Part shown: positions 1 through 64,000 of the stretch, one piece after another
How positions within the stretch are numbered: the first letter of the stretch is position 1
Layout of the letters: each line of letters begins with the position of its first letter
From: an endosymbiont 'TC1' of Trimyema compressum
GTDB lineage: Bacteria > Bacillota > TC1
DNA: 64,000 bases
NCBI RefSeq assembly: GCF_001584725.1
Contig: NZ_CP014606.1
Location: 310,001 to 374,000, forward strand
Direction of reading: 5' to 3'
Translations under genes and position numbers: made by a program
Notes under the pieces: generated by a model
The model's input: the letters and a program-made list of their open reading frames with translations, nothing else
What the model was told of the DNA's origin: nothing
Database searches by the model: none

Positions 1-144
1 GTTTATGATTTTGCAATAGAAACTTTGGAAAGTGAAGAAGAAAAGTTATCTAAACATAAAATTTTGGATAAAGTTGTTTTTTATATAGGTATTTGTGAAA
101 AATGCTTAGAAAAAGATAATTCAGAAAATAAAGAAATTAGCTAA
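1..144 (+). CDS. Fur-family metal-dependent repressor, C-terminal end (5' truncated by window edge)
   Basis: Only the last 47 codons are present, open from base 1 to a TAA. The segment FYIGICEKCLEK carries a CxxC pair after a lysine- and glutamate-rich helix. This matches the end of Fur/PerR repressors, where a hydrophobic strand leads into a structural zinc Cys-x-x-Cys. Fur proteins repress iron-uptake or peroxide-stress genes; which subtype this is cannot be decided from the tail. A strong terminator follows directly, so it ends its transcription unit. The main alternative is another small zinc-binding protein. Confidence 0.55.
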   Translation, partial: VYDFAIETLESEEEKLSKHKILDKVVFYIGICEKCLEKDNSENKEIS

Positions 145-155
145 GATATGGATTT

Positions 156-198
156 AAATACCCTGCAGTATTTTTAGAATACCTCAGGGTATTTTTTT
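156..198 (+). terminator. Rho-independent terminator
   Basis: Inverted repeat AAATACCCTG / CAGGGTATTTTTTT with a run of seven T. It lies between the Fur-like gene and hpt and separates the two units. Confidence 0.85.
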
Positions 199-294
199 GA
201 AAAATTTTAGGCTTTTAAATAGTTCCGCCATCATTAAGAATATGCTATACTTAAGTGTAGATTTAATATGTCTGCTGGAAGGAGAAATCAATTG

Positions 295-894
295 ATGAAA
301 GTATATGATAATGACATTGCAGAAATTCTTTTTAACAGAGATGAAATCAAAGAAAGAATAAATGAATTGGGTGTTCAGATTACTGCTGACTATAATGGTG
401 AAGAAGTATTTGTTGTTTCAATTTTAAGAGGCTCAATGCTTTTTGTAGCTGACTTAGTAAGAAAAATGGATTTACCTGTTATTATGGATACCATGGCAGT
501 TTCAAGTTATTATGATGGCACCGAGACGAGTGGTAAAGTAAAAATCAATAAAGATTTAGAAAGCAGTATTACTGGGAAAAATGTACTGATTGTTGAAGAT
601 ATTGTAGATACAGGAATTACACTGAAGTTTCTTTTGGAAATGCTTAAAGTTAGAGGGGCAAAGTCTATAAAAATATGCAGTTTTTTAAGTAAGCCAAGCA
701 GAAGGAAAACAGCAGTAGACATTGATTATATAGGTTTTGATATTGAAGATTATTTTGTAGTAGGGTATGGTTTAGACTATAATCAAAAATACAGAAATTA
801 TCCTCATTTAGGTCGTTTAAAAGAAGAAAATATTAAGGGGTTAGGAAATGTCAAAAGAAGTAGTAATTGTTTTAGATTTTGGTGGTCAATATAA
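295..894 (+). CDS. hpt: Hypoxanthine phosphoribosyltransferase
   Basis: Purine salvage enzyme joining hypoxanthine or guanine to PRPP to give IMP or GMP. The PRPP-binding loop is visible as [13 protein letters not shown], with the upstream [10 protein letters not shown] segment and the C-terminal [14 protein letters not shown] typical of Hpt. The ATG at 295 is preferred over the in-frame ATG at 268 because AAGGAG at 279-284 lies 10 nt before it. The family usually ends about 15 residues after the YRN motif. Here the frame runs on into guaA and overlaps it by 47 nt with an atypical tail ([10 protein letters not shown]), as if the native stop was lost by a one-base deletion. Purine salvage fits cotranscription with guaA. 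Confidence 0.93.
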
Positions 895-2380
895 TCAATT
901 GATTGCAAGACGAGTGAGAGAGGCAGGAGTCTATTGTGAAATGCTCTCCTATTCTACTCCATTAGAAGTTTTAAAAGAAAAAAATATTAAAGGCATTATT
1001 TTATCTGGAGGTCCTAATAGTGTTTATACTGAGGATGCCCCAAGAATTAATGAAAAATTATTTGAATTAGGAATTCCGGTTTTGGGAATTTGTTATGGGA
1101 TGCAATTAATGGCTCATATGTTAGGTGGAGAAGTAAAAACATCAACCTTAAAGGAATATGGCAAGCGCAAGGTTATTCTAAGTAATGAATCGCCATTAAC
1201 GGATTCTGTTAAAAAAGAAAGTAATTGTTGGATGAGTCATACTGATCAAATTCATGCTTTGCCTGAAAACTTTACTGAACTTGGTAAAACTGAGACTACT
1301 CCCTATGCTATTATTGGTAATTTAGATAAAGGATTTTATGGTATCCAATTTCACCCTGAAGTGAAACATACGGAGTTTGGACAAGTTTTTTTAGAGAATT
1401 TTCTTTTTAATGTTTGTCATTGCTCTAAAAATTGGACAATGGATTCTTTTATTAAAGAAGAAATTGTGAGAGTTAGAAAAGAAGTTGGCAATAAGAAAGT
1501 CCTTTGTGCCTTAAGTGGAGGGGTAGACTCTGCTGTTGCAGCTATTTTAATTCATGCCGCAATTGGGGATCAATTAACCTGTATGTTTGTAGACCATGGG
1601 CTTCTTCGTAAAGGGGAACGAGAGTCTGTTGAAAAAACATTTAAAAATCAATATGGTTTGAAATTAATAACGATTGATGCAGCTGAGAGATTTATTTCTA
1701 AACTAATAGGTGTAGGGGACCCAGAGGAAAAAAGAAAAATTATTGGTGGAGAGTTCATTAGAGTATTTGAAGAGGAATCACAAAAAAATGGTGACTTTGA
1801 TTATTTAGTACAAGGGACTCTTTATTCTGATGTTATTGAAAGTGGTACAGACACAGCTGAAACCATAAAAAGCCATCACAATGTTGGCGGCTTACCAGAG
1901 CACATGAAGTTTTCATTAATAGAACCTTTAAAATGGCTATTTAAAGATGAAGTTCGCAAGGTTGGAACAACCCTTGGCATGCCAGATGAAATTGTCCAGA
2001 GACAACCTTTTCCTGGCCCAGGCCTTGGTATCCGTGTCTTAGAAGAGGTAACTCCAGAAAAATTATCTATTCTTCGTGAAGCAGATGCTATTGTGAGGGA
2101 AGAAGTTGATGCAATTAATACGAATCGTGAAGTATGGCAGTATTTTGCAGTACTTCCTAATATTCGCAGTGTTGGTGTAATGGGCGATATGAGAACCTAT
2201 GCTTATACTGTTGTTGTTAGAGCTGTAGGCAGTGCTGATGGTATGACAGCAGATTGGTCTCGATTACCTTATGGGACATTAGAAAAAATATCCTTAAGAA
2301 TCGTTAATGAAGTTCCTCATGTTAACAGGGTTGCTTATGATATTACAAGTAAGCCACCTGGGACTATTGAATGGGAATAA
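848..2380 (+). CDS. guaA: GMP synthase (glutamine-hydrolysing)
   Basis: Converts XMP to GMP using glutamine and ATP. The N-terminal class I amidotransferase domain has the nucleophile in GICYGMQLM (Cys about residue 82) and the His/Glu pair in [11 protein letters not shown]. The ATP pyrophosphatase P-loop is [10 protein letters not shown], and the C-terminal dimerisation domain ends in [11 protein letters not shown]. Its 510 residues are full family length with no interruption. The start codon follows AAGGGGTTAGG and lies inside the extended 3' end of hpt. A terminator follows. A second, decayed and diverged guaA lies at 12.2 kb, so this copy is the functional one. Confidence 0.97.
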
Positions 2381-2384
2381 ATAT

Positions 2385-2429
2385 AAAAATCCTAGAATCC
2401 TTTTATAGAGGGACTCTAGGATTTTTTAT
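2385..2429 (+). terminator. Rho-independent terminator of hpt-guaA
   Basis: Stem AAAATCCTAGAATCC / GGACTCTAGGATTTTTTA with a T run just after the guaA stop. Confidence 0.88.
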
Positions 2430-2430
2430 T

Positions 2431-3119
2431 TCTTAATTGCACTTAAATTGGGACCTAATTCATATTTTCCGTTTAGAATTAAGCCTTTAATGAACTACAC
2501 ATTTAAAATAAGGCTTTTTCCAAGATGAAAAGCGTTTTCACAATCTTTAGGAAATTGTATTGCTTTTACTGTTTCTTTATGTTTCTGGTTAAATTTTGAA
2601 GCATTATATTTTTGATAATTATCAAATTGTTAATTATCAAGGGACACCATATAATTAGTATATCCATTAAATAGCTTCAAATAATACATATGCATTTTGA
2701 AATTGTAATCATATTTTACTAAGTCAAATCTTTCTTTATCTATACCCATAGTGTAAATAAAACCAATTGATATTTTCTTTTGGAAGGTTGTAGTTTTATC
2801 TTTTTCATAAGATAAGTTACTGAAAATAAGTCTCTCTAAAAAGCTCTTGTTAAACTTGTTATATCACCAATATATATTGGCGAACCAATAATAAGAGCAT
2901 CGCTATTTATAATTTTTTCTAAAGTAATGGTTAAGTTGTCTACCATCGAACACTTTCCAATATATCTATTATTTTTATGTTTACATGCAAAACAACTGCT
3001 ACATCCTTTATAGTTTAAACCACATAAATTAATAAATTCTGTTACAGCGCCTTCTGATTTCACTCCCTCTAAAGCGTTATATAATAATTGATTAGTATTA
3101 CCCTTTTTTTGAGGGCTAC
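2431..3119 (-). pseudogene. Flavodoxin-family NAD(P)H-dependent oxidoreductase, broken
   Basis: Read on the minus strand, the pieces give NGSPQKKGNTN (FMN phosphate loop), then GCSSCFACKHKNN and DALIIGSPIYIGDITS, then after a frameshift ISIGFIYTMGIDKERFD. This is the order of iron-sulfur flavoprotein / NADPH-dependent FMN reductase-like proteins. One T is missing in the run near 2838-2842, which shifts the frame after TRAF. A further stop falls near 2635. The first six or so residues are gone, because upstream of NGSP the frame meets a TAG and the ribosome-binding site of the divergent HxlR gene. The exact 3' end is uncertain. Confidence 0.8.
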
Positions 3120-3147
3120 CATTTTGTGCCCTAAAAGGAGAAAGTAA

Positions 3148-3462
3148 ATGAATAATTTATATGATGGTACATGCGGTGTTGTTAATATGCTTAATAGTAT
3201 TAGTGGCAAATGGAAATTACCAGTGTTACGGAGATTATCTTTTCGAATAGCTAGATATAATGAGTTGAAAAGACAAGTAAAAGGAATTACTAATATCATG
3301 TTAACAAGGACGTTACACGATTTAGAATGTAATGGTTTAGTAATCAGAAAGCAATATAATGAAGTTCCGCCAAAAGTTGAATATCAACTAACTAAACATG
3401 GAAAGAGACTTATTCCGGCATTAGAAATACTAAAAGAATGGGCTGAAAGCAGATTGGAATAA
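3148..3462 (+). CDS. HxlR-family winged-helix transcriptional regulator
   Basis: A 104-residue protein with the HxlR pattern: a Cys near the N terminus (TCGVVNML), SGKWKLPVLRRL, then ITNIMLTRTLHDLECNGLV and the wing VPPKVEYQLT. These small MarR-like factors often sense redox or electrophile stress through the N-terminal Cys. They commonly sit divergent to an oxidoreductase gene, as here. The start is preceded by AAAAGGAGA. The partner flavoprotein is dead and its 5' end is missing at this boundary, so the regulator may have lost its natural target. Confidence 0.88.
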   Translation: MNNLYDGTCGVVNMLNSISGKWKLPVLRRLSFRIARYNELKRQVKGITNIMLTRTLHDLECNGLVIRKQYNEVPPKVEYQLTKHGKRLIPALEILKEWAESRLE

Positions 3463-3696
3463 ATAAAAGTCAATAAAGAAAGCAGTATAAAACAATGATT
3501 AGACATTAGATTACAAAGTTAAGAACAGAAGAAAATCAATATCCTAAGAGCTGGATGCAGTTAAATTTAGGATTTATTATTTGCTTTAATTTAAATGAAA
3601 GCAAAGAGCTCTAGATTTAAAGAAGTGCTTTTGTTTTAACAATAGGAAAATGGCATTAATTTAAAAGAATGGTGCAATTAATGCACCCCTAGGAAA

Positions 3697-3837
3697 TCAG
3701 CTTCTATATTTAGAGCCATTACAGTCAGGACATGGTGGCAATGTATCAGAGTTATCGTCTAGTTTAACCGCCTGACCAAAGTTTAAACAATAGTAAGTAC
3801 CTTTACTTAGCTTTTCGCCAGTACTAAAAGTAAGCAT
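3697..3837 (-). CDS. Small zinc-ribbon-type protein with a damaged metal site
   Basis: A 46-codon frame reading GEKLSKGTYYCLNFGQAVKL, then DDNSDTLPPCPDCNG and a stop. It resembles the short bacterial zinc-ribbon proteins with two CxxC knuckles (GTYxCxxCGQ and LPPCPxC). The first knuckle has Phe in place of the second Cys (CLNFG), which would remove one zinc ligand. Function is unknown. The ATG at 3835-3837 has no convincing ribosome-binding site, so this may be a remnant. Confidence 0.5.
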   Translation of the reverse strand: MLTFSTGEKLSKGTYYCLNFGQAVKLDDNSDTLPPCPDCNGSKYRS

Positions 3838-4452
3838 ATAACTACCTTTTTACCTAGATTTTCTGATTTGGTTGTGATTAAGTACACTGTAACAGCAATA
3901 GAAGCATAAATATAAGCCATATTTTTATATCCATATATAATCACCTCTTTTTTAGGGGGGATTATATCACATATTTAATTAATAATATGATTAATATATT
4001 GAGTTATAAGTATAATAATTAAAATATACACAGAATTAATAGACGAGGCATTAGAACAATTATTAAACGGGCAAGGGCAAAATCCTCCAGACGATATAAT
4101 ATAGAGGCACATATAGAGATTTTGAAGCACTGAAACTCTATTGGGAGAAAAAGGAGAGATGAAATTAGGGTGATTAATTTTTTACAAAATCATCAAACGC
4201 CTAGAACAAGCCATTTTATTCATAGATTAGCTAGGCTTGACCTTAAAAAAATAATTTAATGAGTTAGAACATTTGAAAAAAGAGAGATTATTAGAGTTTT
4301 ATTTAGCTAAATAGTCGAGTAACTGTGTTAATAATTAAATATAATTACCAGTTATAGGTTATAATAAAGAATAAGAACAAGTGAAATCAAGCGAAGGTAT
4401 ACATATTTCCTTTATAATAAATGTAGAGTGGTTGAAATGAGGTGAGTAGTGA
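3838..4452. other. Gene-free stretch with unrecognised decayed coding traces
   Basis: No long frame on either strand. On the plus strand at 4030-4310 there are short coding-like pieces (LIDEALEQLLNGQGQNPPDD and a lysine-rich LKKERLLEFYLAK) broken by stops. I cannot assign them to a family. A GAGGTGAT-type ribosome-binding site and short hydrophobic frames occur on the minus strand around 3890-3950. Confidence 0.4.
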
Positions 4453-5422
4453 ATGTATGAGTGGCAAAAGCAAATACAGATGATTATTGACGAAATTGAT
4501 AAATCTATTAAAAACTATAATGATGAGGCATTAACATTAAGTTTTCTTTCTAGTAGATTAGGGTATTCTGAACTTTATACAACAAGAAAATTTAAAGAAA
4601 TATCAGGAATGCAATTTAGGGATTATCTTTGTAATCGAAAATTAGCGTTTGCTTTAAAAGAGGTGAGAGACAGTAATAAGAGTTTTCTAGAAATTGCATT
4701 AAATTATGGTTTTTCATCCCGCGAAGCTTTTACTAGGTCTTTCAAGAAAGCTTATGGTATCAAGGGAATATAGGAAAAATCCGAGACCAGTGTTGCTGCG
4801 TACAAAAATAACCTCTTTCGATCCCTACTTTCTAGGGTTAAGAGAAATTGGTATAGTTAAATCAGCAGATGAGATTAAAATTTATTTTGTGACTATTCAA
4901 GCTCATAAATTTTTACATATTAAAAATTATGAAAGCAATGGATATTGGGATTTTTAGCAAAAGCAAAGTCTAATACCAGGTCAGGATTGTGAAACAATTT
5001 GTGGTTTACTAGATAGTATTAAGGGTAAATTAGATGATTATAATAGAAATGAAACTAATAGTAGTAGTGGTCAAATTATGGCCTATATGAATGATCCAAA
5101 TGTTAGATTTTGTGATTGAGGTATTCCAAGAATAGAATGTTATGGTGTACGCCTTTCTTTTGATTATGAAGGGAAAGTGCCAACATAAATGGATATGATT
5201 TATGTTCCTGAAGGAGAGTATTTAGTTTTTGAACATGGCTCCTTTAATTATGAACAGGAGAATCATAGTATAGAGGATAAAATTGAAAAGGTTATGGCAT
5301 TTTTTGATTTTACGGATTCTGGATATTGTTATGACACTACCCTGGGCGGAATAATCTATTTTTATCATGACCCAGAACGGTTTTGGAAGTATGTTAGACC
5401 TGTGAGAATGTTAAAAAGTTAG
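4453..5422 (+). pseudogene. AraC-family regulator with GyrI-like effector domain, broken
   Basis: Residues 1-105 form an intact AraC DNA-binding domain (SFLSSRLGYSELYTTRKFKE, then ALNYGFSSREAFTRSFKKAYG). A frameshift near 4768 follows. The next frames give YRKNPRPVLLRTKITSFDPY, ICGLLDSIKGKLDDY and YFYHDPERFWKYVRPVRM, the C-terminal effector-binding domain of this type. In-frame stops at 4955 (after YWDF), 5117 (after FCD) and 5186 fall where W, W and Q are expected, as from G-to-A or C-to-T changes. Such regulators commonly sit upstream of paired ABC exporters, as here. A truncated DNA-binding domain could still be made. Confidence 0.88.
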
Positions 5423-5762
5423 GGATAAGACTATTAGCTCTATTTACTGTTTCTAACAACTGCGCAAGGACAGGTCATGAACTAGGGTAATTGATAGTAT
5501 AGAAAACCACTAAAGTAATTAAAATAAAATTGTATTATAATAATTTTTTAGATGATAATAATTTATTTTACAATAACGCATTTAATCGACATAGTGCTCA
5601 TGCTATAATAATTTCAAGGAATGATGAAAATCTATATTCTTGACACTGATAAAGATTAGGAGCTTTAAATTGTTTAGTAATTTTGTTTTTAAACAGCTAA
5701 CCAATCTTAAGAAGAAACAACTTCTAGGTTTATAGACTAATAATTTAAATAAAGGAGAAAAA
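5423..5762. other. Intergenic stretch
   Basis: Very AT-rich with no coding signal. The only recognisable element is a ribosome-binding site (AAAGGAGAAA) before the ATG at 5763. Confidence 0.4.
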
Positions 5763-6573
5763 ATGAAGAAATTTATAGGATTATTATCAAATAGATTGGT
5801 AATTACATTACCTTTAATTATACTGCAAGTTATTTTAGTATTATTTATTTTTAGAAGGTACTTTAGCAGTAGGTGACTATTTATTCTTTATGATTATGGG
5901 TATGGTATTTTTATCCAGTCTTCTGAATCTTATGAATTTTGCTCAAATGTTTAATCAGATTATTAGCGGTACTAAAAGAATTCAAAAAATCATGGCATTG
6001 CCTGAAACAAAAGAAGGTAATATTAATGCATTAAAGACAGAAAATCTAATGGATTTAGTTTCATTTGTTTTTCAGGAAACATTTGTGCTTAATGATAGTA
6101 TTTATGAAAATATAGCTATTGGAAACTGTCAAGCAACTAGCTCTCAGGTAGAAGCTGCTGCCCAAGCAGCTCAGATTCATGATTTTATAGCATCATTACC
6201 TAATGGTTACAATACAAAATTAGGTGAAGATGGTGCGAAAATGAGTGGTGGTGGAATGCAGCGTATTTCAATTGCAAGAGCATTAATAAAAAATGCACCA
6301 ATTATCGTATTTGATGAAGCTACAAGCTATACGGATATTGAAAATGAACATAAGATTCAGCTTGCATTACAGAATCTTCTGAAAGACAAAACCACTATTA
6401 TGATTGCACATAGATTACATACGATTGTAAACGCTAATCAAATCTGTGTTTTTGATAAGGGCGAAATAGTTGAAAGAGGAAGTCACACTGAATTAGTAGA
6501 TAGGAATGGATTATATACTAAAATGTGGCAAACTTATATTCAGTGCGAGGAACAAGAGGAGGCGAGAGCATGA
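5763..6573 (+). pseudogene. ABC exporter half-transporter, internally deleted (first of a pair)
   Basis: It starts MKKFIGLLSNRLVITLPL with one membrane helix, breaks, then resumes at LAVGDYLFFMIMGMVFLSS near the end of the membrane domain. The nucleotide-binding domain keeps a Q-loop (FVFQETFVLN), a damaged signature MSGGGMQRISIARAL (normally LSGGE), Walker B IIVFDEATS and the H-loop IAHRLHTI. It lacks the Walker A region and about 80 residues around it. No ATP hydrolysis is possible. It overlaps the next half-transporter by 4 nt, as in heterodimeric exporters. Confidence 0.9.
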
Positions 6574-8308
6574 CTGGATTAATAAAAAATATTAGAAAAA
6601 TAGCAGGGATAGGTTCTCGCAGATTAATTTTACCTATACTATTATCCTGTGTAGATGCAATCTTTAACATGTCTATGTTTGGAATTATGATTGCCTCTAT
6701 TATTAATCTTGTTGAGGGTACTTTTTCAAAAGATTTATTGATAATGTATTCTTTAATACTATTAGGTTTATTTATAATAAGAGCCATAGTGTCTTCTATT
6801 AACTATACTCAGACTCAATATAGAGGGGCAGATATTACTGCAGATTTAAGAATTTCCCTGGGGAATCATATTCGAAGCTTAAATTTAGGTTATTTTAATA
6901 AAAATAGTATTGGTAGGTTAAATTCAACATTGACAACAGATATTGCTGATTTTGAAAATGTACTTACTCATTCATTATCCAACTTTTTTAAAGTTATATT
7001 TTTTAGTTTATTAGCTATTTGTTTTGCCTTTTCAATTAATGCAACCTATGCTCTAGTAATTGTAGTGGTAATTTTGTTGTCCACTACCTTTAATGGGCAT
7101 TGGAGGCAGAATGGCTAAGAAAAGAGGAGGCATAATATAGGTAAGTATTCATGGTGTAATATCAAGAATAGTGGAGTATATTAATGGGATTAAAACATTT
7201 AAATTATATAATTTAACAGGTGTGAAATTTAAAATACTAAGCGATAGTTTCATTAATTTAAAAAAGGAGTCAATTCGTTTAGAACTTTCCATAGCTCCAT
7301 TTTCTATATTGTTTTCTATAGCTACATCCCTGATAATTCCAATTGCTTTAACTGTGGGAACTGTAATGATTCAAAATAGTGACTTAAGTCCTCAAGCTTT
7401 TTAGCTATTATTATGATTGGTGTTGCAATTTCAAATATGATGACTACTTTAGGGAGTTTTTACCCTGAAATAAATTATCTAAATAAAGCAGCAGATAACA
7501 TAATTGAAGTCCAAGATGAAACCCCTTTGAAATTTAAAACAGAAATTCCTAATCTTACTAATGGAGATATCCATTTTGATAACGTTCATTTTAGCTATAA
7601 TGATGAGGTAGAAGTGCTTCATAATATAAATTTTGAAGCGAAGCCAAAAACTACAACTGCATTGATTGGATCCATCTGGTAGTGGAAAAACAACTATAAT
7701 TAGTTTGATTTCCCGTTTTTGGGATGTGTTACAAAAGGCTCCATTACAATTGATGGTCAGAATATAAAAGATATTTCTCCAGATGGACTAACCATTCAAA
7801 TGTCAGTTGTTTTTCAAGATGTATATTTATTAAATAACAGTATTGGAGAAAATATCAAAGTAGGAAAACCGAATGCTACAATGGAAGAAGTTATTTCAGC
7901 TGCTAAATCTGCTCAATGTCATGATTTTATAATGGCGCTCCCAGATGGGTATGATGCCTTAGTTGGTGAAAGTGGCAGTACATTATCCGGTGGAGAAAAG
8001 CAGCGTATTTCAATTGCAAGAGCATTAATAAAAAATGCACCAATTGTTTTGTTAGATGAGACCACCTCTAGTTTAGATGCTGATAATGAATTGGAAATAA
8101 ATAAAGCCTTAGATATTTCAATGAAAGATAAAACTGTAATTGTAATTGCCCCATAGACTTAACACAATTAAAGGCGCTGATAACATACTTGTACTTGATA
8201 AAGGGAGGGATTAAGGAAGAGGGCAACCATAATGAATTAATTAAGAAAGTGGGCTGATATGCTAAAATGATTGAAGAACAGGAAAAGGCACGTCAATGGA
8301 GTGTATAA
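6570..8308 (+). pseudogene. ABC exporter half-transporter, frameshifted (second of the pair)
   Basis: The membrane domain starts MTGLIKNIRKIAGIGSRRLI and is broken near 7090-7140 and by a stop at 7402. In the ATPase domain an extra T at 7671 (inside GGATCC) shifts the frame just before the Walker A SGSGKTT. Further on there are VVFQDVYLLNNSI, the signature LSGGEKQRISIARAL, Walker B IVLLDETTSSLD, then a stop where HR is expected after IVIAP. The tail to about 8308 has more stops. It would have paired with the preceding half-transporter. Both are dead. Confidence 0.9.
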
Positions 8309-8362
8309 TTATATTGTTTAAATTAACTAAAGATTAATTTAATAGTAAAGATATTTGTTGTA

Positions 8363-8410
8363 TATAAAAGGTGTAGTATTTATTTACTACGCCTTTTATA
8401 GTTTTTTCTT
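8363..8410 (+). terminator. Rho-independent terminator
   Basis: Stem ATAAAAGGTGTAGTA / TACTACGCCTTTTAT followed by GTTTTTTC. It ends the dead exporter operon. Confidence 0.82.
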
Positions 8411-8497
8411 TTACAGAAGAATAAAAGGTAAGCTACATATTAATCTGGATACTTTTATATTATAATGAGTGTAAATTAGTATTAAGGGAGAAATAAA

Positions 8498-9487
8498 ATG
8501 GCACAAGTAAGTAAAAATTTATTTATGGAATACCAAAAGCTGAATTGCATTTGCATTTAGAAGGAACTTTGGAGCCAGAGTTAAAATTAGCTTTGGCAAA
8601 TAAGAATAAAATTAATATTGGTCAAACCACTATTGAGGAAGTAAAAAAGAGCTATCAATTTGATTCATTAACCTCTTTTTTGCAAGTTTATTATCCAGCT
8701 ATGAATGTTTTACAGGATGAAAGTGATTTTTATGAGTTAGGATTAGCTTATCTAAAAAAAGCAAAAGAAAATAATGTAAGATATACTGAAATGTTTTTTG
8801 ATCCTCAAGCTCATACTTCCAGAGGCGTTGCTTTTGAAACGGTTATTAATGGCTATTACAAGGCTTGCCAAAGAAGCATTAAGCCTTTTGGTGTAGAGGG
8901 CTTAATTATGTGTTTCTTAAGGGATATGAGTGCTGAATCGGCAATGGAGAAACCTATGAAGCAATGTTTACCCTTACAGAGATAAAATCATTGGAATTGG
9001 CTTAGATTTTGATGAAAGGGAAAATCCTCCATTGAAGTTTGAAGCAGTGTTTAAGAGAGCAAAAGAAGATGGATTTCATATTAAAATGCATTGTGATATT
9101 GATCAGGTAGGATCAATTGAGAATATTCGTGATGCACTTATGGCAATAGGGGTTGAGCGATTAGATCATGGCACCAATATTGTTGAAGATGAAAGCTTAG
9201 TTGATTATGTGATTAAAAATAAAATAGGATTTACATGTTGCCCAGTTTCTAATAGTTTTGTTACAGAAAAAATGAAGGGCGATGAAATAGTATATTTACT
9301 GCATAAGGGAGCTAAAGTTACTATTAATTCAGATGATCCAGCATATTTTCAAAGCTATGTATCCGATGACATGTATGCGTTAGCATCACAGTATACTCTA
9401 ACTGAAGAAGACATTATTCAATTGGCTAAAAATTCTTTTGAAATTGCTTGGATATCCGAAGAGCAAAAGCAAAAATATCTAAAATAA
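8498..9487 (+). pseudogene. Adenosine/adenine deaminase family, broken by several frameshifts
   Basis: The amidohydrolase zinc site AELHLHLEGTLEPEL, then HIKMHCDIDQ, VERLDHGTNIV, CPVSNSF and TINSDDPAYF are all present, in family order. The MHCDIDQ form is more typical of adenine-deaminase-like members than of classical adenosine deaminase. The ATG at 8498 follows AAGGGAG, but the frame breaks near 8515 and reopens before GIPKAELHLH. Two small indels around 8950-8980 separate the halves. Intended role: hydrolytic deamination in purine salvage. Confidence 0.88.
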
Positions 9488-9531
9488 ATTGATGTATACG
9501 TAGAAAACTTAAAATAAAAACTATAGAAAAT

Positions 9532-9570
9532 AAAAAGCTATGATGAATATTATTTTATCATAGCTTTTTA
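9532..9570. terminator. Bidirectional terminator between convergent genes
   Basis: Inverted repeat AAAAAGCTATGAT / ATCATAGCTTTTT. The A run on one side and T run on the other serve the deaminase remnant (+) and the oleate hydratase gene (-). Confidence 0.85.
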
Positions 9571-9579
9571 CTGTAGTTT

Positions 9580-11361
9580 TTAAATTAAATCAGCATCTTT
9601 TAACATTTCTAAAATCAGAGTTCCCTTGATTTTTTCTAATCCGCGTTTTTCCATTTTTTTGACTATCCAAGGTACTTTAATATCCTTTAATTTTTTACCA
9701 TCCAATAAGCGTGCAGATGATTTCAGGAGGACTCTTATATCGAAAGCAGAAGCAAATACTTCAGGTACGCCACGGTCTACATTAAGGAGTGTGTAAACTG
9801 CTTCCATAGCGGTACGAACAGAGTATTCAATTGTAAATACAGTATCTCTTTCAGTTTCACTAAAGTTACCAATAAAGGCTAGGTTTTTAGAGCCTTCAGG
9901 AATAACTAGTGGACGATCGCCATCTTTTCTCGCCATAAAATAGGATGTTACATAAGGCATATAGCAAGGCACTGTGTTACAGGAGTTTGTCGCTAAATCA
10001 TCAATTAGAGCTTCAGGCACTCCCATATGATAGAGCCATTCTTGAGCTATTTCAATACCGGTACAAGCAGTAATGCTTTTCTTAATATAGTTACCTGGCT
10101 TGTTAGATAACAAACCATATATCCAAACAGTAAGTTCATTTTTTGGTTGTGCTTTAAAGTGTGGTTGGCGATTTAAGGTATAGCTTAACATCCAATTGGA
10201 ATCTCTTACTGTTACAATACCACCGGTAACAACATTGCCAGCATATGGATCACGTTTACTTATTTTTTCAATATATGGGGCTACTTTATCATCAAGTGTT
10301 GTTAATGTTGCTGATACAAACCAACTTTCTTCTGGCAGATTATCACAGAATTTCTCTGGATGACCTAGAGCATCATCTTGTTTAGCTAGGTTCTTCCATA
10401 ATTGCCAGCTACCGCCTAAGTCCTTAGATACAGGGGCTGAGTGGTTATTATCTCCAAAGGTTGTACTTTCAGTAATGCTACCATTGGTTACAAAAACAAG
10501 GTCATTTTCACTTAAATCTAATACTTTTTCTTTCCCCTTTACTTCTAAGAGCATTTGTTTTGCCAGTAAATTATTTCCATTTCTTTCAACTATAACATTT
10601 TTAACTGCAGTATCATATTGGATTGTAACACCAAATGATTCAAGGTATTTTACAAGAGGCAATACTAAAGATTCATATTGATTGTACTTTGTAAACTTTA
10701 AAGCAGATAAATCTGGCAATCCATTAACATGATGAATAAAGCGCATAATATAGCGACGCATTTCGATAGCAGAATGCCACTTCTCAAAAGCAAACATAGT
10801 TGACCAATAAGTCCAAAAATTTGATTTGAAAAATTCACTTGAAAATACATCGGTAATTTTATTGTCCTGTAATTCTGATTCTGCTGTTAAAAAGAGTTTA
10901 ACCATTTCCTGGGCTGAGTCATCAGATAGTGTAAATTGTCCATCAGTTGGGATTCGTTGTCCCCGATGTTCTATTACGCGGCATTTTGAGTAGTTAGGGT
11001 CTTTTTTATTAAGCCAATAAAATTCATCTAAAACAGATGCATTTTCTAATTCTAGAGAAGGTACTGAACGGAATAAATCCCAGAGACATTCAAAATGATT
11101 TTCCATTTCTCTTCCACCGCGAATAATAAATCCTCTTGTAGGATTTAAAATACCGTCTAAACTTCCTCCAGCTATTGAAAGTTCTTCAAAAATATGAATA
11201 TTTTTTCCTTCCATTTGCCCATCACGTACTAGAAAGGCTGCTGCTGATAAAGAGGCTAAACCCGAACCAACTAAATAAGCTTTTTTATTATCAACATTAT
11301 CCGGTTTTTTAGGACGTGCAAAAGCTTCATAGTTTCCATTACTTCTATACACAATAAACAC
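9580..11361 (-). CDS. ohyA: Oleate hydratase (myosin-cross-reactive antigen family)
   Basis: FAD-dependent enzyme adding water across the cis-9 double bond of oleate to give 10-hydroxystearate, often used to detoxify host or dietary unsaturated fatty acids. The Rossmann FAD motif is [18 protein letters not shown] at residues 28-45. The family landmarks [17 protein letters not shown] and [19 protein letters not shown] are intact. At 593 residues it is full length without interruption. It is monocistronic and convergent with a dead deaminase. Its survival amid so many dead genes suggests selection for fatty-acid tolerance, for example in an animal host; that last step is inference. Confidence 0.95.
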
Positions 11362-11487
11362 CTGCTTTCACCATAATTTAATATACTTCTGCCTACATTA
11401 TATACCTATAAATTTAATTAAGCAAGTAATAATATTACTTTTGCCGTAATATCATATTGCCTTAATGTAAATGATTTTTACTGACAT

Positions 11488-11751
11488 TTATTTTTGCTTG
11501 TTAGTTTTTAAGATTCTCTTTATTTGATCTACATTTAATATAGGTAGTGAATCTTTTGCATTACATTCTATTGCATACCTAAGTTCTATCAGAATGCCAA
11601 TTACTTTCTTACCATCTACACCATATTTATATTCAAAGTATTGAGGAATAATAACAGCGTTAGTATAGTTAGGAAACCTTATTTGCCTAAGTATTATTAT
11701 GTGGTCAGGTAGAAAATCTTCTGGCAGTCTTATCATTTGTTTTTTTATCAA
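11488..11751 (-). CDS. Hypothetical protein, possibly a gene remnant
   Basis: An 87-codon frame from a TTG (or 82 from ATG at 11736) with no clear ribosome-binding site. The protein (IRLPEDFLPDHIIILRQ, then KKVIGILIELRYAIEC) has mixed charge with no signal peptide or known motif. Upstream on the same strand a coding-like stretch (KNCPVQPYISHDRDLLA) ends in a stop, which hints that this is the 3' part of a decayed gene. I do not recognise the family. Confidence 0.3.
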   Translation of the reverse strand: MIKKQMIRLPEDFLPDHIIILRQIRFPNYTNAVIIPQYFEYKYGVDGKKVIGILIELRYAIECNAKDSLPILNVDQIKRILKTNKQK

Positions 11752-12158
11752 ATTTTAATAGGGGAACAATTCAGGCGTTTATCCTAGGCGAGTAAATCTC
11801 TATCATGAGAAATATAGGGTTGTACAGGGCAATTTTTTATACCAACCATGTTTCTTCATTATTGTCATTCCTTTTATTAATAATGCATATTATATATAGT
11901 ATATGACAAGGTTATTATTCAACTATAAAATAATGCTTCTGAAATAATTATATTATAAGCCTACTAGAGGAAAAAGCAAAATTGAGCAAAAAAAATGTAA
12001 AGCTGAATAATTTTTCTCATTCATTATCATGGTGAATTACTAGTCATCAGAATTTTTTAATTTCTATGATGAATAAATTTTCTATATCGACTATTATTGA
12101 TATCTAGGTTAGAAATTGGTATTCTTATATGAGTAGATATAAGATGAGGAGAAAAATA
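11752..12158. other. Intergenic stretch upstream of the second guaA
   Basis: AT-rich, with no purine-riboswitch consensus and no stable hairpin that I can see. The only decayed coding trace is on the minus strand at 11770-11830 (see preceding entry). Confidence 0.35.
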
Positions 12159-13165
12159 ATGAAACAAGATACTATTGTAATATTAGACTTAGGAAATTGT
12201 GAAAATACTATTTTAGCAAGAGCCATTAGAGAACTAGGGGTTTATAGTGAGATTTATCCTCACGATACTACCATAGAGGCTTTAAATGCAATAGGAAATG
12301 TAAAAGGCGTTATCATTAATGGTGGTCCTAATAATATTGTAGATGACCAACCTATTAGTGTTAACTCAGAGTTACTTGAAACAAATTATCCTATACTTGC
12401 AGTAGACTATGAATCAGCTACTGGTCTTAAAACCTTTAGTCAATGGCCAGAAGACGTTGAAGTTATGAAAGATGTACTAAAATCATTTATCTTTGATGAC
12501 TGCCAAGTAATTGCAAATTGGAATATGAAAAATTTTGTAGCAGATCAAGTAGAGCTTATCCTTCGTCAGGTAGGAGACCGTAAAGTGCTTTTAGCTTTGT
12601 CTGGAGGTGTTGATAGCTCAAGTAGTTGCAGCATTATTAATAAAAGCTATTGGTAAACAATTAGTCTGTGTTCATGTTAATCATGGTCTTATGCGTAAAG
12701 GTGAATCGGAAAGTGTTGTAGAAGTATTTGGTAAAGCGTTAGATACAAATCTTATATATGCAAATGTTAGTGAGCGCTTTTTAAGTAAACTAAAAGGTGT
12801 AGAAGATCCAGAAGAAAAAAGAAAAATTATTGGTGAAGAATTTTTTGTGTTTTTGAAGAAGAAGCTATAAAACTAAAAGGAATTGATTTTTTAGCTCAAG
12901 GCACTATCTATCCAGACATTATTGAAAGTGGCACTAAAACAATGAAGGTAATTAAATCCCATCACAATGTTGGCGGCTTACCAGAAGATTTAGAATTTTC
13001 GCTTGTAGAGCCATTATCTTAACTATTTAAGGATGAGGTAAGAGCTTGTGGTATAGAATTTGGGGCTTCCTCATGATATGGTTTATCGTCAGCCGTTTCC
13101 TGGGCCTGGTCTAGGGATTCGTTGCCTTGGCGAAATAACTAAAGAACGTCTTGAGGCTGTAGGCT
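12159..13165 (+). pseudogene. Second GMP-synthase-like gene: degenerate amidotransferase domain, frameshifted, 3' end lost at IS
   Basis: It starts MKQDTIVILDLGNCENTILA after GAGGAGAAA. The amidotransferase nucleophile region reads LAVDYESATG, with no Cys. About 85 residues that normally carry the catalytic His/Glu are absent, yet the frame continues in register (NWNMKNFVADQVEL) into the P-loop ALSGGVDSS. Later events break it: a frameshift near 12620, another near 12855, a stop at 13020 and a further shift after [14 protein letters not shown]. The last recognisable part, [17 protein letters not shown], runs into the IS at 13166. The domain loss may be an older, tolerated change preceding pseudogenisation. 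Confidence 0.88.
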
Positions 13166-13202
13166 TGGAAGAATGTCAATAGAGTAGATAGAAAAAGTGA
13201 AA

Positions 13203-14080
13203 TTAAGTTTTAATAGAAGTGAAAAAATAGTCTTCTTTGGAATTAGGAGAAAGAATGTTATTAGCAGAGTGGGGACGTATAGGGGGTTGTAGAAGCCCTC
13301 AATGTGTTCAAAGCAGGAAAGCTTAATTTGAGCAAAGGAAGAAAAAGACCTACGAAGAATTTCTTCTTTTTTCATATATTTAAAAAGGACTCAACGACAG
13401 CATTGTCCCAAGGATGAGAAAGCTTAGAAAAAGATTGAATGATACCAAAAGAATCAAGGAGCTTTCTAAAGATAAAAGAAGTATATTAGGAACCTCTGTC
13501 AGAATGAAAAATAAGAGAAGTAGAAGGTTTTTGAGAATAAAAGGCTTTGATAAAAGTATCCTTAACAAGAGAAGTATCAATTTTAAGAGAGAGCTTCCAA
13601 GCAATAATTTTACGAGAAAATAAATCCATAATAACACAGAGATAAGCAAAAGAGGCATTTAAATTAATATAGGTAATGTCACTAGCCCAGACTTGATTGG
13701 GCTGAGGAACATTAAAATTTTGATTTAGGTAGTTAGGGCAATCAAAATTGGGAATAGACCTCGGATGAATAAACCGAAGTTTGATAGTAGGCATTTTAGG
13801 AAGATTCATGTCAGTCATCAGGCGGCTCGCTCTACCAATACTGATGTTGATGCCATAGTCATAGGAAAGAAGAGCCTTAATCTTAGATGGGCCAATACGT
13901 CTCTTAGTAAGATGACAAATCTCCGAGAATAAGCTGACGGAGTTTTTAATTCTCAATAGTTCTAGGAGAAAGTTTTTCCGAAAAGTATTTGTAATAGGAG
14001 CTGCGGTTCACTTTAAGGACATGACAAAGAAAAGAGATAGCGTGCTGAAAACGAAGGGTATGAACAGCCATTAATCTTTG
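13203..14080 (-). pseudogene. IS transposase OrfB (copy 1), defective
   Basis: The DDE integrase core is recognisable (VWASDITYINL, VIMDLFSRKIIAWKLS, LIFHSDRGS). A stop follows GS where Q is expected, another precedes KLRQLIL, and there are frameshifts before EICHLTKRR, before KKEEILRRSF and near FYN. Identical lesions occur in the other two copies. Confidence 0.88.
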
Positions 14081-14133
14081 TCTGAGTGAGGCGTGAATAT
14101 GGCAATTGCTTTTTTTAAAATGATATTTTCCTC

Positions 14134-14352
14134 CTAGAGTCGAGCATTACGCTTTTGAAGATCCTTAATCTGCTTAGCGGTTAGAATAGTATCATCATCA
14201 ATTCTAACCTGAGAATAAAGTTTAATCCACTTGTGTAAAGCAGACATGGAGACACCATATTCTTTAGAAAGTTGGGATTGAGTTTTACCGTTTTGGTGTA
14301 AATTAACAATACTTTTTTTAAATTCTTCATCGTATTTCTTGTAATTATTCAT
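14134..14352 (-). pseudogene. IS transposase OrfA (copy 1), truncated by a nonsense codon
   Basis: A helix-turn-helix protein starting MNNYKKYDEEFKKSIVNL, with the IS3-type SQLSKEYGVSMSALHKWIK helix. The frame stops at TAG after KRNARL where Q is expected; the leucine-zipper continuation EENIILKKAIAIF is readable beyond it. Without that part the normal OrfA-OrfB fusion cannot form. Confidence 0.88.
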
Positions 14353-14430
14353 AATTTTATCCTTTCTTATGTGTCTACTTATTTAAAACATGTTTCACTT
14401 TTTCCTGTCTACTTTTTTAGTATATGTCCA

Positions 14431-14718
14431 AAAAATATAGAATTTAGAGCTAGTCAATTGGCAACAGTTATAGATAAACCTGAAGTGCTTAAAATAACGG
14501 ATTTATCTGCAGGCTATAAAAAAGATAGACTTGCTTTAAAAGAGCTGAATTTTTCTGCAAAGAGTGGGGAAGTTATTGCATTGACTGGTGGTAATGGGGA
14601 AGGAAAGACCACGTTGGCCCGTGTTTTACGCATGGAAAATGGAAAAATATGTGAGGATTATGACCTTTTTCATATTGCTAAAAAATATAAGAATACAAAG
14701 GAGAGTCTTATGACATAA
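14431..14718 (+). pseudogene. ABC ATPase fragment of an ECF-type transporter
   Basis: The frame enters from the IS boundary. It contains VLKITDLSAGYKKDRLALKE and a Walker A GGNGEGKTTLARVL, then jumps directly to an unrelated-looking C-terminal tail and stops. Q-loop, signature and Walker B are absent, so a large internal deletion has removed the catalytic core, and the 5' end is lost at the IS. The Walker A matches energy-coupling factor ATPases, consistent with the ECF S component next door. Confidence 0.78.
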
Positions 14719-14724
14719 GAAAAA

Positions 14725-15303
14725 ATGAAAGTTAAGAATATAATTACAATTGCGATTTTTACTGTTTTAATTTATGTACTTTTTCGAATAGTATCCCTTA
14801 CGGCACTGGTTCCCTTTCTATATCCCTATGTGCCAGCAATTACACTCATTCCATGTGGTGTAATCTGGGCTTATTTGCGTGTAAAGGTACCCAAAAGATA
14901 TGGGATTTTGATACAATGTACATTACTTGCAATACTAACATTTATTGGTGGTTCTCCTTGGTTTATTGATCTGGGACTTTTTGTGGGAGGTATAGCTGCT
15001 GAAATAATATCTGGAATTGGAAGTTATAAAAATTTCAAGTTAAATACTTTTGGATACACTGTTTTTGGTTTGATTTTTAGTTTTGGTAGCTTTGGTGTAA
15101 TGCTTTTAGCAAGATCCTATTATTTAAATTATGTAGAAAGTTTAGGAATGAAAATGGATCATATTGAGAGTGTGCTATTTCTTGTTACCTGGCAAACATT
15201 TTTATTATGTTGTGTTTTTGTAGTGATTACTTCCACTATAAGAAGTATGCTTCTTGGAAAGCGCATGCTAAAAAAACACTTTGAAAAAGCATCTACTGTT
15301 TAG
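14725..15303 (+). CDS. Putative ECF transporter S component (MptD / Trep_Strep family)
   Basis: A 192-residue integral membrane protein with about five to six hydrophobic segments: MKVKNIITIAIFTVLIYVLF at the N terminus, ending in a basic tail. The layout and IGGSPWFIDLGLFVGGIAAE segment match the Trep_Strep class of substrate-binding S components. These recruit an ECF ATPase/T module to import vitamins or other micronutrients; the ligand is unknown. The frame is intact, but the adjoining ATPase is a fragment and no T component is visible. It could only work with a module encoded elsewhere, or is on the way to loss. Confidence 0.75.
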   Translation: MKVKNIITIAIFTVLIYVLFRIVSLTALVPFLYPYVPAITLIPCGVIWAYLRVKVPKRYGILIQCTLLAILTFIGGSPWFIDLGLFVGGIAAEIISGIGSYKNFKLNTFGYTVFGLIFSFGSFGVMLLARSYYLNYVESLGMKMDHIESVLFLVTWQTFLLCCVFVVITSTIRSMLLGKRMLKKHFEKASTV

Positions 15304-15389
15304 TAAGAATTATACATGTTTGATAAAATATTATCATAATATTAAGTATAACATTAGTCACTATAGTAGTGGGCGGTCGTTCTATTAAG

Positions 15390-16283
15390 CTAGCCAATAA
15401 ATGTTGCTGTTGGAGATACAATCTCTGATACCTTTACTGACTCTAATATGGCTCAAACTGTAGCAATGCAGATTTCTAGAGGAGAAGTTAATGCTGTATT
15501 GACACCATCAATGGTAGAAAAACATTTAACTTAAATTTATATTATAGCAATATACGTGATATGAAAGGGATTGATTTTTTTACACATCTTTGGGTTTTAC
15601 AAATTGAAGGGAATTTACTAACTGATCTTCCAGCAAGTATAGGTAATATTAGTAGTTTTAGCGATACCTTAAATACTTTAAGTTTTAATATTATGATTCC
15701 CGATCTATCTCAAAGGCAGTTGGTGCTAAAGCCAGGATTAAATGCTTTCACAGATTAAATGCTTTCACAATTAAAAAGGAAAGTGATTTGCTTAATTTGG
15801 ATTTATTTAATATGGTAGAGCTTGGTGATAGTAGCAGTGTGTCCCTCGATCAAAATTATATTTTGGAAAACTATAGAGATGAAAATAGTAAGCCGATTGA
15901 ATTTATTGAATTGAACTTAAATATAGTAGAATAAGCTTTAAGCTTTGATTTAAATGGGGGGGACAGGGAGATAGTACCTGTTTTAGAAGGGGAAACAGGA
16001 GTAGCTGTAAATAAACCTACAAAAGAAGGTTTTATTTTTAGTGGTTGTGGAATACTTTAGAGGATTGTAGTGGCGTTAACTGGCTACTAGGAACGACACC
16101 TATGTTAGGAAGATACGGTAGTAAATGAAGAGCCGGCATCACCACAACGCAAGACAATGATGATACTCTTATTTCCAAGGTAAGTTAACTCAAACAGGAG
16201 GCTATGGCACTATAGTAATTAGTATAATGATTCTAATAAGTGGTTTCTTAGTAATTTTTAAAAGATTACAAGGCAGTAACTAA
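15390..16283 (+). pseudogene. Sortase-anchored leucine-rich-repeat surface protein, heavily decayed
   Basis: Scattered frames read DTFTDSNMAQTVAMQIS, an LRR-like piece LTDLPASIGNISSFSDTL, then LSFDLNGGDREIVPV and TKEGFIFSG, typical of extracellular repeat domains. At 16182-16283 comes KLTQTGGYGTIVISIMIL, a hydrophobic helix and FKRLQGSN, a cell-wall sorting signal in which LPxTG has become LTQTG. There are many stops. A 17-bp unit is duplicated in tandem at 15736-15769 and shifts the frame. No signal peptide is found. It was once a wall-anchored adhesin-like protein. Confidence 0.75.
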
Positions 16284-16323
16284 ATTTTTTTATAGTCACG
16301 TGTAATAATTTGTTTAGCTATTA

Positions 16324-16352
16324 TTGACATTATGCTTCAAAAGCATTACAAT
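16324..16352 (+). promoter_or_regulatory. Sigma-A promoter of the ileS leader
   Basis: TTGACA at 16324-16329, 17-nt spacer, TACAAT at 16347-16352. It lies upstream of the T-box leader. Confidence 0.8.
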
Positions 16353-16394
16353 CGTATGTGAATAGACTGTATTTTAGATAGTCTTTAATAGTGT

Positions 16395-16633
16395 AGAAAC
16401 TGTGATTGAAGGCAGTAGTTTATTTTAAAAGCTAAAAGCGAGTTGACGATGGTGAAAGGTCAGTAGTTAGTAGGAGTAAATGAAAATCACTTCTGAGTTC
16501 CAGGCTGAACAGCAATAAGTAGGTTTTGGCGGTTTTCCAACGTTATATGGAACGCGTATGATAGTATGTGTAACAGGTGGTATGGAAGTATTGGTAGACT
16601 TTTGTCCTTTTACAAGGGCGAAAGTCTTTTTTG
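16395..16633 (+). promoter_or_regulatory. T-box leader controlling ileS (partly degenerate)
   Basis: A tRNA-sensing leader. Stem I sequence includes GCGAGTTGACGATGGTGAAAG, with a likely ATC (Ile) specifier at 16486-16488. Stem III shows GTAGGTTTTGGCGGTTTTCC and ATATGGAACGCG. The T-box region reads ACAGGTGGTATGGAAG. Its UGGU would pair with the ACCA end of tRNA-Ile, but bases usually found between UGGU and GGAAG are missing. The terminator AGACTTTTGTCC / GGGCGAAAGTCTTTTTT is at 16596-16632. Uncharged tRNA-Ile should prevent termination; the altered antiterminator may weaken this. Confidence 0.8.
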
Positions 16634-16679
16634 AATTAAAATTAGTGCTTGATTGATATAGTTTTAAGGGAGGTAAATA

Positions 16680-19600
16680 ATGTATAAAAAAGTGTCAACG
16701 GATTTAAATTTTGTTGAAAGAGAAAAAAATATTGAAAAATTTTGGGAAGAAAACCATATTTTTGAAAAAAGTATAGATTTAAAAAAAGATGGGGAGATAT
16801 ATACTTTTTATGATGGACCACCAACAGCTAACGGCAAGCCACATATTGGTCATGTTTTAACTCGTGTGATTAAAGATATGATACCAAGATATCAAACCAT
16901 GAAAGGAAAAATGGTGCCCCGTAAGGCTGGCTGGGATACCCATGGTTTACCTATAGAATTAGAAGTTGAAAAATTACTAGGTTTAGATGGAAAAGAACAA
17001 ATTGAAGCTTATGGTTTAGAACCATTTATTAAACATTGTAAGGAAAGTGTTTGGAAATATAAGGAAATGTGGGAAGATTTCTCAAAAACAGTTGGATTTT
17101 GGGCTGATATGGATAATCCTTATGTGACTTATGATAATGATTTTATCGAGTCAGAATGGTGGGTTTTAAAAATAATCTGGGAAAAGGGATTATTGTATAA
17201 AGGCCATAAAATTGTACCTTACTGTCCTCGTTGTGGAACACCTTTATCCAGTCATGAGGTTTCTCAAGGATACAAAGATATTAAGGAAAAGTCAGCTATT
17301 GTAAGATTTAAAGTTAAAGATGAAGAAGCTTTTCTTTTAGCATGGACAACAACTCCTTGGACATTGCCATCTAACGTAGCACTTTGTGTAAATCCAAATG
17401 AGAACTATGTAAAAGTAGAAGCTGAAGATACTATTTATTATTTAGCAGAAGCTCTTTGTGATACTGTTTTTGATGGTATGTATAGAATTATTGATTCTTA
17501 TACTGGCAAAGATTTAGAATATAAAGAATACGAACCATTGTTTGATTTTGGTGATCTCAATGGGGAAAAAGGCTATTATGTAACTTGTGCAGACTATGTA
17601 ACATTATCTGATGGGACAGGTGTTGTACATATTGCACCTGCTTTTGGTGAGGATGATGCCCAAGTCGGCAGAATCTACGACTTGCCATTTTTACAATTGG
17701 TAGACAGTAAAGGTGAGATGACAGCAGAAACCCCATGGGCTGGTGTTTTTTGTAAGGATGCTGATAAATTGGTTTTACAGGATCTTGAAATGAGAGGCCT
17801 TTTATTTGCTGCTCCTAATTTTGAGCATAGCTATCCTCACTGTTGGCGTTGTGATACACCATTAATCTATTATGCAAGAGAATCATGGTTCATTAAAATG
17901 ACTGATGTCAAAGACGATTTAATAAAAAATAATAACACAATCAATTGGATTCCAGAAAGTATTGGTAAAGGTCGTTTTGGAGACTGGCTAGAAAATGTCC
18001 AAGATTGGAGTATCAGTAGAGACCGTTACTGGGGAACCCCTTTAAATATTTGGGAATGTCCATGTGGTCATCAGCATTCCATTGGTAGTATTGAGGAGTT
18101 AAAATCATTATCGAACAATTGCCCAGAAGATATTGAGCTACATATACCTTATATTGATGCTGTCACATTTACTTGTGAAAAGTGTGGACACGAAATGCGC
18201 CGAGTGCCAGAAGTTATTGACTGCTGGTTTGATTCAGGGGCTATGCCTTTTGCACAACATCACTATCCATTTGAAAAAAAAGATATCTTCGAGGAACAGT
18301 TTCCAGCGGATTTTATTTCTGAAGCTGTTGACCAAACTAGAGGTTGGTTTTACTCTTTATTAGCAATTTCTACCTTGATTTTTAATAAAGCACCTTATAA
18401 GAACGTTATTGTTATGGGCCATGTACAAGATGAAAAAGGGCAAAAAATGTCTAAATCAAAAGGCAATGCTGTGGATCCTTTTAATGCATTAGAAACTTAT
18501 GGTGCAGATGCTATTCGTTGGTATTTCTATATTAATAGTGCTCCATGGTTACCCAATAGATTTCATGGCAAAACAGTAATGGAAGGTCAGCGAAAGTTTA
18601 TGGGTACTCTTTGGAATACTTATGCTTTCTTTGTTCTCTATGCTAACATTGATAGCTTTAATGCAACAGAGTACAAATTAGAATATGATAAATTGTCAGT
18701 AATGGATAAATGGCTACTGTCAAAATTAAATACAATGGTTAAGACAGTTGATCAGAATTTTAGTGAGTATAAAATTCCAAAAACTGCTAAAGCTTTGCAA
18801 CAATTTGTTGATGAAATGAGTAATTGGTATGTCCGTAGAAGTCGTGAAAGATTCTGGGTAAAGGATATGCCTCAGGATAAAATTAATGCTTATATGACTC
18901 TTTATACTGCACTTGTAACAGTTGCTAAAGCAGCGGCGCCTATGGTACCATTTATGACAGAAGATATTTATCAAAATCTTGTGAGAAGTATTGATGAATT
19001 TGCTCCTGAAAGTATTCATCTTTGTGATTTTCCAGATGCTGAAGAATCAATGATTGATGAAACACTGGAAGTTAATATGGATAGTGTACTTCAAGTTGTT
19101 GTCTTGGGACGCGCTTGTAGAAATGCTGCTAATGTTAAAAACAGACAACCTATTTGCAGTATGCTTATAAAGGCTGATTTTGAGTTATCATTATTTTTCA
19201 TTGATATTATCAAAGATGAACTCAATGTTAAAAATGTTATTTTTACAAGTGATGTTGAAGGATTTATTTCCTATAGTATTAAACCTCAACTTAAGACATT
19301 AGGTCCTAAGTTTGGTAAACAATTAGGTAGCATTCGTAAAGCTTTAGACACTATTGATGTTGAAAAAGCAATGATTGAAATAAAAGATAAAGGTTCTTTA
19401 GGATTGGATTTAGATGGGGAAACAGTTACTTTATTAACAGAAGGTTTAATAATTGATACTAACAATAAAGAAGGCTATGTATCTGAAAGTGATAATGGCG
19501 TAACTGTTGTTTTAGACATTAATTTATCAGATGATTTACTTGAAGAAGGCTTTGTAAGAGAGCTAATAAGTAAAATCCAAACTATGAGAAAAGAAGCTGG

Positions 19601-19793
19601 TTTTGAAGTTATGGACAGAATCAATGTGTATGCTTCAAATAATGAAAAAGCAGTAGCTATTTTTAATAAGTTTAAAGAAGATATTAAATCGGAAGTGCTG
19701 GCTTTAGATATTATTTTGAATGAAGTAAAAGGATATGAAAAAGAATGGAATATTAATGGTGAGACTGTTTTATTGGCAGTTGAAAAACGATAA
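16680..19793 (+). CDS. ileS: Isoleucyl-tRNA synthetase
   Basis: Charges tRNA-Ile with isoleucine. A class I synthetase with the HIGH signature in GKPHIGHVL (about residue 54) and KMSKS in KGQKMSKSKGN (about residue 588). The editing domain contains TTTPWTLPSNVALCV, and a C-terminal anticodon-binding region is present. The 1037 residues and the opening YKKVSTDLNFVEREKNIEKF fit the eukaryote-like IleS2 type found in many Clostridia, which is often associated with reduced mupirocin sensitivity. The start follows GGGAGG. The long frame is unbroken. Regulated by the T-box leader and followed by a terminator. Confidence 0.97.
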   Translation: MYKKVSTDLNFVEREKNIEKFWEENHIFEKSIDLKKDGEIYTFYDGPPTANGKPHIGHVLTRVIKDMIPRYQTMKGKMVPRKAGWDTHGLPIELEVEKLLGLDGKEQIEAYGLEPFIKHCKESVWKYKEMWEDFSKTVGFWADMDNPYVTYDNDFIESEWWVLKIIWEKGLLYKGHKIVPYCPRCGTPLSSHEVSQGYKDIKEKSAIVRFKVKDEEAFLLAWTTTPWTLPSNVALCVNPNENYVKVEAEDTIYYLAEALCDTVFDGMYRIIDSYTGKDLEYKEYEPLFDFGDLNGEKGYYVTCADYVTLSDGTGVVHIAPAFGEDDAQVGRIYDLPFLQLVDSKGEMTAETPWAGVFCKDADKLVLQDLEMRGLLFAAPNFEHSYPHCWRCDTPLIYYARESWFIKMTDVKDDLIKNNNTINWIPESIGKGRFGDWLENVQDWSISRDRYWGTPLNIWECPCGHQHSIGSIEELKSLSNNCPEDIELHIPYIDAVTFTCEKCGHEMRRVPEVIDCWFDSGAMPFAQHHYPFEKKDIFEEQFPADFISEAVDQTRGWFYSLLAISTLIFNKAPYKNVIVMGHVQDEKGQKMSKSKGNAVDPFNALETYGADAIRWYFYINSAPWLPNRFHGKTVMEGQRKFMGTLWNTYAFFVLYANIDSFNATEYKLEYDKLSVMDKWLLSKLNTMVKTVDQNFSEYKIPKTAKALQQFVDEMSNWYVRRSRERFWVKDMPQDKINAYMTLYTALVTVAKAAAPMVPFMTEDIYQNLVRSIDEFAPESIHLCDFPDAEESMIDETLEVNMDSVLQVVVLGRACRNAANVKNRQPICSMLIKADFELSLFFIDIIKDELNVKNVIFTSDVEGFISYSIKPQLKTLGPKFGKQLGSIRKALDTIDVEKAMIEIKDKGSLGLDLDGETVTLLTEGLIIDTNNKEGYVSESDNGVTVVLDINLSDDLLEEGFVRELISKIQTMRKEAGFEVMDRINVYASNNEKAVAIFNKFKEDIKSEVLALDIILNEVKGYEKEWNINGETVLLAVEKR

Positions 19794-19803
19794 TTAGTGA
19801 ATT

Positions 19804-19840
19804 AATGGGCGTTGGACTTTAGTCCGATGCTCATTTTCTT
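19804..19840 (+). terminator. Rho-independent terminator of ileS
   Basis: Hairpin GGGCGTTGGACT / AGTCCGATGCTC followed by ATTTTCTT. Confidence 0.72.
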
Positions 19841-19860
19841 AATAGAATAGAAAACGGTTA

Positions 19861-19888
19861 TTGACATATGACTATAAAAGCGTATAAT
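19861..19888 (+). promoter_or_regulatory. Sigma-A promoter of the NifX-like gene
   Basis: TTGACA, 16-nt spacer, TATAAT, 45 nt before the chosen start. This placement excludes the more upstream ATG at 19868. Confidence 0.82.
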
Positions 19889-19933
19889 GTAAATATAGCT
19901 AGAATATATTATTTTGGAAGGAAGAGATATAAT

Positions 19934-20299
19934 ATGAAAGTTGCAATTACACATGATAATGGTCAAGTTTACCAGCATTTTGGTTACACCAAGGAATTTA
20001 AAGTATATTCTATTGAAGATAATAAAATTATTTCCGAAGAAATAATTTCTTCAAATGGAAGTGGACATGGTGCATTAGCAGACTTTTTAGCTGGCCAAGA
20101 TATTGCAGTGTTGATTTGTGGTGGCATTGGTGGTGGTGCTAAAACTGCTTTAGATGAAGCTGGTATTACATTATATTGCGGTGTGGAAGGTGATGTTGAT
20201 GTGCAAATAGCTGATTATTTAGGAGAATGTTTAAATCATGATCCTAATACTTTGTGTAATCATCACAATCATGAAGAAGGTCATACCTGTAGTCATTAA
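19934..20299 (+). CDS. NifX/NifB-type dinitrogenase iron-molybdenum cofactor-like protein
   Basis: A 121-residue protein with the family pattern KVAITHDNGQVYQHFGYTKE and LICGGIGGGAKTALDEAGI, then LYCGVEGDVD. It ends in a His/Cys-rich tail (CNHHNHEEGHTCSH) that may bind metal. Members outside nitrogen fixers are widespread in anaerobes and are thought to handle iron-sulfur or other metal clusters; the exact role here is unknown. The ATG at 19934 follows GGAAGGAAGAG. Monocistronic, between its own promoter and terminator. Confidence 0.88.
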   Translation: MKVAITHDNGQVYQHFGYTKEFKVYSIEDNKIISEEIISSNGSGHGALADFLAGQDIAVLICGGIGGGAKTALDEAGITLYCGVEGDVDVQIADYLGECLNHDPNTLCNHHNHEEGHTCSH

Positions 20300-20309
20300 A
20301 TTTTCAAGT

Positions 20310-20348
20310 AAAAGGAGTATCAAACTAAAATTTGATACTCCTTTTTTT
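20310..20348 (+). terminator. Rho-independent terminator
   Basis: Near-perfect stem AAAGGAGTATCAAA / TTTGATACTCCTTTTTTT. Confidence 0.9.
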
Positions 20349-20429
20349 ATTTAGTTAATACTATTACTTTTGATGAAAATTTGCCAATTTCTCCATAATG
20401 TTTTTTGCTATGCATATTTATTTTATAGA

Positions 20430-20955
20430 TAATGATAAGGAGAAAAATAATTATGCTAATAATAATGACTACATTTTCTATGAATTTGAATCAGGAGATG
20501 ACTTTTTAAATAGTATTTGGTAAAGTTTTGATTTACTTTTTATTGATACTATACTAGGGACAAATGATGGTGTTGAGGTAGTAAAGAAATTCAGCTTGCG
20601 TAATGAAAAAGCAATTCTTGATTTATTTTAACTACATACACATAACTATATTGTTAAAGACGCTTTTGATAAGAAATTAGAATCAGGAATATCTTAAATT
20701 TTATCAAAGCTAAGGGATTACTTGAAATTAAAATATCTGACTTTATTCTCTATATTTAGATTGCTAAGAGAGGATCTAAAATATTTATACAATTCAGAGC
20801 TACTGAAGGCATTAAGGAGTGGAGATGCCAATAATCATTAAAAGAAATATACAATAAGCTAAAAATGTAAGGCTTTGAGTATGTGTACAGTAGTTATATT
20901 GTAAATCTGTCTACAATCATCAAGGCCAGTAAAAAAACATTTTCCTAACAGGTAA
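20430..20955 (+). pseudogene. LytTR-type response regulator, remnant
   Basis: Broken frames spell an AgrA/LytR-like regulator: FYEFESGDDFL and FDLLFIDTILGTNDGVEVVK from the receiver, then SLKEIYNKLK, GFEYVYSSYIVNLSTIIKAS and KKTF from the LytTR DNA-binding domain. There are at least six stops or shifts between 20519 and 20955. The N-terminal receiver strand is missing. It precedes a dead peptide/antibiotic-type exporter that such regulators often control. Confidence 0.78.
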
Positions 20956-21048
20956 TATTCACTTAAATTAAATGTTGCGCAATCAAAATAGAGGCTATTT
21001 AAATGTGCAATAACTCAATTTTTTAATTTATAATATAGACGTGGTAAA

Positions 21049-21083
21049 TAAGAGTATCAATCATCTTTGGTACTCTTTTTTTA
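21049..21083 (+). terminator. Rho-independent terminator
   Basis: Stem AAGAGTATCAA / TTTGGTACTCTTTTTTT just before the inverted exporter segment. Confidence 0.75.
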
Positions 21084-21103
21084 AGATTCATTTAAGGTCC
21101 ATC

Positions 21104-21284
21104 CATTAAGAGAAACAACTGGATTTATTTGTGATAAAACTGCTTGACGTGTGTTCTTTAGTGCAGTCGTAACAGAAAGTGTCGTTAATAAAACATTGGC
21201 TAAAATAAATACGATTAACAATAAAATTAAGCTATTTGCCTTTCTTCTGACTACACTAATAAATGCTCTTTTTGAAAAATTCGT
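21104..21284 (-). pseudogene. FtsX-like ABC permease: N-terminal segment, now inverted
   Basis: On the minus strand, after AAGGAGGCAAGAA, the frame reads NFSKRAFISVVRRKANSL, a membrane helix (LILLLIVFILANVLL), then KNTRQAVLSQINPVVSL. This is the classical N terminus of a MacB/FtsX-type permease. The expected start codon is ACG (21282-21284) instead of ATG. The continuation of this protein lies on the plus strand from 21315. Flipping the segment between CATTAA (21104-21109) and TTAATG (21315-21320) joins VSL to NVDYQKMMK in frame. Confidence 0.85.
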
Positions 21285-21320
21285 TTCTTGCCTCCTTATT
21301 TTTATACTATTAGTTTAATG
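21104..21320. other. Micro-inversion bounded by a 6-bp inverted repeat
   Basis: CATTAA at 21104-21109 and TTAATG at 21315-21320 flank 205 bp whose coding strand is opposite to the rest of the gene. Re-inverting restores ribosome-binding site, N terminus and in-frame fusion to the downstream permease, with no base added or lost at the right joint. Confidence 0.82.
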
Positions 21321-22261
21321 TAGATTATCAAAAGATGATGAAAAATCCAGAAGGTGCTATGGAAACTATAAGCAGTGATCAGGCAAACCAAGTCTACGAG
21401 AAAACTAAAGACTTGTTAAAGAATTATGATTATTCCATGTCAGCAATGGGAGAAGGATCTTCTGAATTAAAGGGCTCAGATTTACCAGAATCTGGTAATT
21501 TTAGTTTCAGTATTGGCGATAATGTAATGTTGCCGTTAACTGGAACTAAAATGCATAAGCCTTTAGAAGTCGATTCTGGTGATGCGAAACTAATTAAAGG
21601 AAATGGTTTTACTGATGATGATATTAAGAATAGCGCAAGAAAAGGATTGATATCAAAAGAATTAGCTGAAAAAATAATTTAGATGTTGGTTCCACAATCA
21701 AAATTAATATGCCTATTTATGATGCATCAAGTATGTCATCAGGTGGTGGCATGCCAAAAGTTCTTGGTAAAGTTGAAGAAGATATAGAAGTTGCAGGAAT
21801 TTTAAATTATAGTTTAATTGATAAATATATTAAGGATAATAAAGACGTAAAAAATGTTGATCCAAACGATTATATTAGCGCTCAGCAAAAAGCCGATGGT
21901 ATCGTTTTGCCCAATACGATTTTAAAAAGTTTACTGGATAAAGAAAGTGTAGAATCGGAAAAAATAGGGGCTCAAAAAAATGCTGATATTGAAAAAGGGA
22001 AATATAGTGTAGTTCCTGTTTATACATTAAAAGATTATAAGGATTTAGAAAAATTCACTGAAATGGTGAGGACTATTATTCCTAGTGATAATATACAAGC
22101 AAAAAGTGCATCGGATTCTTATGCTCAAGTAGCTAAGCCATTATAATCTATGTAAAGCTTATTGGATATAGTTTTTGGTATTACCGTTGTTGCTAGTGTA
22201 ATAATTTTAAGCTTAGTATTATGTATATTTATTGAGACTTAATCCAAAAAGATTAATGTAG
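21315..22261 (+). pseudogene. FtsX-like ABC permease: extracellular domain and C-terminal scar
   Basis: Continues NVDYQKMMKNPEGAMETISS through a large extracellular domain to ISKELAEKII. A frameshift in AAAAAATAATTT near 21675 follows, then LDVGSTIKINMPIYDASS to SDSYAQVAKPL. After two stops, a single helix (IVFGITVVASVIILSLVLCI) is joined directly to the C-terminal tail LLRLNPKRLM. The segment with the remaining helices has therefore been deleted. It pairs with the ATPase gene 12 nt downstream, as in MacB- or bacitracin-type exporters. Confidence 0.86.
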
Positions 22262-22273
22262 AAAGGAGTTATT

Positions 22274-22947
22274 ATGGAAGCATTATTAAAAGTAAAAGAT
22301 TTAGAATATTATTACCAAGATGGTGAAACCAGACGTCATATTTTTAAGAATTTTAATTACACATTTGAAAAAGGAAAATTTTATGCTATTTTAGGTCAGT
22401 CAGGATCTGGCAAGACAACATTACTTTCTATTCTTAGTGGTATGGATACCCAGACAAAAGGTGAAGTCTATTACGAGGGTCAAGCCATTGAACCAATTGG
22501 CATAAATAAGTATCGTCGCAATTATACTGGAATGGTTTTTCAAAGCTTTAATTTAATACCTTATATGACTGCTCAAGAAAACTTATTGACAGCCATGTCT
22601 ATTACAGATGATAAGGTTAATGATGAAAAAATGTGGCCTATAATCTGTTGGACTTTATGGGCATTGTTAGCACAAAAGCTAATCGTTTAGTAACTAAATT
22701 ATCAGGGGGTGAGCAACAGAGAGTTGCAATAGCTAGAGCCTTAGCAACCAATGTCAATTTGATTTTAGCCGATGAGCCTACTGGAAATCTTGATGTAGAC
22801 ACAGAAATCTCAATTATTGATATATTTAAAAATCTAGCAGAATAACATGAAAAATGTGTTATTGTAGTTACCCATTCTAAGGAAGTAGCTAATCATGCAG
22901 ATGTTATTATTAATTTATCAGATAAGGATGGTTCTCTCAATGAGTGA
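22274..22947 (+). pseudogene. ABC exporter ATPase (MacB-like), broken
   Basis: Walker A is LGQSGSGKTTLLSIL, then MVFQSFNLIPYMTAQEN. A frameshift near 22635 separates this from the next frame, which has the signature [15 protein letters not shown] and Walker [17 protein letters not shown] at 22843 (Q expected) precedes VIVVTHSKEVA with the switch His. Start after GAAAGGAGTTATT. It would energise the neighbouring FtsX-like permease, which is also dead. Confidence 0.9.
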
Positions 22948-24231
22948 CTTCTTAAATAAATTTTCTAAAACTCAATACTCAGATAAAAATCAGAATAAAG
23001 GGTTAGAAGATAAAAAAGATTTGCCTTTAAAGGAACATCAAAAAACTGAATCCATTTCGCCTCCTCGAAGAAATATAGAGAATTTTGAAAAAAGATGTAT
23101 CTTATGGTAAAAAAAGAAGTTAAAAATAGGAATTGGGATTGGAGCAACGTTAGTTGTCCTAATCTCAATAATCTTAATTTTTGTAGCAATGAATACAATT
23201 ACGATGGCTCAATTTGAAAAAAAGAAAACCATTGAAGATATGCGGGTATGGGCGTTGCAAAATAAGATTACTTTAAATGAAACATTTGAGTATACTAAAG
23301 AAGTGGATGAAAATTATATGCTTGAGCAATCGGTTCCAGCTGATAAGAAAATTCAGAAAGGCAGTACTGTAGATGTTAAAATATCAAAAGGTGCAGATCC
23401 AGAAGAAAAAATTCCTTTGCCTGATTTTGCTAGTATGAATGGTACGCAAATTGAGGAATGGAAAGAAAAAAGCCAATAATGTTACAATTTCTAAAGAATT
23501 TAATGATGATATTGAGAAAAATAAATTTATTAAAATGGAATTGAAAGATAAGGATATTGTGCCAGAAGATTATAGAAGGAAAAATAAGATTACTGTATCT
23601 GTTTCTAAAGGAAAAGAAGTATTTGAAAAGAATATTGAAGTTCCTGATTTTGAAGATAAAACAAAGGCTGATGTTAAAGATTGGGCTGAAAAAGAAGGGG
23701 TTATTGTCGAGTTTTTAGAACAGGCAAATGACGATATAGATAAAGGCGGTTGTTATATCACAAAATATTGCAGCCAAAGAGAAAATTGCTAAGAAAGATA
23801 CTATTAAAGTCACAATTTCTTTAGGTAAGATAATATATGCCCCTTCTTTTTATGGTTTAGATGAGACTACAGCTCAAAGTTTAACAAGTAGCAAAGGAGT
23901 TAATGCTACTGTTTTGCATTATTATCATAATGAAGTTTTGGCAAATCAATTAATTAGCCAGTCTATTGCTGTAGGAGGAAAAGTTCAAGATTCATTAATT
24001 TTAACATATTCTCTTGGCAAACCCTTTACTGGCAATTTTAAAGGTCAGCCCGTTAGCACATTATTAGATTTAATTAATGAAATGAATCAAAAAGGTGCTA
24101 ATATCAATTATTTTATAAATTATGTAAATGGCAATGGAGCCCATGAGGGAAATGTAGTTTTTACATCTGTTAATAGTACCTTTATTAATACTGGTACAAC
24201 AATTAATATTGATGTAAGCAACGGTAATTAA
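22940..24231 (+). pseudogene. Membrane-anchored PASTA-domain protein, frameshifted
   Basis: A hydrophilic N terminus (MSDFLNKFSKTQYSDKN) overlaps the end of the ATPase gene. One membrane helix follows (IGATLVVLISIILIFVA), then about four PASTA-like repeats with the pattern VPDF-(K)-WAxxxxI and KGSTVDVKISKG. The frame shifts near 23100, 23465 and 23750. The last part ends in INTGTTINIDVSNGN. There is no kinase domain. Intact relatives are wall-sensing or exporter-associated proteins; the location inside an exporter/two-component cluster suggests envelope-stress defence. Confidence 0.82.
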
Positions 24232-24286
24232 AAAGAAGGCTATACATGAAGATTATTTATCCGTTATAATGGGTTAAGGAGAAAAA

Positions 24287-24858
24287 ATGCGTGTATTAAT
24301 TGTAGAAGATGAACCTTTTATGGCAGAAGCAATAGAGGCAGTATTAAAAAAGAATAATTATAGTGTGGATCTTGCATTTGATGGAGAATACGGTTTAGAC
24401 TGTGCTTTAAGTGAAATATATGATGTGGTTATTTTAGATATTATGCTTCCTAAAATAGATGGCTTTAGAGTTGTTCAGACTATGAGAAGGAATGAAGAAT
24501 TAATGGCCCGTATTCGGGCCTTGATTCGAAGGCAACCTCAGATTAGGAATTTAAATTATTTAGTATATGAGGATTTAGTATTATATCCCTTTCTTTTGAA
24601 AATTACTTGCAATAATAAAGAAATAGCAATAACTTTAAAAGAAAGTCAAGTTCTTGAAATACTTTTTAGCAATAAAAATCAAATTGTTTCAAAAAATATA
24701 TTAATTGAGAGGATTTGGGGTTATGAGAGCAATACAGAGGACAATCATGTTGAAGTGTATATTTCATTTTTAAGAAAAAATTGCAGTATTTAAATTCTAA
24801 GGTTTTGATTAAAACAAAAAGAGGTTTGGGCTATATTTTGGATACTATGGTGGAGTAA
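24287..24858 (+). pseudogene. OmpR-family response regulator, internally deleted
   Basis: The receiver begins MRVLIVEDEPFMAEAIEAVL, and the phospho-acceptor Asp lies in VVILDIMLPKIDG. After MRRNEELMARIRALIRR about 60 residues of the receiver (the conserved Thr/Lys part) are missing. The winged-helix DNA-binding domain is readable (ILFSNKNQIVSKNILIERIW), but a frameshift after ISFLRK breaks the recognition helix; the C terminus continues in another frame to 24858. It is paired with the kinase remnant that follows. Confidence 0.88.
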
Positions 24859-24861
24859 ATT

Positions 24862-26203
24862 ATGTTCAAAAAAATAAAGTTTAAATTTATAGCTTTGAAT
24901 ATGACAATCATAACGATTTTTATGGTTGTTACTTTTGGTGTTATTTATTTTATGACTGCCAACAGTATTGCTACAAAAATAATGCTCAGCTTAACAGCTA
25001 TTTTTCACCTATAATGGCTAAGTTATAGTTCAATGGAATTGCCAGTTGTTGACAAAAGCCAAATTACGAGCCTGGTTGCTATTAATACAGGTTTTGAGGG
25101 GACCAACATTTCTAATACAGTTTTTTCAATATTATTAGATGAGAATAATAATATTATTAACGAGACAGATTTAACAAATAAGCAGATTGATGAGTTGTTT
25201 TTAAAGAAGACTTTGTCGATATCCTTTACTTTAAACTCAGAAAATGGAACTATTAAAATTGCAGATTCTACTTTTCTTTTTTCTATGAAAAGTCTTCAAG
25301 TTTTTGAATATTCTGGACACTTTAATAATAGTAACTATGGTATAGTTTACACTGATTTAGCTACAGATAATTCTAAAACCTTCAAACAAATCATATTTTT
25401 AGACATTACTGAATCACAATTAACATTATCAACTTTATTAAGTTCATTATTATTAGTAGGTGCTAGTATGTTAATTGCGATTTTTGGAATCAGTTTTTCT
25501 TTGCAAAAAAGGATCTTAGTCCTATTATTAATTCATAGAATAAACAAAATCAATTTATTGCGGATGCTTCTCATGAGTTTAAAACACCAATTGCAATTAT
25601 TCAAGCTAATGCAGATGTTTTGTTAGCAAACCAAGGGGATTCAATTGCAAATCAAAAAAATGGATTAATCATATTCAGTATGAGGCTAAAAGAATGAATC
25701 TCCTAGTGGAAGATTTACTACATTTAGCTCAATCAGAAGATGAAAACATTATTTTTCAGAAAACTTTAGTCAATATTACAGAGGCTTTAGAAGGGTTACT
25801 TATTTCATTGGAGGCAATTGCTTATGAAAAGCAAATTGTTTTTGAAAATAGAATTGAAAAAAATCTTACGACAATTGGAGATTCAGTAATAATTAAGCAA
25901 ATCTTGATGATTCTTTTAGATAATGGAATAAAGTATGCTCCAAAAGGAAACCGAATGAAAATTGCTTTAATAGATACTGGCAAATATCTTAAATTTACAA
26001 TTATCAATAGTTCGGTGCCAAGTCAAATGATTGATGAAAATAAAATATTTAATAGTTTCTGTAGAGCGGATAGTTCAAGAGAGCATAGTCAAGGTGGTTA
26101 CGGATTAGGTCTAGCAATTGCTAAGTCCTTTATTGAAAAGTTAGGGGGCGTATTTCCTTTAATGAAAGTAATGGAGAAATTATATTTACAGTACTTTTTC
26201 TAA
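24862..26203 (+). pseudogene. Sensor histidine kinase, frameshifted
   Basis: The N-terminal helix (FIALNMTIITIFMVVTFGVI) is followed by a stop at about 25012, an extracellular sensor region, and a second helix (LLSSLLLVGASMLIAIFGI). A frameshift near 25545 follows. The dimerisation His lies in FIADASHEFKTPIAII, readable in a second frame. The ATPase has the N-box LLDNGIKYAPKGN and G-box HSQGGYGLGLAIAKSF. Degraded end. Partner of the preceding response regulator, so the whole two-component system is lost. Confidence 0.88.
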
Positions 26204-26242
26204 AAGCTTAATAATATTTTTAAAGCTTTAATTATTTAAAAT

Positions 26243-26444
26243 TAAACCCTGTTTGGTCGCATGCCGTCACTTAAAACCCGTCTATGACAGGTGGGTGCTC
26301 TCCTTTGAACTTCACGCTTCCTTCATCTGGTAAACCAGGAGGTCTGCAATCCTGAGCAAAGAGGCTAAGCTCCCATTAATTACTTTGCGGAATTAAATAA
26401 ACGACACACGACCCAGCAGGGTTTAAAGAACAAATCTTTGTTGT
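26243..26444 (-). ncRNA. ssrS: 6S RNA
   Basis: On the minus strand about 200 nt fold into one long interrupted hairpin. The closing stem is AAACCCTG-CTGGGTCG / CGACC-AAACAGGGTTT, and the 3' side of the central bubble reads GAGCACCCACCTGTC and GGGTTTTAAGTGACGGCATG. This matches the pattern of Firmicutes 6S RNAs, which mimic an open promoter and sequester sigma-A RNA polymerase in stationary phase. A promoter sits at the expected distance upstream. Recognition is by pattern and memory; no covariance search was possible. Confidence 0.75.
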
Positions 26445-26450
26445 TTATTA

Positions 26451-26479
26451 ATAATACGATAATAATTTGAATAGGTCAA
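26451..26479 (-). promoter_or_regulatory. Promoter of the 6S RNA gene
   Basis: Minus-strand TTGACC (26474-26479), 17-nt spacer, TATTAT (26451-26456). It predicts a 5' end near 26444. Confidence 0.7.
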
Positions 26480-26599
26480 CAGAGAATTTCAATAGGTGTT
26501 TTTTATTTTATAAAAGACATATATATAATGAATTAATTTAGTGAGTAATGTTGCTAGCAAATAGAAGTATTAAGTGTTATTAGACAGCAGGTTCAGTAT

Positions 26600-26755
26600 T
26601 TAATAATAACATATGAAATGCAATTTGCTTTTGAGATTTCTGACAGAATAATATTTATGGATGAAGGACAAATTATTGAAGAAAGTTCTCCAAAAGAAGT
26701 TTTTCTTAAAATAAAAGAGGAAAAACAAAACAATTTCTTAGACAAACCAAGGTAA
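26600..26755 (+). pseudogene. Amino-acid ABC transporter ATPase, C-terminal fragment
   Basis: The frame reads ITYEMQFAFEISDRIIFMDE and GQIIEESSPKEVF, then stops. This is the end of GlnQ-type polar amino-acid importer ATPases (normally VTHEMxFAREVADRV). The switch His has become Tyr. Everything upstream is gone, replaced by 6S RNA-proximal sequence. Confidence 0.8.
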
Positions 26756-26790
26756 TCTCTGATTACACTATATAATTAAATATTGATGAA

Positions 26791-26830
26791 AGTAAAAAAG
26801 CAACTATATTATGGTTGCTTTTTTACTTTT
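26791..26830 (+). terminator. Rho-independent terminator
   Basis: Stem GTAAAAAAGCAAC / GTTGCTTTTTTAC. Confidence 0.85.
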
Positions 26831-26906
26831 TATTGCCCGTGGGGTTTTAGCTAACTTTATAGTATAATAGTAGCAAAAATAGAAATAAAAATTAAGGAGT
26901 GATTGA

Positions 26907-27542
26907 ATGAACAGGAAGCAAACTGTAACAAGCCCTATCTATCAAATAATAGCTGTTGATATTGCTTCTAAAATAGTAACAGGTGAATATCAAGAAGGAA
27001 ATAAACTTTTTGCTCGCTCTACCTTGGCGGAGTAATATAGTGTCAGTCCTGAAACCTCTAGGAGAGCCATTTCCATTTTAGCGGACATGGGTATTGTGAA
27101 GAGCGTTAAAGGCAGTGGTATTACAATTATTTCCAAGTAGAAAGCTATTGCTTTTGTTGAACAGTTTCAGGAAATTAAAACAGTTAAAGAATTGAAAAAA
27201 GAAATTTCGGATATTGTTGAAAAACAGGAAAATGAAAACAGATTGCTTAAAGTTCATTTAGTTGATTTACTAGAGAGAGTGGACAGGTTAAGATTTACAA
27301 ATCCTTTTATGCCTTTTGATATTACTTTAAAGAAGGAAGCTCAGTATTTAGGTAAAAATTACTGGGATATAAAATTTTGGCATCATACTAATGCCACGGT
27401 AATTGCTATAAAAAGGGGTAGTGATTTGTTAATTTCCCCTGGTCCTTATGCCCTTTTAGAAGAACAGGATATTATCTATTTTATTGGGAATAAAAATGCT
27501 TATGGTCTGGTACACAGCTTTTTATATTCTGATAAAATTTAA
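26907..27542 (+). pseudogene. GntR-type regulator with C-terminal RCK_C/TrkA-C domain, two nonsense codons
   Basis: N-terminal winged helix: MNRKQTVTSPIYQIIAVDIA, SRRAISILADMGIV and GSGITIISK. After a linker helix comes a TrkA-C-like domain (TNATVIAIKRGSDLLISPGP, LLEEQDIIYFIG). TAA at 27034 interrupts LAE-YSVSPET and TAG at 27138 interrupts the linker. The rest is in one frame from 26907 to 27542. Start after AAGGAGTGATTGA. Such GntR/RCK_C proteins commonly sit upstream of osmoprotectant importers and respond to ionic state, matching the next operon. Confidence 0.88.
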
Positions 27543-27579
27543 AAATAAAATATAGTTGTGCGTCATGAAATTTTGACTT

Positions 27580-27614
27580 AAGTAACAACTTATATTTTAA
27601 TATAAGTTGTTACT
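27580..27614. promoter_or_regulatory. Long perfect palindrome before the osmoprotectant operon
   Basis: AGTAACAACTTATATT and its exact complement, separated by two bases. It could be the terminator of the GntR gene (weak T run, TTTTATTTAT) or an operator for it. The symmetry supports either. Confidence 0.6.
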
Positions 27615-27640
27615 TTTATTTATGAGGGGAGTGATTCACA

Positions 27641-28772
27641 TTGATTGAATTCAAAAATGTAAGTAAGAAGTACAAATCAGAAGTTGTTTCAAAAGATATG
27701 TCCTTAACTATAGAAGATGGTAGTTTTATTGCCATTATATGTCCTAGTGGTTGCGGAAAGACAACAACACTAAAGATGATTAATAGACTCATAAAATCTA
27801 CCAGTGGTACTATTTATTTAAATGGCAAAGATATTATGGGCAATGGATCCTATTAAGTTGCGTAGAAGCATGGGGTATGTTATACAGCAAACAGGTTTGT
27901 TTCCCCATATGACTATTAAACAGAATCTAGAGTTAATTCTAAAGCTAGAAAAGAATTCAGCGGAAGAGATAATGGCCAGAATTAGTGAGATTATGGAATT
28001 GATTGATATGGATCCAGAACTTTATTTGGAATCTTATCCCAATGAATTAAGTGGAGGACAACAGCAAAGAATAGGTGTTGCTAGGGCTTTAGTTACTAAT
28101 CCTGATATTTATTTTAATGGATGAACCTTTTAGTGCTCTTGATCCAATTACCAGAAATCAATTAGAAGATGAGTTAATTTCTTTACATGCTCAACTTAAG
28201 AAAACAATTATTTTTGTTACCCATGATATGGATGAGGCTATTAAAATTGCTTCAAAAATCTGTATTATGAATGAAGGTGAAATTGTACAATTTGATACAC
28301 CAGAAAATATATTGAAACATCCTAAAAATCAATTTGTTAGTGACTTTTTAGGTAAAGATCGAATCTGGGCTTCTCCAGAAATAATTAAGGCTGAAGATAT
28401 TATGATAAAAAATCCAGTAACCTGTCGTTTAGAAACCTCAGTGATTAAATCTATGGAAAAATGAGACAGTTTAAAACGGAAAGTCTTATGGTTGTAGACA
28501 AAAAGCATAAGCTTTTAGGAATTTTAAATGCTAAAAATATCCGTTCTGCTGATGTCAATTTAACAGCTGGTGATTTAATGAAAAAAGATTTTTCTTGGGT
28601 CTCAGCTGATGATTCTCTTGTAGATGTTATTGGGATTATAAATAATGTAGACGTTTCTAATGTTCCTGTTGTTAATAGCCAGGGGATTTTAATTGGACTT
28701 GTAACCAATAGTAGTTTAATCAGTACTTTTAGTGAGCAATTTATTGATCATAGTAAAGAGGAGAGGGTATGA
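27641..28772 (+). pseudogene. opuCA: Osmoprotectant (glycine betaine/choline) ABC importer ATPase with CBS domains, frameshifted
   Basis: Start TTG after GAGGGGAGTG. Walker A CPSGCGKTTTLKMINRL, signature LSGGQQQRIGVARAL, Walker B LMDEPFSALDPITR, switch VTHDMDEAI, followed by two CBS domains (SLMVVDKKHKLLGILN, NVPVVNSQGILIGL). Frameshifts near 27845, 28115 and 28460 split it into four frames. The last overlaps the permease start. This architecture is specific to OpuA/OpuC-type compatible-solute importers gated by CBS domains. Confidence 0.9.
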
Positions 28773-28773
28773 A

Positions 28774-29421
28774 ATGGGATTTATTGAATACATTCAAAAT
28801 AATATGGATATTATTATTACTTTACTCATTCAACGCCTTTTCTTGTCTTTTATTGCAGTAGCTTTAGCTATAATTATTGGGGTGCCTATTGGTATTCTAA
28901 TAGCTTATGTACGTAAGTTGGACAAACCTGTTTTAAAAGCGGCAAGTGTTATTCAAGCAGTGCCTAGTATCGCCTTACTTGGATTTATGATTCCTTTTCT
29001 CGGTATTGGAACATTACCAGCAGTGGTAATGGTTGTATTGTATTCATTGTTACCTATTATTAAAAATACTTATATTGGCATTCAAGGAATTAATCCAGAG
29101 ATGATTGAGGCTGCTAAAGGCATTGGCTTAAAAAGAAATCAAATATTAAGAAAAATTCAGATACCATTAGCATTGCCAGTTATTATGGCTGGTATTAGAG
29201 TGTCAGCAGTTACAGCTGTTGGTCTGATTACTATTGCTGCTTTTGTAGGAGGCGGTGGCTTAGGGTATCTTGTATTTTCAGGTATTAGGACTGTTAATAA
29301 CTACCAAATTTTAGCTGGTGCAATTCCTGCTTGTATCTTAGCTTTACTCATTGATTATATATTTGCAATAATTGAAAAAGCAGTTACGCCTAAGAGCCTA
29401 CAACCAAAAGCAAAAGGGTAA
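28774..29421 (+). CDS. opuCB: Osmoprotectant ABC importer permease
   Basis: A 215-residue inner-membrane permease with about five helices and the EAA loop EAAKGIGLKRNQILRKIQIP that docks the ATPase. The sequence QRLFLSFIAVALAIIIGVPI and IPFLGIGTLPAVV is typical of OpuCB/ProW-like permeases. The start follows GAGGAGAGGG. The frame is uninterrupted, but both the ATPase upstream and the binding protein downstream are broken. It cannot form a working importer unless partners are encoded elsewhere. Confidence 0.9.
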   Translation: MGFIEYIQNNMDIIITLLIQRLFLSFIAVALAIIIGVPIGILIAYVRKLDKPVLKAASVIQAVPSIALLGFMIPFLGIGTLPAVVMVVLYSLLPIIKNTYIGIQGINPEMIEAAKGIGLKRNQILRKIQIPLALPVIMAGIRVSAVTAVGLITIAAFVGGGGLGYLVFSGIRTVNNYQILAGAIPACILALLIDYIFAIIEKAVTPKSLQPKAKG

Positions 29422-29427
29422 TCAAGA

Positions 29428-30463
29428 ATGCATCCTATTATTAAAAGAACGATTGCTATTGTAGCAGTAGTAGCAGTAGTAGCAGTAGTAGCAGTAGTAG
29501 CAGTAGTAGCAGTAGTAGCAGTAGTAGCAGTAGTAGCAGTAGTAGCAGTAGTAGCAGTAGTAGCAGTAGTAGCAGTAGTAGCAGTAGTAGCAGTAGTTAT
29601 AGGTGGCATTATTTATGGTGTTAATAAATCAGAACAAAAAGAAAACTCAATTATAATTAGTGGTGAAGATTATACGGAGCAGGAAATTCTCTGTCATATG
29701 ATTTCAGATTTAATTGAAGATCGGACTAATATTAATGTAGACTGAAAACCATCTTTAGGAGGCACAACAAATAACTTTGCTGCAATTACTAGTAATGAAG
29801 TGGATATGTATGTGGAATATTCAGGTACTGCATATGGGGATGTGTTAAAGCATGAGCCTATTTCAGATATTAAAAAAGTGTATGAAACAGCTAAAAAAGA
29901 ATATAAAGAAAAATACAATATTGATGTGTTGACACAATTTAGTTTTAATAATACCTATGCTATTGGTGTACGAGCTGATACTGCTGAAACTTACAAGCTT
30001 AAAACTATTAGTGATTTACAAAAAGTATCAGGGGATTTAGTATTGTCTGCAACTTTAGAATTTTTAAATCGGGAAGATGATCTACTAGGTCTTGAAAAAC
30101 TATATAATTTAAAGTTTAAGAAAACACTAGGTGTTGATGGAGGGCCTCGTTACATTGCTTTAATGAATAATGAAAGTGATGCAGTGGATGTATTTACAAC
30201 TGATGGGTTAATTAAAAAAGTTTAATTTAGTTGTTTTAGAAGATGATAAAAAGTTCTTCCCTCCTTATTATGCGATGCCTATTGTAAGAGGTGAGATTTT
30301 AGAAAAGCATCCTGAAATTATTCCTGTTATGGATGAGTTGGGTCCTTACTTGACTAATGAGGTTATGACAGATTTAAATTATAGAGCAGATGAATTAAAT
30401 AAGAGACCAGCTAATGTAGCAAGAGGCTTCTTAGTTTCCAATAATCTTTTGAAAAATAATTAG
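29428..30463 (+). pseudogene. opuCC: Osmoprotectant substrate-binding protein with expanded Val-Ala-Val repeat, broken
   Basis: N terminus MHPIIKRTIAIV runs into 15 tandem copies of a 9-nt unit coding Val-Ala-Val, where a signal/anchor helix should be. The binding-protein sequence follows (SGEDYTEQEILCHMISDLI). A TGA at 29743 precedes KPSLGGTTNNFAAIT; then MYVEYSGTAYGDVL and YAIGVRADTAETYKL. A frameshift near 30220 separates the final VVLEDDKKFFPPYYAMP and RADELNKRPANVARGFL. This is an OpuCC-type glycine betaine/choline-binding protein, now nonfunctional. Confidence 0.9.
29461..29595 (+). repeat. 15 perfect tandem copies of GTAGCAGTA
   Basis: 135 bp of a 9-bp unit with no mismatch. Unit length is a multiple of three, so copy-number changes would lengthen or shorten the hydrophobic Val/Ala segment without shifting the frame. 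Confidence 0.97.
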
Positions 30464-30483
30464 TATTATTCAGTAATCAAAAA

Positions 30484-30520
30484 TATAAATAACCTCTGGA
30501 ATTCCAGAGGTTATTTATAT
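30484..30520 (+). terminator. Rho-independent terminator of the osmoprotectant operon
   Basis: Perfect palindrome AATAACCTCTGGAATTCCAGAGGTTATT flanked by AT-rich arms. Confidence 0.75.
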
Positions 30521-30525
30521 TTAAA

Positions 30526-31356
30526 ATGAAACTATGGTATACTAATATCAATTATCTTGAAGGGAGCTCGCAAGTTATTAAGAAAATTCTTATGATTATT
30601 ATTAACATTATTATTTTAATAACTGGTTTTACTCTTATCATTCAAACTATAAATATTTCAAAAATAGTTAATTTCAATTTAGGTGTCATTTTACCTGCAA
30701 TTATAGGGGTTATTTTGATTTTAATAGTTATTTTTCAAAGACCTTTAAAAAGGTTAACAAGAAAAGGGGTTGGGAAAGTACTTAAAATTATAGCGATTGC
30801 TTTAATTAGTTTCTATTTACTTGCTATGGCTGGTCTTTTAATTAATGTTCAAATTAATAAGAATAAGGTGCCTAGCTACAAGGCTGAGGCAGTTATTGTT
30901 TTAGGAGCTGGTTTAAATGGGGCAAAACCCTCTCTTCAATTACAGAAGAGATTAAATAAGGCAATTGAATTTAACCAAGAAAATAAAAATGCAATTATGG
31001 TAGTTTCTGGAGGACAAGGGGCTGATGAGCTAATTTCTGAGGCAGAAGCTATGAAAATCTATTTAGTTGAAAAAGGATTACCTGAAGATAGAATTATTAT
31101 GGAAAGTCAATCAAAAAGCACCTATGAAAACTTTGTATTTTCAAAGGAAATACTTGATAAGAAGTACAATGGAAATTCCTATAATACTATTTTTATTACC
31201 AATGACTTTCATGTACTAAGAGCCAGTATTATTGCTGATAGAAGTGGGTTTAAAAATATTGAAGGCATAGGCAGTGACTCTTTTACCCAGTCTATTCTCA
31301 ATGATTATTTGAGAGAGGGATTAGCTGTTATTAAAACATTTATAATTGGTAAGTAA
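30526..31356 (+). CDS. YdcF/SanA-like membrane protein (DUF218)
   Basis: Three N-terminal membrane helices, then a DUF218 domain with VIVLGAGLNGAKPSLQLQKR, VVSGGQGADELISEAEAM and FITNDFHVLRASIIA. Relatives are linked to envelope or peptidoglycan processes; the reaction is not established. The start is doubtful. The in-frame ATG at 30526 overlaps a likely -10 (TATACT). The real ribosome-binding site (AAGGGAG, 560-566) points to codon 30577, which is ATT before AAG AAA ATT. An original ATG may have mutated, or ATT or ATG 30592 may be used. Confidence 0.78.
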   Translation: MKLWYTNINYLEGSSQVIKKILMIIINIIILITGFTLIIQTINISKIVNFNLGVILPAIIGVILILIVIFQRPLKRLTRKGVGKVLKIIAIALISFYLLAMAGLLINVQINKNKVPSYKAEAVIVLGAGLNGAKPSLQLQKRLNKAIEFNQENKNAIMVVSGGQGADELISEAEAMKIYLVEKGLPEDRIIMESQSKSTYENFVFSKEILDKKYNGNSYNTIFITNDFHVLRASIIADRSGFKNIEGIGSDSFTQSILNDYLREGLAVIKTFIIGK

Positions 31357-31410
31357 AATAAAGATATTAAGTGAGAACCTCTTATTTAAAGACTTTTTCT
31401 TGTCTCTTAA

Positions 31411-31439
31411 TTGACTTTGTTTAGAGATAATATTATACT
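31411..31439 (+). promoter_or_regulatory. Sigma-A promoter
   Basis: TTGACT, 17-nt spacer, TATACT, 50 nt before the cysteine desulfidase-type gene. Confidence 0.72.
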
Positions 31440-31488
31440 AAAGCAAGAAGCTAATAACATAAGCCCGTAAAGAATAGAGGTATAATTA

Positions 31489-32775
31489 ATGGAAACTAAG
31501 AAGTTTTTAGATGTTCTAAATAAAGAGTTAAAGGTTGCTTTAGGTTGTACAGAACCTATTGCTATAGCTTATGGTGCTGCCTTGGCTATGAAATATGTTA
31601 AAGGAGAAGAAGCTTTAGATATTAAGGTTAATGCCAGTGGTAATGTGATTAAAAATGCCATGGCTGTATCTATACCTGGTACTAGTAGTTCTGGGATTAA
31701 TTTAGCGGCAGCTTTAGGAGCCTTGTTAAATAGTGATGCTGGGCAACAATTAGAAGTTTTGTCAGGCTTAAAAAAACAGGATATAGAAGATGCTAAAAGT
31801 ATGGTTTCAGAAGGATTGGTGACTGTTAATGTTGCTTCTTCTAAGAAAAAACTTTACATAGAGATTATAGTAACAACGGAAATATCTCAAAGTAGAGTAG
31901 TCATTGAAGATGGTCATACTAATGTGGTTTTAATTGAAGTTGATGGAAATGAAATTATTAATAAGAGAAGCAGAGAAGAACTTGTAGAGGCTACCCCTAG
32001 TTATGATTTTATGAATCTTAATACTATTTGGGAATTTGTTAATAAAAGTGATATAAATGATTTAGATATAATTAGAGAAAGTATTTCTTTAAATAAGGAA
32101 ATTGCTATGGAAGGCTTAGAATACAACCATGGTTTAGGCGTTGGTAAAAATATTGCCATGTATATTGAAAAAGGACTTCTAGGAGATGATCTTGCTAATA
32201 GAGCCATGGCTTTAACGGCTGCTGGGTCTGATGCTAGAATGGATGGCGCTACAAAAAGTGTTATGAGTAATTCAGGTAGTGGCAACCAAGGTATATTAGC
32301 CGCCTTACCTGTAGTTGCTATTGGTGAAAAAATAGGGATTACAGAGAACCAATTAATCAGAGGGGTTCTTTTGAGTCACTTAATCACAATATATATTAAA
32401 TCAAAATTTGGCGTACTTTCTGCATTATGTGGTGCTACTATTGCAGGTACAGGGGCCAGTTGTGGTATTGCCTACCTATTAGATGGCAATTTAGAAGCAG
32501 TAAAATATGCGGTTCAAAATATGCTAGGCAATGTTACTGGTATGGTCTGTGATGGCGCAAAAGCGGGATGTGCGCTTAAGGTATCAACGTGTACAAACGC
32601 TGCTGTGCAAGCAGCCATATTAGCTGTTGAAGGCTTATCTGTTCATTCTACAGAAGGTATTGTGGAAGCTGATCCAGAAAAAACAATTGATAATGTCTGT
32701 AGCTTGGCTAATGATGGTACTGTTGAAGTCGATAAAATAATTTTAAATATTATGCTTAAAAAAGGTTTATGTTAA
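31489..32775 (+). CDS. L-cysteine desulfidase / serine dehydratase-like iron-sulfur enzyme (UPF0597 / CyuA family)
   Basis: A 428-residue protein with the family opening LKVALGCTEPIAIAYGAALA, the glycine-rich NSGSGNQGILAALPV, and the C-terminal Cys cluster NMLGNVTGMVCDGAKAGCAL plus STCTNAAVQAAI that should hold a 4Fe-4S cluster. The family degrades L-cysteine to pyruvate, ammonia and sulfide in anaerobes. Full length, own promoter and terminator, no interruption. Confidence 0.88.
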   Translation: METKKFLDVLNKELKVALGCTEPIAIAYGAALAMKYVKGEEALDIKVNASGNVIKNAMAVSIPGTSSSGINLAAALGALLNSDAGQQLEVLSGLKKQDIEDAKSMVSEGLVTVNVASSKKKLYIEIIVTTEISQSRVVIEDGHTNVVLIEVDGNEIINKRSREELVEATPSYDFMNLNTIWEFVNKSDINDLDIIRESISLNKEIAMEGLEYNHGLGVGKNIAMYIEKGLLGDDLANRAMALTAAGSDARMDGATKSVMSNSGSGNQGILAALPVVAIGEKIGITENQLIRGVLLSHLITIYIKSKFGVLSALCGATIAGTGASCGIAYLLDGNLEAVKYAVQNMLGNVTGMVCDGAKAGCALKVSTCTNAAVQAAILAVEGLSVHSTEGIVEADPEKTIDNVCSLANDGTVEVDKIILNIMLKKGLC

Positions 32776-32787
32776 TTTCTATTAAAT

Positions 32788-32818
32788 AAAAATGGAGTGT
32801 TATTAACACTCCATTTTT
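32788..32818 (+). terminator. Rho-independent terminator
   Basis: Stem AAAAATGGAGTGTT / AACACTCCATTTTT. Confidence 0.88.
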
Positions 32819-32973
32819 AATCTAAAATATAAAAATTACTGATGTAATTTGTGTTATAATTAAAATTATCTAAAATATATATGCAGAAAAATCGGAAATG
32901 AAATAATAAAATAGCCATTACAGAAACAGAAGCTACTGGAAGAATGTCAATAGAGTAGATAGAAAAAGTGAAA

Positions 32974-33851
32974 TTAAGTTTTAATAGAAGTGAAAAAATA
33001 GTCTTCTTTGGAATTAGGAGAAAGAATGTTATTAGCAGAGTGGGGACGTATAGGGGGTTGTAGAAGCCCTCAATGTGTTCAAAGCAGGAAAGCTTAATTT
33101 GAGCAAAGGAAGAAAAAGACCTACGAAGAATTTCTTCTTTTTTCATATATTTAAAAAGGACTCAACGACAGCATTGTCCCAAGGATGAGAAAGCTTAGAA
33201 AAAGATTGAATGATACCAAAAGAATCAAGGAGCTTTCTAAAGATAAAAGAAGTATATTAGGAACCTCTGTCAGAATGAAAAATAAGAGAAGTAGAAGGTT
33301 TTTGAGAATAAAAGGCTTTGATAAAAGTATCCTTAACAAGAGAAGTATCAATTTTAAGAGAGAGCTTCCAAGCAATAATTTTACGAGAAAATAAATCCAT
33401 AATAACACAGAGATAAGCAAAAGAGGCATTTAAATTAATATAGGTAATGTCACTAGCCCAGACTTGATTGGGCTGAGGAACATTAAAATTTTGATTTAGG
33501 TAGTTAGGGCAATCAAAATTGGGAATAGACCTCGGATGAATAAACCGAAGTTTGATAGTAGGCATTTTAGGAAGATTCATGTCAGTCATCAGGCGGCTCG
33601 CTCTACCAATACTGATGTTGATGCCATAGTCATAGGAAAGAAGAGCCTTAATCTTAGATGGGCCAATACGTCTCTTAGTAAGATGACAAATCTCCGAGAA
33701 TAAGCTGACGGAGTTTTTAATTCTCAATAGTTCTAGGAGAAAGTTTTTCCGAAAAGTATTTGTAATAGGAGCTGCGGTTCACTTTAAGGACATGACAAAG
33801 AAAAGAGATAGCGTGCTGAAAACGAAGGGTATGAACAGCCATTAATCTTTG
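32974..33851 (-). pseudogene. IS transposase OrfB (copy 2), defective
   Basis: Same DDE core and same set of stops and frameshifts as copy 1 (stop after HSDRGS; frameshifts before EICHLTKRR, at the KKEEIL junction and near FYN). Confidence 0.88.
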
Positions 33852-33904
33852 TCTGAGTGAGGCGTGAATATGGCAATTGCTTTTTTTAAAATGATATTTT
33901 CCTC

Positions 33905-34123
33905 CTAGAGTCGAGCATTACGCTTTTGAAGATCCTTAATCTGCTTAGCGGTTAGAATAGTATCATCATCAATTCTAACCTGAGAATAAAGTTTAATCCA
34001 CTTGTGTAAAGCAGACATGGAGACACCATATTCTTTAGAAAGTTGGGATTGAGTTTTACCGTTTTGGTGTAAATTAACAATACTTTTTTTAAATTCTTCA
34101 TCGTATTTCTTGTAATTATTCAT
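33905..34123 (-). pseudogene. IS transposase OrfA (copy 2), truncated
   Basis: Identical 72-residue HTH product ending at the same TAG after KRNARL. Confidence 0.88.
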
Positions 34124-34194
34124 AATTTTATCCTTTCTTATGTGTCTACTTATTTAAAACATGTTTCACTTTTTCCTGTCTACTTTTTTAGTAT

Positions 34195-34884
34195 ATGTCC
34201 AATTCGCATTTAGCAGAAGCACAAGAAGAAATTGATTTTATGCTTGCTAAATATGGTAAACGTTCACTTGCTTGGGCAATGGAGTTAGAATTACTTGGTA
34301 GCGATGTATGGTTTGCCCATGGCAACTATTTTACTGATGAAGAATATGAAATAATTGGCAAGTCAGTAGGTAGTATTGCATATTGTCCAATACCTCAAAT
34401 GATGTTAGGCTCCAGGGTTTTAGACCTTTCAGAGTTAGAATTGAAAGGGATTAATATTGGCCTAGGAACAGATGGTTATGGTGTTCAAGATAGCTCTAAT
34501 TTAATAGAAGTTTTAAGAATGGCCTATTTGTTACAGTGTAATTCAAGAGGATTAGGGCGAACTCTAGCGCCAACAGCATATGATTGTTTGAAAAAAGCAA
34601 CAGTGAATGGAGCAAAAATTTTAGGTAGAGATGATATAGGTTCTTTAGTAGTAAACAAAGCTGCAGATATGTTTTTAATTGATGTTAGTCCAATTGAAAT
34701 GGTTGGTGCTTTAGAAGATCCTTCTGCTTTTTTGGCAAAAGCAGGGTACCATAATCATGTCTATATGACTTTTATTAATGGGGTTGTTGTTTATAGAGAT
34801 GGAAAATTACAGAATATTAATGAAGATAATATTGCTCAAGATGCCAACCAAGTGTATCAAAAAAATATTAAGAAATATGAGTAA
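34195..34884 (+). pseudogene. Amidohydrolase (8-oxoguanine deaminase / atzB-like), C-terminal half
   Basis: The frame starts with an ATG inside the IS end (34195) and reads SHLAEAQEEIDFMLAKYGKR, DVWFAHGNYFTDEEY, IAYCPIPQMMLG and GLGTDGYGVQDSSNLI, then a C-terminal barrel edge. It has the third zinc-ligand His (AHGN) and the catalytic Asp (GTDG) but lacks the N-terminal HxH zinc site, which lay upstream of the IS. It resembles cytosine/guanine deaminase-like enzymes of purine catabolism. The 229-codon product is uninterrupted but cannot be catalytically complete. Confidence 0.85.
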
Positions 34885-34903
34885 TGAGGTTAAAGTTAAA
34901 TAA

Positions 34904-34951
34904 ATCAATAAAAGAAACAGTGACTTCATAAAGCCGCTGTTTCTTTTATTG
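34904..34951. terminator. Bidirectional terminator
   Basis: Stem CAATAAAAGAAACAG / CTGTTTCTTTTATTG between convergent genes. The minus-strand acetyltransferase frame ends inside it. Confidence 0.85.
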
Positions 34952-35352
34952 ATGCCATTTCATAAGATACTCAATTTCTCCATTAAAATCAATTTTTTTG
35001 ATTAGTGATTTGAAACCTATTTTTAAGATAGAAGTTAAGTGCTTGAGTATTTTTTATAGACTGCTAATGTTAACGAACTATTCTTCTGTTGAGCTTTTCT
35101 TAAAAGTTGATATCCGATGCTTTGCCTTTGATACACTTCTTTAACAAATAGACCAGCTATATGGGAAGATGGAAGTAATCCTAAAAATCCCTTCAGACAG
35201 TTTTCATCTTCATAGATATAAACAATGGCATTATTGAGGGTATTCTTTACATTGTCAAATTGACTAAGCCAGTAGTCTTTTGAAATAAAACAATGGGCCT
35301 TAATATTAGTATCAAGCCAGATGTTCATTAATAAATCTAAATCTTTTTTCAT
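34946..35352 (-). pseudogene. GNAT-family N-acetyltransferase, frameshifted near the C terminus
   Basis: MKKDLDLLMNIWLDTNIKAH is the usual opening. The acetyl-CoA loop is partly kept as HIAGLFVKEVYQRQSIGYQL, with SLTLAVYKK following. The frame then shifts near 35045 (ALNFYLKNRFQI in another frame) and again near 35000, ending in EIEYLMKWHQ. Loss of the last strand would probably destroy activity. Substrate unknown. Confidence 0.8.
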
Positions 35353-35378
35353 ATGCTCTAATCATAGTATTTCTTTAC

Positions 35379-36881
35379 CTATTGAAGTTTTAAGAAATTT
35401 AGAACACCCTGTAGCATTTTATCTTTATTAATAATATCTTTAAAGCGAATTTCTTTTTTATCCAAGTTATCAAGGCTTCTAGGAATTGGAACACCTGTAA
35501 ATTCACTGACCTTATTTAACAGTGTAATTTCATCAACTGATTCTGTATTTTTCATTAGAGCTTTAGCAACGCTACTGTTAAACTTGTAAGGGCTAGCTGT
35601 TGAAACAATGACGCAAGGTGTTGTATCTTTAGTTGATTTTTGATATTGTTTATAGACAAATTGGGCAACAGCCGTATGGGTATCGATTAAGTAATTATAT
35701 TTTTTATAAGTATTCTCAATTGTTAATAGGGTGTTTTCTTCAGAACAAGAATCTGACCAAAATGACCCTTTAACTTTTTCTAATAGTCTATCTGGAATAG
35801 TGTAAGCCCCTTTTTCATTAAGGTTTTTCATTAATGTATTAACTAAGTTTCCGTCACCATCAAACAGAAGGTAAAGGAGTCTCTCAAGGTTACTAGAAAT
35901 TAGAATATCCATAGAGGGTGACATTGTTCTATGAAAAGGTCTATTTCTATCATAAGTTCCTGTTTTAATAAAATCATCTAAAATATTGTTGCTATTAGCA
36001 GCACAAATAAGTGTTTTAATTGGCAGACCCATTTCCTTAGCAAAATAGCCTGCTAAAATATTTCCAAAATTTCCAGTAGGTACACTAAAGTTCAATGGTG
36101 CTCCCGTTTTAAGGGTACCTTCATTTACCAGAGATAGATAACTTTCAAAATAATAAACAATTTGTGGTACTAAGCGTCCCCAATTAATAGAGTTAGCAGA
36201 GGAAAAAGTATAGTTGTTATCCTCTAATTTCTGACGGAGGTCCATATTGGAAAATAATGCTTTAACACCTGTTTGGGTATCATCAAAATTACCTTCAACT
36301 GCTAAAACATCTACATTTTTGCCTTCTTGTGTAGCCATCTGGAGCTTTTGAACGTTACTGACTCCATTGTTGGGATAGAATACTAAAACTTTAGCGCCAG
36401 GAACATCCTTAAAACCTTCAAGGGCTGCTTTTCCAGTGTCTCCAGAAGTTGCTACTAGAATTACATAAGTTCGTTTATCACAATTTTTTTTAGCACTTGT
36501 AGTTAAAAAGTAAGGCAATATTTGTAAAGCTACATCTTTAAAAGCACAAGTTGGTCCATGATATAGTTCAAGAACATGATTTTTATCTGTCAACTTATGT
36601 AGTGGTGTTACTTTAATATTGGAAAAGGATTTTAGATTATAGGCACCATTTATACAATTAATTAATTCTTCACCTGTAAAATCAGTGAGAAATTTTTTAA
36701 ATATTGCCATTGCTTTTTCTTGGTAGTTTTTATCTTTAAGAGCTTCAATTTCAGTAAGTGAAAAGGAGGGAATTGTTTCTGGAATATAGAGGCCACCATC
36801 ATTGCCAAGTCCTTTTAAAATAGCTTGACTTGAGGATAGCATTTTTTTTTCATCAGTATTTCTTGTTGTCGTATATCTCAT
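35379..36881 (-). CDS. thrC: Threonine synthase
   Basis: PLP enzyme converting O-phosphohomoserine to threonine. The N-terminal signature RYTTTRN and the Schiff-base Lys in HGPTCAFKDVALQIL are present, as are SGDTGKAALEGF and NFGNILAGY for phosphate and PLP binding. The 500 residues match the long bacterial type. It is the second gene of a thrC-trpB unit, 2 nt after trpB. No other threonine-pathway gene is in the window. Confidence 0.95.
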   Translation of the reverse strand: MRYTTTRNTDEKKMLSSSQAILKGLGNDGGLYIPETIPSFSLTEIEALKDKNYQEKAMAIFKKFLTDFTGEELINCINGAYNLKSFSNIKVTPLHKLTDKNHVLELYHGPTCAFKDVALQILPYFLTTSAKKNCDKRTYVILVATSGDTGKAALEGFKDVPGAKVLVFYPNNGVSNVQKLQMATQEGKNVDVLAVEGNFDDTQTGVKALFSNMDLRQKLEDNNYTFSSANSINWGRLVPQIVYYFESYLSLVNEGTLKTGAPLNFSVPTGNFGNILAGYFAKEMGLPIKTLICAANSNNILDDFIKTGTYDRNRPFHRTMSPSMDILISSNLERLLYLLFDGDGNLVNTLMKNLNEKGAYTIPDRLLEKVKGSFWSDSCSEENTLLTIENTYKKYNYLIDTHTAVAQFVYKQYQKSTKDTTPCVIVSTASPYKFNSSVAKALMKNTESVDEITLLNKVSEFTGVPIPRSLDNLDKKEIRFKDIINKDKMLQGVLNFLKLQ

Positions 36882-36883
36882 AT

Positions 36884-38098
36884 TTATACCTCTTTTGTAA
36901 TTTGTTTTTGTAATTGTAAGCTGTATGCTTCTGACGCCGGTAGTGTGTCCATATCTTTATCGCCACGACCTGATAGATTGACTACAATAGCAGTATCTTT
37001 TGACAAAGTCGGAGCAATAGACATAGCATAAGCTAGAGCATGAGCACTTTCAATTGCTGGTATAATGCCTTCAAATTGAGAGAGTTTTCTGAAAGCATGG
37101 AGGGCTTCCGCATCGGTTATAGATGTATATTTTGCTAATCCTGCATCTCTCATATAACTGTGTTCTGGACCAATGCCAGGATAGTTAAGACCAGAAGCAA
37201 TTGAATAAGAAGGCAGAATCCCATTATTGTCATCTAGCATAACATAGGTTTCATAGCCATGAATAATGCCTCTTTTTCCTTGTGCTAAGGGAGAAGCATG
37301 ATAACCGGTTTCGACACCTAGTCCGCCAGGCTCAATGCCAATTAATTTAGTTTGCTTGTTACCAATAAATTCTGCAAAAGCACCAATAGCATTACTGCCT
37401 CCACCTACACAAGCAATTACATAATCGGGTAGCTTATTTTCAAAATCTATCATTTGTTCTTTCATTTCTTGACTGATGACAGATTGAAAGTATTTTACCA
37501 TAGCTGGGTAGGGATTTGGTCCTACTGCTGAACCTAGAATATAGAATGTATCATCAGCATTTCTTACAAGATCATCTAAGGCAATATCAACAGCAGCTTT
37601 CAAATCTTGATTTCCAGTATCTGTTATGACAACCTCAGCACCTAAAAGTTCCATCCGTTGAACATTGAGGGGTTGCTTTTCAGCATCTTTTTTACCCATA
37701 TATACAATACAATTCATATTGAATAAAGCAGCAGCAGTAGCGGTGGCAACACCGTGTTGACCTGCTCCTGTTTCGGCAATAATTCTTTTTAATCCCATTC
37801 TTTTAGCAAGGAGTGCTTGCCCTAATGTATTGTTAATTTTATGAGCACCAGTGTGATTTAAATCTTCTCTTTTAAGATATATTTTAGCACCACCTAGTTT
37901 TCTAGTTAAATTCGCAGCTAGGAAAAGTGGTGTTGGTCTACCAACATAGTTTTTTAGATAGTATTGGAATTCTGCTAAAAAAGAAGCATCTTTTTTTGCT
38001 TTTTGAAATTCACTACCTATTTTATTTAGTACTTTTTTTAAATCTTCTGGAATATGGCTACCTCCAAATACACCATATAATCCATCTTTATTTTCCAT
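36884..38098 (-). CDS. trpB: Tryptophan synthase beta chain
   Basis: PLP enzyme condensing indole and serine to tryptophan. The PLP Lys lies in NHTGAHKINNTLGQALLA and the phosphate-binding loop in CVGGGSNAIGAF. At 404 residues it is the TrpB1 type that normally pairs with TrpA. No trpA or other trp gene is near; its partner is thrC. It might salvage indole or serve as a serine dehydratase, or trpA may lie elsewhere. Start after TTAGGAGGCC. Confidence 0.95.
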   Translation of the reverse strand: MENKDGLYGVFGGSHIPEDLKKVLNKIGSEFQKAKKDASFLAEFQYYLKNYVGRPTPLFLAANLTRKLGGAKIYLKREDLNHTGAHKINNTLGQALLAKRMGLKRIIAETGAGQHGVATATAAALFNMNCIVYMGKKDAEKQPLNVQRMELLGAEVVITDTGNQDLKAAVDIALDDLVRNADDTFYILGSAVGPNPYPAMVKYFQSVISQEMKEQMIDFENKLPDYVIACVGGGSNAIGAFAEFIGNKQTKLIGIEPGGLGVETGYHASPLAQGKRGIIHGYETYVMLDDNNGILPSYSIASGLNYPGIGPEHSYMRDAGLAKYTSITDAEALHAFRKLSQFEGIIPAIESAHALAYAMSIAPTLSKDTAIVVNLSGRGDKDMDTLPASEAYSLQLQKQITKEV

Positions 38099-38397
38099 TT
38101 TTGGCCTCCTAAAATTCTAATTATACTACCCATAAGTATACCAAAAATATTAACTTTTGACTATTAAATCCTTTTCCTAAGGCTTTGTTAATGGTTTGGA
38201 TTATGGCAAATCAAAATACTGACTATATGATATTTGACTAGGCTTAAATTGTTTTGTTTGGAACAAAGGGTTCCCTTAAAAAAGGTATGCTATTTTATAT
38301 TTTTAATGCTATAATTAATAGCGAGTCATCATATAATATTAGATGTTAGAGCAGAGAAAACATAGCGCTTTTAACATTAAGAGTAAAGGTGAATGTA

Positions 38398-39885
38398 ATG
38401 AAGTTAGAAATTGATAAAAAAATTGTTAATAGCTATAAAAGTGTATTTGGATTTGGCGGTACTTTATTAATAGTATTTGGTTTTGTATTATTACTACCGA
38501 TTGCATCTTGTTTATTTTATCCAGAGGAAGTCAATCAGATTATGTATTTTGTAGTACCTGGTCTTGTTTTTATTGCCTGTGGCTTTTTTCTCCGTTATTT
38601 ATTTAGAGCGACAAGAGAAGAGTATTTAACATTTCGCCAAGATACTATTTTAGTTTTATTAACTTGGATAATTGCTCCACTTTCTTCTACAATACCTTTT
38701 ATGTTAGCTAAGGAGTTAACATTTCCACTAGCTTTTTTTGAAATGGTTAGTGGTTGGACTTCAACAGGTCTTTCAGTTGTTGATGTGGAAAATATTCCTA
38801 AAATATTCTTACTCCATAGAAGTATTACTGAATTTTTTGGAGGGATTGGTATTGTTTTAGTAGTATTGTCAGTTTTATCAACGGGATTTGGTGTTCGTTT
38901 ATTTACGTCAGAAGGTCATGTAGAAAGAGTTATGCCGAATTTAGGTAAGACAACCCGTGTGATTTTAGCAATTTATTCAGGTTATGCAATTGGAGGAGCC
39001 TTGCTTTATACGCTAGCTGGAATGCCTTTATTCGATTCAATTAATCATGCCATGGCTGCAATTTCTACAGGTGGTTTTTCAACTCAAACAGATGGTATTG
39101 CTTATTATAATAATGATTTGATATATTTAATTTCCATAATTTTAATGATTTTAGGGTCTTTAGGTTTTAGTAGTCATTTATTATTATTAAAAGGGAAATT
39201 TAAGAGATTCACTAATGTTAGCGAAATTCGTTTATTCATACTTTTTATTGCTGCGGCAATTCCCATAGTAGTTTTCTTTGGGTTAAGCCAGTTTTATGGT
39301 TCCTTAGGAGAAGCCTTTAAAGCAAGTTTTTTTGATATTGTATCAGCTATTAGTACAACTGGATTTAGTTATTCAGCTGTCTGGGACTGGCCTAATTTTC
39401 CAGTTTTTGTATTAGTTCTTCTGATGCTAATCGGTGGTTGTTTTGGCTCTACTTCAGGTGGTATAAAAGTTTTCAGAGTTTTAGTGTTACTGAAAAATTT
39501 AATTTGGAATATTACTAGAAACTTGAAACCACAGCGTTTAGTTTTTGAAAACTTTGTTATGAAGTCAGATGGCAAGCAGTATATTAACCATAGACTAGTG
39601 TCTCAGGCTGCTTCTTATATATTTATCTTTTTATTAACGTACTCAATTGGGGTTTCCATTTTAATGACTCTAGGCTATAGTTTTAGAGATAGCTTTTTTG
39701 AATTTGCGTCAGCCGTGGGTACGGTTGGTTTGACTATTGGAGTAACAACTCCAGATATGCCTCCGGTAGCACTTTGGACAGAAATTGTTGGGATGCTTAT
39801 GGGACGCTTGGAAATTTATGTGATTTTCATTGCTGTTCTAAAAGTATTAAAAGATGTTAAAAATGTTGTATCATTAAAAAAATAG
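38398..39885 (+). CDS. TrkH/KtrB-type potassium transporter membrane subunit
   Basis: 495 residues, four MPM repeats with selectivity filters WTSTGLSV, ISTGGFST, ISTTGFSY and VGTVGLTIG, and terminal helices as in TrkH. It translocates K+ when bound to an RCK subunit; no trkA/ktrA is adjacent. The ATG at 38398 is chosen because AAAGGTG lies 6 nt before it; an in-frame GTG at 38389 overlaps that site. The long frame is intact. Confidence 0.92.
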   Translation: MKLEIDKKIVNSYKSVFGFGGTLLIVFGFVLLLPIASCLFYPEEVNQIMYFVVPGLVFIACGFFLRYLFRATREEYLTFRQDTILVLLTWIIAPLSSTIPFMLAKELTFPLAFFEMVSGWTSTGLSVVDVENIPKIFLLHRSITEFFGGIGIVLVVLSVLSTGFGVRLFTSEGHVERVMPNLGKTTRVILAIYSGYAIGGALLYTLAGMPLFDSINHAMAAISTGGFSTQTDGIAYYNNDLIYLISIILMILGSLGFSSHLLLLKGKFKRFTNVSEIRLFILFIAAAIPIVVFFGLSQFYGSLGEAFKASFFDIVSAISTTGFSYSAVWDWPNFPVFVLVLLMLIGGCFGSTSGGIKVFRVLVLLKNLIWNITRNLKPQRLVFENFVMKSDGKQYINHRLVSQAASYIFIFLLTYSIGVSILMTLGYSFRDSFFEFASAVGTVGLTIGVTTPDMPPVALWTEIVGMLMGRLEIYVIFIAVLKVLKDVKNVVSLKK

Positions 39886-39975
39886 TAGTTTTATATCATT
39901 GGCTATTATAATTCACTGTATCGTTTTTTAATTTGAAAAAGATTAAAAGTAAAATCAATAAATTGAGGTGGTTTT

Positions 39976-40426
39976 ATGAATATAAGGGATGATTTTGCGG
40001 AAATAATGAACTATGCTCACTTTAGGAATTGGCTACCTGATTTGGGTGTCGTACAGAATATATATGATATATTTCCACAATCGTTTGCTGTTTTAACACC
40101 TTTTGCTTATACACATTTGGAAGAATTTATTCGTTCAACAACTTCTAAATATGGAATTGTAGTATTAGATGAGTCAGGTAATCCTAAACACCGTAAGGTG
40201 GGGAAGGGTTTAATAGAACTGGCAATTAATGAAAACAAAAAATGCAGAATATGTTCTAGCTTTGGAACGTATAAAAATTTACTACATGGCTTCAGGGTCA
40301 TCCGACACCGGAGATAATCGGAATAGTGTTGCTAATGGATATATGCACTCAAGATTTTGGGATAAAGACTCTTTTGAAACCTTAATCCATAAAATTGCTG
40401 AAATTTCAAAGTATGCAAAGTTTTAA
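39976..40426 (+). pseudogene. Conserved hypothetical protein, frameshifted
   Basis: Starts MNIRDDFAEIMNYAHFRNWL after GAGGTGG and reads to GLIELAINENK. An A-run near 40230 then shifts the frame. The second frame gives NAEYVLALERIKIYYMAS, then DTGDNRNSVANGYMHSRFW and a normal stop. Joined, it would be about 150 residues. The RNSV-x-x-G-Y-x-H stretch is reminiscent of the HEPN-type RN(x)nH motif, but that is only a resemblance. Function unknown. Confidence 0.72.
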
Positions 40427-40642
40427 TAATTTTAATACAATGCTCATCTTTGATGTTATAAGTTGGTCAATGCTTGTGTCGAAGATAATTCTTATTTACT
40501 TGTTTGTGCTAGAAATAATAAATGTTGAAGCAATTAAAGTTATTTTCTCAAGTTATAAAAAAATACTAGAAAAATTCTAAAATGTATTGACATATCATTT
40601 ATTTATAGATATAATAATTCTTGCGTCATGACGTTAAGGTAT

Positions 40643-40717
40643 TCCTTGATAGCTCAATGGTAGAGCACTCGGCTGTTAACCGAGTTGTTGTAGGTTCGAG
40701 TCCTACTCGAGGAGCCA
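40643..40717 (+). tRNA. tRNA-Asn (GTT)
   Basis: Acceptor TCCTTGA/TCGAGGA, anticodon loop CTGTTAA, T-arm GTAGGTTCGAGTCCTAC, encoded CCA. Confidence 0.95.
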
Positions 40718-40727
40718 AATTTTATTC

Positions 40728-40802
40728 GGGCCCATAGCTCAGGGGTAGAGCTACCGGCTCATAACCGGTTGGTCCCTGGTTCGATACCAGGTGGGCCCAC
40801 CA
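40728..40802 (+). tRNA. tRNA with CAT anticodon (elongator Met, possibly Ile2)
   Basis: Acceptor GGGCCCA/TGGGCCC, anticodon stem ACCGG/CCGGT with CTCATAA loop, T-arm CCTGGTTCGATACCAGG, encoded CCA. The paired first base and absence of three G-C pairs flanking the anticodon exclude the initiator. Met and lysidine-modified Ile2 cannot be separated with certainty. Confidence 0.92.
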
Positions 40803-40804
40803 AT

Positions 40805-40880
40805 GGGCGATTAGCTCAGCTGGGAGAGCGCTTGCCTTACAAGCAAGATGTCGGCGGTTCGATCCCGTCATCGCCCACCA
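40805..40880 (+). tRNA. tRNA-Val (TAC)
   Basis: Acceptor GGGCGAT/ATCGCCC, anticodon loop CTTACAA, encoded CCA. Confidence 0.95.
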
Positions 40881-40888
40881 AATATAAG

Positions 40889-40926
40889 AAAAAGCACCTT
40901 GGCTATGCCAAGGTGCTTTTTCTTTA
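40889..40926 (+). terminator. Rho-independent terminator of the tRNA cluster
   Basis: Stem AAAAAGCACCTTGGC / GCCAAGGTGCTTTTT. Confidence 0.92.
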
Positions 40927-40947
40927 CTTAAAGGAGCTTTTATAGAG

Positions 40948-41634
40948 ATGAAATTGAGAATCAATAAAAAATTAGAAGCCTTAGTAGCATTTATTGAAGC
41001 GGATGAGGTAGTTGCTGATATTGGTTGCGACCATGCTTATTTACTTATTGAATCTGTACTAAAAAAGCAGATTAAAAAAGGTATAGGTGTTGATGTAAAA
41101 AATGGACCTTTAGAGGGTGGACAAATAAATATCAATAAATTTGGTTTAGAAGGTGTTTTAACATTGCGCCTAGGTAATGGATTAGAGCCCCTTTTGTATA
41201 AAGAAGTAAATACAGTTGTTATTGCAGGTATGGGTGGTTATACTATTGTAGATATCTTAGAAAAAAGCTTAAGTAAAGTTAATGAATTAGATAAACTTAT
41301 TTTACAGCCTATGACAGAGTCAGAATTAGTAAGAAAATTTTTGAAAAATAATGGTTGGACCATTACAGAAGAAGAAATTGTTGAGGATGATCATTTATAT
41401 GTTATCATAGTAGCTAGGAGGGGAAAGTGGATTTGGGAAGATGATTTTTTATTAGAAATTGGTCCTTTATTATTTGAAAAGAAAGGGCCACTTTATGAAA
41501 AATATATTGATTATGAAGTGAAAACATTGGAAGGTATCTTAAAAGGCGTTTCAAAAGGGACTGAAAATGCCTTTTTGAAGCAACGAAAAAAAGACACGAT
41601 TGAAAAAATTAAAATGTGGGAGGGTTATCGATGA
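40948..41634 (+). CDS. trmK: tRNA (adenine-22-N1)-methyltransferase
   Basis: SAM-dependent methyltransferase making m1A22 in tRNAs. Motif I is VVADIGCDHAYLLI, motif II/IV region is TVVIAGMGGYTIVDIL, followed by LILQPMTESELVRKFL. Its 228 residues match the TrmK/YqfN family. It overlaps the next gene by ATGA, the usual trmK-nif3 pairing in Firmicutes. Start after AAAGGAGC. Confidence 0.93.
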   Translation: MKLRINKKLEALVAFIEADEVVADIGCDHAYLLIESVLKKQIKKGIGVDVKNGPLEGGQININKFGLEGVLTLRLGNGLEPLLYKEVNTVVIAGMGGYTIVDILEKSLSKVNELDKLILQPMTESELVRKFLKNNGWTITEEEIVEDDHLYVIIVARRGKWIWEDDFLLEIGPLLFEKKGPLYEKYIDYEVKTLEGILKGVSKGTENAFLKQRKKDTIEKIKMWEGYR

Positions 41635-42740
41635 TAGATAAAAATAAATCCTATAAAGATATTGTTGGTTTTTTAAATCAAAAATATCCTATTTATTTAA
41701 GTGAAAAATGGGACAACAATGGTTTATTTATACCTCCGGATAGAGAAGCAGTCACTAACATAGTTGTGACTTTGAGTTTGACTGAGTCTGTTATTGAAAA
41801 AGCTATTGCCCAAAAAGCTAACTTTATTATTAGTCATCATCCGTTAACCTTGTCAGGTTTAAAAACTATAGATTCAAAGACAAGGGAAGGTCATTTGCTA
41901 CTTCGACTTATCAAAAATGGTATTGGTTTATATGTTGCACATACAAACTTTGATTGTCATGTTGAGGGCTTAAATTATTATATAGGTAAAGCTATTGGCT
42001 TGAGTAAAATGGAACCATTAGAGCCAATTAATAAAGATACCCATTTAAAGCTGGAATTTTATATACCTAAAGAAAACGAAAAGACTGTTTTTCAAGCATT
42101 GTATAGTCTTGGTGCTGGCGCTTTTAATAATTATGACAGTTGCTCTTTTGCTTCAAAAGGATTTGGTTCTTTTAGAGGTCTCGAAAATAGTAGTCCTATT
42201 GGCAAGGTAGGAGAATTAACTATTGTAAATGAAGTTAAAGTTGAAATGATAATCCCTAAGAATAAGGCTGTCGAAATAGTTGAAACACTTAAAAGGGTAC
42301 ATCCTTATGAAGAGGTTGCCTATTATTTGCATTCCATTATATTTAATGAGAAAAAAAATGGATTAGGAAAAGTTGGTGTTCTAAGAAAAGCTGAGAAGCT
42401 TTCTGAGTTTATGAAACGGGTGAAAGCGGTACTGGGATGTGAAAGTATTGAAATGACTTATCCCTTAGAGGATATAATGATTAAGCGAGTTAGTATTTGT
42501 GGTGGCTCGGGGAAACATCTCCTTCCTCTTGCAATTAAGAGAAGTGACATTTATCTGACAGGAGATTTATCTTATCACGACTTTGAAAAAGCAGCGTATT
42601 ATAAATTTCCTTTAGGAAACATTGGCCATTTCCATAGCGAAAGGCTGGGATTGATAGGTTGGTCGGAAATGCTTAGCAGGCAATTAGCTGTTGCTGTATG
42701 TTTTTTAGAAGAAGAAGGAATGTATTCCACCGTAATCTGA
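41631..42740 (+). CDS. Nif3-like dinuclear metal protein (GTP cyclohydrolase 1 type 2 / YqfO family)
   Basis: 369 residues. Metal-binding residues appear in NFIISHHPLTLSG, VAHTNFDCHVEG and the C-terminal GNIGHFHSERLG. A CutA/PII-like insert occupies the middle (HPYEEVAYYLH). The role is uncertain despite the GTP cyclohydrolase label. Start ATG at 41631 overlaps the trmK stop; a farther upstream ATG in frame is not needed. Confidence 0.92.
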   Translation: MIDKNKSYKDIVGFLNQKYPIYLSEKWDNNGLFIPPDREAVTNIVVTLSLTESVIEKAIAQKANFIISHHPLTLSGLKTIDSKTREGHLLLRLIKNGIGLYVAHTNFDCHVEGLNYYIGKAIGLSKMEPLEPINKDTHLKLEFYIPKENEKTVFQALYSLGAGAFNNYDSCSFASKGFGSFRGLENSSPIGKVGELTIVNEVKVEMIIPKNKAVEIVETLKRVHPYEEVAYYLHSIIFNEKKNGLGKVGVLRKAEKLSEFMKRVKAVLGCESIEMTYPLEDIMIKRVSICGGSGKHLLPLAIKRSDIYLTGDLSYHDFEKAAYYKFPLGNIGHFHSERLGLIGWSEMLSRQLAVAVCFLEEEGMYSTVI

Positions 42741-43104
42741 TTACTTAAAAATTAATTTTTTAACTTGAATGAAGAGTGTATGGAGAATTTGTTGCTCCTC
42801 AAGGGAGAGTTTACTAAACCATTGTTCAAAAGAAGAAAAGGACAGAGCATTTTCTTGAATAATATTTTTTCTTGTTGATAATGAGGAGTTTCAAAGTAGA
42901 GAAGAAGCTCATGAATTGGCATCTCAAATAGTTTTGATAAGTGGAAAAGAATATCCAATTTTGGATATTGATCACCTCTTTCAATGGCTCCGTAATACCC
43001 TCTGGAAACATTTAAGTAATCGGCTGTTTTTCTTGGCTAAGTCTTTTGCTACTTCTTAGTTTACGTATTCTTTGAGAAAAAACATAATGGGTTTTTCTGT
43101 CCAT
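42741..43104 (-). pseudogene. XRE-family (phage-type) repressor, frameshifted
   Basis: After AAGGAGG and ATG at 43104: MDRKTHYVFSQRIRKLRSSK, then a shift within the HTH (RLSQEK / DYLNVSRGYYGAIERG), YPKLDILFHLSKLFEMPIHE and a C-terminal domain ending KLSLEEQQILHTLFIQVKK. A further shift lies near 42855. Typical of the immunity repressor next to an integrase. Confidence 0.82.
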
Positions 43105-43196
43105 ACATTTCACCTCCTTAGGTCATACTTATTGTAAACTAGTGGATATTGGATATCTATGTTCAAATGGTGTCATTTTGTCATATCTGCACTAAA

Positions 43197-43232
43197 AAGG
43201 CTAGGAACACCTATTAAAAGGTATCCTAGCCG
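43197..43232 (-). terminator. Terminator of the integrase remnant
   Basis: Minus-strand stem GGCTAGGATACCT / AGGTGTTCCTAGCC followed by TTTTT; the integrase stop lies at its left arm. Confidence 0.75.
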
Positions 43233-43244
43233 TTATTTTTACCT

Positions 43245-43265
43245 GTGGCAACATTATGGCAACAA
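43245..43265. repeat. Putative att-like direct repeat, left copy
   Basis: GTGGCAACATTATGGCAACAA at the 3' end of the integrase; recurs with one mismatch at 45409-45429. Confidence 0.45.
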
Positions 43266-43621
43266 TTATTTATTTTATCTATTACTTCTTGTTCCTTATC
43301 AGGGTACAGATGTCCATAAGTTTTAAATATCTGTTTAGGGTTAGTATGCCCAACTCTCTTGGCAATTTGGAATACATTAACACCTAAATTAATTAAAAAT
43401 GAAATATTGCTGTGCCTGAAGTCGTGTATTCTGATTCTATTTTTTATTTCAAATTTATCAAGGTATTTTTTAAACTTAGCACTCAATGCACCTGCTGAGT
43501 AAGGGGTAACATTTCCAAATTAAACAGTATTATATTTTGTTTACATCTCTCTTTATAATTTTTTAACATACTTATTAAGTAATCATCAATTAAAAGCGTT
43601 CTAACGCTTGATTGTGTTTTA

Positions 43622-43643
43622 GGGTGGGGGGGTGGGTGTGGGG
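43622..43643 (+). repeat. G-rich tract with four G-runs (possible G-quadruplex)
   Basis: Runs of 3, 7, 3 and 4 G separated by one to three bases, followed by eight T. Exceptional in this AT-rich DNA. It lies within the integrase pseudogene. Confidence 0.6.
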
Positions 43644-44117
43644 TTTTTTTTAATGTTCGACGGCTTCCTTTTCCATCTCTTTGAAGGGTCTTTTTTACGC
43701 TTAGAGAGCCTTTTTCTAAGTCTATGTCGTTCCACGGTCAAAGCCAACAATTCTCCAAGCCTCAAACCTGCAAAAAAGAATAGAAAAAATTAATTTATCT
43801 TTTTCAGAATCAATGTTTTTTATAAAGAACTTAAATTCTTCATAAGTTCAAAATTTCATTTCTTTTTGCTTATTCTGTATATTACCAACAGCCTTACAAG
43901 GATTTTTAGTAACGTTATAATACTTAATAGCATGATAAAAAATTGATGATAGAAGAGAGTGGATTCTTTGAATATATGATTTTGAATATCCTTTTTCAGT
44001 TATAATAAGTTGCCAATCTAAGATATTCCTATTACCTTTTGGACATATACTAAAAAAGTAGACAGGAAAAAGTGAAACATGTTTTAAATAAGTAGACACA
44101 TAAGAAAGGATAAAATT

Positions 44118-44336
44118 ATGAATAATTACAAGAAATACGATGAAGAATTTAAAAAAAGTATTGTTAATTTACACCAAAACGGTAAAACTCAATCCCAACT
44201 TTCTAAAGAATATGGTGTCTCCATGTCTGCTTTACACAAGTGGATTAAACTTTATTCTCAGGTTAGAATTGATGATGATACTATTCTAACCGCTAAGCAG
44301 ATTAAGGATCTTCAAAAGCGTAATGCTCGACTCTAG
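44118..44336 (+). pseudogene. IS transposase OrfA (copy 3), truncated
   Basis: HTH protein MNNYKKYDEEFKKSIVNL, TAG after KRNARL; the readable continuation reaches KAIAIFTPHSDKD at 44400 in the same frame. Confidence 0.88.
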
Positions 44337-44389
44337 GAGGAAAATATCATTTTAAAAAAAGCAATTGCCATATTCACGCCTCACTCAGA

Positions 44390-45267
44390 CAAAGATTAAT
44401 GGCTGTTCATACCCTTCGTTTTCAGCACGCTATCTCTTTTCTTTGTCATGTCCTTAAAGTGAACCGCAGCTCCTATTACAAATACTTTTCGGAAAAACTT
44501 TCTCCTAGAACTATTGAGAATTAAAAACTCCGTCAGCTTATTCTCGGAGATTTGTCATCTTACTAAGAGACGTATTGGCCCATCTAAGATTAAGGCTCTT
44601 CTTTCCTATGACTATGGCATCAACATCAGTATTGGTAGAGCGAGCCGCCTGATGACTGACATGAATCTTCCTAAAATGCCTACTATCAAACTTCGGTTTA
44701 TTCATCCGAGGTCTATTCCCAATTTTGATTGCCCTAACTACCTAAATCAAAATTTTAATGTTCCTCAGCCCAATCAAGTCTGGGCTAGTGACATTACCTA
44801 TATTAATTTAAATGCCTCTTTTGCTTATCTCTGTGTTATTATGGATTTATTTTCTCGTAAAATTATTGCTTGGAAGCTCTCTCTTAAAATTGATACTTCT
44901 CTTGTTAAGGATACTTTTATCAAAGCCTTTTATTCTCAAAAACCTTCTACTTCTCTTATTTTTCATTCTGACAGAGGTTCCTAATATACTTCTTTTATCT
45001 TTAGAAAGCTCCTTGATTCTTTTGGTATCATTCAATCTTTTTCTAAGCTTTCTCATCCTTGGGACAATGCTGTCGTTGAGTCCTTTTTAAATATATGAAA
45101 AAAGAAGAAATTCTTCGTAGGTCTTTTTCTTCCTTTGCTCAAATTAAGCTTTCCTGCTTTGAACACATTGAGGGCTTCTACAACCCCCTATACGTCCCCA
45201 CTCTGCTAATAACATTCTTTCTCCTAATTCCAAAGAAGACTATTTTTTCACTTCTATTAAAACTTAA
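44390..45267 (+). pseudogene. IS transposase OrfB (copy 3), defective
   Basis: Begins around RLMAVHTLRFQHAISFLCH. A TAA follows PRTIEN, and a frameshift precedes EICHLTKRRIGPSK. The DDE residues are in WASDITYI, MDLFSRK and the NAVVESF region. A stop follows HSDRGS, and shifts occur at FLNI/KKEEIL and near FYN. The ideal end is SIKT. Confidence 0.88.
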
Positions 45268-45358
45268 TTTCACTTTTTCTATCTACTCTATTGACATTCT
45301 TCCAGTTACTATTATGATGATACTAACACATCATATTTAAATCTCTGATTTAAGGTAA

Positions 45359-45392
45359 TACTCCCTAGGCAATGTGCTTGGGGAGTTTTGCT
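45359..45392 (+). terminator. Probable terminator
   Basis: Stem ACTCCCTAGGC / GCTTGGGGAGT followed by TTT, beyond IS copy 3. Confidence 0.6.
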
Positions 45393-45408
45393 ATATAAGC
45401 GATTTTTT

Positions 45409-45429
45409 GTGGCAACATTTTGGCAACAA
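45409..45429. repeat. Putative att-like direct repeat, right copy
   Basis: GTGGCAACATTTTGGCAACAA; differs in one base from 43245-43265. Its complement reads CCQNVAT, like the end of the integrase (CCHNVAT), so it may instead be a second integrase tail. Confidence 0.42.
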
Positions 45430-45606
45430 GAGGTAGAATGTATATATTATATTATATAAACCTTGATGAACCTAAATACACTTAACTAAAGTAAAACGAG
45501 CCTCAACGAACATGATTAAATCAAATATATAGTATTGTTATAATGATATTATATGAACTCAATGACAGAAAAAGCCTTCAAATATAGACAATATACTTAG
45601 AAAACC

Positions 45607-45635
45607 ATTGCTAATATACAGGTTTTTTGTTATAA
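45607..45635 (+). promoter_or_regulatory. Sigma-A promoter of rpsB-tsf
   Basis: TTGCTA, 17-nt spacer, TATAAT. It leaves a leader of about 95 nt before rpsB that could hold an S2 autoregulatory structure; I could not confirm one. Confidence 0.7.
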
Positions 45636-45736
45636 TTTTGCAGTTAGTAAAAATCACATTTGGCAAATCTTTAGATGGTGCCGTTAGGTATTTAAAGATA
45701 GTGCGTCAAATGGAAGTTAAAACCGAGGAGGAAAAA

Positions 45737-46549
45737 ATGTCAGTTATTTCAATGAAACAACTATTAGAAACAGGTGTTCACTTTGGACATCAAACTAGAA
45801 GATGGAACCCAAAGATGGATCGTTACATTTTCACAGCAAGAAACGGTATCTATATTATCGATTTACAGAAAACAGTACATATGATTGATGATGCTTATAA
45901 TTTTTTAAGAGAGGTTTCTGCTGAAGGTAAAAAAGTACTTTTTGTGGGAACAAAAAAGCAAGCTCAAGATGCTGTTAAAGAAGAGGCTATTCGTTCTGGT
46001 AGCTACTATGTTGACCAAAGATGGTTAGGTGGAATGTTGACAAACTTCCAAACCATTAAAAAAAGAACTAATCGCTTAAAAGAATTAAAGAAAATGGAAG
46101 AGAATGGTACATTTGATGTGCTACCTAAAAAGGAAGTTATTGAATTAAGAAAAGAAGAAGACAAGTTAGAGCGTTTTCTTGGTGGTATTAAGGAAATGAA
46201 TAAATTACCAGGAGCAATTTTTATTATTGATCCTAAAAAAGAAAGAATTGCAGTTGCTGAAGCAATAAAACTTGGAATTCCAACTGTTGCTATTGTTGAT
46301 ACAAATTGCGATCCAGATGAAATTGATTATGTTATTCCTGGTAATGATGATGCAATTCGCGCAGTAAAATTAATTACTGGTAAAATGGCTGATGGAATTA
46401 TTGAAGGTCACTATGCAAATGCTGACCAAGAGAATTTTGAAGATATTGAAGAAGTTATTATAGAAGGAGCTACAGAAGAAGGGGTTACTGATACAGAGCA
46501 ACAAGAAATGGCAGCAACTGAAAAAACTGCAATAGTATCCGAAGACTAA
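45737..46549 (+). CDS. rpsB: 30S ribosomal protein S2
   Basis: Required for S1/S21-side assembly of the small subunit. Signature regions [37 protein letters not shown] and [20 protein letters not shown]. The ATG at 45737 follows GAGGAGGAAAAA; the upstream in-frame region lies in the leader. A 270-residue product with an acidic C-terminal extension ([16 protein letters not shown]). First gene of the rpsB-tsf unit. Confidence 0.97.
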
Positions 46550-46576
46550 GATAAAGAAAAAGGATGATGATAGATT

Positions 46577-47221
46577 ATGATTAGTGCAAGTTTAGTAAAA
46601 GAGCTAAGAGAAAAAACAGGCGCAGGTATGATGGACTGTAAAAAGGCCTTAACTGAAACTGATGGGAATATGGATAAAGCCATTGATTTCTTAAGAGAAA
46701 AAGGTTTATCTGCTGCAGCTAAGAAATCAGGGCGAATTGCAACTGAAGGTTTAGTTGAAACTTATGTCCATGGGGGTGGCCGTTTAGGCGTTATGGTTGA
46801 AATTAACTGTGAAACTGACTTTGTTGCAAAAACAGATGATTTTCAAACTTTTGCAAAGGATATTGCAATGCATATTGCTGCTGCTAAACCTGAGTTTTTA
46901 AGCTCAGATGAAGTACCAGCTGATGTAATTGAATCTGAAAAGAAAATTTTGAGAGCACAAGCATTAAATGAAGGAAAACCTGAAAAGATTGTTGATAAAA
47001 TGGTTGAGGGAAGAATTCAAAAGTACTTTAAAGATGTTTGCCTTTTAGAACAACCTTTTGTAAAGGATCCTGATAAAACTATTAGCCAATTAATTACTGA
47101 GAAAGTAGCCATAATTGGAGAAAAAATTTCTATTCGTCGTTTTGTTCGTTATGAATTAGGTGAAGGAATGGAAAAAAGAGTGGATGAATTCGCTGATGAA
47201 GTAGCATCAATGATGAAATAG
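46577..47221 (+). CDS. tsf: Elongation factor Ts
   Basis: Nucleotide exchange factor for EF-Tu. N-terminal UBA-like region [19 protein letters not shown], then [18 protein letters not shown] and the C-terminal [14 protein letters not shown]. At 214 residues it is the short form found in many Clostridia, lacking part of the second core subdomain. Follows rpsB by 27 nt with AAAGGATG as ribosome-binding site. Confidence 0.96.
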
Positions 47222-47239
47222 TTTATCTACATAAAGATT

Positions 47240-47276
47240 TCAGAAGAGATAGTGCATATTGCATTATCTCTTCTTT
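47240..47276 (+). terminator. Rho-independent terminator of rpsB-tsf
   Basis: Stem AGAAGAGATAGTGCA / TGCATTATCTCTTCTTTT. Confidence 0.9.
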
Positions 47277-47330
47277 TATTATTATAGCTATAGATTTTTT
47301 ATGACTACTATTGAGAAGGAGGCTGAATAA

Positions 47331-48067
47331 ATGAATTATGAAAAGATAAGGAGTTATCTTCAAAAGAAAATGATTTTGATTCCCAAAGGAACAGAAATAA
47401 TGCGAGATTATAGAGACGATGAAAAATGGATTAGTTTTAATTCAAGAATGTCTAATCCGGGACGTAGAGGCAGTGCCCAAGAAGTAGCCTGGACAGCAGA
47501 TTTAGATGCATTTTATTTATTAGAAACACCTGTGGCTGAAGGCTTATACGCAACTGTGTTAGGTTTGCCTTTTCTTGAGACCAATAGAGAGAATCCTGTG
47601 ACCAATGTATCTTGGTATGACAGTATTCAGTTTTGTAATAAATTATCAATTGAAATGGGATTTGAACCTTGTTATTCTTTCTCAGAAAACAGGGAAAACA
47701 TAACTTGGAATAAGGGACAAGAATGGCTTTAGATTGCCTACAGATGCCCAGTGACAATATGCCTGTCGCGAGCTACATCTGTAGGCTATCGCTATGGTAA
47801 TCTTGACCAAATTGCTTGGTATAAAGGCAATTCCAATGAAACTATTCAACCCGTAAGACAAAAAGCACCTAATCTCTGGAAGTTATATGATATGATTGGG
47901 AATGTTTGGGAGTGGTGTTGGGACTTATATGATGAGACACGCTATGGTTCTTAGAGGAGGCAGTTGGGCAGAAGCTGGTCGTGCTTGTGGCACGACCTCT
48001 AGGAGACGGTAGTGTCCCTTCTTTGCAAATTGAGGATTTAGGATTTAGAATTGCCCGAAACAAGTAA
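47331..48067 (+). pseudogene. SUMF1 / formylglycine-generating-type protein, broken
   Basis: Starts MNYEKIRSYLQKKMILIPKG after GAAGGAGG. Pieces include DLDAFYLLETPVAEGLYATV, NPVTNVSWYDSIQFCNKLS and, after a shift near 47730, FRLPTDAQ with TGA in place of the usual W. Then YGNLDQIAWYKGNSNETIQP, MIGNVWEWCWDLYDETRYGS, a stop, and RGGSWAEAGRACGT and GFRIARNK. This is the FGE-sulfatase fold. Members modify Cys/Ser or act as nonheme iron enzymes; here probably a stand-alone protein of unknown substrate. Confidence 0.85.
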
Positions 48068-48264
48068 AGTTATTAAAATCTAGTAATAATTTAACTTTAC
48101 AAAGTTAAAGTCTCATGCCTTAATGAAATTAGGAAGCCCATTTTGAGATTCAAAAATAGGGAATAGGATTTTTACTATTTTTTCTTTTAACTGGTGTATA
48201 AAAGGAGACAGAAGAGGAAAAATAAGCTATAATATTTAGAGAAGATTAAAATGAGGTGGAATGA

Positions 48265-48984
48265 GTGAAGAAAGCTAAATACAAAAGAATTATTCTAAAA
48301 ATAAGTGGTGAAGCTCTTTCAGGAGAAGAACCATACGGTTTAAATGCCGAGACACTTGATAGTATTGGTGCACAGGTGAGTGAAATCAGTCATTTAGGTG
48401 TAGAAGTTGCTATTGTTGTCGGTGGTGGAAATATCTGGAGAGGTATTAAAGGTAGCCAGGAAACGGGTGTCGAGAGAGCCAATGCCGATTATATGGGTAT
48501 GCTTGCAACTGCCATTAATTCTTTAGCATTACAGGCTGCTTTTGAAAAAAGAGGTTTAGATACAAGAGTCATGTCAGCAATTGAAATGAGACAAATAGCT
48601 GAACCTTACATTCGTAGAAGAGCTATTAGACATCTTGAAAAAGGACGCGTTGTAATTTTTGCAGCTGGAACGGGAAATCCTTATTTTTCAACTGATACGA
48701 CTGCTGCATTAAGGGCAGCTGAAATACATGCAGAAGTTATTTTAATGGCCAAAAAGGTGGATGGGGTTTATGACTCAGATCCAAAGGCTAATGATAACGC
48801 TGTAAAGTACGATGTCTTGTCTTATATAGATATTTTGAATAATAATTTGAAAGTAATGGATGCAACTGCAGCTTCTTTATGTATGGATAATGAAATTGAA
48901 ATTATCGTTTTTGATTTAACAGAAAAAGGTAATATTTGTAAAGTGATTACCGGTGAAAATATTGGAACAATTATAGGAGGTTAA
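48265..48984 (+). CDS. pyrH: UMP kinase
   Basis: Phosphorylates UMP to UDP. Amino-acid-kinase fold with [52 protein letters not shown] and [14 protein letters not shown]. 239 residues. The GTG start at 48265 is chosen because the nearby ATG leads to a stop and GAGGTGG lies at the right distance. First gene of the pyrH-frr-uppS-cdsA-dxr-rseP-ispG-proS-polC run. Confidence 0.96.
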
Positions 48985-48985
48985 T

Positions 48986-49546
48986 ATGGAAGAATTAGAA
49001 TTAATTTTGGAAACATCTGAAGAGAGAATGGCAAAAACTATTGAAGCTTTAAAGGAAAGTCTAAGAAGCATTAGAACAGGAAGAGCCACTCCGGGTTTAT
49101 TAGATGGCGTTTTAGTATCTTATTATGGTACACCAACACCTATTAATCAAGTGGCTAATATTTCTGCACCGGAGGCTAGTCTTTTATTAGTACAGCCGTA
49201 TGATAAAGGATCTATTAAGGATATTGAAAAAGGAATTATTGCAGCCGATATTGGTTTGAATCCCAATAATGATGGCGATGTAATTCGCATTCCTATTCCT
49301 CAATTAACTGAGGATAGAAGAAAAGAACTTGTGAAACAAGCTAAGAAAATTGCTGAAGAATTCAAAGTGCAGATTAGAAATTTAAGAAGAGATGGTAACG
49401 ATGATTTAAAGAAACTAGAAAAAGGTAGTGTTTCTGAAGATGTTATTATTAGTGGAATAGATCAAATCCAAAAGAAAACATATGAAATGATTAAAGAAAT
49501 TGATGTTATTCTCACTAACAAGGAAGCATCTATTATGGAAATTTAA
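48986..49546 (+). CDS. frr: Ribosome recycling factor
   Basis: Splits post-termination ribosomes with EF-G. SLRSIRTGRATPGLLDGVLV, ISAPEASLLLVQPYDKGSI and IRIPIPQLTEDRRKELVKQAKK are the family signature. 186 residues. Separated by 1 nt from pyrH (AGGAGG within the pyrH end) and overlapping uppS by 1 nt (TAATG). Confidence 0.97.
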   Translation: MEELELILETSEERMAKTIEALKESLRSIRTGRATPGLLDGVLVSYYGTPTPINQVANISAPEASLLLVQPYDKGSIKDIEKGIIAADIGLNPNNDGDVIRIPIPQLTEDRRKELVKQAKKIAEEFKVQIRNLRRDGNDDLKKLEKGSVSEDVIISGIDQIQKKTYEMIKEIDVILTNKEASIMEI

Positions 49547-50256
49547 TGAATGCAAATAAACTGATTCCAGAGCATATTGCTATTGTAATGGACGGCAACG
49601 GCAGATGGGCTAAAAAAAGAGGCCTTACCAGGGTTGCCGGTCATAAGGAAGGTGTGAATACCTTACGAAAAATTGTTGAAAGTTGTGGTAAGTTAGGGGT
49701 AGACTATTTAACTGTCTATGCTTTTTCTACTGAAAACTGGAAAAGACCTGAAAAAGAAGTAACATTTCTTATGGGTCTATTAAAACAATATGTGAAACAA
49801 GAAGTACCTTTCTTAATTGAGAACAATGTGAGATTAAAATTTTTAGGTTCAAGAGAGGGTCTTAAAGTCTCGGTTTTAAAAGCTATGGATTCAGGTGAAG
49901 AACAGACAAAAAACCAGACTGGATTAACTTTTAATATTGCCTTTAATTATGGCAGTCGCTTAGAAATAAAAGATAGTGTAAGGGCTATAGCTCAACTAGT
50001 AAGCAAAGGAAAAATTAATCCTAATGAAATTAATGAAACTTTAATAGAAAATTACTTATACACTGCTGGAATGCCAGATCCATCTTTGTTAATTAGAACA
50101 TCTAGAGAAATGAGATTAAGTAATTTTTTATTGTGGCAATTGGCATATACTGAATTCTACATTACAGATATATTATGGCCGGATTTTTCTGAACAGGAAC
50201 TACTGAAAGCAATTGATTCTTATGGTAGTAGAAATAGACGTTTTGGAGGTATTTAA
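49546..50256 (+). CDS. uppS: Isoprenyl (undecaprenyl) diphosphate synthase
   Basis: Cis-prenyltransferase making the C55 lipid carrier for peptidoglycan. Motifs: HIAIVMDGNGRWAKKRG with the catalytic Asp, YAFSTENWKRP, FNIAFNYGSRLEI and LLIRTSREMRLSNFLLWQLA. In the last motif the family consensus is RTSGE; here the Gly is Arg (codon AGA at 50104-50106), next to the isopentenyl-diphosphate-binding residues. 236 residues, otherwise complete. Confidence 0.94.
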   Translation: MNANKLIPEHIAIVMDGNGRWAKKRGLTRVAGHKEGVNTLRKIVESCGKLGVDYLTVYAFSTENWKRPEKEVTFLMGLLKQYVKQEVPFLIENNVRLKFLGSREGLKVSVLKAMDSGEEQTKNQTGLTFNIAFNYGSRLEIKDSVRAIAQLVSKGKINPNEINETLIENYLYTAGMPDPSLLIRTSREMRLSNFLLWQLAYTEFYITDILWPDFSEQELLKAIDSYGSRNRRFGGI

Positions 50257-50257
50257 C

Positions 50258-51058
50258 TTGTCAAAAGAGTTGTCGAATAGGATTATTACTGGTATTTTAC
50301 TTTTACTGACTTTAGGAAGTGCTCTGTATTTTGGAGACTTTTTGTTTTGGCTAGCTATTGTAATAATTACTGCCTTTTCATATCGAGAATATAGTGTTTT
50401 TTATGAAGGAAAGAAAACAGAAACCTTTTATAAAAGCACTCTCGTTTTAGGTGTTCTCTATTTTATTGGTCTTTATTTCTTTTCATTATGGGTATTGCCT
50501 ATTTGTTTATTTGCTATATTTTTGTATGGGGCAATTTTGGTTATTGCTAAATACCCATCTGTTGCCTTTAAGAATATTAAATCAACATTATTTGGTTTTG
50601 TTTATTGTTATGTTTTTCCTAGCGGTATCTATTTAATTCGAGAAGAAAAAGATGGTTTGTTATGGATTGTTTATATTATTCTAGCTGTTGTTTTATCAGA
50701 TGTTTTTGCTTATTTTATAGGAAAAAAAATTGGAAAAAGAAAAATTGCACCTAAAATTAGTCCTAACAAGTCATTAGAAGGGTTAATTGCTGGTATAATT
50801 ATTGGCTCAATTGGTGCAACTACATTTGCATATTTCTTTTTAAAAATGAGTATTTTATTTGCATTTGTAGCTAGTATTGCTATTATTATTATTGGCGTTA
50901 TTGGCGATTTGTTTGAATCTCATTTAAAGAGAGAGGCCAATTTAAAAGATTCTGGAGATGCGTTACCTGGTCATGGTGGTTTTTTAGATCGTTTTGATTC
51001 AGTTATATTTGCATCAGGTTTCGTTTATATTTTATTATTTTATATAAGAATGTTTTGA
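50258..51058 (+). CDS. cdsA: Phosphatidate cytidylyltransferase
   Basis: Makes CDP-diacylglycerol from phosphatidic acid and CTP. A membrane protein with about eight helices and the C-terminal CDP-signature SHLKREANLKDSGDALPGHG followed by GFLDRFDS. The TTG start at 50258 follows GGAGG by 8 nt, immediately after uppS. 266 residues. Confidence 0.93.
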   Translation: MSKELSNRIITGILLLLTLGSALYFGDFLFWLAIVIITAFSYREYSVFYEGKKTETFYKSTLVLGVLYFIGLYFFSLWVLPICLFAIFLYGAILVIAKYPSVAFKNIKSTLFGFVYCYVFPSGIYLIREEKDGLLWIVYIILAVVLSDVFAYFIGKKIGKRKIAPKISPNKSLEGLIAGIIIGSIGATTFAYFFLKMSILFAFVASIAIIIIGVIGDLFESHLKREANLKDSGDALPGHGGFLDRFDSVIFASGFVYILLFYIRMF

Positions 51059-51069
51059 AAGAGGTTAAC

Positions 51070-52212
51070 ATGGAAAATGTTGTTATATTAGGTTCTACAG
51101 GATCAATAGGTATACAAGGTTTATCAGTTATAGAGGAGCAGAAGAATTTTGCTCCTTTTGCATTAGTTGGTGGAAGTAATGTTGATCTTCTTATTGAACA
51201 GGCAAAAAAGGCTTTGCCTAAGTGGGCAATTATTTATGATGATACTAAACTTGATATATTAAAGGCTGGATTAAATGGCCTGGCTGTAAAAGTTGCTTCA
51301 GGTGAAACAGCTATACATGAAGTTATTGCAAATGAAGAAAGTCATATTATTTTAGGTGCTATTAGTGGTTTTGCTGGTTTGAAATTTATTATGACTGCTA
51401 TTCAAGCAAAAAAGAAAATTGCTTTAGCAAACAAAGAAACATTAGTAGCAGGTGGAGACTATATTTTAGATTTAATAAGAAAAAACAAGATACTTTTAAC
51501 ACCAGTTGATAGTGAGCACAGTGCTATTTTTCAATGTTTACAAGGTCAGCAAAATGCCTTGAATAAAATTCTTCTAACTGCTTCAGGAGGACCTTTTCGT
51601 GATTGTTCAGATGAATTTTTAAAAGCGGTTACACCTGAAATGGCATTACAGCATCCTAATTGGTCTATGGGGAATAAAATAACAATAGATTCTGCTACGC
51701 TGGCCAATAAAGGACTTGAAGTCATTGAAGCCCATTATTTATTTAATTGTTCTTACGATAAAATCGATGTTGTTATTCACAGAGAAAGTATTGTGCACTC
51801 AATGATTGAGCTTACAGATACTTCAGTTTTGGGACAGATGGGGTATCCGAGCATGAAGGGTCCTATTTTATACGGTTTAAGTTACCCTGAGCGTTTGCCT
51901 GTGCCTTGGCCATCTCTTGATTTAGCTAAAATAGGGAGTCTTCATTTTAGCAAGCCTAAGAGTAGTTTTAGGGTATTGCCACTGGCCTTTGAGGCGGGCA
52001 AAGAAGGTGCAATGGCTCCAATTATATATAATGGGGCTAATGAAGTGGCTGTTGACTTGTTCTTAAAAAAGAAAATATCATTTTTAGGTATAGCAAATTT
52101 AATTGAAGATGCCTTAGAGAATGTTGAAAGAATAAAAATTGATTCATACGAAAGTATTATTTATGCAGATGAATGCACAAGAGAATATGCGCTGAATAAA
52201 GTAGGAGAATAA
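51070..52212 (+). CDS. dxr: 1-deoxy-D-xylulose 5-phosphate reductoisomerase
   Basis: Second committed step of the MEP isoprenoid pathway (NADPH, divalent metal). NADPH loop VVILGSTGSIGIQGL; substrate and metal site IALANKETLVAGG and LLTPVDSEHSAIFQCL; ASGGPFRDCS flap. 380 residues. ATG at 51070 follows GAAAGAGG. With ispG downstream it shows the organism uses the MEP route for the lipid carrier. Confidence 0.96.
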   Translation: MENVVILGSTGSIGIQGLSVIEEQKNFAPFALVGGSNVDLLIEQAKKALPKWAIIYDDTKLDILKAGLNGLAVKVASGETAIHEVIANEESHIILGAISGFAGLKFIMTAIQAKKKIALANKETLVAGGDYILDLIRKNKILLTPVDSEHSAIFQCLQGQQNALNKILLTASGGPFRDCSDEFLKAVTPEMALQHPNWSMGNKITIDSATLANKGLEVIEAHYLFNCSYDKIDVVIHRESIVHSMIELTDTSVLGQMGYPSMKGPILYGLSYPERLPVPWPSLDLAKIGSLHFSKPKSSFRVLPLAFEAGKEGAMAPIIYNGANEVAVDLFLKKKISFLGIANLIEDALENVERIKIDSYESIIYADECTREYALNKVGE

Positions 52213-52213
52213 A

Positions 52214-53213
52214 ATGGGGATTATATCAATATTATTAGGGATTTTAGCTATTGGCATTTTAGCACTTGTTCATGAGGTTGGATATTATATTATGGCTAAA
52301 AGAGCTAAAATCAGTGTAGAAGAGTTATCGATTGGTGTTGGTCCTAAAATAGTTTCTTTTGATAAAAAAGAAACTAAATATTCTTTGAGAATATTGCCTT
52401 TCTTTGCTTATGTAAAAGTAGCTCAAGATGGTGATAAGGACTTAAATCAAGCATCTATTGGTGCTCGCTTTCTTCTTTATGCTGGAGGGGTAATATTTAA
52501 TCTTTTATTTGGTTTAGTAATTTTTATTGTAATAGGCGCTACTGCCGGTTTTGTTACAGATACTGTATTGGTAGGCTCTTTAGCTGAAGGCAATCCAGCA
52601 CAAGCTGCAGGATTGTTTCAAGGGGATCAAATTATTGGTGTCAATGAAGTTTCTGTTAAAAACACAACCGATTTTTCAACAAAAATTCAAGAGTCTGGAG
52701 GACATCCTGTTTCATTAAATCTTGTTAGAGACGGTAAGCCACTAACATTAGAAATAACACCTGTTCAAAATGAAGAGTCTAAAGCCTATAGAATAGGTAT
52801 TGTTTTTGGAAAAGAAAAAATGGCCATATTCGATAGTGTTATCTATGCATTTAAAACCACATTTAATATGATTGGTTCTATTTTTAAGGGCTTATTTAAA
52901 ATGGTAACTGGTACTTCAGCTGTTGAGGTTGCTGGCCCTATTGGGATTGTAACAATGGCCAGCCAATCTACACAACAAGTGTCAGATTACTTCTTCTTCA
53001 TGGCTATTTTAAGCATTAGTATGGGGGTTTTTAATTTATTGCCTATTCCTGCTTTAGACGGTGGTAAAATGGTTTTTTAGCCTGAGAAAAATTACTGGCA
53101 AGAAAGTATCAGAAAAAGTAGAAACCTATGCAACTTTAATTGGTTTTAGCCTTTTAATTTTACTTTTAGTACACGCAACTTTTAAAGATGTGGTTCATAT
53201 AATGGGAGAATGA
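52214..53213 (+). pseudogene. rseP: RIP-type site-2 metalloprotease, active-site mutant and frameshifted
   Basis: Membrane zinc protease that cleaves anti-sigma factors or signal peptides. The N terminus has ALVHEVGYYIMAKRAKI, where HEXXH should be; the second His is Tyr (TAT at 52283, one C-to-T change from CAT). A PDZ domain follows (VGSLAEGNPAQAAGLFQGDQ). The frame breaks at the T-run 53073-53078 right after NLLPIPALDGGKMVF, so the last helix is read in another frame (ETYATLIGFSLLILLLV) and ends at 53213. Neighbouring genes are intact. Confidence 0.87.
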
Positions 53214-53215
53214 AA

Positions 53216-54286
53216 ATGAGAAGAAACACGAAATCAATTTGGGTAGGTAATGTGCCAATTGGCAGCGATTATCCTATTGTTGTACAATCGATGACTAATA
53301 CAGATACAAGAGACATTGAAGCTTCTCTTACGCAAATTAGAGAACTCTGGCAACAAGGCTGTCAGATTATCCGTTTAGCTGTAGTTGATGAAGCGGCAGC
53401 AATGGCTTTAGCTGGCATTAAGGCAAAAAGCCCTATTCCTCTAATTGCTGATATTCACTTTGATTATCGCCTAGCTTTATTAGCTTTAAAAGCTGGAGTA
53501 GATGGCTTGCGAATTAATCCTGGAAATATTGGTTCAAAAGAAAAAATAAGAGCGGTTGTTTTAGAGGCAAAATCCAGACAGGTGCCTATAAGAATAGGTG
53601 TTAATGGTGGTTCCTTGGAAAAAGACATCCTTAAAAAAAATGCTGGTGTTACATCAGAGGGATTAGTTGAAAGTGGTCTTAGGCATATTGAAATATTAGA
53701 AGATTTTGGTTTTGATAATATTAAAATATCCTTAAAGATATCTAATGTACCGATGATGATTAATGCTTATGAGCTTTTAGCAAAAGAAGTTGATTATCCT
53801 TTTCATATTGGTGTAACTGAAGCTGGTACCTTAAAAAAAGGATTAGTTAAATCGTCTGTTGGCATTGGCGCTTTGTTAAATGAAGGACTGGGGGATACTT
53901 TAAGAGTTTCTCTTACTAGTGATCCTAAGGAAGAAATTACAGCAGGTTTTACAATTTTAAAAACTCTAGGATTGAAAAAAACAGGAGCAGAGTTAATATC
54001 TTGTCCAACTTGTGGTAGAACAGAAATTGACTTAATAGGTTTAGCTGCAGAAGTTGAAGCTTATATTGAAAAGATTGATGCTCCTATTACTGTTGCCGTT
54101 ATGGGGTGTCCAGTTAATGGACCTGGAGAGGCTAGAGAAGCAGATATAGGTATTGCTGGTGGCAAACGCCAAGGTCTTATTTTCAAAAAAGGACAAATAA
54201 TTGGAAAAGTAAAGGAAGCTGAATTGTTTTCTGCTTTTAAAATAGAAATTGATAAATTAGTTGAGGAATTCGAGGAGGAAAAATAG
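53216..54286 (+). CDS. ispG: 4-hydroxy-3-methylbut-2-enyl diphosphate synthase (flavodoxin)
   Basis: 4Fe-4S enzyme converting MEcPP to HMBPP in the MEP pathway. YPIVVQSMTNTDTRD at the N terminus, GVDGLRINPGNIG, and cluster cysteines in ISCPTCGRTEIDL and VMGCPVNGPGEAREADIGI. ATG 53216 follows GGGAGA; an in-frame ATG lies 6 nt upstream. About 356 residues, intact. Confidence 0.96.
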   Translation: MRRNTKSIWVGNVPIGSDYPIVVQSMTNTDTRDIEASLTQIRELWQQGCQIIRLAVVDEAAAMALAGIKAKSPIPLIADIHFDYRLALLALKAGVDGLRINPGNIGSKEKIRAVVLEAKSRQVPIRIGVNGGSLEKDILKKNAGVTSEGLVESGLRHIEILEDFGFDNIKISLKISNVPMMINAYELLAKEVDYPFHIGVTEAGTLKKGLVKSSVGIGALLNEGLGDTLRVSLTSDPKEEITAGFTILKTLGLKKTGAELISCPTCGRTEIDLIGLAAEVEAYIEKIDAPITVAVMGCPVNGPGEAREADIGIAGGKRQGLIFKKGQIIGKVKEAELFSAFKIEIDKLVEEFEEEK

Positions 54287-54288
54287 CT

Positions 54289-56001
54289 ATGCGCGTATCA
54301 AAATTACTAAATAAAACATTGAAAGAAGCACCAGCGGAGGCGGAAATACCTAGTCATTCTCTTTTAATTCGCTCTGGTATGATTCGAAAATTAAGTGGTG
54401 GTATTTATTCTTATTTACCTTTAGGATGGCGAGTGCTTCAAAAAATAAGTAATATTATAAGAGAAGAAATGAATAATTCAGGGTGTCAGGAGTTAATGAT
54501 GCCTATTATACAACCTGCTGAGCTTTGGAAAGAAAGTGGGCGCTGGTATGTTTATGGAGATGAATTGATTCGTTTTAAAGATAGACATAACAGAGACTAT
54601 TGCTTAAGTCCAACTCATGAAGAAGTTATTACAACTATTGTAAAAAAGGAAACTTCTTCCTATAAAGAATTACCTCTCAATTTATATCAAATTCAAAACA
54701 AATATAGAGATGAGAGAAGACCCCGTTTTGGATTAATGAGAAGCCGTGAATTTTTAATGAAGGATGGTTATTCTTTTGATAAGGATAATGAAGGCTTAGA
54801 TAATAGCTATAATGATATGTATTCTGCCTATTCAAGAATATTTGATAGATGTGGCTTAAGTTACAGAGCCGTTGATGCTGATTCAGGAGCAATTGGAGGT
54901 TCAAGTAGTCATGAATTTATGGTTCTTGCTAATTCAGGAGAGGCTTTAATCGTCTATTGCGATGATTGTGAATATGCTTCAAATATTGAAAGTGCTACCC
55001 ATAAAGCTGTTACTTATAAAATGGGAGAGCTTCAATCTATTGAAAAAGTAGCTACTCCAAATGTAAAAACAATTGAAGAAGTGGCAACATTTTTAGATGT
55101 TAAAAAAGAAAACTTAATAAAAACACTTATTTATAAGGCTACATATAAAGATAATGAACAATTAATTTGTGTTTTAGTTAGAGGTCATAGAGATGTAAAT
55201 GAAATTAAACTTTTAAATCAGTTAGGGGCGTTGGATATTGCTTTAGCTGATGATGAGGCTGTTAAAAAAGCAACTGGCGTAGAACCAGGGTTTTTAGGCC
55301 CTATTAATCTTGTGAATTTACCTTTATATATTGATGAAGAAGTTTTGTCAGTTGAAGATGGGGTTACAGGAGCTAATGAAAAAGATTTCCATATTATTCA
55401 TGTCAATGGAAAAAGGGATATGGGGCAAGGTACAGTTGGCGATTATCACCTTATTTCAGAAGATGACACATGTCCTGTTTGTGGTGGCAAAATTCATTTT
55501 GCGAGAGGAACTGAAGTAGGTCAAGTATTTAAACTGGGTACAAAGTATTCAGAAGCATTAGATTGCACTTATTTAGATGAAAATGGCAAGGCTCAGCTTA
55601 TGGTTATGGGTTGTTATGGTATTGGGGTAAGTAGAACTATGGCTGCTAGTGTTGAACAGAATCATGATGAATATGGTATTATTTGGCCAGTTGCAATTGC
55701 GCCATATCAAGTTATTTTAGTACCTGTAAATATGAAGGATGATACTGTTGTAGCTTTTGCAGAAGATTTATATGCTACCTTGAAAGAAAAGCAGATTGAT
55801 GTAATTTTAGATGATACTACTGAGAGGGCTGGTGTAAAGTTTGCTAATGCTGATTTAATTGGTTATCCAATTAGAGTTACAATTGGCAAAAAAGCACTAT
55901 ATGAAAGTACAGTGGATTTAAAAGTAAGGGCAACAGGAGAAGTGATGTCTTTAGGACTAGAAGAAGCGATAGGAACAATTGAATCCCTATTGAAATTGTA
56001 G
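54289..56001 (+). CDS. proS: Prolyl-tRNA synthetase (bacterial type with editing insert)
   Basis: Class II synthetase. Motif 2 region YRDERRPRFGLMRSREFLMK, the INS editing domain around residues 230-380 (VATFLDVKKENLIKTLIY), motif 3 VMGCYGIGVSRTMAASVEQ and the anticodon-binding domain at the C terminus. 570 residues, full length. Start ATG after GAGGAGGAAAAATAGCT, 2 nt after ispG. Confidence 0.97.
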   Translation: MRVSKLLNKTLKEAPAEAEIPSHSLLIRSGMIRKLSGGIYSYLPLGWRVLQKISNIIREEMNNSGCQELMMPIIQPAELWKESGRWYVYGDELIRFKDRHNRDYCLSPTHEEVITTIVKKETSSYKELPLNLYQIQNKYRDERRPRFGLMRSREFLMKDGYSFDKDNEGLDNSYNDMYSAYSRIFDRCGLSYRAVDADSGAIGGSSSHEFMVLANSGEALIVYCDDCEYASNIESATHKAVTYKMGELQSIEKVATPNVKTIEEVATFLDVKKENLIKTLIYKATYKDNEQLICVLVRGHRDVNEIKLLNQLGALDIALADDEAVKKATGVEPGFLGPINLVNLPLYIDEEVLSVEDGVTGANEKDFHIIHVNGKRDMGQGTVGDYHLISEDDTCPVCGGKIHFARGTEVGQVFKLGTKYSEALDCTYLDENGKAQLMVMGCYGIGVSRTMAASVEQNHDEYGIIWPVAIAPYQVILVPVNMKDDTVVAFAEDLYATLKEKQIDVILDDTTERAGVKFANADLIGYPIRVTIGKKALYESTVDLKVRATGEVMSLGLEEAIGTIESLLKL

Positions 56002-56008
56002 CGATAAA

Positions 56009-59000
56009 ATGAATCAAAAATGGAATGATTTTTTAGATAAATTGAATATGGACTCTGAATTAAAAGAGCAAATAAGGAATCCCTTAAATGTGGAGATTAT
56101 GGTGAAAAAAGAAAGCCAGCGTTTTATGTTGATTATTGAAACTGAATTTTTTTTAACTATTGAAAAAATCCAAATAATTGAAGGTGTATTAGAAAAGGCA
56201 TTTTATCCTTATGGGGCTTATGTTTTTCCTAGGAATAACTATGTACTTGATGCCATTGAGAAAATGTATCCTTATTTATCTTATCGAATTAGCAAAAAGG
56301 CACTTTTTTTTAAGGATGTGCCTATGACTTTTAATTATAAAGAAGGCATTTTAAATATTACTTTGCCTTCTTCTTTTCATGTATCATCTTTTAAAAATAG
56401 AAAAATCAATACTTCTTTATTTAAATGGTTTAAAAGAATGTTTGATAGAGAGGACTATTTAAAAGATATTATCCTGGATAGCAATGAAAAATTTGAAGAT
56501 ACATTAGTCAGTATAGAAGAAAAGGAAAAAGAAGCAGTAAGTAAAGTTAATGAGATTCAATTAGAAAGAAAAGAATATGTAAAAACAAAAGAAAAGGCTA
56601 TTAAGAAAACTAGAGAAAGTCATGTGCTTTTTGGCAACTCTATTCTTGAAGAGGGAACTTATCCTGAAAGTTTAATGGATCCATTAAAAAATGTTGTGTA
56701 TTATGGTATTGTTTATCAACTTGAGGAACGAATCTTAAAAAATGGAAGCTTACTTATTACATTTGCTCTTTTGGGTAAAATGACGGGTATTTATTGTAAG
56801 ATGTTTTTAAAGAAAAATGAGGATAGACCTAACCTTAAGAATGGTCAATTTCTTAAAATTAAAGGCAATGGTCAAATTGATTTATACAAAAAAGACATTA
56901 CATTAACAGTCAAAGATATAAATATTTATTTTCCAGAAATTATATCTGATAAAGCACCTGCGAAAAGGGTGGAACTTCATTTGCATACTAAAATGAGTGC
57001 TTTAGATGCTACTCTTGATATTCATGATTTATTCAAAAGAATGAAAGAGTATGGACATAATACAGTAGCTATAACAGACCATGGAGTTGTGCAAATATTT
57101 CCAGAAGCTTATACCTTGGGTAAAAAAGAAAATATTAAAGTGCTTTTTGGGATAGAGGGCTATTTATATGATGATTCTGATAAAGAAAATCTGAAAAAGT
57201 CTGCTTATCATATTGTTTTAATTGTTAAGAATATGATAGGGTTGAAACATTTGTATGAATTGGTGACAGAATCCCATTTAAATAATTTTTATCGACGACC
57301 AAAAATCCCTATGTCAAAACTTAAGGACTTAAGAGAGGGCCTTATTTTAGGGAGTGCCTGTGAAGCAGGTGAATTATATCGAGCTATTGTAGAAGGAAAA
57401 CCAAAGGAGCGCATTAAGGAAATTGCTTCTTTTTATGACTATTTGGAAATACAACCAATCAGTAACAATTTGTACATGGTTCGCAATGGCTTAGTAGAAA
57501 ATGAAGAAGTAATTCGAAACTATAATAGAGAGATTGTAGCTCTTGGTGAAGAATTAAACAAACCTGTAGTTGCTACAGGTGATGTCCATTTTTTAGAAAA
57601 GGAAGATCAGCTATATAGGGCAGTTCTTATGAAGAGCAAGGGATTTAGAGATGTATCACAACCTGCCTTGTATTATAGGACGACGGAAGAAATGCTAAAA
57701 GAATTTGACTATTTAGGAGCAGAAAAAGCCTATAAAGTTGTAATAGAAAATACTAATAAGGTAGCTGGTTGGATTGAAGAGGAAATTACGCCTGTTCCAA
57801 AAGAGTTTTTTCCTCCAGAAATTGATGGAGCAGAAAATCAAGTAAAAGAAATTACGTTGGATATGGCTCATGAAATATATGGTAATCCATTGCCTGAAAT
57901 AGTTGAGAAACGTTTAGATAAGGAATTAAAATCTATTATCTCAAATGGTTTTTCAGTGCTTTATTTAATTGCGCATAAGTTAGTGAAAAAATCTAATGAA
58001 GATGGTTATATTGTTGGTTCTAGGGGATCAGTTGGTTCATCTCTTGTGGCTACCATGATGGGTATTACTGAAGTTAATCCTTTAGTTCCTCACTATTTAT
58101 GTAGTTATTGTAAGACAAGCGAATTCATTGAAGATGGAAGCTACAGTTGCGGTGCAGATATGCCTGATAAAAACTGTCCACACTGTGGCGAAAAATATAT
58201 TAAGGATGGCTTCCATATTCCTTTTGAAACTTTCTTAGGATTTGATGGTGATAAGGTTCCGGATATTGACTTGAATTTTTCAGGGGAGTATCAACCTATT
58301 ATTCATCGCTATACTGAGGAGATTTTTGGTAAAGGAAACGTTTTTAAAGCAGGGACTATTGGTACTGTTGCGGATAAAACTGCATATGGTTTTGTGCGTA
58401 AATATTATGAAGAAGAAAATTTAATATTGCCAAAAGAAGTGGCTATTAATGCAATTGCTTCTGGCTGTGTGGGCGTTAAAAGAACAACGGGACAACATCC
58501 AGGAGGGATTATGGTAGTGCCAAAATCTACAGATATTCACTACTTTACCCCTCTTCAAAGACCAGCTGATGACACAAAGTCTGATATTATTACAACGCAC
58601 TTTGATTATCACTCTATTGGTGATCAGTTAGTTAAACTGGATTTGTTAGGTCATGATGACCCAACAATTATTAAATATTTAGAGGAAATAACTGGCGTTG
58701 ATGTCAAACATATTCCTTTAGATCAACAAGATGTAATGTCCTTATTTTTATCAGCAGATGCTCTTAATTTAGAGGAGCCTTTTGTTGATGTAGGAAGTTT
58801 GGGGTTGCCAGAGTTTGGTACGAGTTTCGTTAGACAAATGCTTAAGGATACTAAACCATCTATGTTCTCTGATTTGCTTAGAATTAGTGGTTTCTCTCAT
58901 GGCACTGATGTATGGCTGAATAATGCTAAAGATTTAATTGTAAGCGGTCGCGTAAAACTATCAGAAGCGATTTCAACTCGTGACGACATTATGGTCTATT

Positions 59001-59671
59001 TAATGCAAAAAGGCTTAGAGGCTTCTATGGCATTTAAAATTATGGAGTTTGTGAGAAAAGGAAGAGGCTTAACAGATGAATTTAGAGCAGTAATGATTGA
59101 AAATAATGTGCCAGAATGGTACATAGCATCTTGTGAAAAAATCAGCTACATGTTTCCTAAAGCTCATGCAACTGCCTATGTTATGATGGCTTTTAGACTA
59201 GGTTATTTTAAAATTTTCCATAAAGAAGCATTTTATGCTAGCTATTTTAGTATTAGAGGGGAAAATTTTGATTTTAATCTTTTTAAAGATAAAAAAAGTG
59301 TTAAGGATGGTTTAGACCAATTAAGTGGTATTAAGATGATGACTGCAAGAGATAAAGAGATAAAGAGCTTGCTTGAAATTGCCTATGAAATGTATTTAAG
59401 GGGTATTAGCGTTCTTAATATTGACTTAAATCAATCAGATGCAGCTCGTTTTAAAGTAGTGGAGGGTAATCTGTTACCACCTTTTCTAGCAATTCCTGGA
59501 CTTGGTGTTAAAGCGGCGGAAACAGTTGTTACTGAAAGAAATAAAAGTCCATTTTTATCTATTGATGATGTTAGAAGAAGAGGAAAACTCAATAATAAAA
59601 TTATTGAAGAAATGAAAGAGCTGAAAATCTTAGATGATTTACCAGAAAGTGAACAACTTTTGTTATTCTAA
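56009..59671 (+). CDS. polC: DNA polymerase III PolC-type alpha subunit lacking the 3'-5' exonuclease domain
   Basis: Replicative polymerase of low-GC Gram-positives. Domains in order: PolC N-terminal region (1-230), OB fold (about 230-310), PHP starting VELHLHTKMSALDATL (about 321), C-terminal part of PHP, zinc-finger cysteines CSYC and CPHCG (697-725), palm with catalytic Asp pair in VPDIDLNFSGEYQP (about 752/754), and the C-terminal beta-clamp-type end EQLLLF. PolC is usually about 1430 residues; this is 1220. At residues 380-395 GIEGYLYDDSDKENLKKSAY runs straight into HIVLIVKNMIGLKHLY. The exonuclease normally inserted here (DxETTG, HNASFD and HRAxxDA motifs) is absent. The frame is otherwise intact. 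Confidence 0.95.
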   Translation: MNQKWNDFLDKLNMDSELKEQIRNPLNVEIMVKKESQRFMLIIETEFFLTIEKIQIIEGVLEKAFYPYGAYVFPRNNYVLDAIEKMYPYLSYRISKKALFFKDVPMTFNYKEGILNITLPSSFHVSSFKNRKINTSLFKWFKRMFDREDYLKDIILDSNEKFEDTLVSIEEKEKEAVSKVNEIQLERKEYVKTKEKAIKKTRESHVLFGNSILEEGTYPESLMDPLKNVVYYGIVYQLEERILKNGSLLITFALLGKMTGIYCKMFLKKNEDRPNLKNGQFLKIKGNGQIDLYKKDITLTVKDINIYFPEIISDKAPAKRVELHLHTKMSALDATLDIHDLFKRMKEYGHNTVAITDHGVVQIFPEAYTLGKKENIKVLFGIEGYLYDDSDKENLKKSAYHIVLIVKNMIGLKHLYELVTESHLNNFYRRPKIPMSKLKDLREGLILGSACEAGELYRAIVEGKPKERIKEIASFYDYLEIQPISNNLYMVRNGLVENEEVIRNYNREIVALGEELNKPVVATGDVHFLEKEDQLYRAVLMKSKGFRDVSQPALYYRTTEEMLKEFDYLGAEKAYKVVIENTNKVAGWIEEEITPVPKEFFPPEIDGAENQVKEITLDMAHEIYGNPLPEIVEKRLDKELKSIISNGFSVLYLIAHKLVKKSNEDGYIVGSRGSVGSSLVATMMGITEVNPLVPHYLCSYCKTSEFIEDGSYSCGADMPDKNCPHCGEKYIKDGFHIPFETFLGFDGDKVPDIDLNFSGEYQPIIHRYTEEIFGKGNVFKAGTIGTVADKTAYGFVRKYYEEENLILPKEVAINAIASGCVGVKRTTGQHPGGIMVVPKSTDIHYFTPLQRPADDTKSDIITTHFDYHSIGDQLVKLDLLGHDDPTIIKYLEEITGVDVKHIPLDQQDVMSLFLSADALNLEEPFVDVGSLGLPEFGTSFVRQMLKDTKPSMFSDLLRISGFSHGTDVWLNNAKDLIVSGRVKLSEAISTRDDIMVYLMQKGLEASMAFKIMEFVRKGRGLTDEFRAVMIENNVPEWYIASCEKISYMFPKAHATAYVMMAFRLGYFKIFHKEAFYASYFSIRGENFDFNLFKDKKSVKDGLDQLSGIKMMTARDKEIKSLLEIAYEMYLRGISVLNIDLNQSDAARFKVVEGNLLPPFLAIPGLGVKAAETVVTERNKSPFLSIDDVRRRGKLNNKIIEEMKELKILDDLPESEQLLLF

Positions 59672-59712
59672 AAGATATGTTACAATAAAAGTTAGTAAAG
59701 GAGGCATGTTTT

Positions 59713-60138
59713 TTGAGAAATGCAGCGTTTTTTTTAACGCCTAAAAGTGAATTGGTTTTTCTTAAAAGGGATGCAACAGTTCGTCAAGGAACGGAAAAGT
59801 TGGAAAATCACCCCTTTTTGGAAATTATAGTAATTGACGATGAAGGAAAATTAACGGGTATACTTAGTACTAAAGACTTATTAATAGCTTATCGTCACAT
59901 TGAAGGATTGTCATTTGAAACAGCCCACCAATTTAAAATTAAAGATATATTTAAAGAAGGTAATTTGAGAACAGTCTATATTGATACACCTGAAGATGAT
60001 TTAGTTGCTATTGGTGCAAAGCAAAATATTATACCTGTAGTCGATAGTGTAAATACATTTATGGGCATTGTCAGGAGAGCGGATTTACTCCAACAGTATT
60101 ACCAAGAAATGAGGCAACTTAAAGATGGAAGAGATTAA
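59713..60138 (+). CDS. CBS-domain-pair protein
   Basis: 141 residues forming two CBS motifs: FLEIIVIDDEGKLTGILSTK and IIPVVDSVNTFMGIVRRADL. Such pairs usually bind adenine nucleotides and regulate a partner. It overlaps the malic enzyme gene by 14 nt, so the partner may be that enzyme; this is inference. The TTG start at 59713 follows AAAGGAGG by 8 nt; the nearby ATG is in another frame. Confidence 0.85.
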   Translation: MRNAAFFLTPKSELVFLKRDATVRQGTEKLENHPFLEIIVIDDEGKLTGILSTKDLLIAYRHIEGLSFETAHQFKIKDIFKEGNLRTVYIDTPEDDLVAIGAKQNIIPVVDSVNTFMGIVRRADLLQQYYQEMRQLKDGRD

Positions 60139-61315
60139 AAAAGATTATGGTAGATTAGCACTGAAATTACATGAAAAATGCCAAGGGAAAATGGAAATAA
60201 AAAGCAAAGTGCCTTTGGACTCAAAAGAGGATTTGAGTATTGCCTATACACCAGGAGTAGCAGAACCATGTTTGCATATTGCTGATAACAAAGAGGATGT
60301 TTATCGATATACAAATAAAGGGAATTTAATTGGTATTGTAACAGATGGTACAGCTGTTTTAGGGTTAGGGGATATTGGACCTGAGGCTGCTTTACCAGTT
60401 ATGGAAGGAAAGGCTATTTTATTCAAGCATTTTGGAAATGTTGACGCTTTTCCTATTTGCTTAGATACTTCAGATCCAGAGGAAATTGTTTCTATTGTAA
60501 AAGCCATGGCACCGGGATTTGGTGGTATCAATTTAGAAGATATAAAAGCGCCAAACTGCTTTTATATTGAAGAACAATTAAAAAAACAATGCAATATTCC
60601 TATTTTTCATGATGATCAGCATGGAACTGCTGTTGTTACATTAGCAGGTATACTCAATAGTGTTAAGCTAGTAGACAAAACCATGTCCCAATTAAAAGTA
60701 GTTGTAAATGGTGCAGGAGCAGCTGGTATTGCTATTACTAAATTACTTTTGGATATTGGTGTATCAGATGTATTTTTATGTGATACAACAGGCATTATTT
60801 ATGAAGGCAGATTAGAAGGCATGAATACTTTTAAAGAAGAGATGAGTTTAATAACCAATAGAGAAAAGAGAACAGGTAATTTAGGAGATGCTTTAAAAGG
60901 CAGTGATGTTTTTATTGGGGTTTCAGTAGCAGGAGCAGTAACTACAGATATGGTTAAGACTATGAATACTGATAGTTTTGTATTTGCAATGGCTAATCCT
61001 TTACCGGAAATATTACCTGTGGAAGCAAAGGCTGGTGATGCTAAGGTTATTGCTACAGGACGTTCGGATTTTCCCAATCAAATAAATAATGTGTTAGCTT
61101 TCCCGGGTATTTTACGGGGAGCCTTAGATGCCAAAGCTTCAGATATTAATGAAGCTATGAAAATTGCAGCTGCTGAAGCAATAGCTTCTTTAGTTTCAGA
61201 TGAAGAATTAAGTGAAGACTATATTATTCCAAGTCCCTTGGATGAAAGAGTTGGACCTTTAGTAGCTAAAAAAGTATTTGAAGCTGCTGTAATCTCAGGC
61301 GTGGCTAGAAAATAG
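60125..61315 (+). CDS. Malic enzyme (NAD(P)-dependent malate dehydrogenase, decarboxylating)
   Basis: Oxidative decarboxylation of malate to pyruvate and CO2. SIAYTPGVAEPCLHIAD, metal/malate site GGINLEDIKAPNCFYIEEQL and FHDDQHGTAVVTLAGIL, NAD(P) fold VVVNGAGAAGIAITKLLL, and ATGRSDFPNQINNVLAFPGI. 396 residues, the short bacterial type. Cofactor preference cannot be read with confidence. Followed by a terminator. Confidence 0.95.
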   Translation: MEEIKKDYGRLALKLHEKCQGKMEIKSKVPLDSKEDLSIAYTPGVAEPCLHIADNKEDVYRYTNKGNLIGIVTDGTAVLGLGDIGPEAALPVMEGKAILFKHFGNVDAFPICLDTSDPEEIVSIVKAMAPGFGGINLEDIKAPNCFYIEEQLKKQCNIPIFHDDQHGTAVVTLAGILNSVKLVDKTMSQLKVVVNGAGAAGIAITKLLLDIGVSDVFLCDTTGIIYEGRLEGMNTFKEEMSLITNREKRTGNLGDALKGSDVFIGVSVAGAVTTDMVKTMNTDSFVFAMANPLPEILPVEAKAGDAKVIATGRSDFPNQINNVLAFPGILRGALDAKASDINEAMKIAAAEAIASLVSDEELSEDYIIPSPLDERVGPLVAKKVFEAAVISGVARK

Positions 61316-61319
61316 AAAT

Positions 61320-61350
61320 TAAAAAGGCATCTTTAAGGATGCCTTTTTAT
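61320..61350 (+). terminator. Rho-independent terminator
   Basis: Stem AAAAAGGCATC / GATGCCTTTTTA after the malic enzyme gene. Confidence 0.88.
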
Positions 61351-61362
61351 AGTAAAAATATT

Positions 61363-61734
61363 TTATTTCACAAGATCATTTGGATTTGTAACTGCTTGAC
61401 GGCTACAAACGTTTCTAGCAGTATAAGTTCCTTTTAATTGGAATTTCTCTGCTAAGTAAGTAATTACATCGTAAGCAATTTGCTGTGCTCTTTCAACGTC
61501 TATTACACCTTCAGTTGTCATTGCTCTGTGTTGAGGGTAAAAACAGGTTGCATATACTTTTGCTTCGTCTTTCACAATGTCATAGACACTTTCATCGACA
61601 ACAGCGTAGATGCCGCCTAATAGTACTTTTTCTTGAGGTGGAGTAGTTCTCTCTAATTCAAATACATAATCGATGTTTTGTGAAGAGTTGAGCATTTTGT
61701 CACATACAAAGTTTACTGAGATTTTAACGTTCAT
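61363..61734 (-). CDS. Hypothetical protein, intact frame
   Basis: 123 residues, MNVKISVNFVCDKMLNSSQN to the C terminus TNPNDLVK, soluble, no signal peptide. It has a Cys near residue 11 and others in YATCFYPQHRAM and ARNVCSRQAV. Start preceded by AAGGAGTTG on the minus strand. The clean frame and good ribosome-binding site argue it is expressed. I do not recognise a family. Confidence 0.72.
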   Translation of the reverse strand: MNVKISVNFVCDKMLNSSQNIDYVFELERTTPPQEKVLLGGIYAVVDESVYDIVKDEAKVYATCFYPQHRAMTTEGVIDVERAQQIAYDVITYLAEKFQLKGTYTARNVCSRQAVTNPNDLVK

Positions 61735-61782
61735 AAAATCAACTCCTTAATTTGTTATTTGAGTTCATTATACATGAAAATG

Positions 61783-61814
61783 TTTTCATAATCAATTATT
61801 TTCATAATCAATTA
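61783..61814 (+). repeat. Tandem duplication of a 16-bp unit
   Basis: TTTTCATAATCAATTA occurs twice back to back, directly followed by the next duplication. Confidence 0.9.
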
Positions 61815-61850
61815 AATTAAAGAAATACTGATAAATTAAAGAAATACTGA
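61813..61850 (+). repeat. Tandem duplication of a 19-bp unit
   Basis: TAAATTAAAGAAATACTGA occurs twice back to back, ending at the ribosome-binding site of yigZ. Both duplications look like slippage products. Confidence 0.9.
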
Positions 61851-61859
61851 GAGGCAAAT

Positions 61860-62462
61860 ATGGATTTAGAAATTTTTAAAATTAAGAAAGAAATGAATGC
61901 AGAAATTAATATTGAACGTTCAGTTTTCATTGGGCATTCATACTTAGTTGAGGATGAAGCAGTTGCTAAGTCTATTATTAAATCTGTTAAAAATAAAAAT
62001 AAAGAGGCCACCCATCACTGCTCCGCCTATATGATTGGTCGTTCTAGTCAATATGAATTTTGTGATGATAATGGAGAACCAAGTGGCAGTGCAGGATTCC
62101 CAATTTTAAATGCTATTAAAAGCTATGGGGTGACCAATACTCTAGTCATTGTAACACGGGGGTATTATGGCGGTAAAAAACTAGGGGTTCGTGGCCTAAT
62201 TGAAGCTTATGGTAGATGTGCAAAGGAGGTCCTTGAATTAAGTGGAAAAATACAGTGGCTGGAAATGGTGTATCTATTAGTAATAACCCCATATCAAAGT
62301 GTAGATTCCATTATGCACTATTTAGATAAAAATGAGATTAAACCAGTTTATAAGGATTTTCAACAGTTTGTTACTTTTAAAATTGAATTACCTGAAAAGC
62401 AATATGCTGAGTTTTCAAATTTCTTACAGCAATTTCATGATGTAACATTTTCTAAAATATAA
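61860..62462 (+). CDS. yigZ: YigZ/IMPACT family protein
   Basis: 200 residues with the UPF0029 N-terminal domain: SVFIGHSYLVEDEAVAKSII, THHCSAYMIG, DDNGEPSGSAGFPIL and VTRGYYGGKKLGVRGLIEAY. A DUF1949-type C-terminal ferredoxin-like fold follows. Role unclear; relatives bind translation factors or nucleic acids. Start after GAGAGGCAAAT, immediately behind the two tandem duplications. Confidence 0.9.
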   Translation: MDLEIFKIKKEMNAEINIERSVFIGHSYLVEDEAVAKSIIKSVKNKNKEATHHCSAYMIGRSSQYEFCDDNGEPSGSAGFPILNAIKSYGVTNTLVIVTRGYYGGKKLGVRGLIEAYGRCAKEVLELSGKIQWLEMVYLLVITPYQSVDSIMHYLDKNEIKPVYKDFQQFVTFKIELPEKQYAEFSNFLQQFHDVTFSKI

Positions 62463-62503
62463 AAAAGTGTTATAATGAAAAATAAGGGAAAGGGGGAAGT
62501 CTT

Positions 62504-62860
62504 TTGTCAATAAGAGAGAAAAAAGAAGAACTTCTAAATGCAATTAAAGTATCTAAAGAATATATGGCCTTTGAGGATGCTAAAAGGGACTTATCATCCT
62601 ATCCAGATCAAGGTTCTTTTTTAGATGAATATAAACAACTTTTACTAGAAAGCCAATTAGAACAGTTGTTAGGTGGTGGCTCAAATTCAAATTTACAAGA
62701 GAAAATGGAAGTGATGTATGAGGAGCTTTCCAAACACGAAGTAATCAACCGTTATTTAATTGCTGAGTATCAGTTGAAAAATGTTTTAACTAATATTTAT
62801 AAAGACTTAAATCATATTGTTGAGTATAGTGAAAGCGACAACCGCTTTTTCTTTAGTTAA
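62504..62860 (+). CDS. YlbF/YmcA-family protein
   Basis: 118 residues, largely helical, SIREKKEELLNAIKVSKEYM, FEDAKRDLSSYPDQGSFLDE and LIAEYQLKNVLTNIYKDLNH. Matches the YlbF/YmcA (Com_YlbF) family; B. subtilis members form the Y-complex that directs RNase Y processing. Start TTG at 62504 after AGGGAAAGGGGGAA. Upstream of a TPR protein by 19 nt. Confidence 0.82.
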   Translation: MSIREKKEELLNAIKVSKEYMAFEDAKRDLSSYPDQGSFLDEYKQLLLESQLEQLLGGGSNSNLQEKMEVMYEELSKHEVINRYLIAEYQLKNVLTNIYKDLNHIVEYSESDNRFFFS

Positions 62861-62879
62861 ATAAGGAGATAGATAATAA

Positions 62880-63536
62880 ATGAGTGTGTCAAATAATAAA
62901 AGAAAAAGAATTATTCAAATTTTTGCTATTGGTATGGCATTAATATTTTTTGCAGGAATATTAATGGGTGCTATTGGCTGTATGGCTATGCCTAAAAAGA
63001 CGCCTCAAACTGCTAATACACAGCCTTCAAATTATGAGAATTTAGCTGCATCAGATGGGGATTTAGAAGCTACTTTAAATGCTATTAATCAATATCAAAA
63101 CAATATTAATGAAAATCCTGAAAGTGTTCCAGATTTAATTGGCATTGCTCAAAAATATACCTTGCTAGCTTCAACCTATGAAAAGCAAGGTAATATGGAA
63201 TTGAGAAATGATGCTTACAATAAATCAATTCCATTCTATGTGTTGATTGGAGAAAAGAGCCCTGAAACTAAGATTGCAGCAGATTATAGAATTGCAGAAG
63301 CTTATGGAAAAGTTGGTAATCTTGAGGAAGCAGAAGTTCGTTATCAAAAACTGCTAGAAACAGAGGTTGCTTCAGACCAAGTATCTATTTATCTTACTTA
63401 TGGTTCTTTTTTAAGAAATGATAAAAAAGATGAAGCTGGAGCCCAGGTGTATTTTGATAAAGCATTAGAAGCTTCAAAGACGGATGATCAAAAGAAACAA
63501 GTTCAAACAATGATTGATACAATTAAATCCAAATAA
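62880..63536 (+). CDS. Membrane-anchored TPR-like protein
   Basis: 218 residues. Cytoplasmic basic start (SVSNNKRKRI), one N-terminal helix IIQIFAIGMALIFFAGILMG (residues about 10-30), then an exported helical domain with TPR-like repeats (YTLLASTYEKQGNMELRNDA; ADYRIAEAYGKVGNLEEAEV; LTYGSFLRNDKKDEAGAQ). Probably a protein-interaction scaffold at the outer face of the membrane; exact role unknown. Confidence 0.82.
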   Translation: MSVSNNKRKRIIQIFAIGMALIFFAGILMGAIGCMAMPKKTPQTANTQPSNYENLAASDGDLEATLNAINQYQNNINENPESVPDLIGIAQKYTLLASTYEKQGNMELRNDAYNKSIPFYVLIGEKSPETKIAADYRIAEAYGKVGNLEEAEVRYQKLLETEVASDQVSIYLTYGSFLRNDKKDEAGAQVYFDKALEASKTDDQKKQVQTMIDTIKSK

Positions 63537-63546
63537 CTTCAACTTA

Positions 63547-63578
63547 TTAAACCTTCTGTAATTTTACAGAAGGTTTTT
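63547..63578 (+). terminator. Rho-independent terminator
   Basis: Stem AAACCTTCTGTAA / TTACAGAAGGTTTTT. Confidence 0.9.
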
Positions 63579-63583
63579 CTATG

Positions 63584-63608
63584 GGGTGAAAAGTGGTGAA
63601 AAGTGGGA
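63584..63608 (+). promoter_or_regulatory. Probable MraZ-binding repeats
   Basis: Three boxes GGGTG, TGGTG and TGGGA with identical 5-nt AAAAG spacers (10-bp period), just upstream of a -10 TATAAT at 63619-63624. MraZ operators are TGGGN repeats with 5-nt spacers at this position, so mraZ is probably autoregulated. Confidence 0.7.
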
Positions 63609-63643
63609 CTAATTATGATATAATGTGCTAGTAGGTGGTGAGA

Positions 63644-64000
63644 GTGTTGTTACCCTTTTTAGGTGAGTATTATCATAGTGTAGATTCAAAAGGCAGGATG
63701 ATTATCCCTTCCAAATTCAGAGACGGCTTTGTAGAGATATTTTATTTGTGTAAAGGATTTGAAGACTGTCTGATGATTTTAAGTTCTAATGAAGTTCAGA
63801 AAATTGAAACTAAAATTAAGGAAACACATCTCACTAATAAGGATATAAGGCAGTTTATGAGAATCTTTTTCTCAGGTATGGTAGATGTAAGTTTTGATCC
63901 CCAAGGCCGGATATTGATTCCCAAATCCCTTAGAGCTTTTGCTGGTATCGATAAGGAAGCTGCCGTTGTGGGAACAGGACTTTACTTGGAAATATGGCAA
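63644..64000 (+). CDS. mraZ: Transcriptional regulator MraZ (3' truncated by window edge)
   Basis: First gene of the division and cell wall cluster. GEYYHSVDSKGRMIIPSKFR is the first AbrB-like half; VSFDPQGRILIPKSLRAFAG is the second. GTG 63644 or TTG 63647 follows AGGTGG. The frame is open to the end, ending in VVGTGLYLEIWQ. Its downstream neighbours should be rsmH and fts genes. Confidence 0.92.
   Translation, partial: MLLPFLGEYYHSVDSKGRMIIPSKFRDGFVEIFYLCKGFEDCLMILSSNEVQKIETKIKETHLTNKDIRQFMRIFFSGMVDVSFDPQGRILIPKSLRAFAGIDKEAAVVGTGLYLEIWQ

Follow-up and report, generated by a model that had tools for sequence, protein, structure and literature searches.

The polC locus and its product

The window analysed here is a stretch of 64,000 nucleotides from the genome of the endosymbiont 'TC1' of Trimyema compressum, and at 56009-59671 it carries a gene for a replicative polymerase of the PolC type that lacks the exonuclease domain. 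The features of the gene, together with one frameshifted gene upstream of it, are as follows:

52214..53207, + strand: rseP-like gene disrupted by a frameshift in a T run, one instance of the mutation load close to polC
56009..59671, + strand: polC, exonuclease-less PolC-type DNA polymerase III alpha subunit, 1220 aa, single open frame
56972..57157, + strand: PHP domain, first part, up to the insertion point, residues 322-383, ligands H324, H326, D333, H358 and E383 (Pfam, alignment)
57158..57208, + strand: short loop, residues 384-400, the site of the DEDDh exonuclease in other PolCs (alignment with exo-bearing PolCs)
57209..57598, + strand: PHP domain, second part, past the insertion point, residues 401-530, ligands H401, C451, D525 and H527 (Pfam, alignment)
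58262..58270, + strand: palm catalytic motif DID, residues 752-754, inside VPDIDLNFSGEYQP (invariant in a 19-sequence alignment)
59402..59650, + strand: (HhH)2 region, residues 1132-1214 (Pfam)
59654..59668, + strand: C-terminal beta-clamp-binding motif QLLLF, residues 1216-1220 (consensus of relatives QLSLF in the 19-sequence alignment)

The part of the window between 45.6 and 64 kb is nearly intact and includes rpsB, tsf, pyrH, frr, uppS, dxr, ispG, proS and polC, and positions 3000-31000 are crowded with split ORFs, which points to many pseudogenes. A 6S RNA (RF00013, 53.2 bits) was noticed at 26242-26425 on the minus strand.

Pfam searches of the 1220-aa protein returned PHP (322-476), Pol3 alpha (612-881), finger (885-1031) and HhH (1132-1214) matches and no RNase_T domain. 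The protein scores well above the cut-off of both NCBIfam PolC equivalogs (NF001688 and TIGR01405), its palm motif reads PDIDLN, with N at the PolC-specific position, and it is 57% identical to the orthologue of a same-family genome (G001) and 46-60% identical, over the best segment, to named PolC matches. The AlphaFold model (pLDDT 88) superimposes on the crystal structure of the engineered exo-deleted Gka PolC, 3F2B, with TM 0.94 and rmsd of 1.9 A. The window protein thus shares the core fold and the clamp motif with the PolC of the B. subtilis/Geobacillus type, which, unlike it, carries an active DEDDh insert. Judged from its sequence, polC is an intact gene for a functional PolC, of the exonuclease-less type present in many clostridial lineages.

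The DEDDh insert in the PHP domain, typical but not universal for PolC, is not present here. The insertion site holds 14-17 residues (17 between E383 and H401), in comparison to about 200-227 in exo-bearing PolCs, and insert length, measured from the E to the H ligand in 125 PolCs, is bimodal, no value falling between 39 and 198. The PHP domain is uninterrupted and the rest of the polymerase complete. In this respect the preliminary description, which had reported an unbroken frame of 1220 codons without the exonuclease and with a clean join, was confirmed by both the Pfam search and the ligand spacing. It had also cautioned that the gap could come from an assembly collapse at about 57160-57210, and beyond this caution nothing speaks for an assembly or sequencing artefact. 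The same gap was found in all nine relatives that we compared (five of the same family and four of the same order), which come from separate assemblies, so a collapse is excluded; the frame is moreover open, and the loop is as long as in other exo-less PolCs. We give the artefact practically no weight.

Distribution and origin of exonuclease-less PolCs

PolCs of this kind were described by Timinskas et al. 2014 (PMC3919608), who found 6% of PolCs to lack the Exo insert, almost all of them from Clostridia and Negativicutes and paired with DnaE1. The window protein is built in the same way (N-terminal region, OB, PHP without Exo, Pol3, (HhH)2), with a putative DnaE1 as partner, and it is an ordinary, already published PolC variant, correctly spotted in the preliminary description. 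To estimate how common the variant is we used an even sample of the phylum, 149 genomes with completeness of 95% or more, in which presence of the insert was judged from frame length and match start. PolC was found in 113 genomes, 63 without the insert, 46 with it and 4 unclassifiable, which makes the exo-less form the majority among the classifiable PolCs (63/109), in contrast to the 6% of the earlier survey.

The 125-row PolC core tree requires at least 10 changes of exo state, 7 of them forced by starred branches; the PolC trees are unrooted and come from quick LG+G4 searches. Grouping of all exo-less rows in one clade was rejected (AU test, 47-row set, p-AU 1.7e-7). This polyphyly of Exo absence, with 7-10 changes, is new as far as we could find.

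The inserts themselves bear on the direction of the change. Among 59 exo-bearing PolCs the distances between inserts correlate with those between cores (Mantel r 0.81, p 0.001), the pattern expected of an insert inherited with the polymerase. Within a single family, f21, the inserts of G071, G028 and G152 keep the DIETTG, HNAxFD and HRAxDDA motifs. The insert of G129 (L199) is still 195-198 residues long and its catalytic motifs are gone (VVLALATTG, PNPGSG, SMEGEVK), and in G103 (L200), of the same genus as G129 and with 92% core identity, a stub of 36-39 residues is left. A second dead insert, 227 residues without catalytic motifs, occurs in the Lachnospiraceae assemblies L105 and L108. To the extent of our search, both the Lachnospiraceae case and the co-occurrence of intact, catalytically dead and stub inserts in one family are new.

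The exo-less form could, in turn, be ancestral in Clostridia and the insert gained repeatedly, a view which gains something from the exo-less majority in the phylum sample and from the fact that the trees by themselves give the change no direction. Repeated gain would have to place all inserts at one site and make them track the polymerase core, and it fits poorly with the remnants, dead or reduced to a stub, that f21 has kept and with the dead form in Lachnospiraceae; we regard it as very improbable. Inserts that follow the core, together with the remnants, favour loss of Exo, which would proceed by inactivation first and deletion after. In the lineage of the window the loss of the DEDDh domain probably predates the common ancestor of the whole order.

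Exonucleases and mismatch-repair genes of the genome

The preliminary description left two options for a polymerase of this kind, proofreading in trans by a stand-alone DnaQ or replication of low fidelity. In the whole genome of the endosymbiont (1.62 Mb, 2 contigs, 96.9% complete) no match was obtained for RNase_T (PF00929), for dnaQ (TIGR00573) at E up to 10, or for the Pol I-type DEDDy exonuclease DNA_pol_A_exo1 (PF01612); the same exonuclease family searches match in 10-11 of 14 control genomes. The 177-aa exonuclease of a sister genus, used as a query in a search without a positive control, had no match in this genome either. No DnaQ acting in trans was found, since DEDDh and DEDDy exonucleases are undetectable in this 96.9%-complete genome, although a dnaQ gene may lie in what is missing from it.

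Other exo-less genomes provide arguments on both sides. At least one RNase_T protein is encoded in 46 of the 63 exo-less genomes of the phylum sample, and in the sister genus g2 a stand-alone DEDDh exonuclease of some 180 aa is conserved (L121 6126-6662, L122 5657-6199, L123 2710-3276). This protein, whose counterpart was not found in the genome of the window, suggests that the ancestor may have had an exonuclease acting in trans. On the other hand, many RNase_T matches in other genomes belong to long frames (about 870-1010 aa) of DinG-like appearance, and RNase_T is found nowhere in 17 of the 63 exo-less genomes. None was detected in 16 exo-less genomes besides the present one, among them the single-contig G006, G023, G029 and G100. 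With none detected in the window genome at permissive thresholds, we consider proofreading in trans by a DnaQ-like stand-alone DEDDh exonuclease largely refuted for this genome and very unlikely.

Both mutS and mutL, whose search had been proposed, are present as pseudogenes. In the miaB-mutS-mutL-miaA cluster, between the intact miaB (437 aa) and miaA (308 aa), both genes are broken (G000:C1:1006635-1011183; L150 4636-9184): mutS has fallen into five pieces, its frame changing four times and five stops lying in frame, and mutL is split by an IS element. The mutS2 gene is decayed as well, into five pieces with ten in-frame stops in relation to the sister orthologue (G000:C1:699850-702129; L151 2851-5130). 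In comparison with the sister genome, 28 intact ORFs of the endosymbiont showed no break. As the neighbouring genes are intact and the stops in-frame, sequencing error is argued against. MutS is intact in all nine order relatives, and the same holds for each of the 18 other RNase_T-null genomes examined, including G129 and G103; judged by these genes, the window genome is the only one of those tested to have lost mismatch repair. In this respect it resembles natural mutators, with mutS and mutL inactivated relative to relatives and a load of frameshifts and nonsense codons.

The load itself, reported for the window, is real and extends to other parts of the genome. Coverage by ORFs of at least 200 aa averaged 0.55 in 15 stretches of 20 kb, versus 0.72-0.82 in G002, G006, G023 and G029. 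Abundance of homopolymers did not discriminate between this and the sister genome. The preliminary description had connected the load with the missing Exo, which fits less well: exo-less relatives with intact MutS are not decayed, so the order-wide exo-less trait alone does not bring decay. Loss of mismatch repair appears to be the better explanation: with mutS frameshifted and interrupted by stops, mutL interrupted by the IS element and mutS2 decayed, a decaying genome would accumulate the unusual number of mutations. That this loss started or drove the decay is our inference, and it may equally be a product of the decay.

The PHP site as candidate proofreader

A third option, overlooked in the preliminary description, is the zinc-dependent exonuclease site of the PHP domain itself; neither of its two options explains the case best. 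All nine PHP metal ligands (HHDHEHCDH) are complete in the window PolC, as in every other PolC examined for ligands, and they agree with the pattern HHDHEH[C/H]DH of PHP proofreading exonucleases. Exo-bearing clostridial PolCs have them just as intact, and this conservation therefore does not single out the exo-less proteins. A DnaE of 1148 aa, with PHP ligands intact by inspection, is encoded as well; it is a putative DnaE1, the type expected beside an exo-less PolC in place of DnaE3.

Two characterised proteins help to interpret the site. In Mycobacterium tuberculosis DnaE1 the PHP domain is the replicative proofreader, DnaQ is dispensable and the D226N substitution kills the exonuclease (PMC5636811); D226 presumably is the equivalent of D525 in the window protein. 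The mycobacterial and the window protein share the nine-ligand trinuclear-zinc PHP motif in a polymerase without a DEDD domain, and they differ in that the mycobacterial enzyme is of the DnaE type and its PHP was assayed, whereas the window protein is a PolC whose PHP activity is deduced. In Gka PolC one PHP ligand is mutated and the PHP has no exonuclease activity (PMC5636811). According to our alignment, Gka PolC and PolC 9qpc have N at the position of D525, and this D to N change at one ligand sets the Gka PHP apart from that of the window, which has all nine.

The zinc-dependent PHP site of PolC, and that of the companion replicase, the putative DnaE1, is therefore the likely proofreader: a trinuclear-zinc PHP exonuclease inside each of the two polymerases would remove the errors. 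Ligand conservation is no proof of activity: the domain may have been retained for a structural role, and proofreading could also be the work of an unrelated nuclease fold. If PHP were only structural here, the lineage would have no effective replicative proofreading and would tolerate low fidelity, for which the real frameshift and nonsense load and the failure to find a DEDD exonuclease in the genome could be cited. The RNase_T-less relatives G006, G023 and G029, with intact MutS, have nevertheless normal gene integrity, and the nine ligands are strictly kept. Besides, when B. subtilis has neither PolC proofreading nor mismatch repair, its mutation rate is about 5.5e-7 per bp per generation and selection acts strongly against it (PMC11890065), a state hard to square with intact essential genes. 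We find such a lack of proofreading unlikely. That essential genes are intact in a genome without a detected DEDD exonuclease or mismatch repair indirectly supports residual, presumably PHP-based, proofreading. Taken as a whole, an exo-less yet functional PolC, proofreading by PHP in PolC and DnaE1, and a mutation load arising separately from mismatch-repair loss make up the account that we hold to be probable. With somewhat less confidence we favour a broader one, in which clostridial PolCs repeatedly discarded DEDDh in favour of PHP alone and the present genome is the extreme, with PHP-only replicases and neither a DEDD exonuclease nor mismatch repair.

The interest of these results is in extending the exo-less PolCs of Timinskas et al. 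2014 (PMC3919608): absence of Exo appears to be a polyphyletic loss with remnants, and one genome adds to it the loss of mismatch repair and the absence of all DEDD exonucleases, a combination that is new as far as we found. Compared to natural mutators, this genome has in addition the DEDD-null replicase set, genome decay and repeated IS elements. No replicase composed of PolC and DnaE1 had been characterised as of 2014 (PMC3919608), and genomes with intact PHP and no detectable DEDDh exonuclease, some of them in a single contig, offer natural tests of PHP proofreading in PolC systems; family f21 provides close relatives whose Exo is active, dead or deleted. According to a statement of 2026, the part of Pol III alpha that gets inactivated is PHP rather than DnaQ (PMC12926913), which the dead inserts in two lineages qualify. 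The case also calls for caution, as the mutation load follows a strain-specific loss of repair and a lineage-wide trait of the polymerase should not be blamed for it.

The window contains three copies of a repeated element with identically beginning ORFs, at 13139-14352 (-), 32817-34123 (-) and 44118-45340 (+), IS3-like by its set of small ORFs in several frames. ORFs of the element inside mutL begin in the same way.
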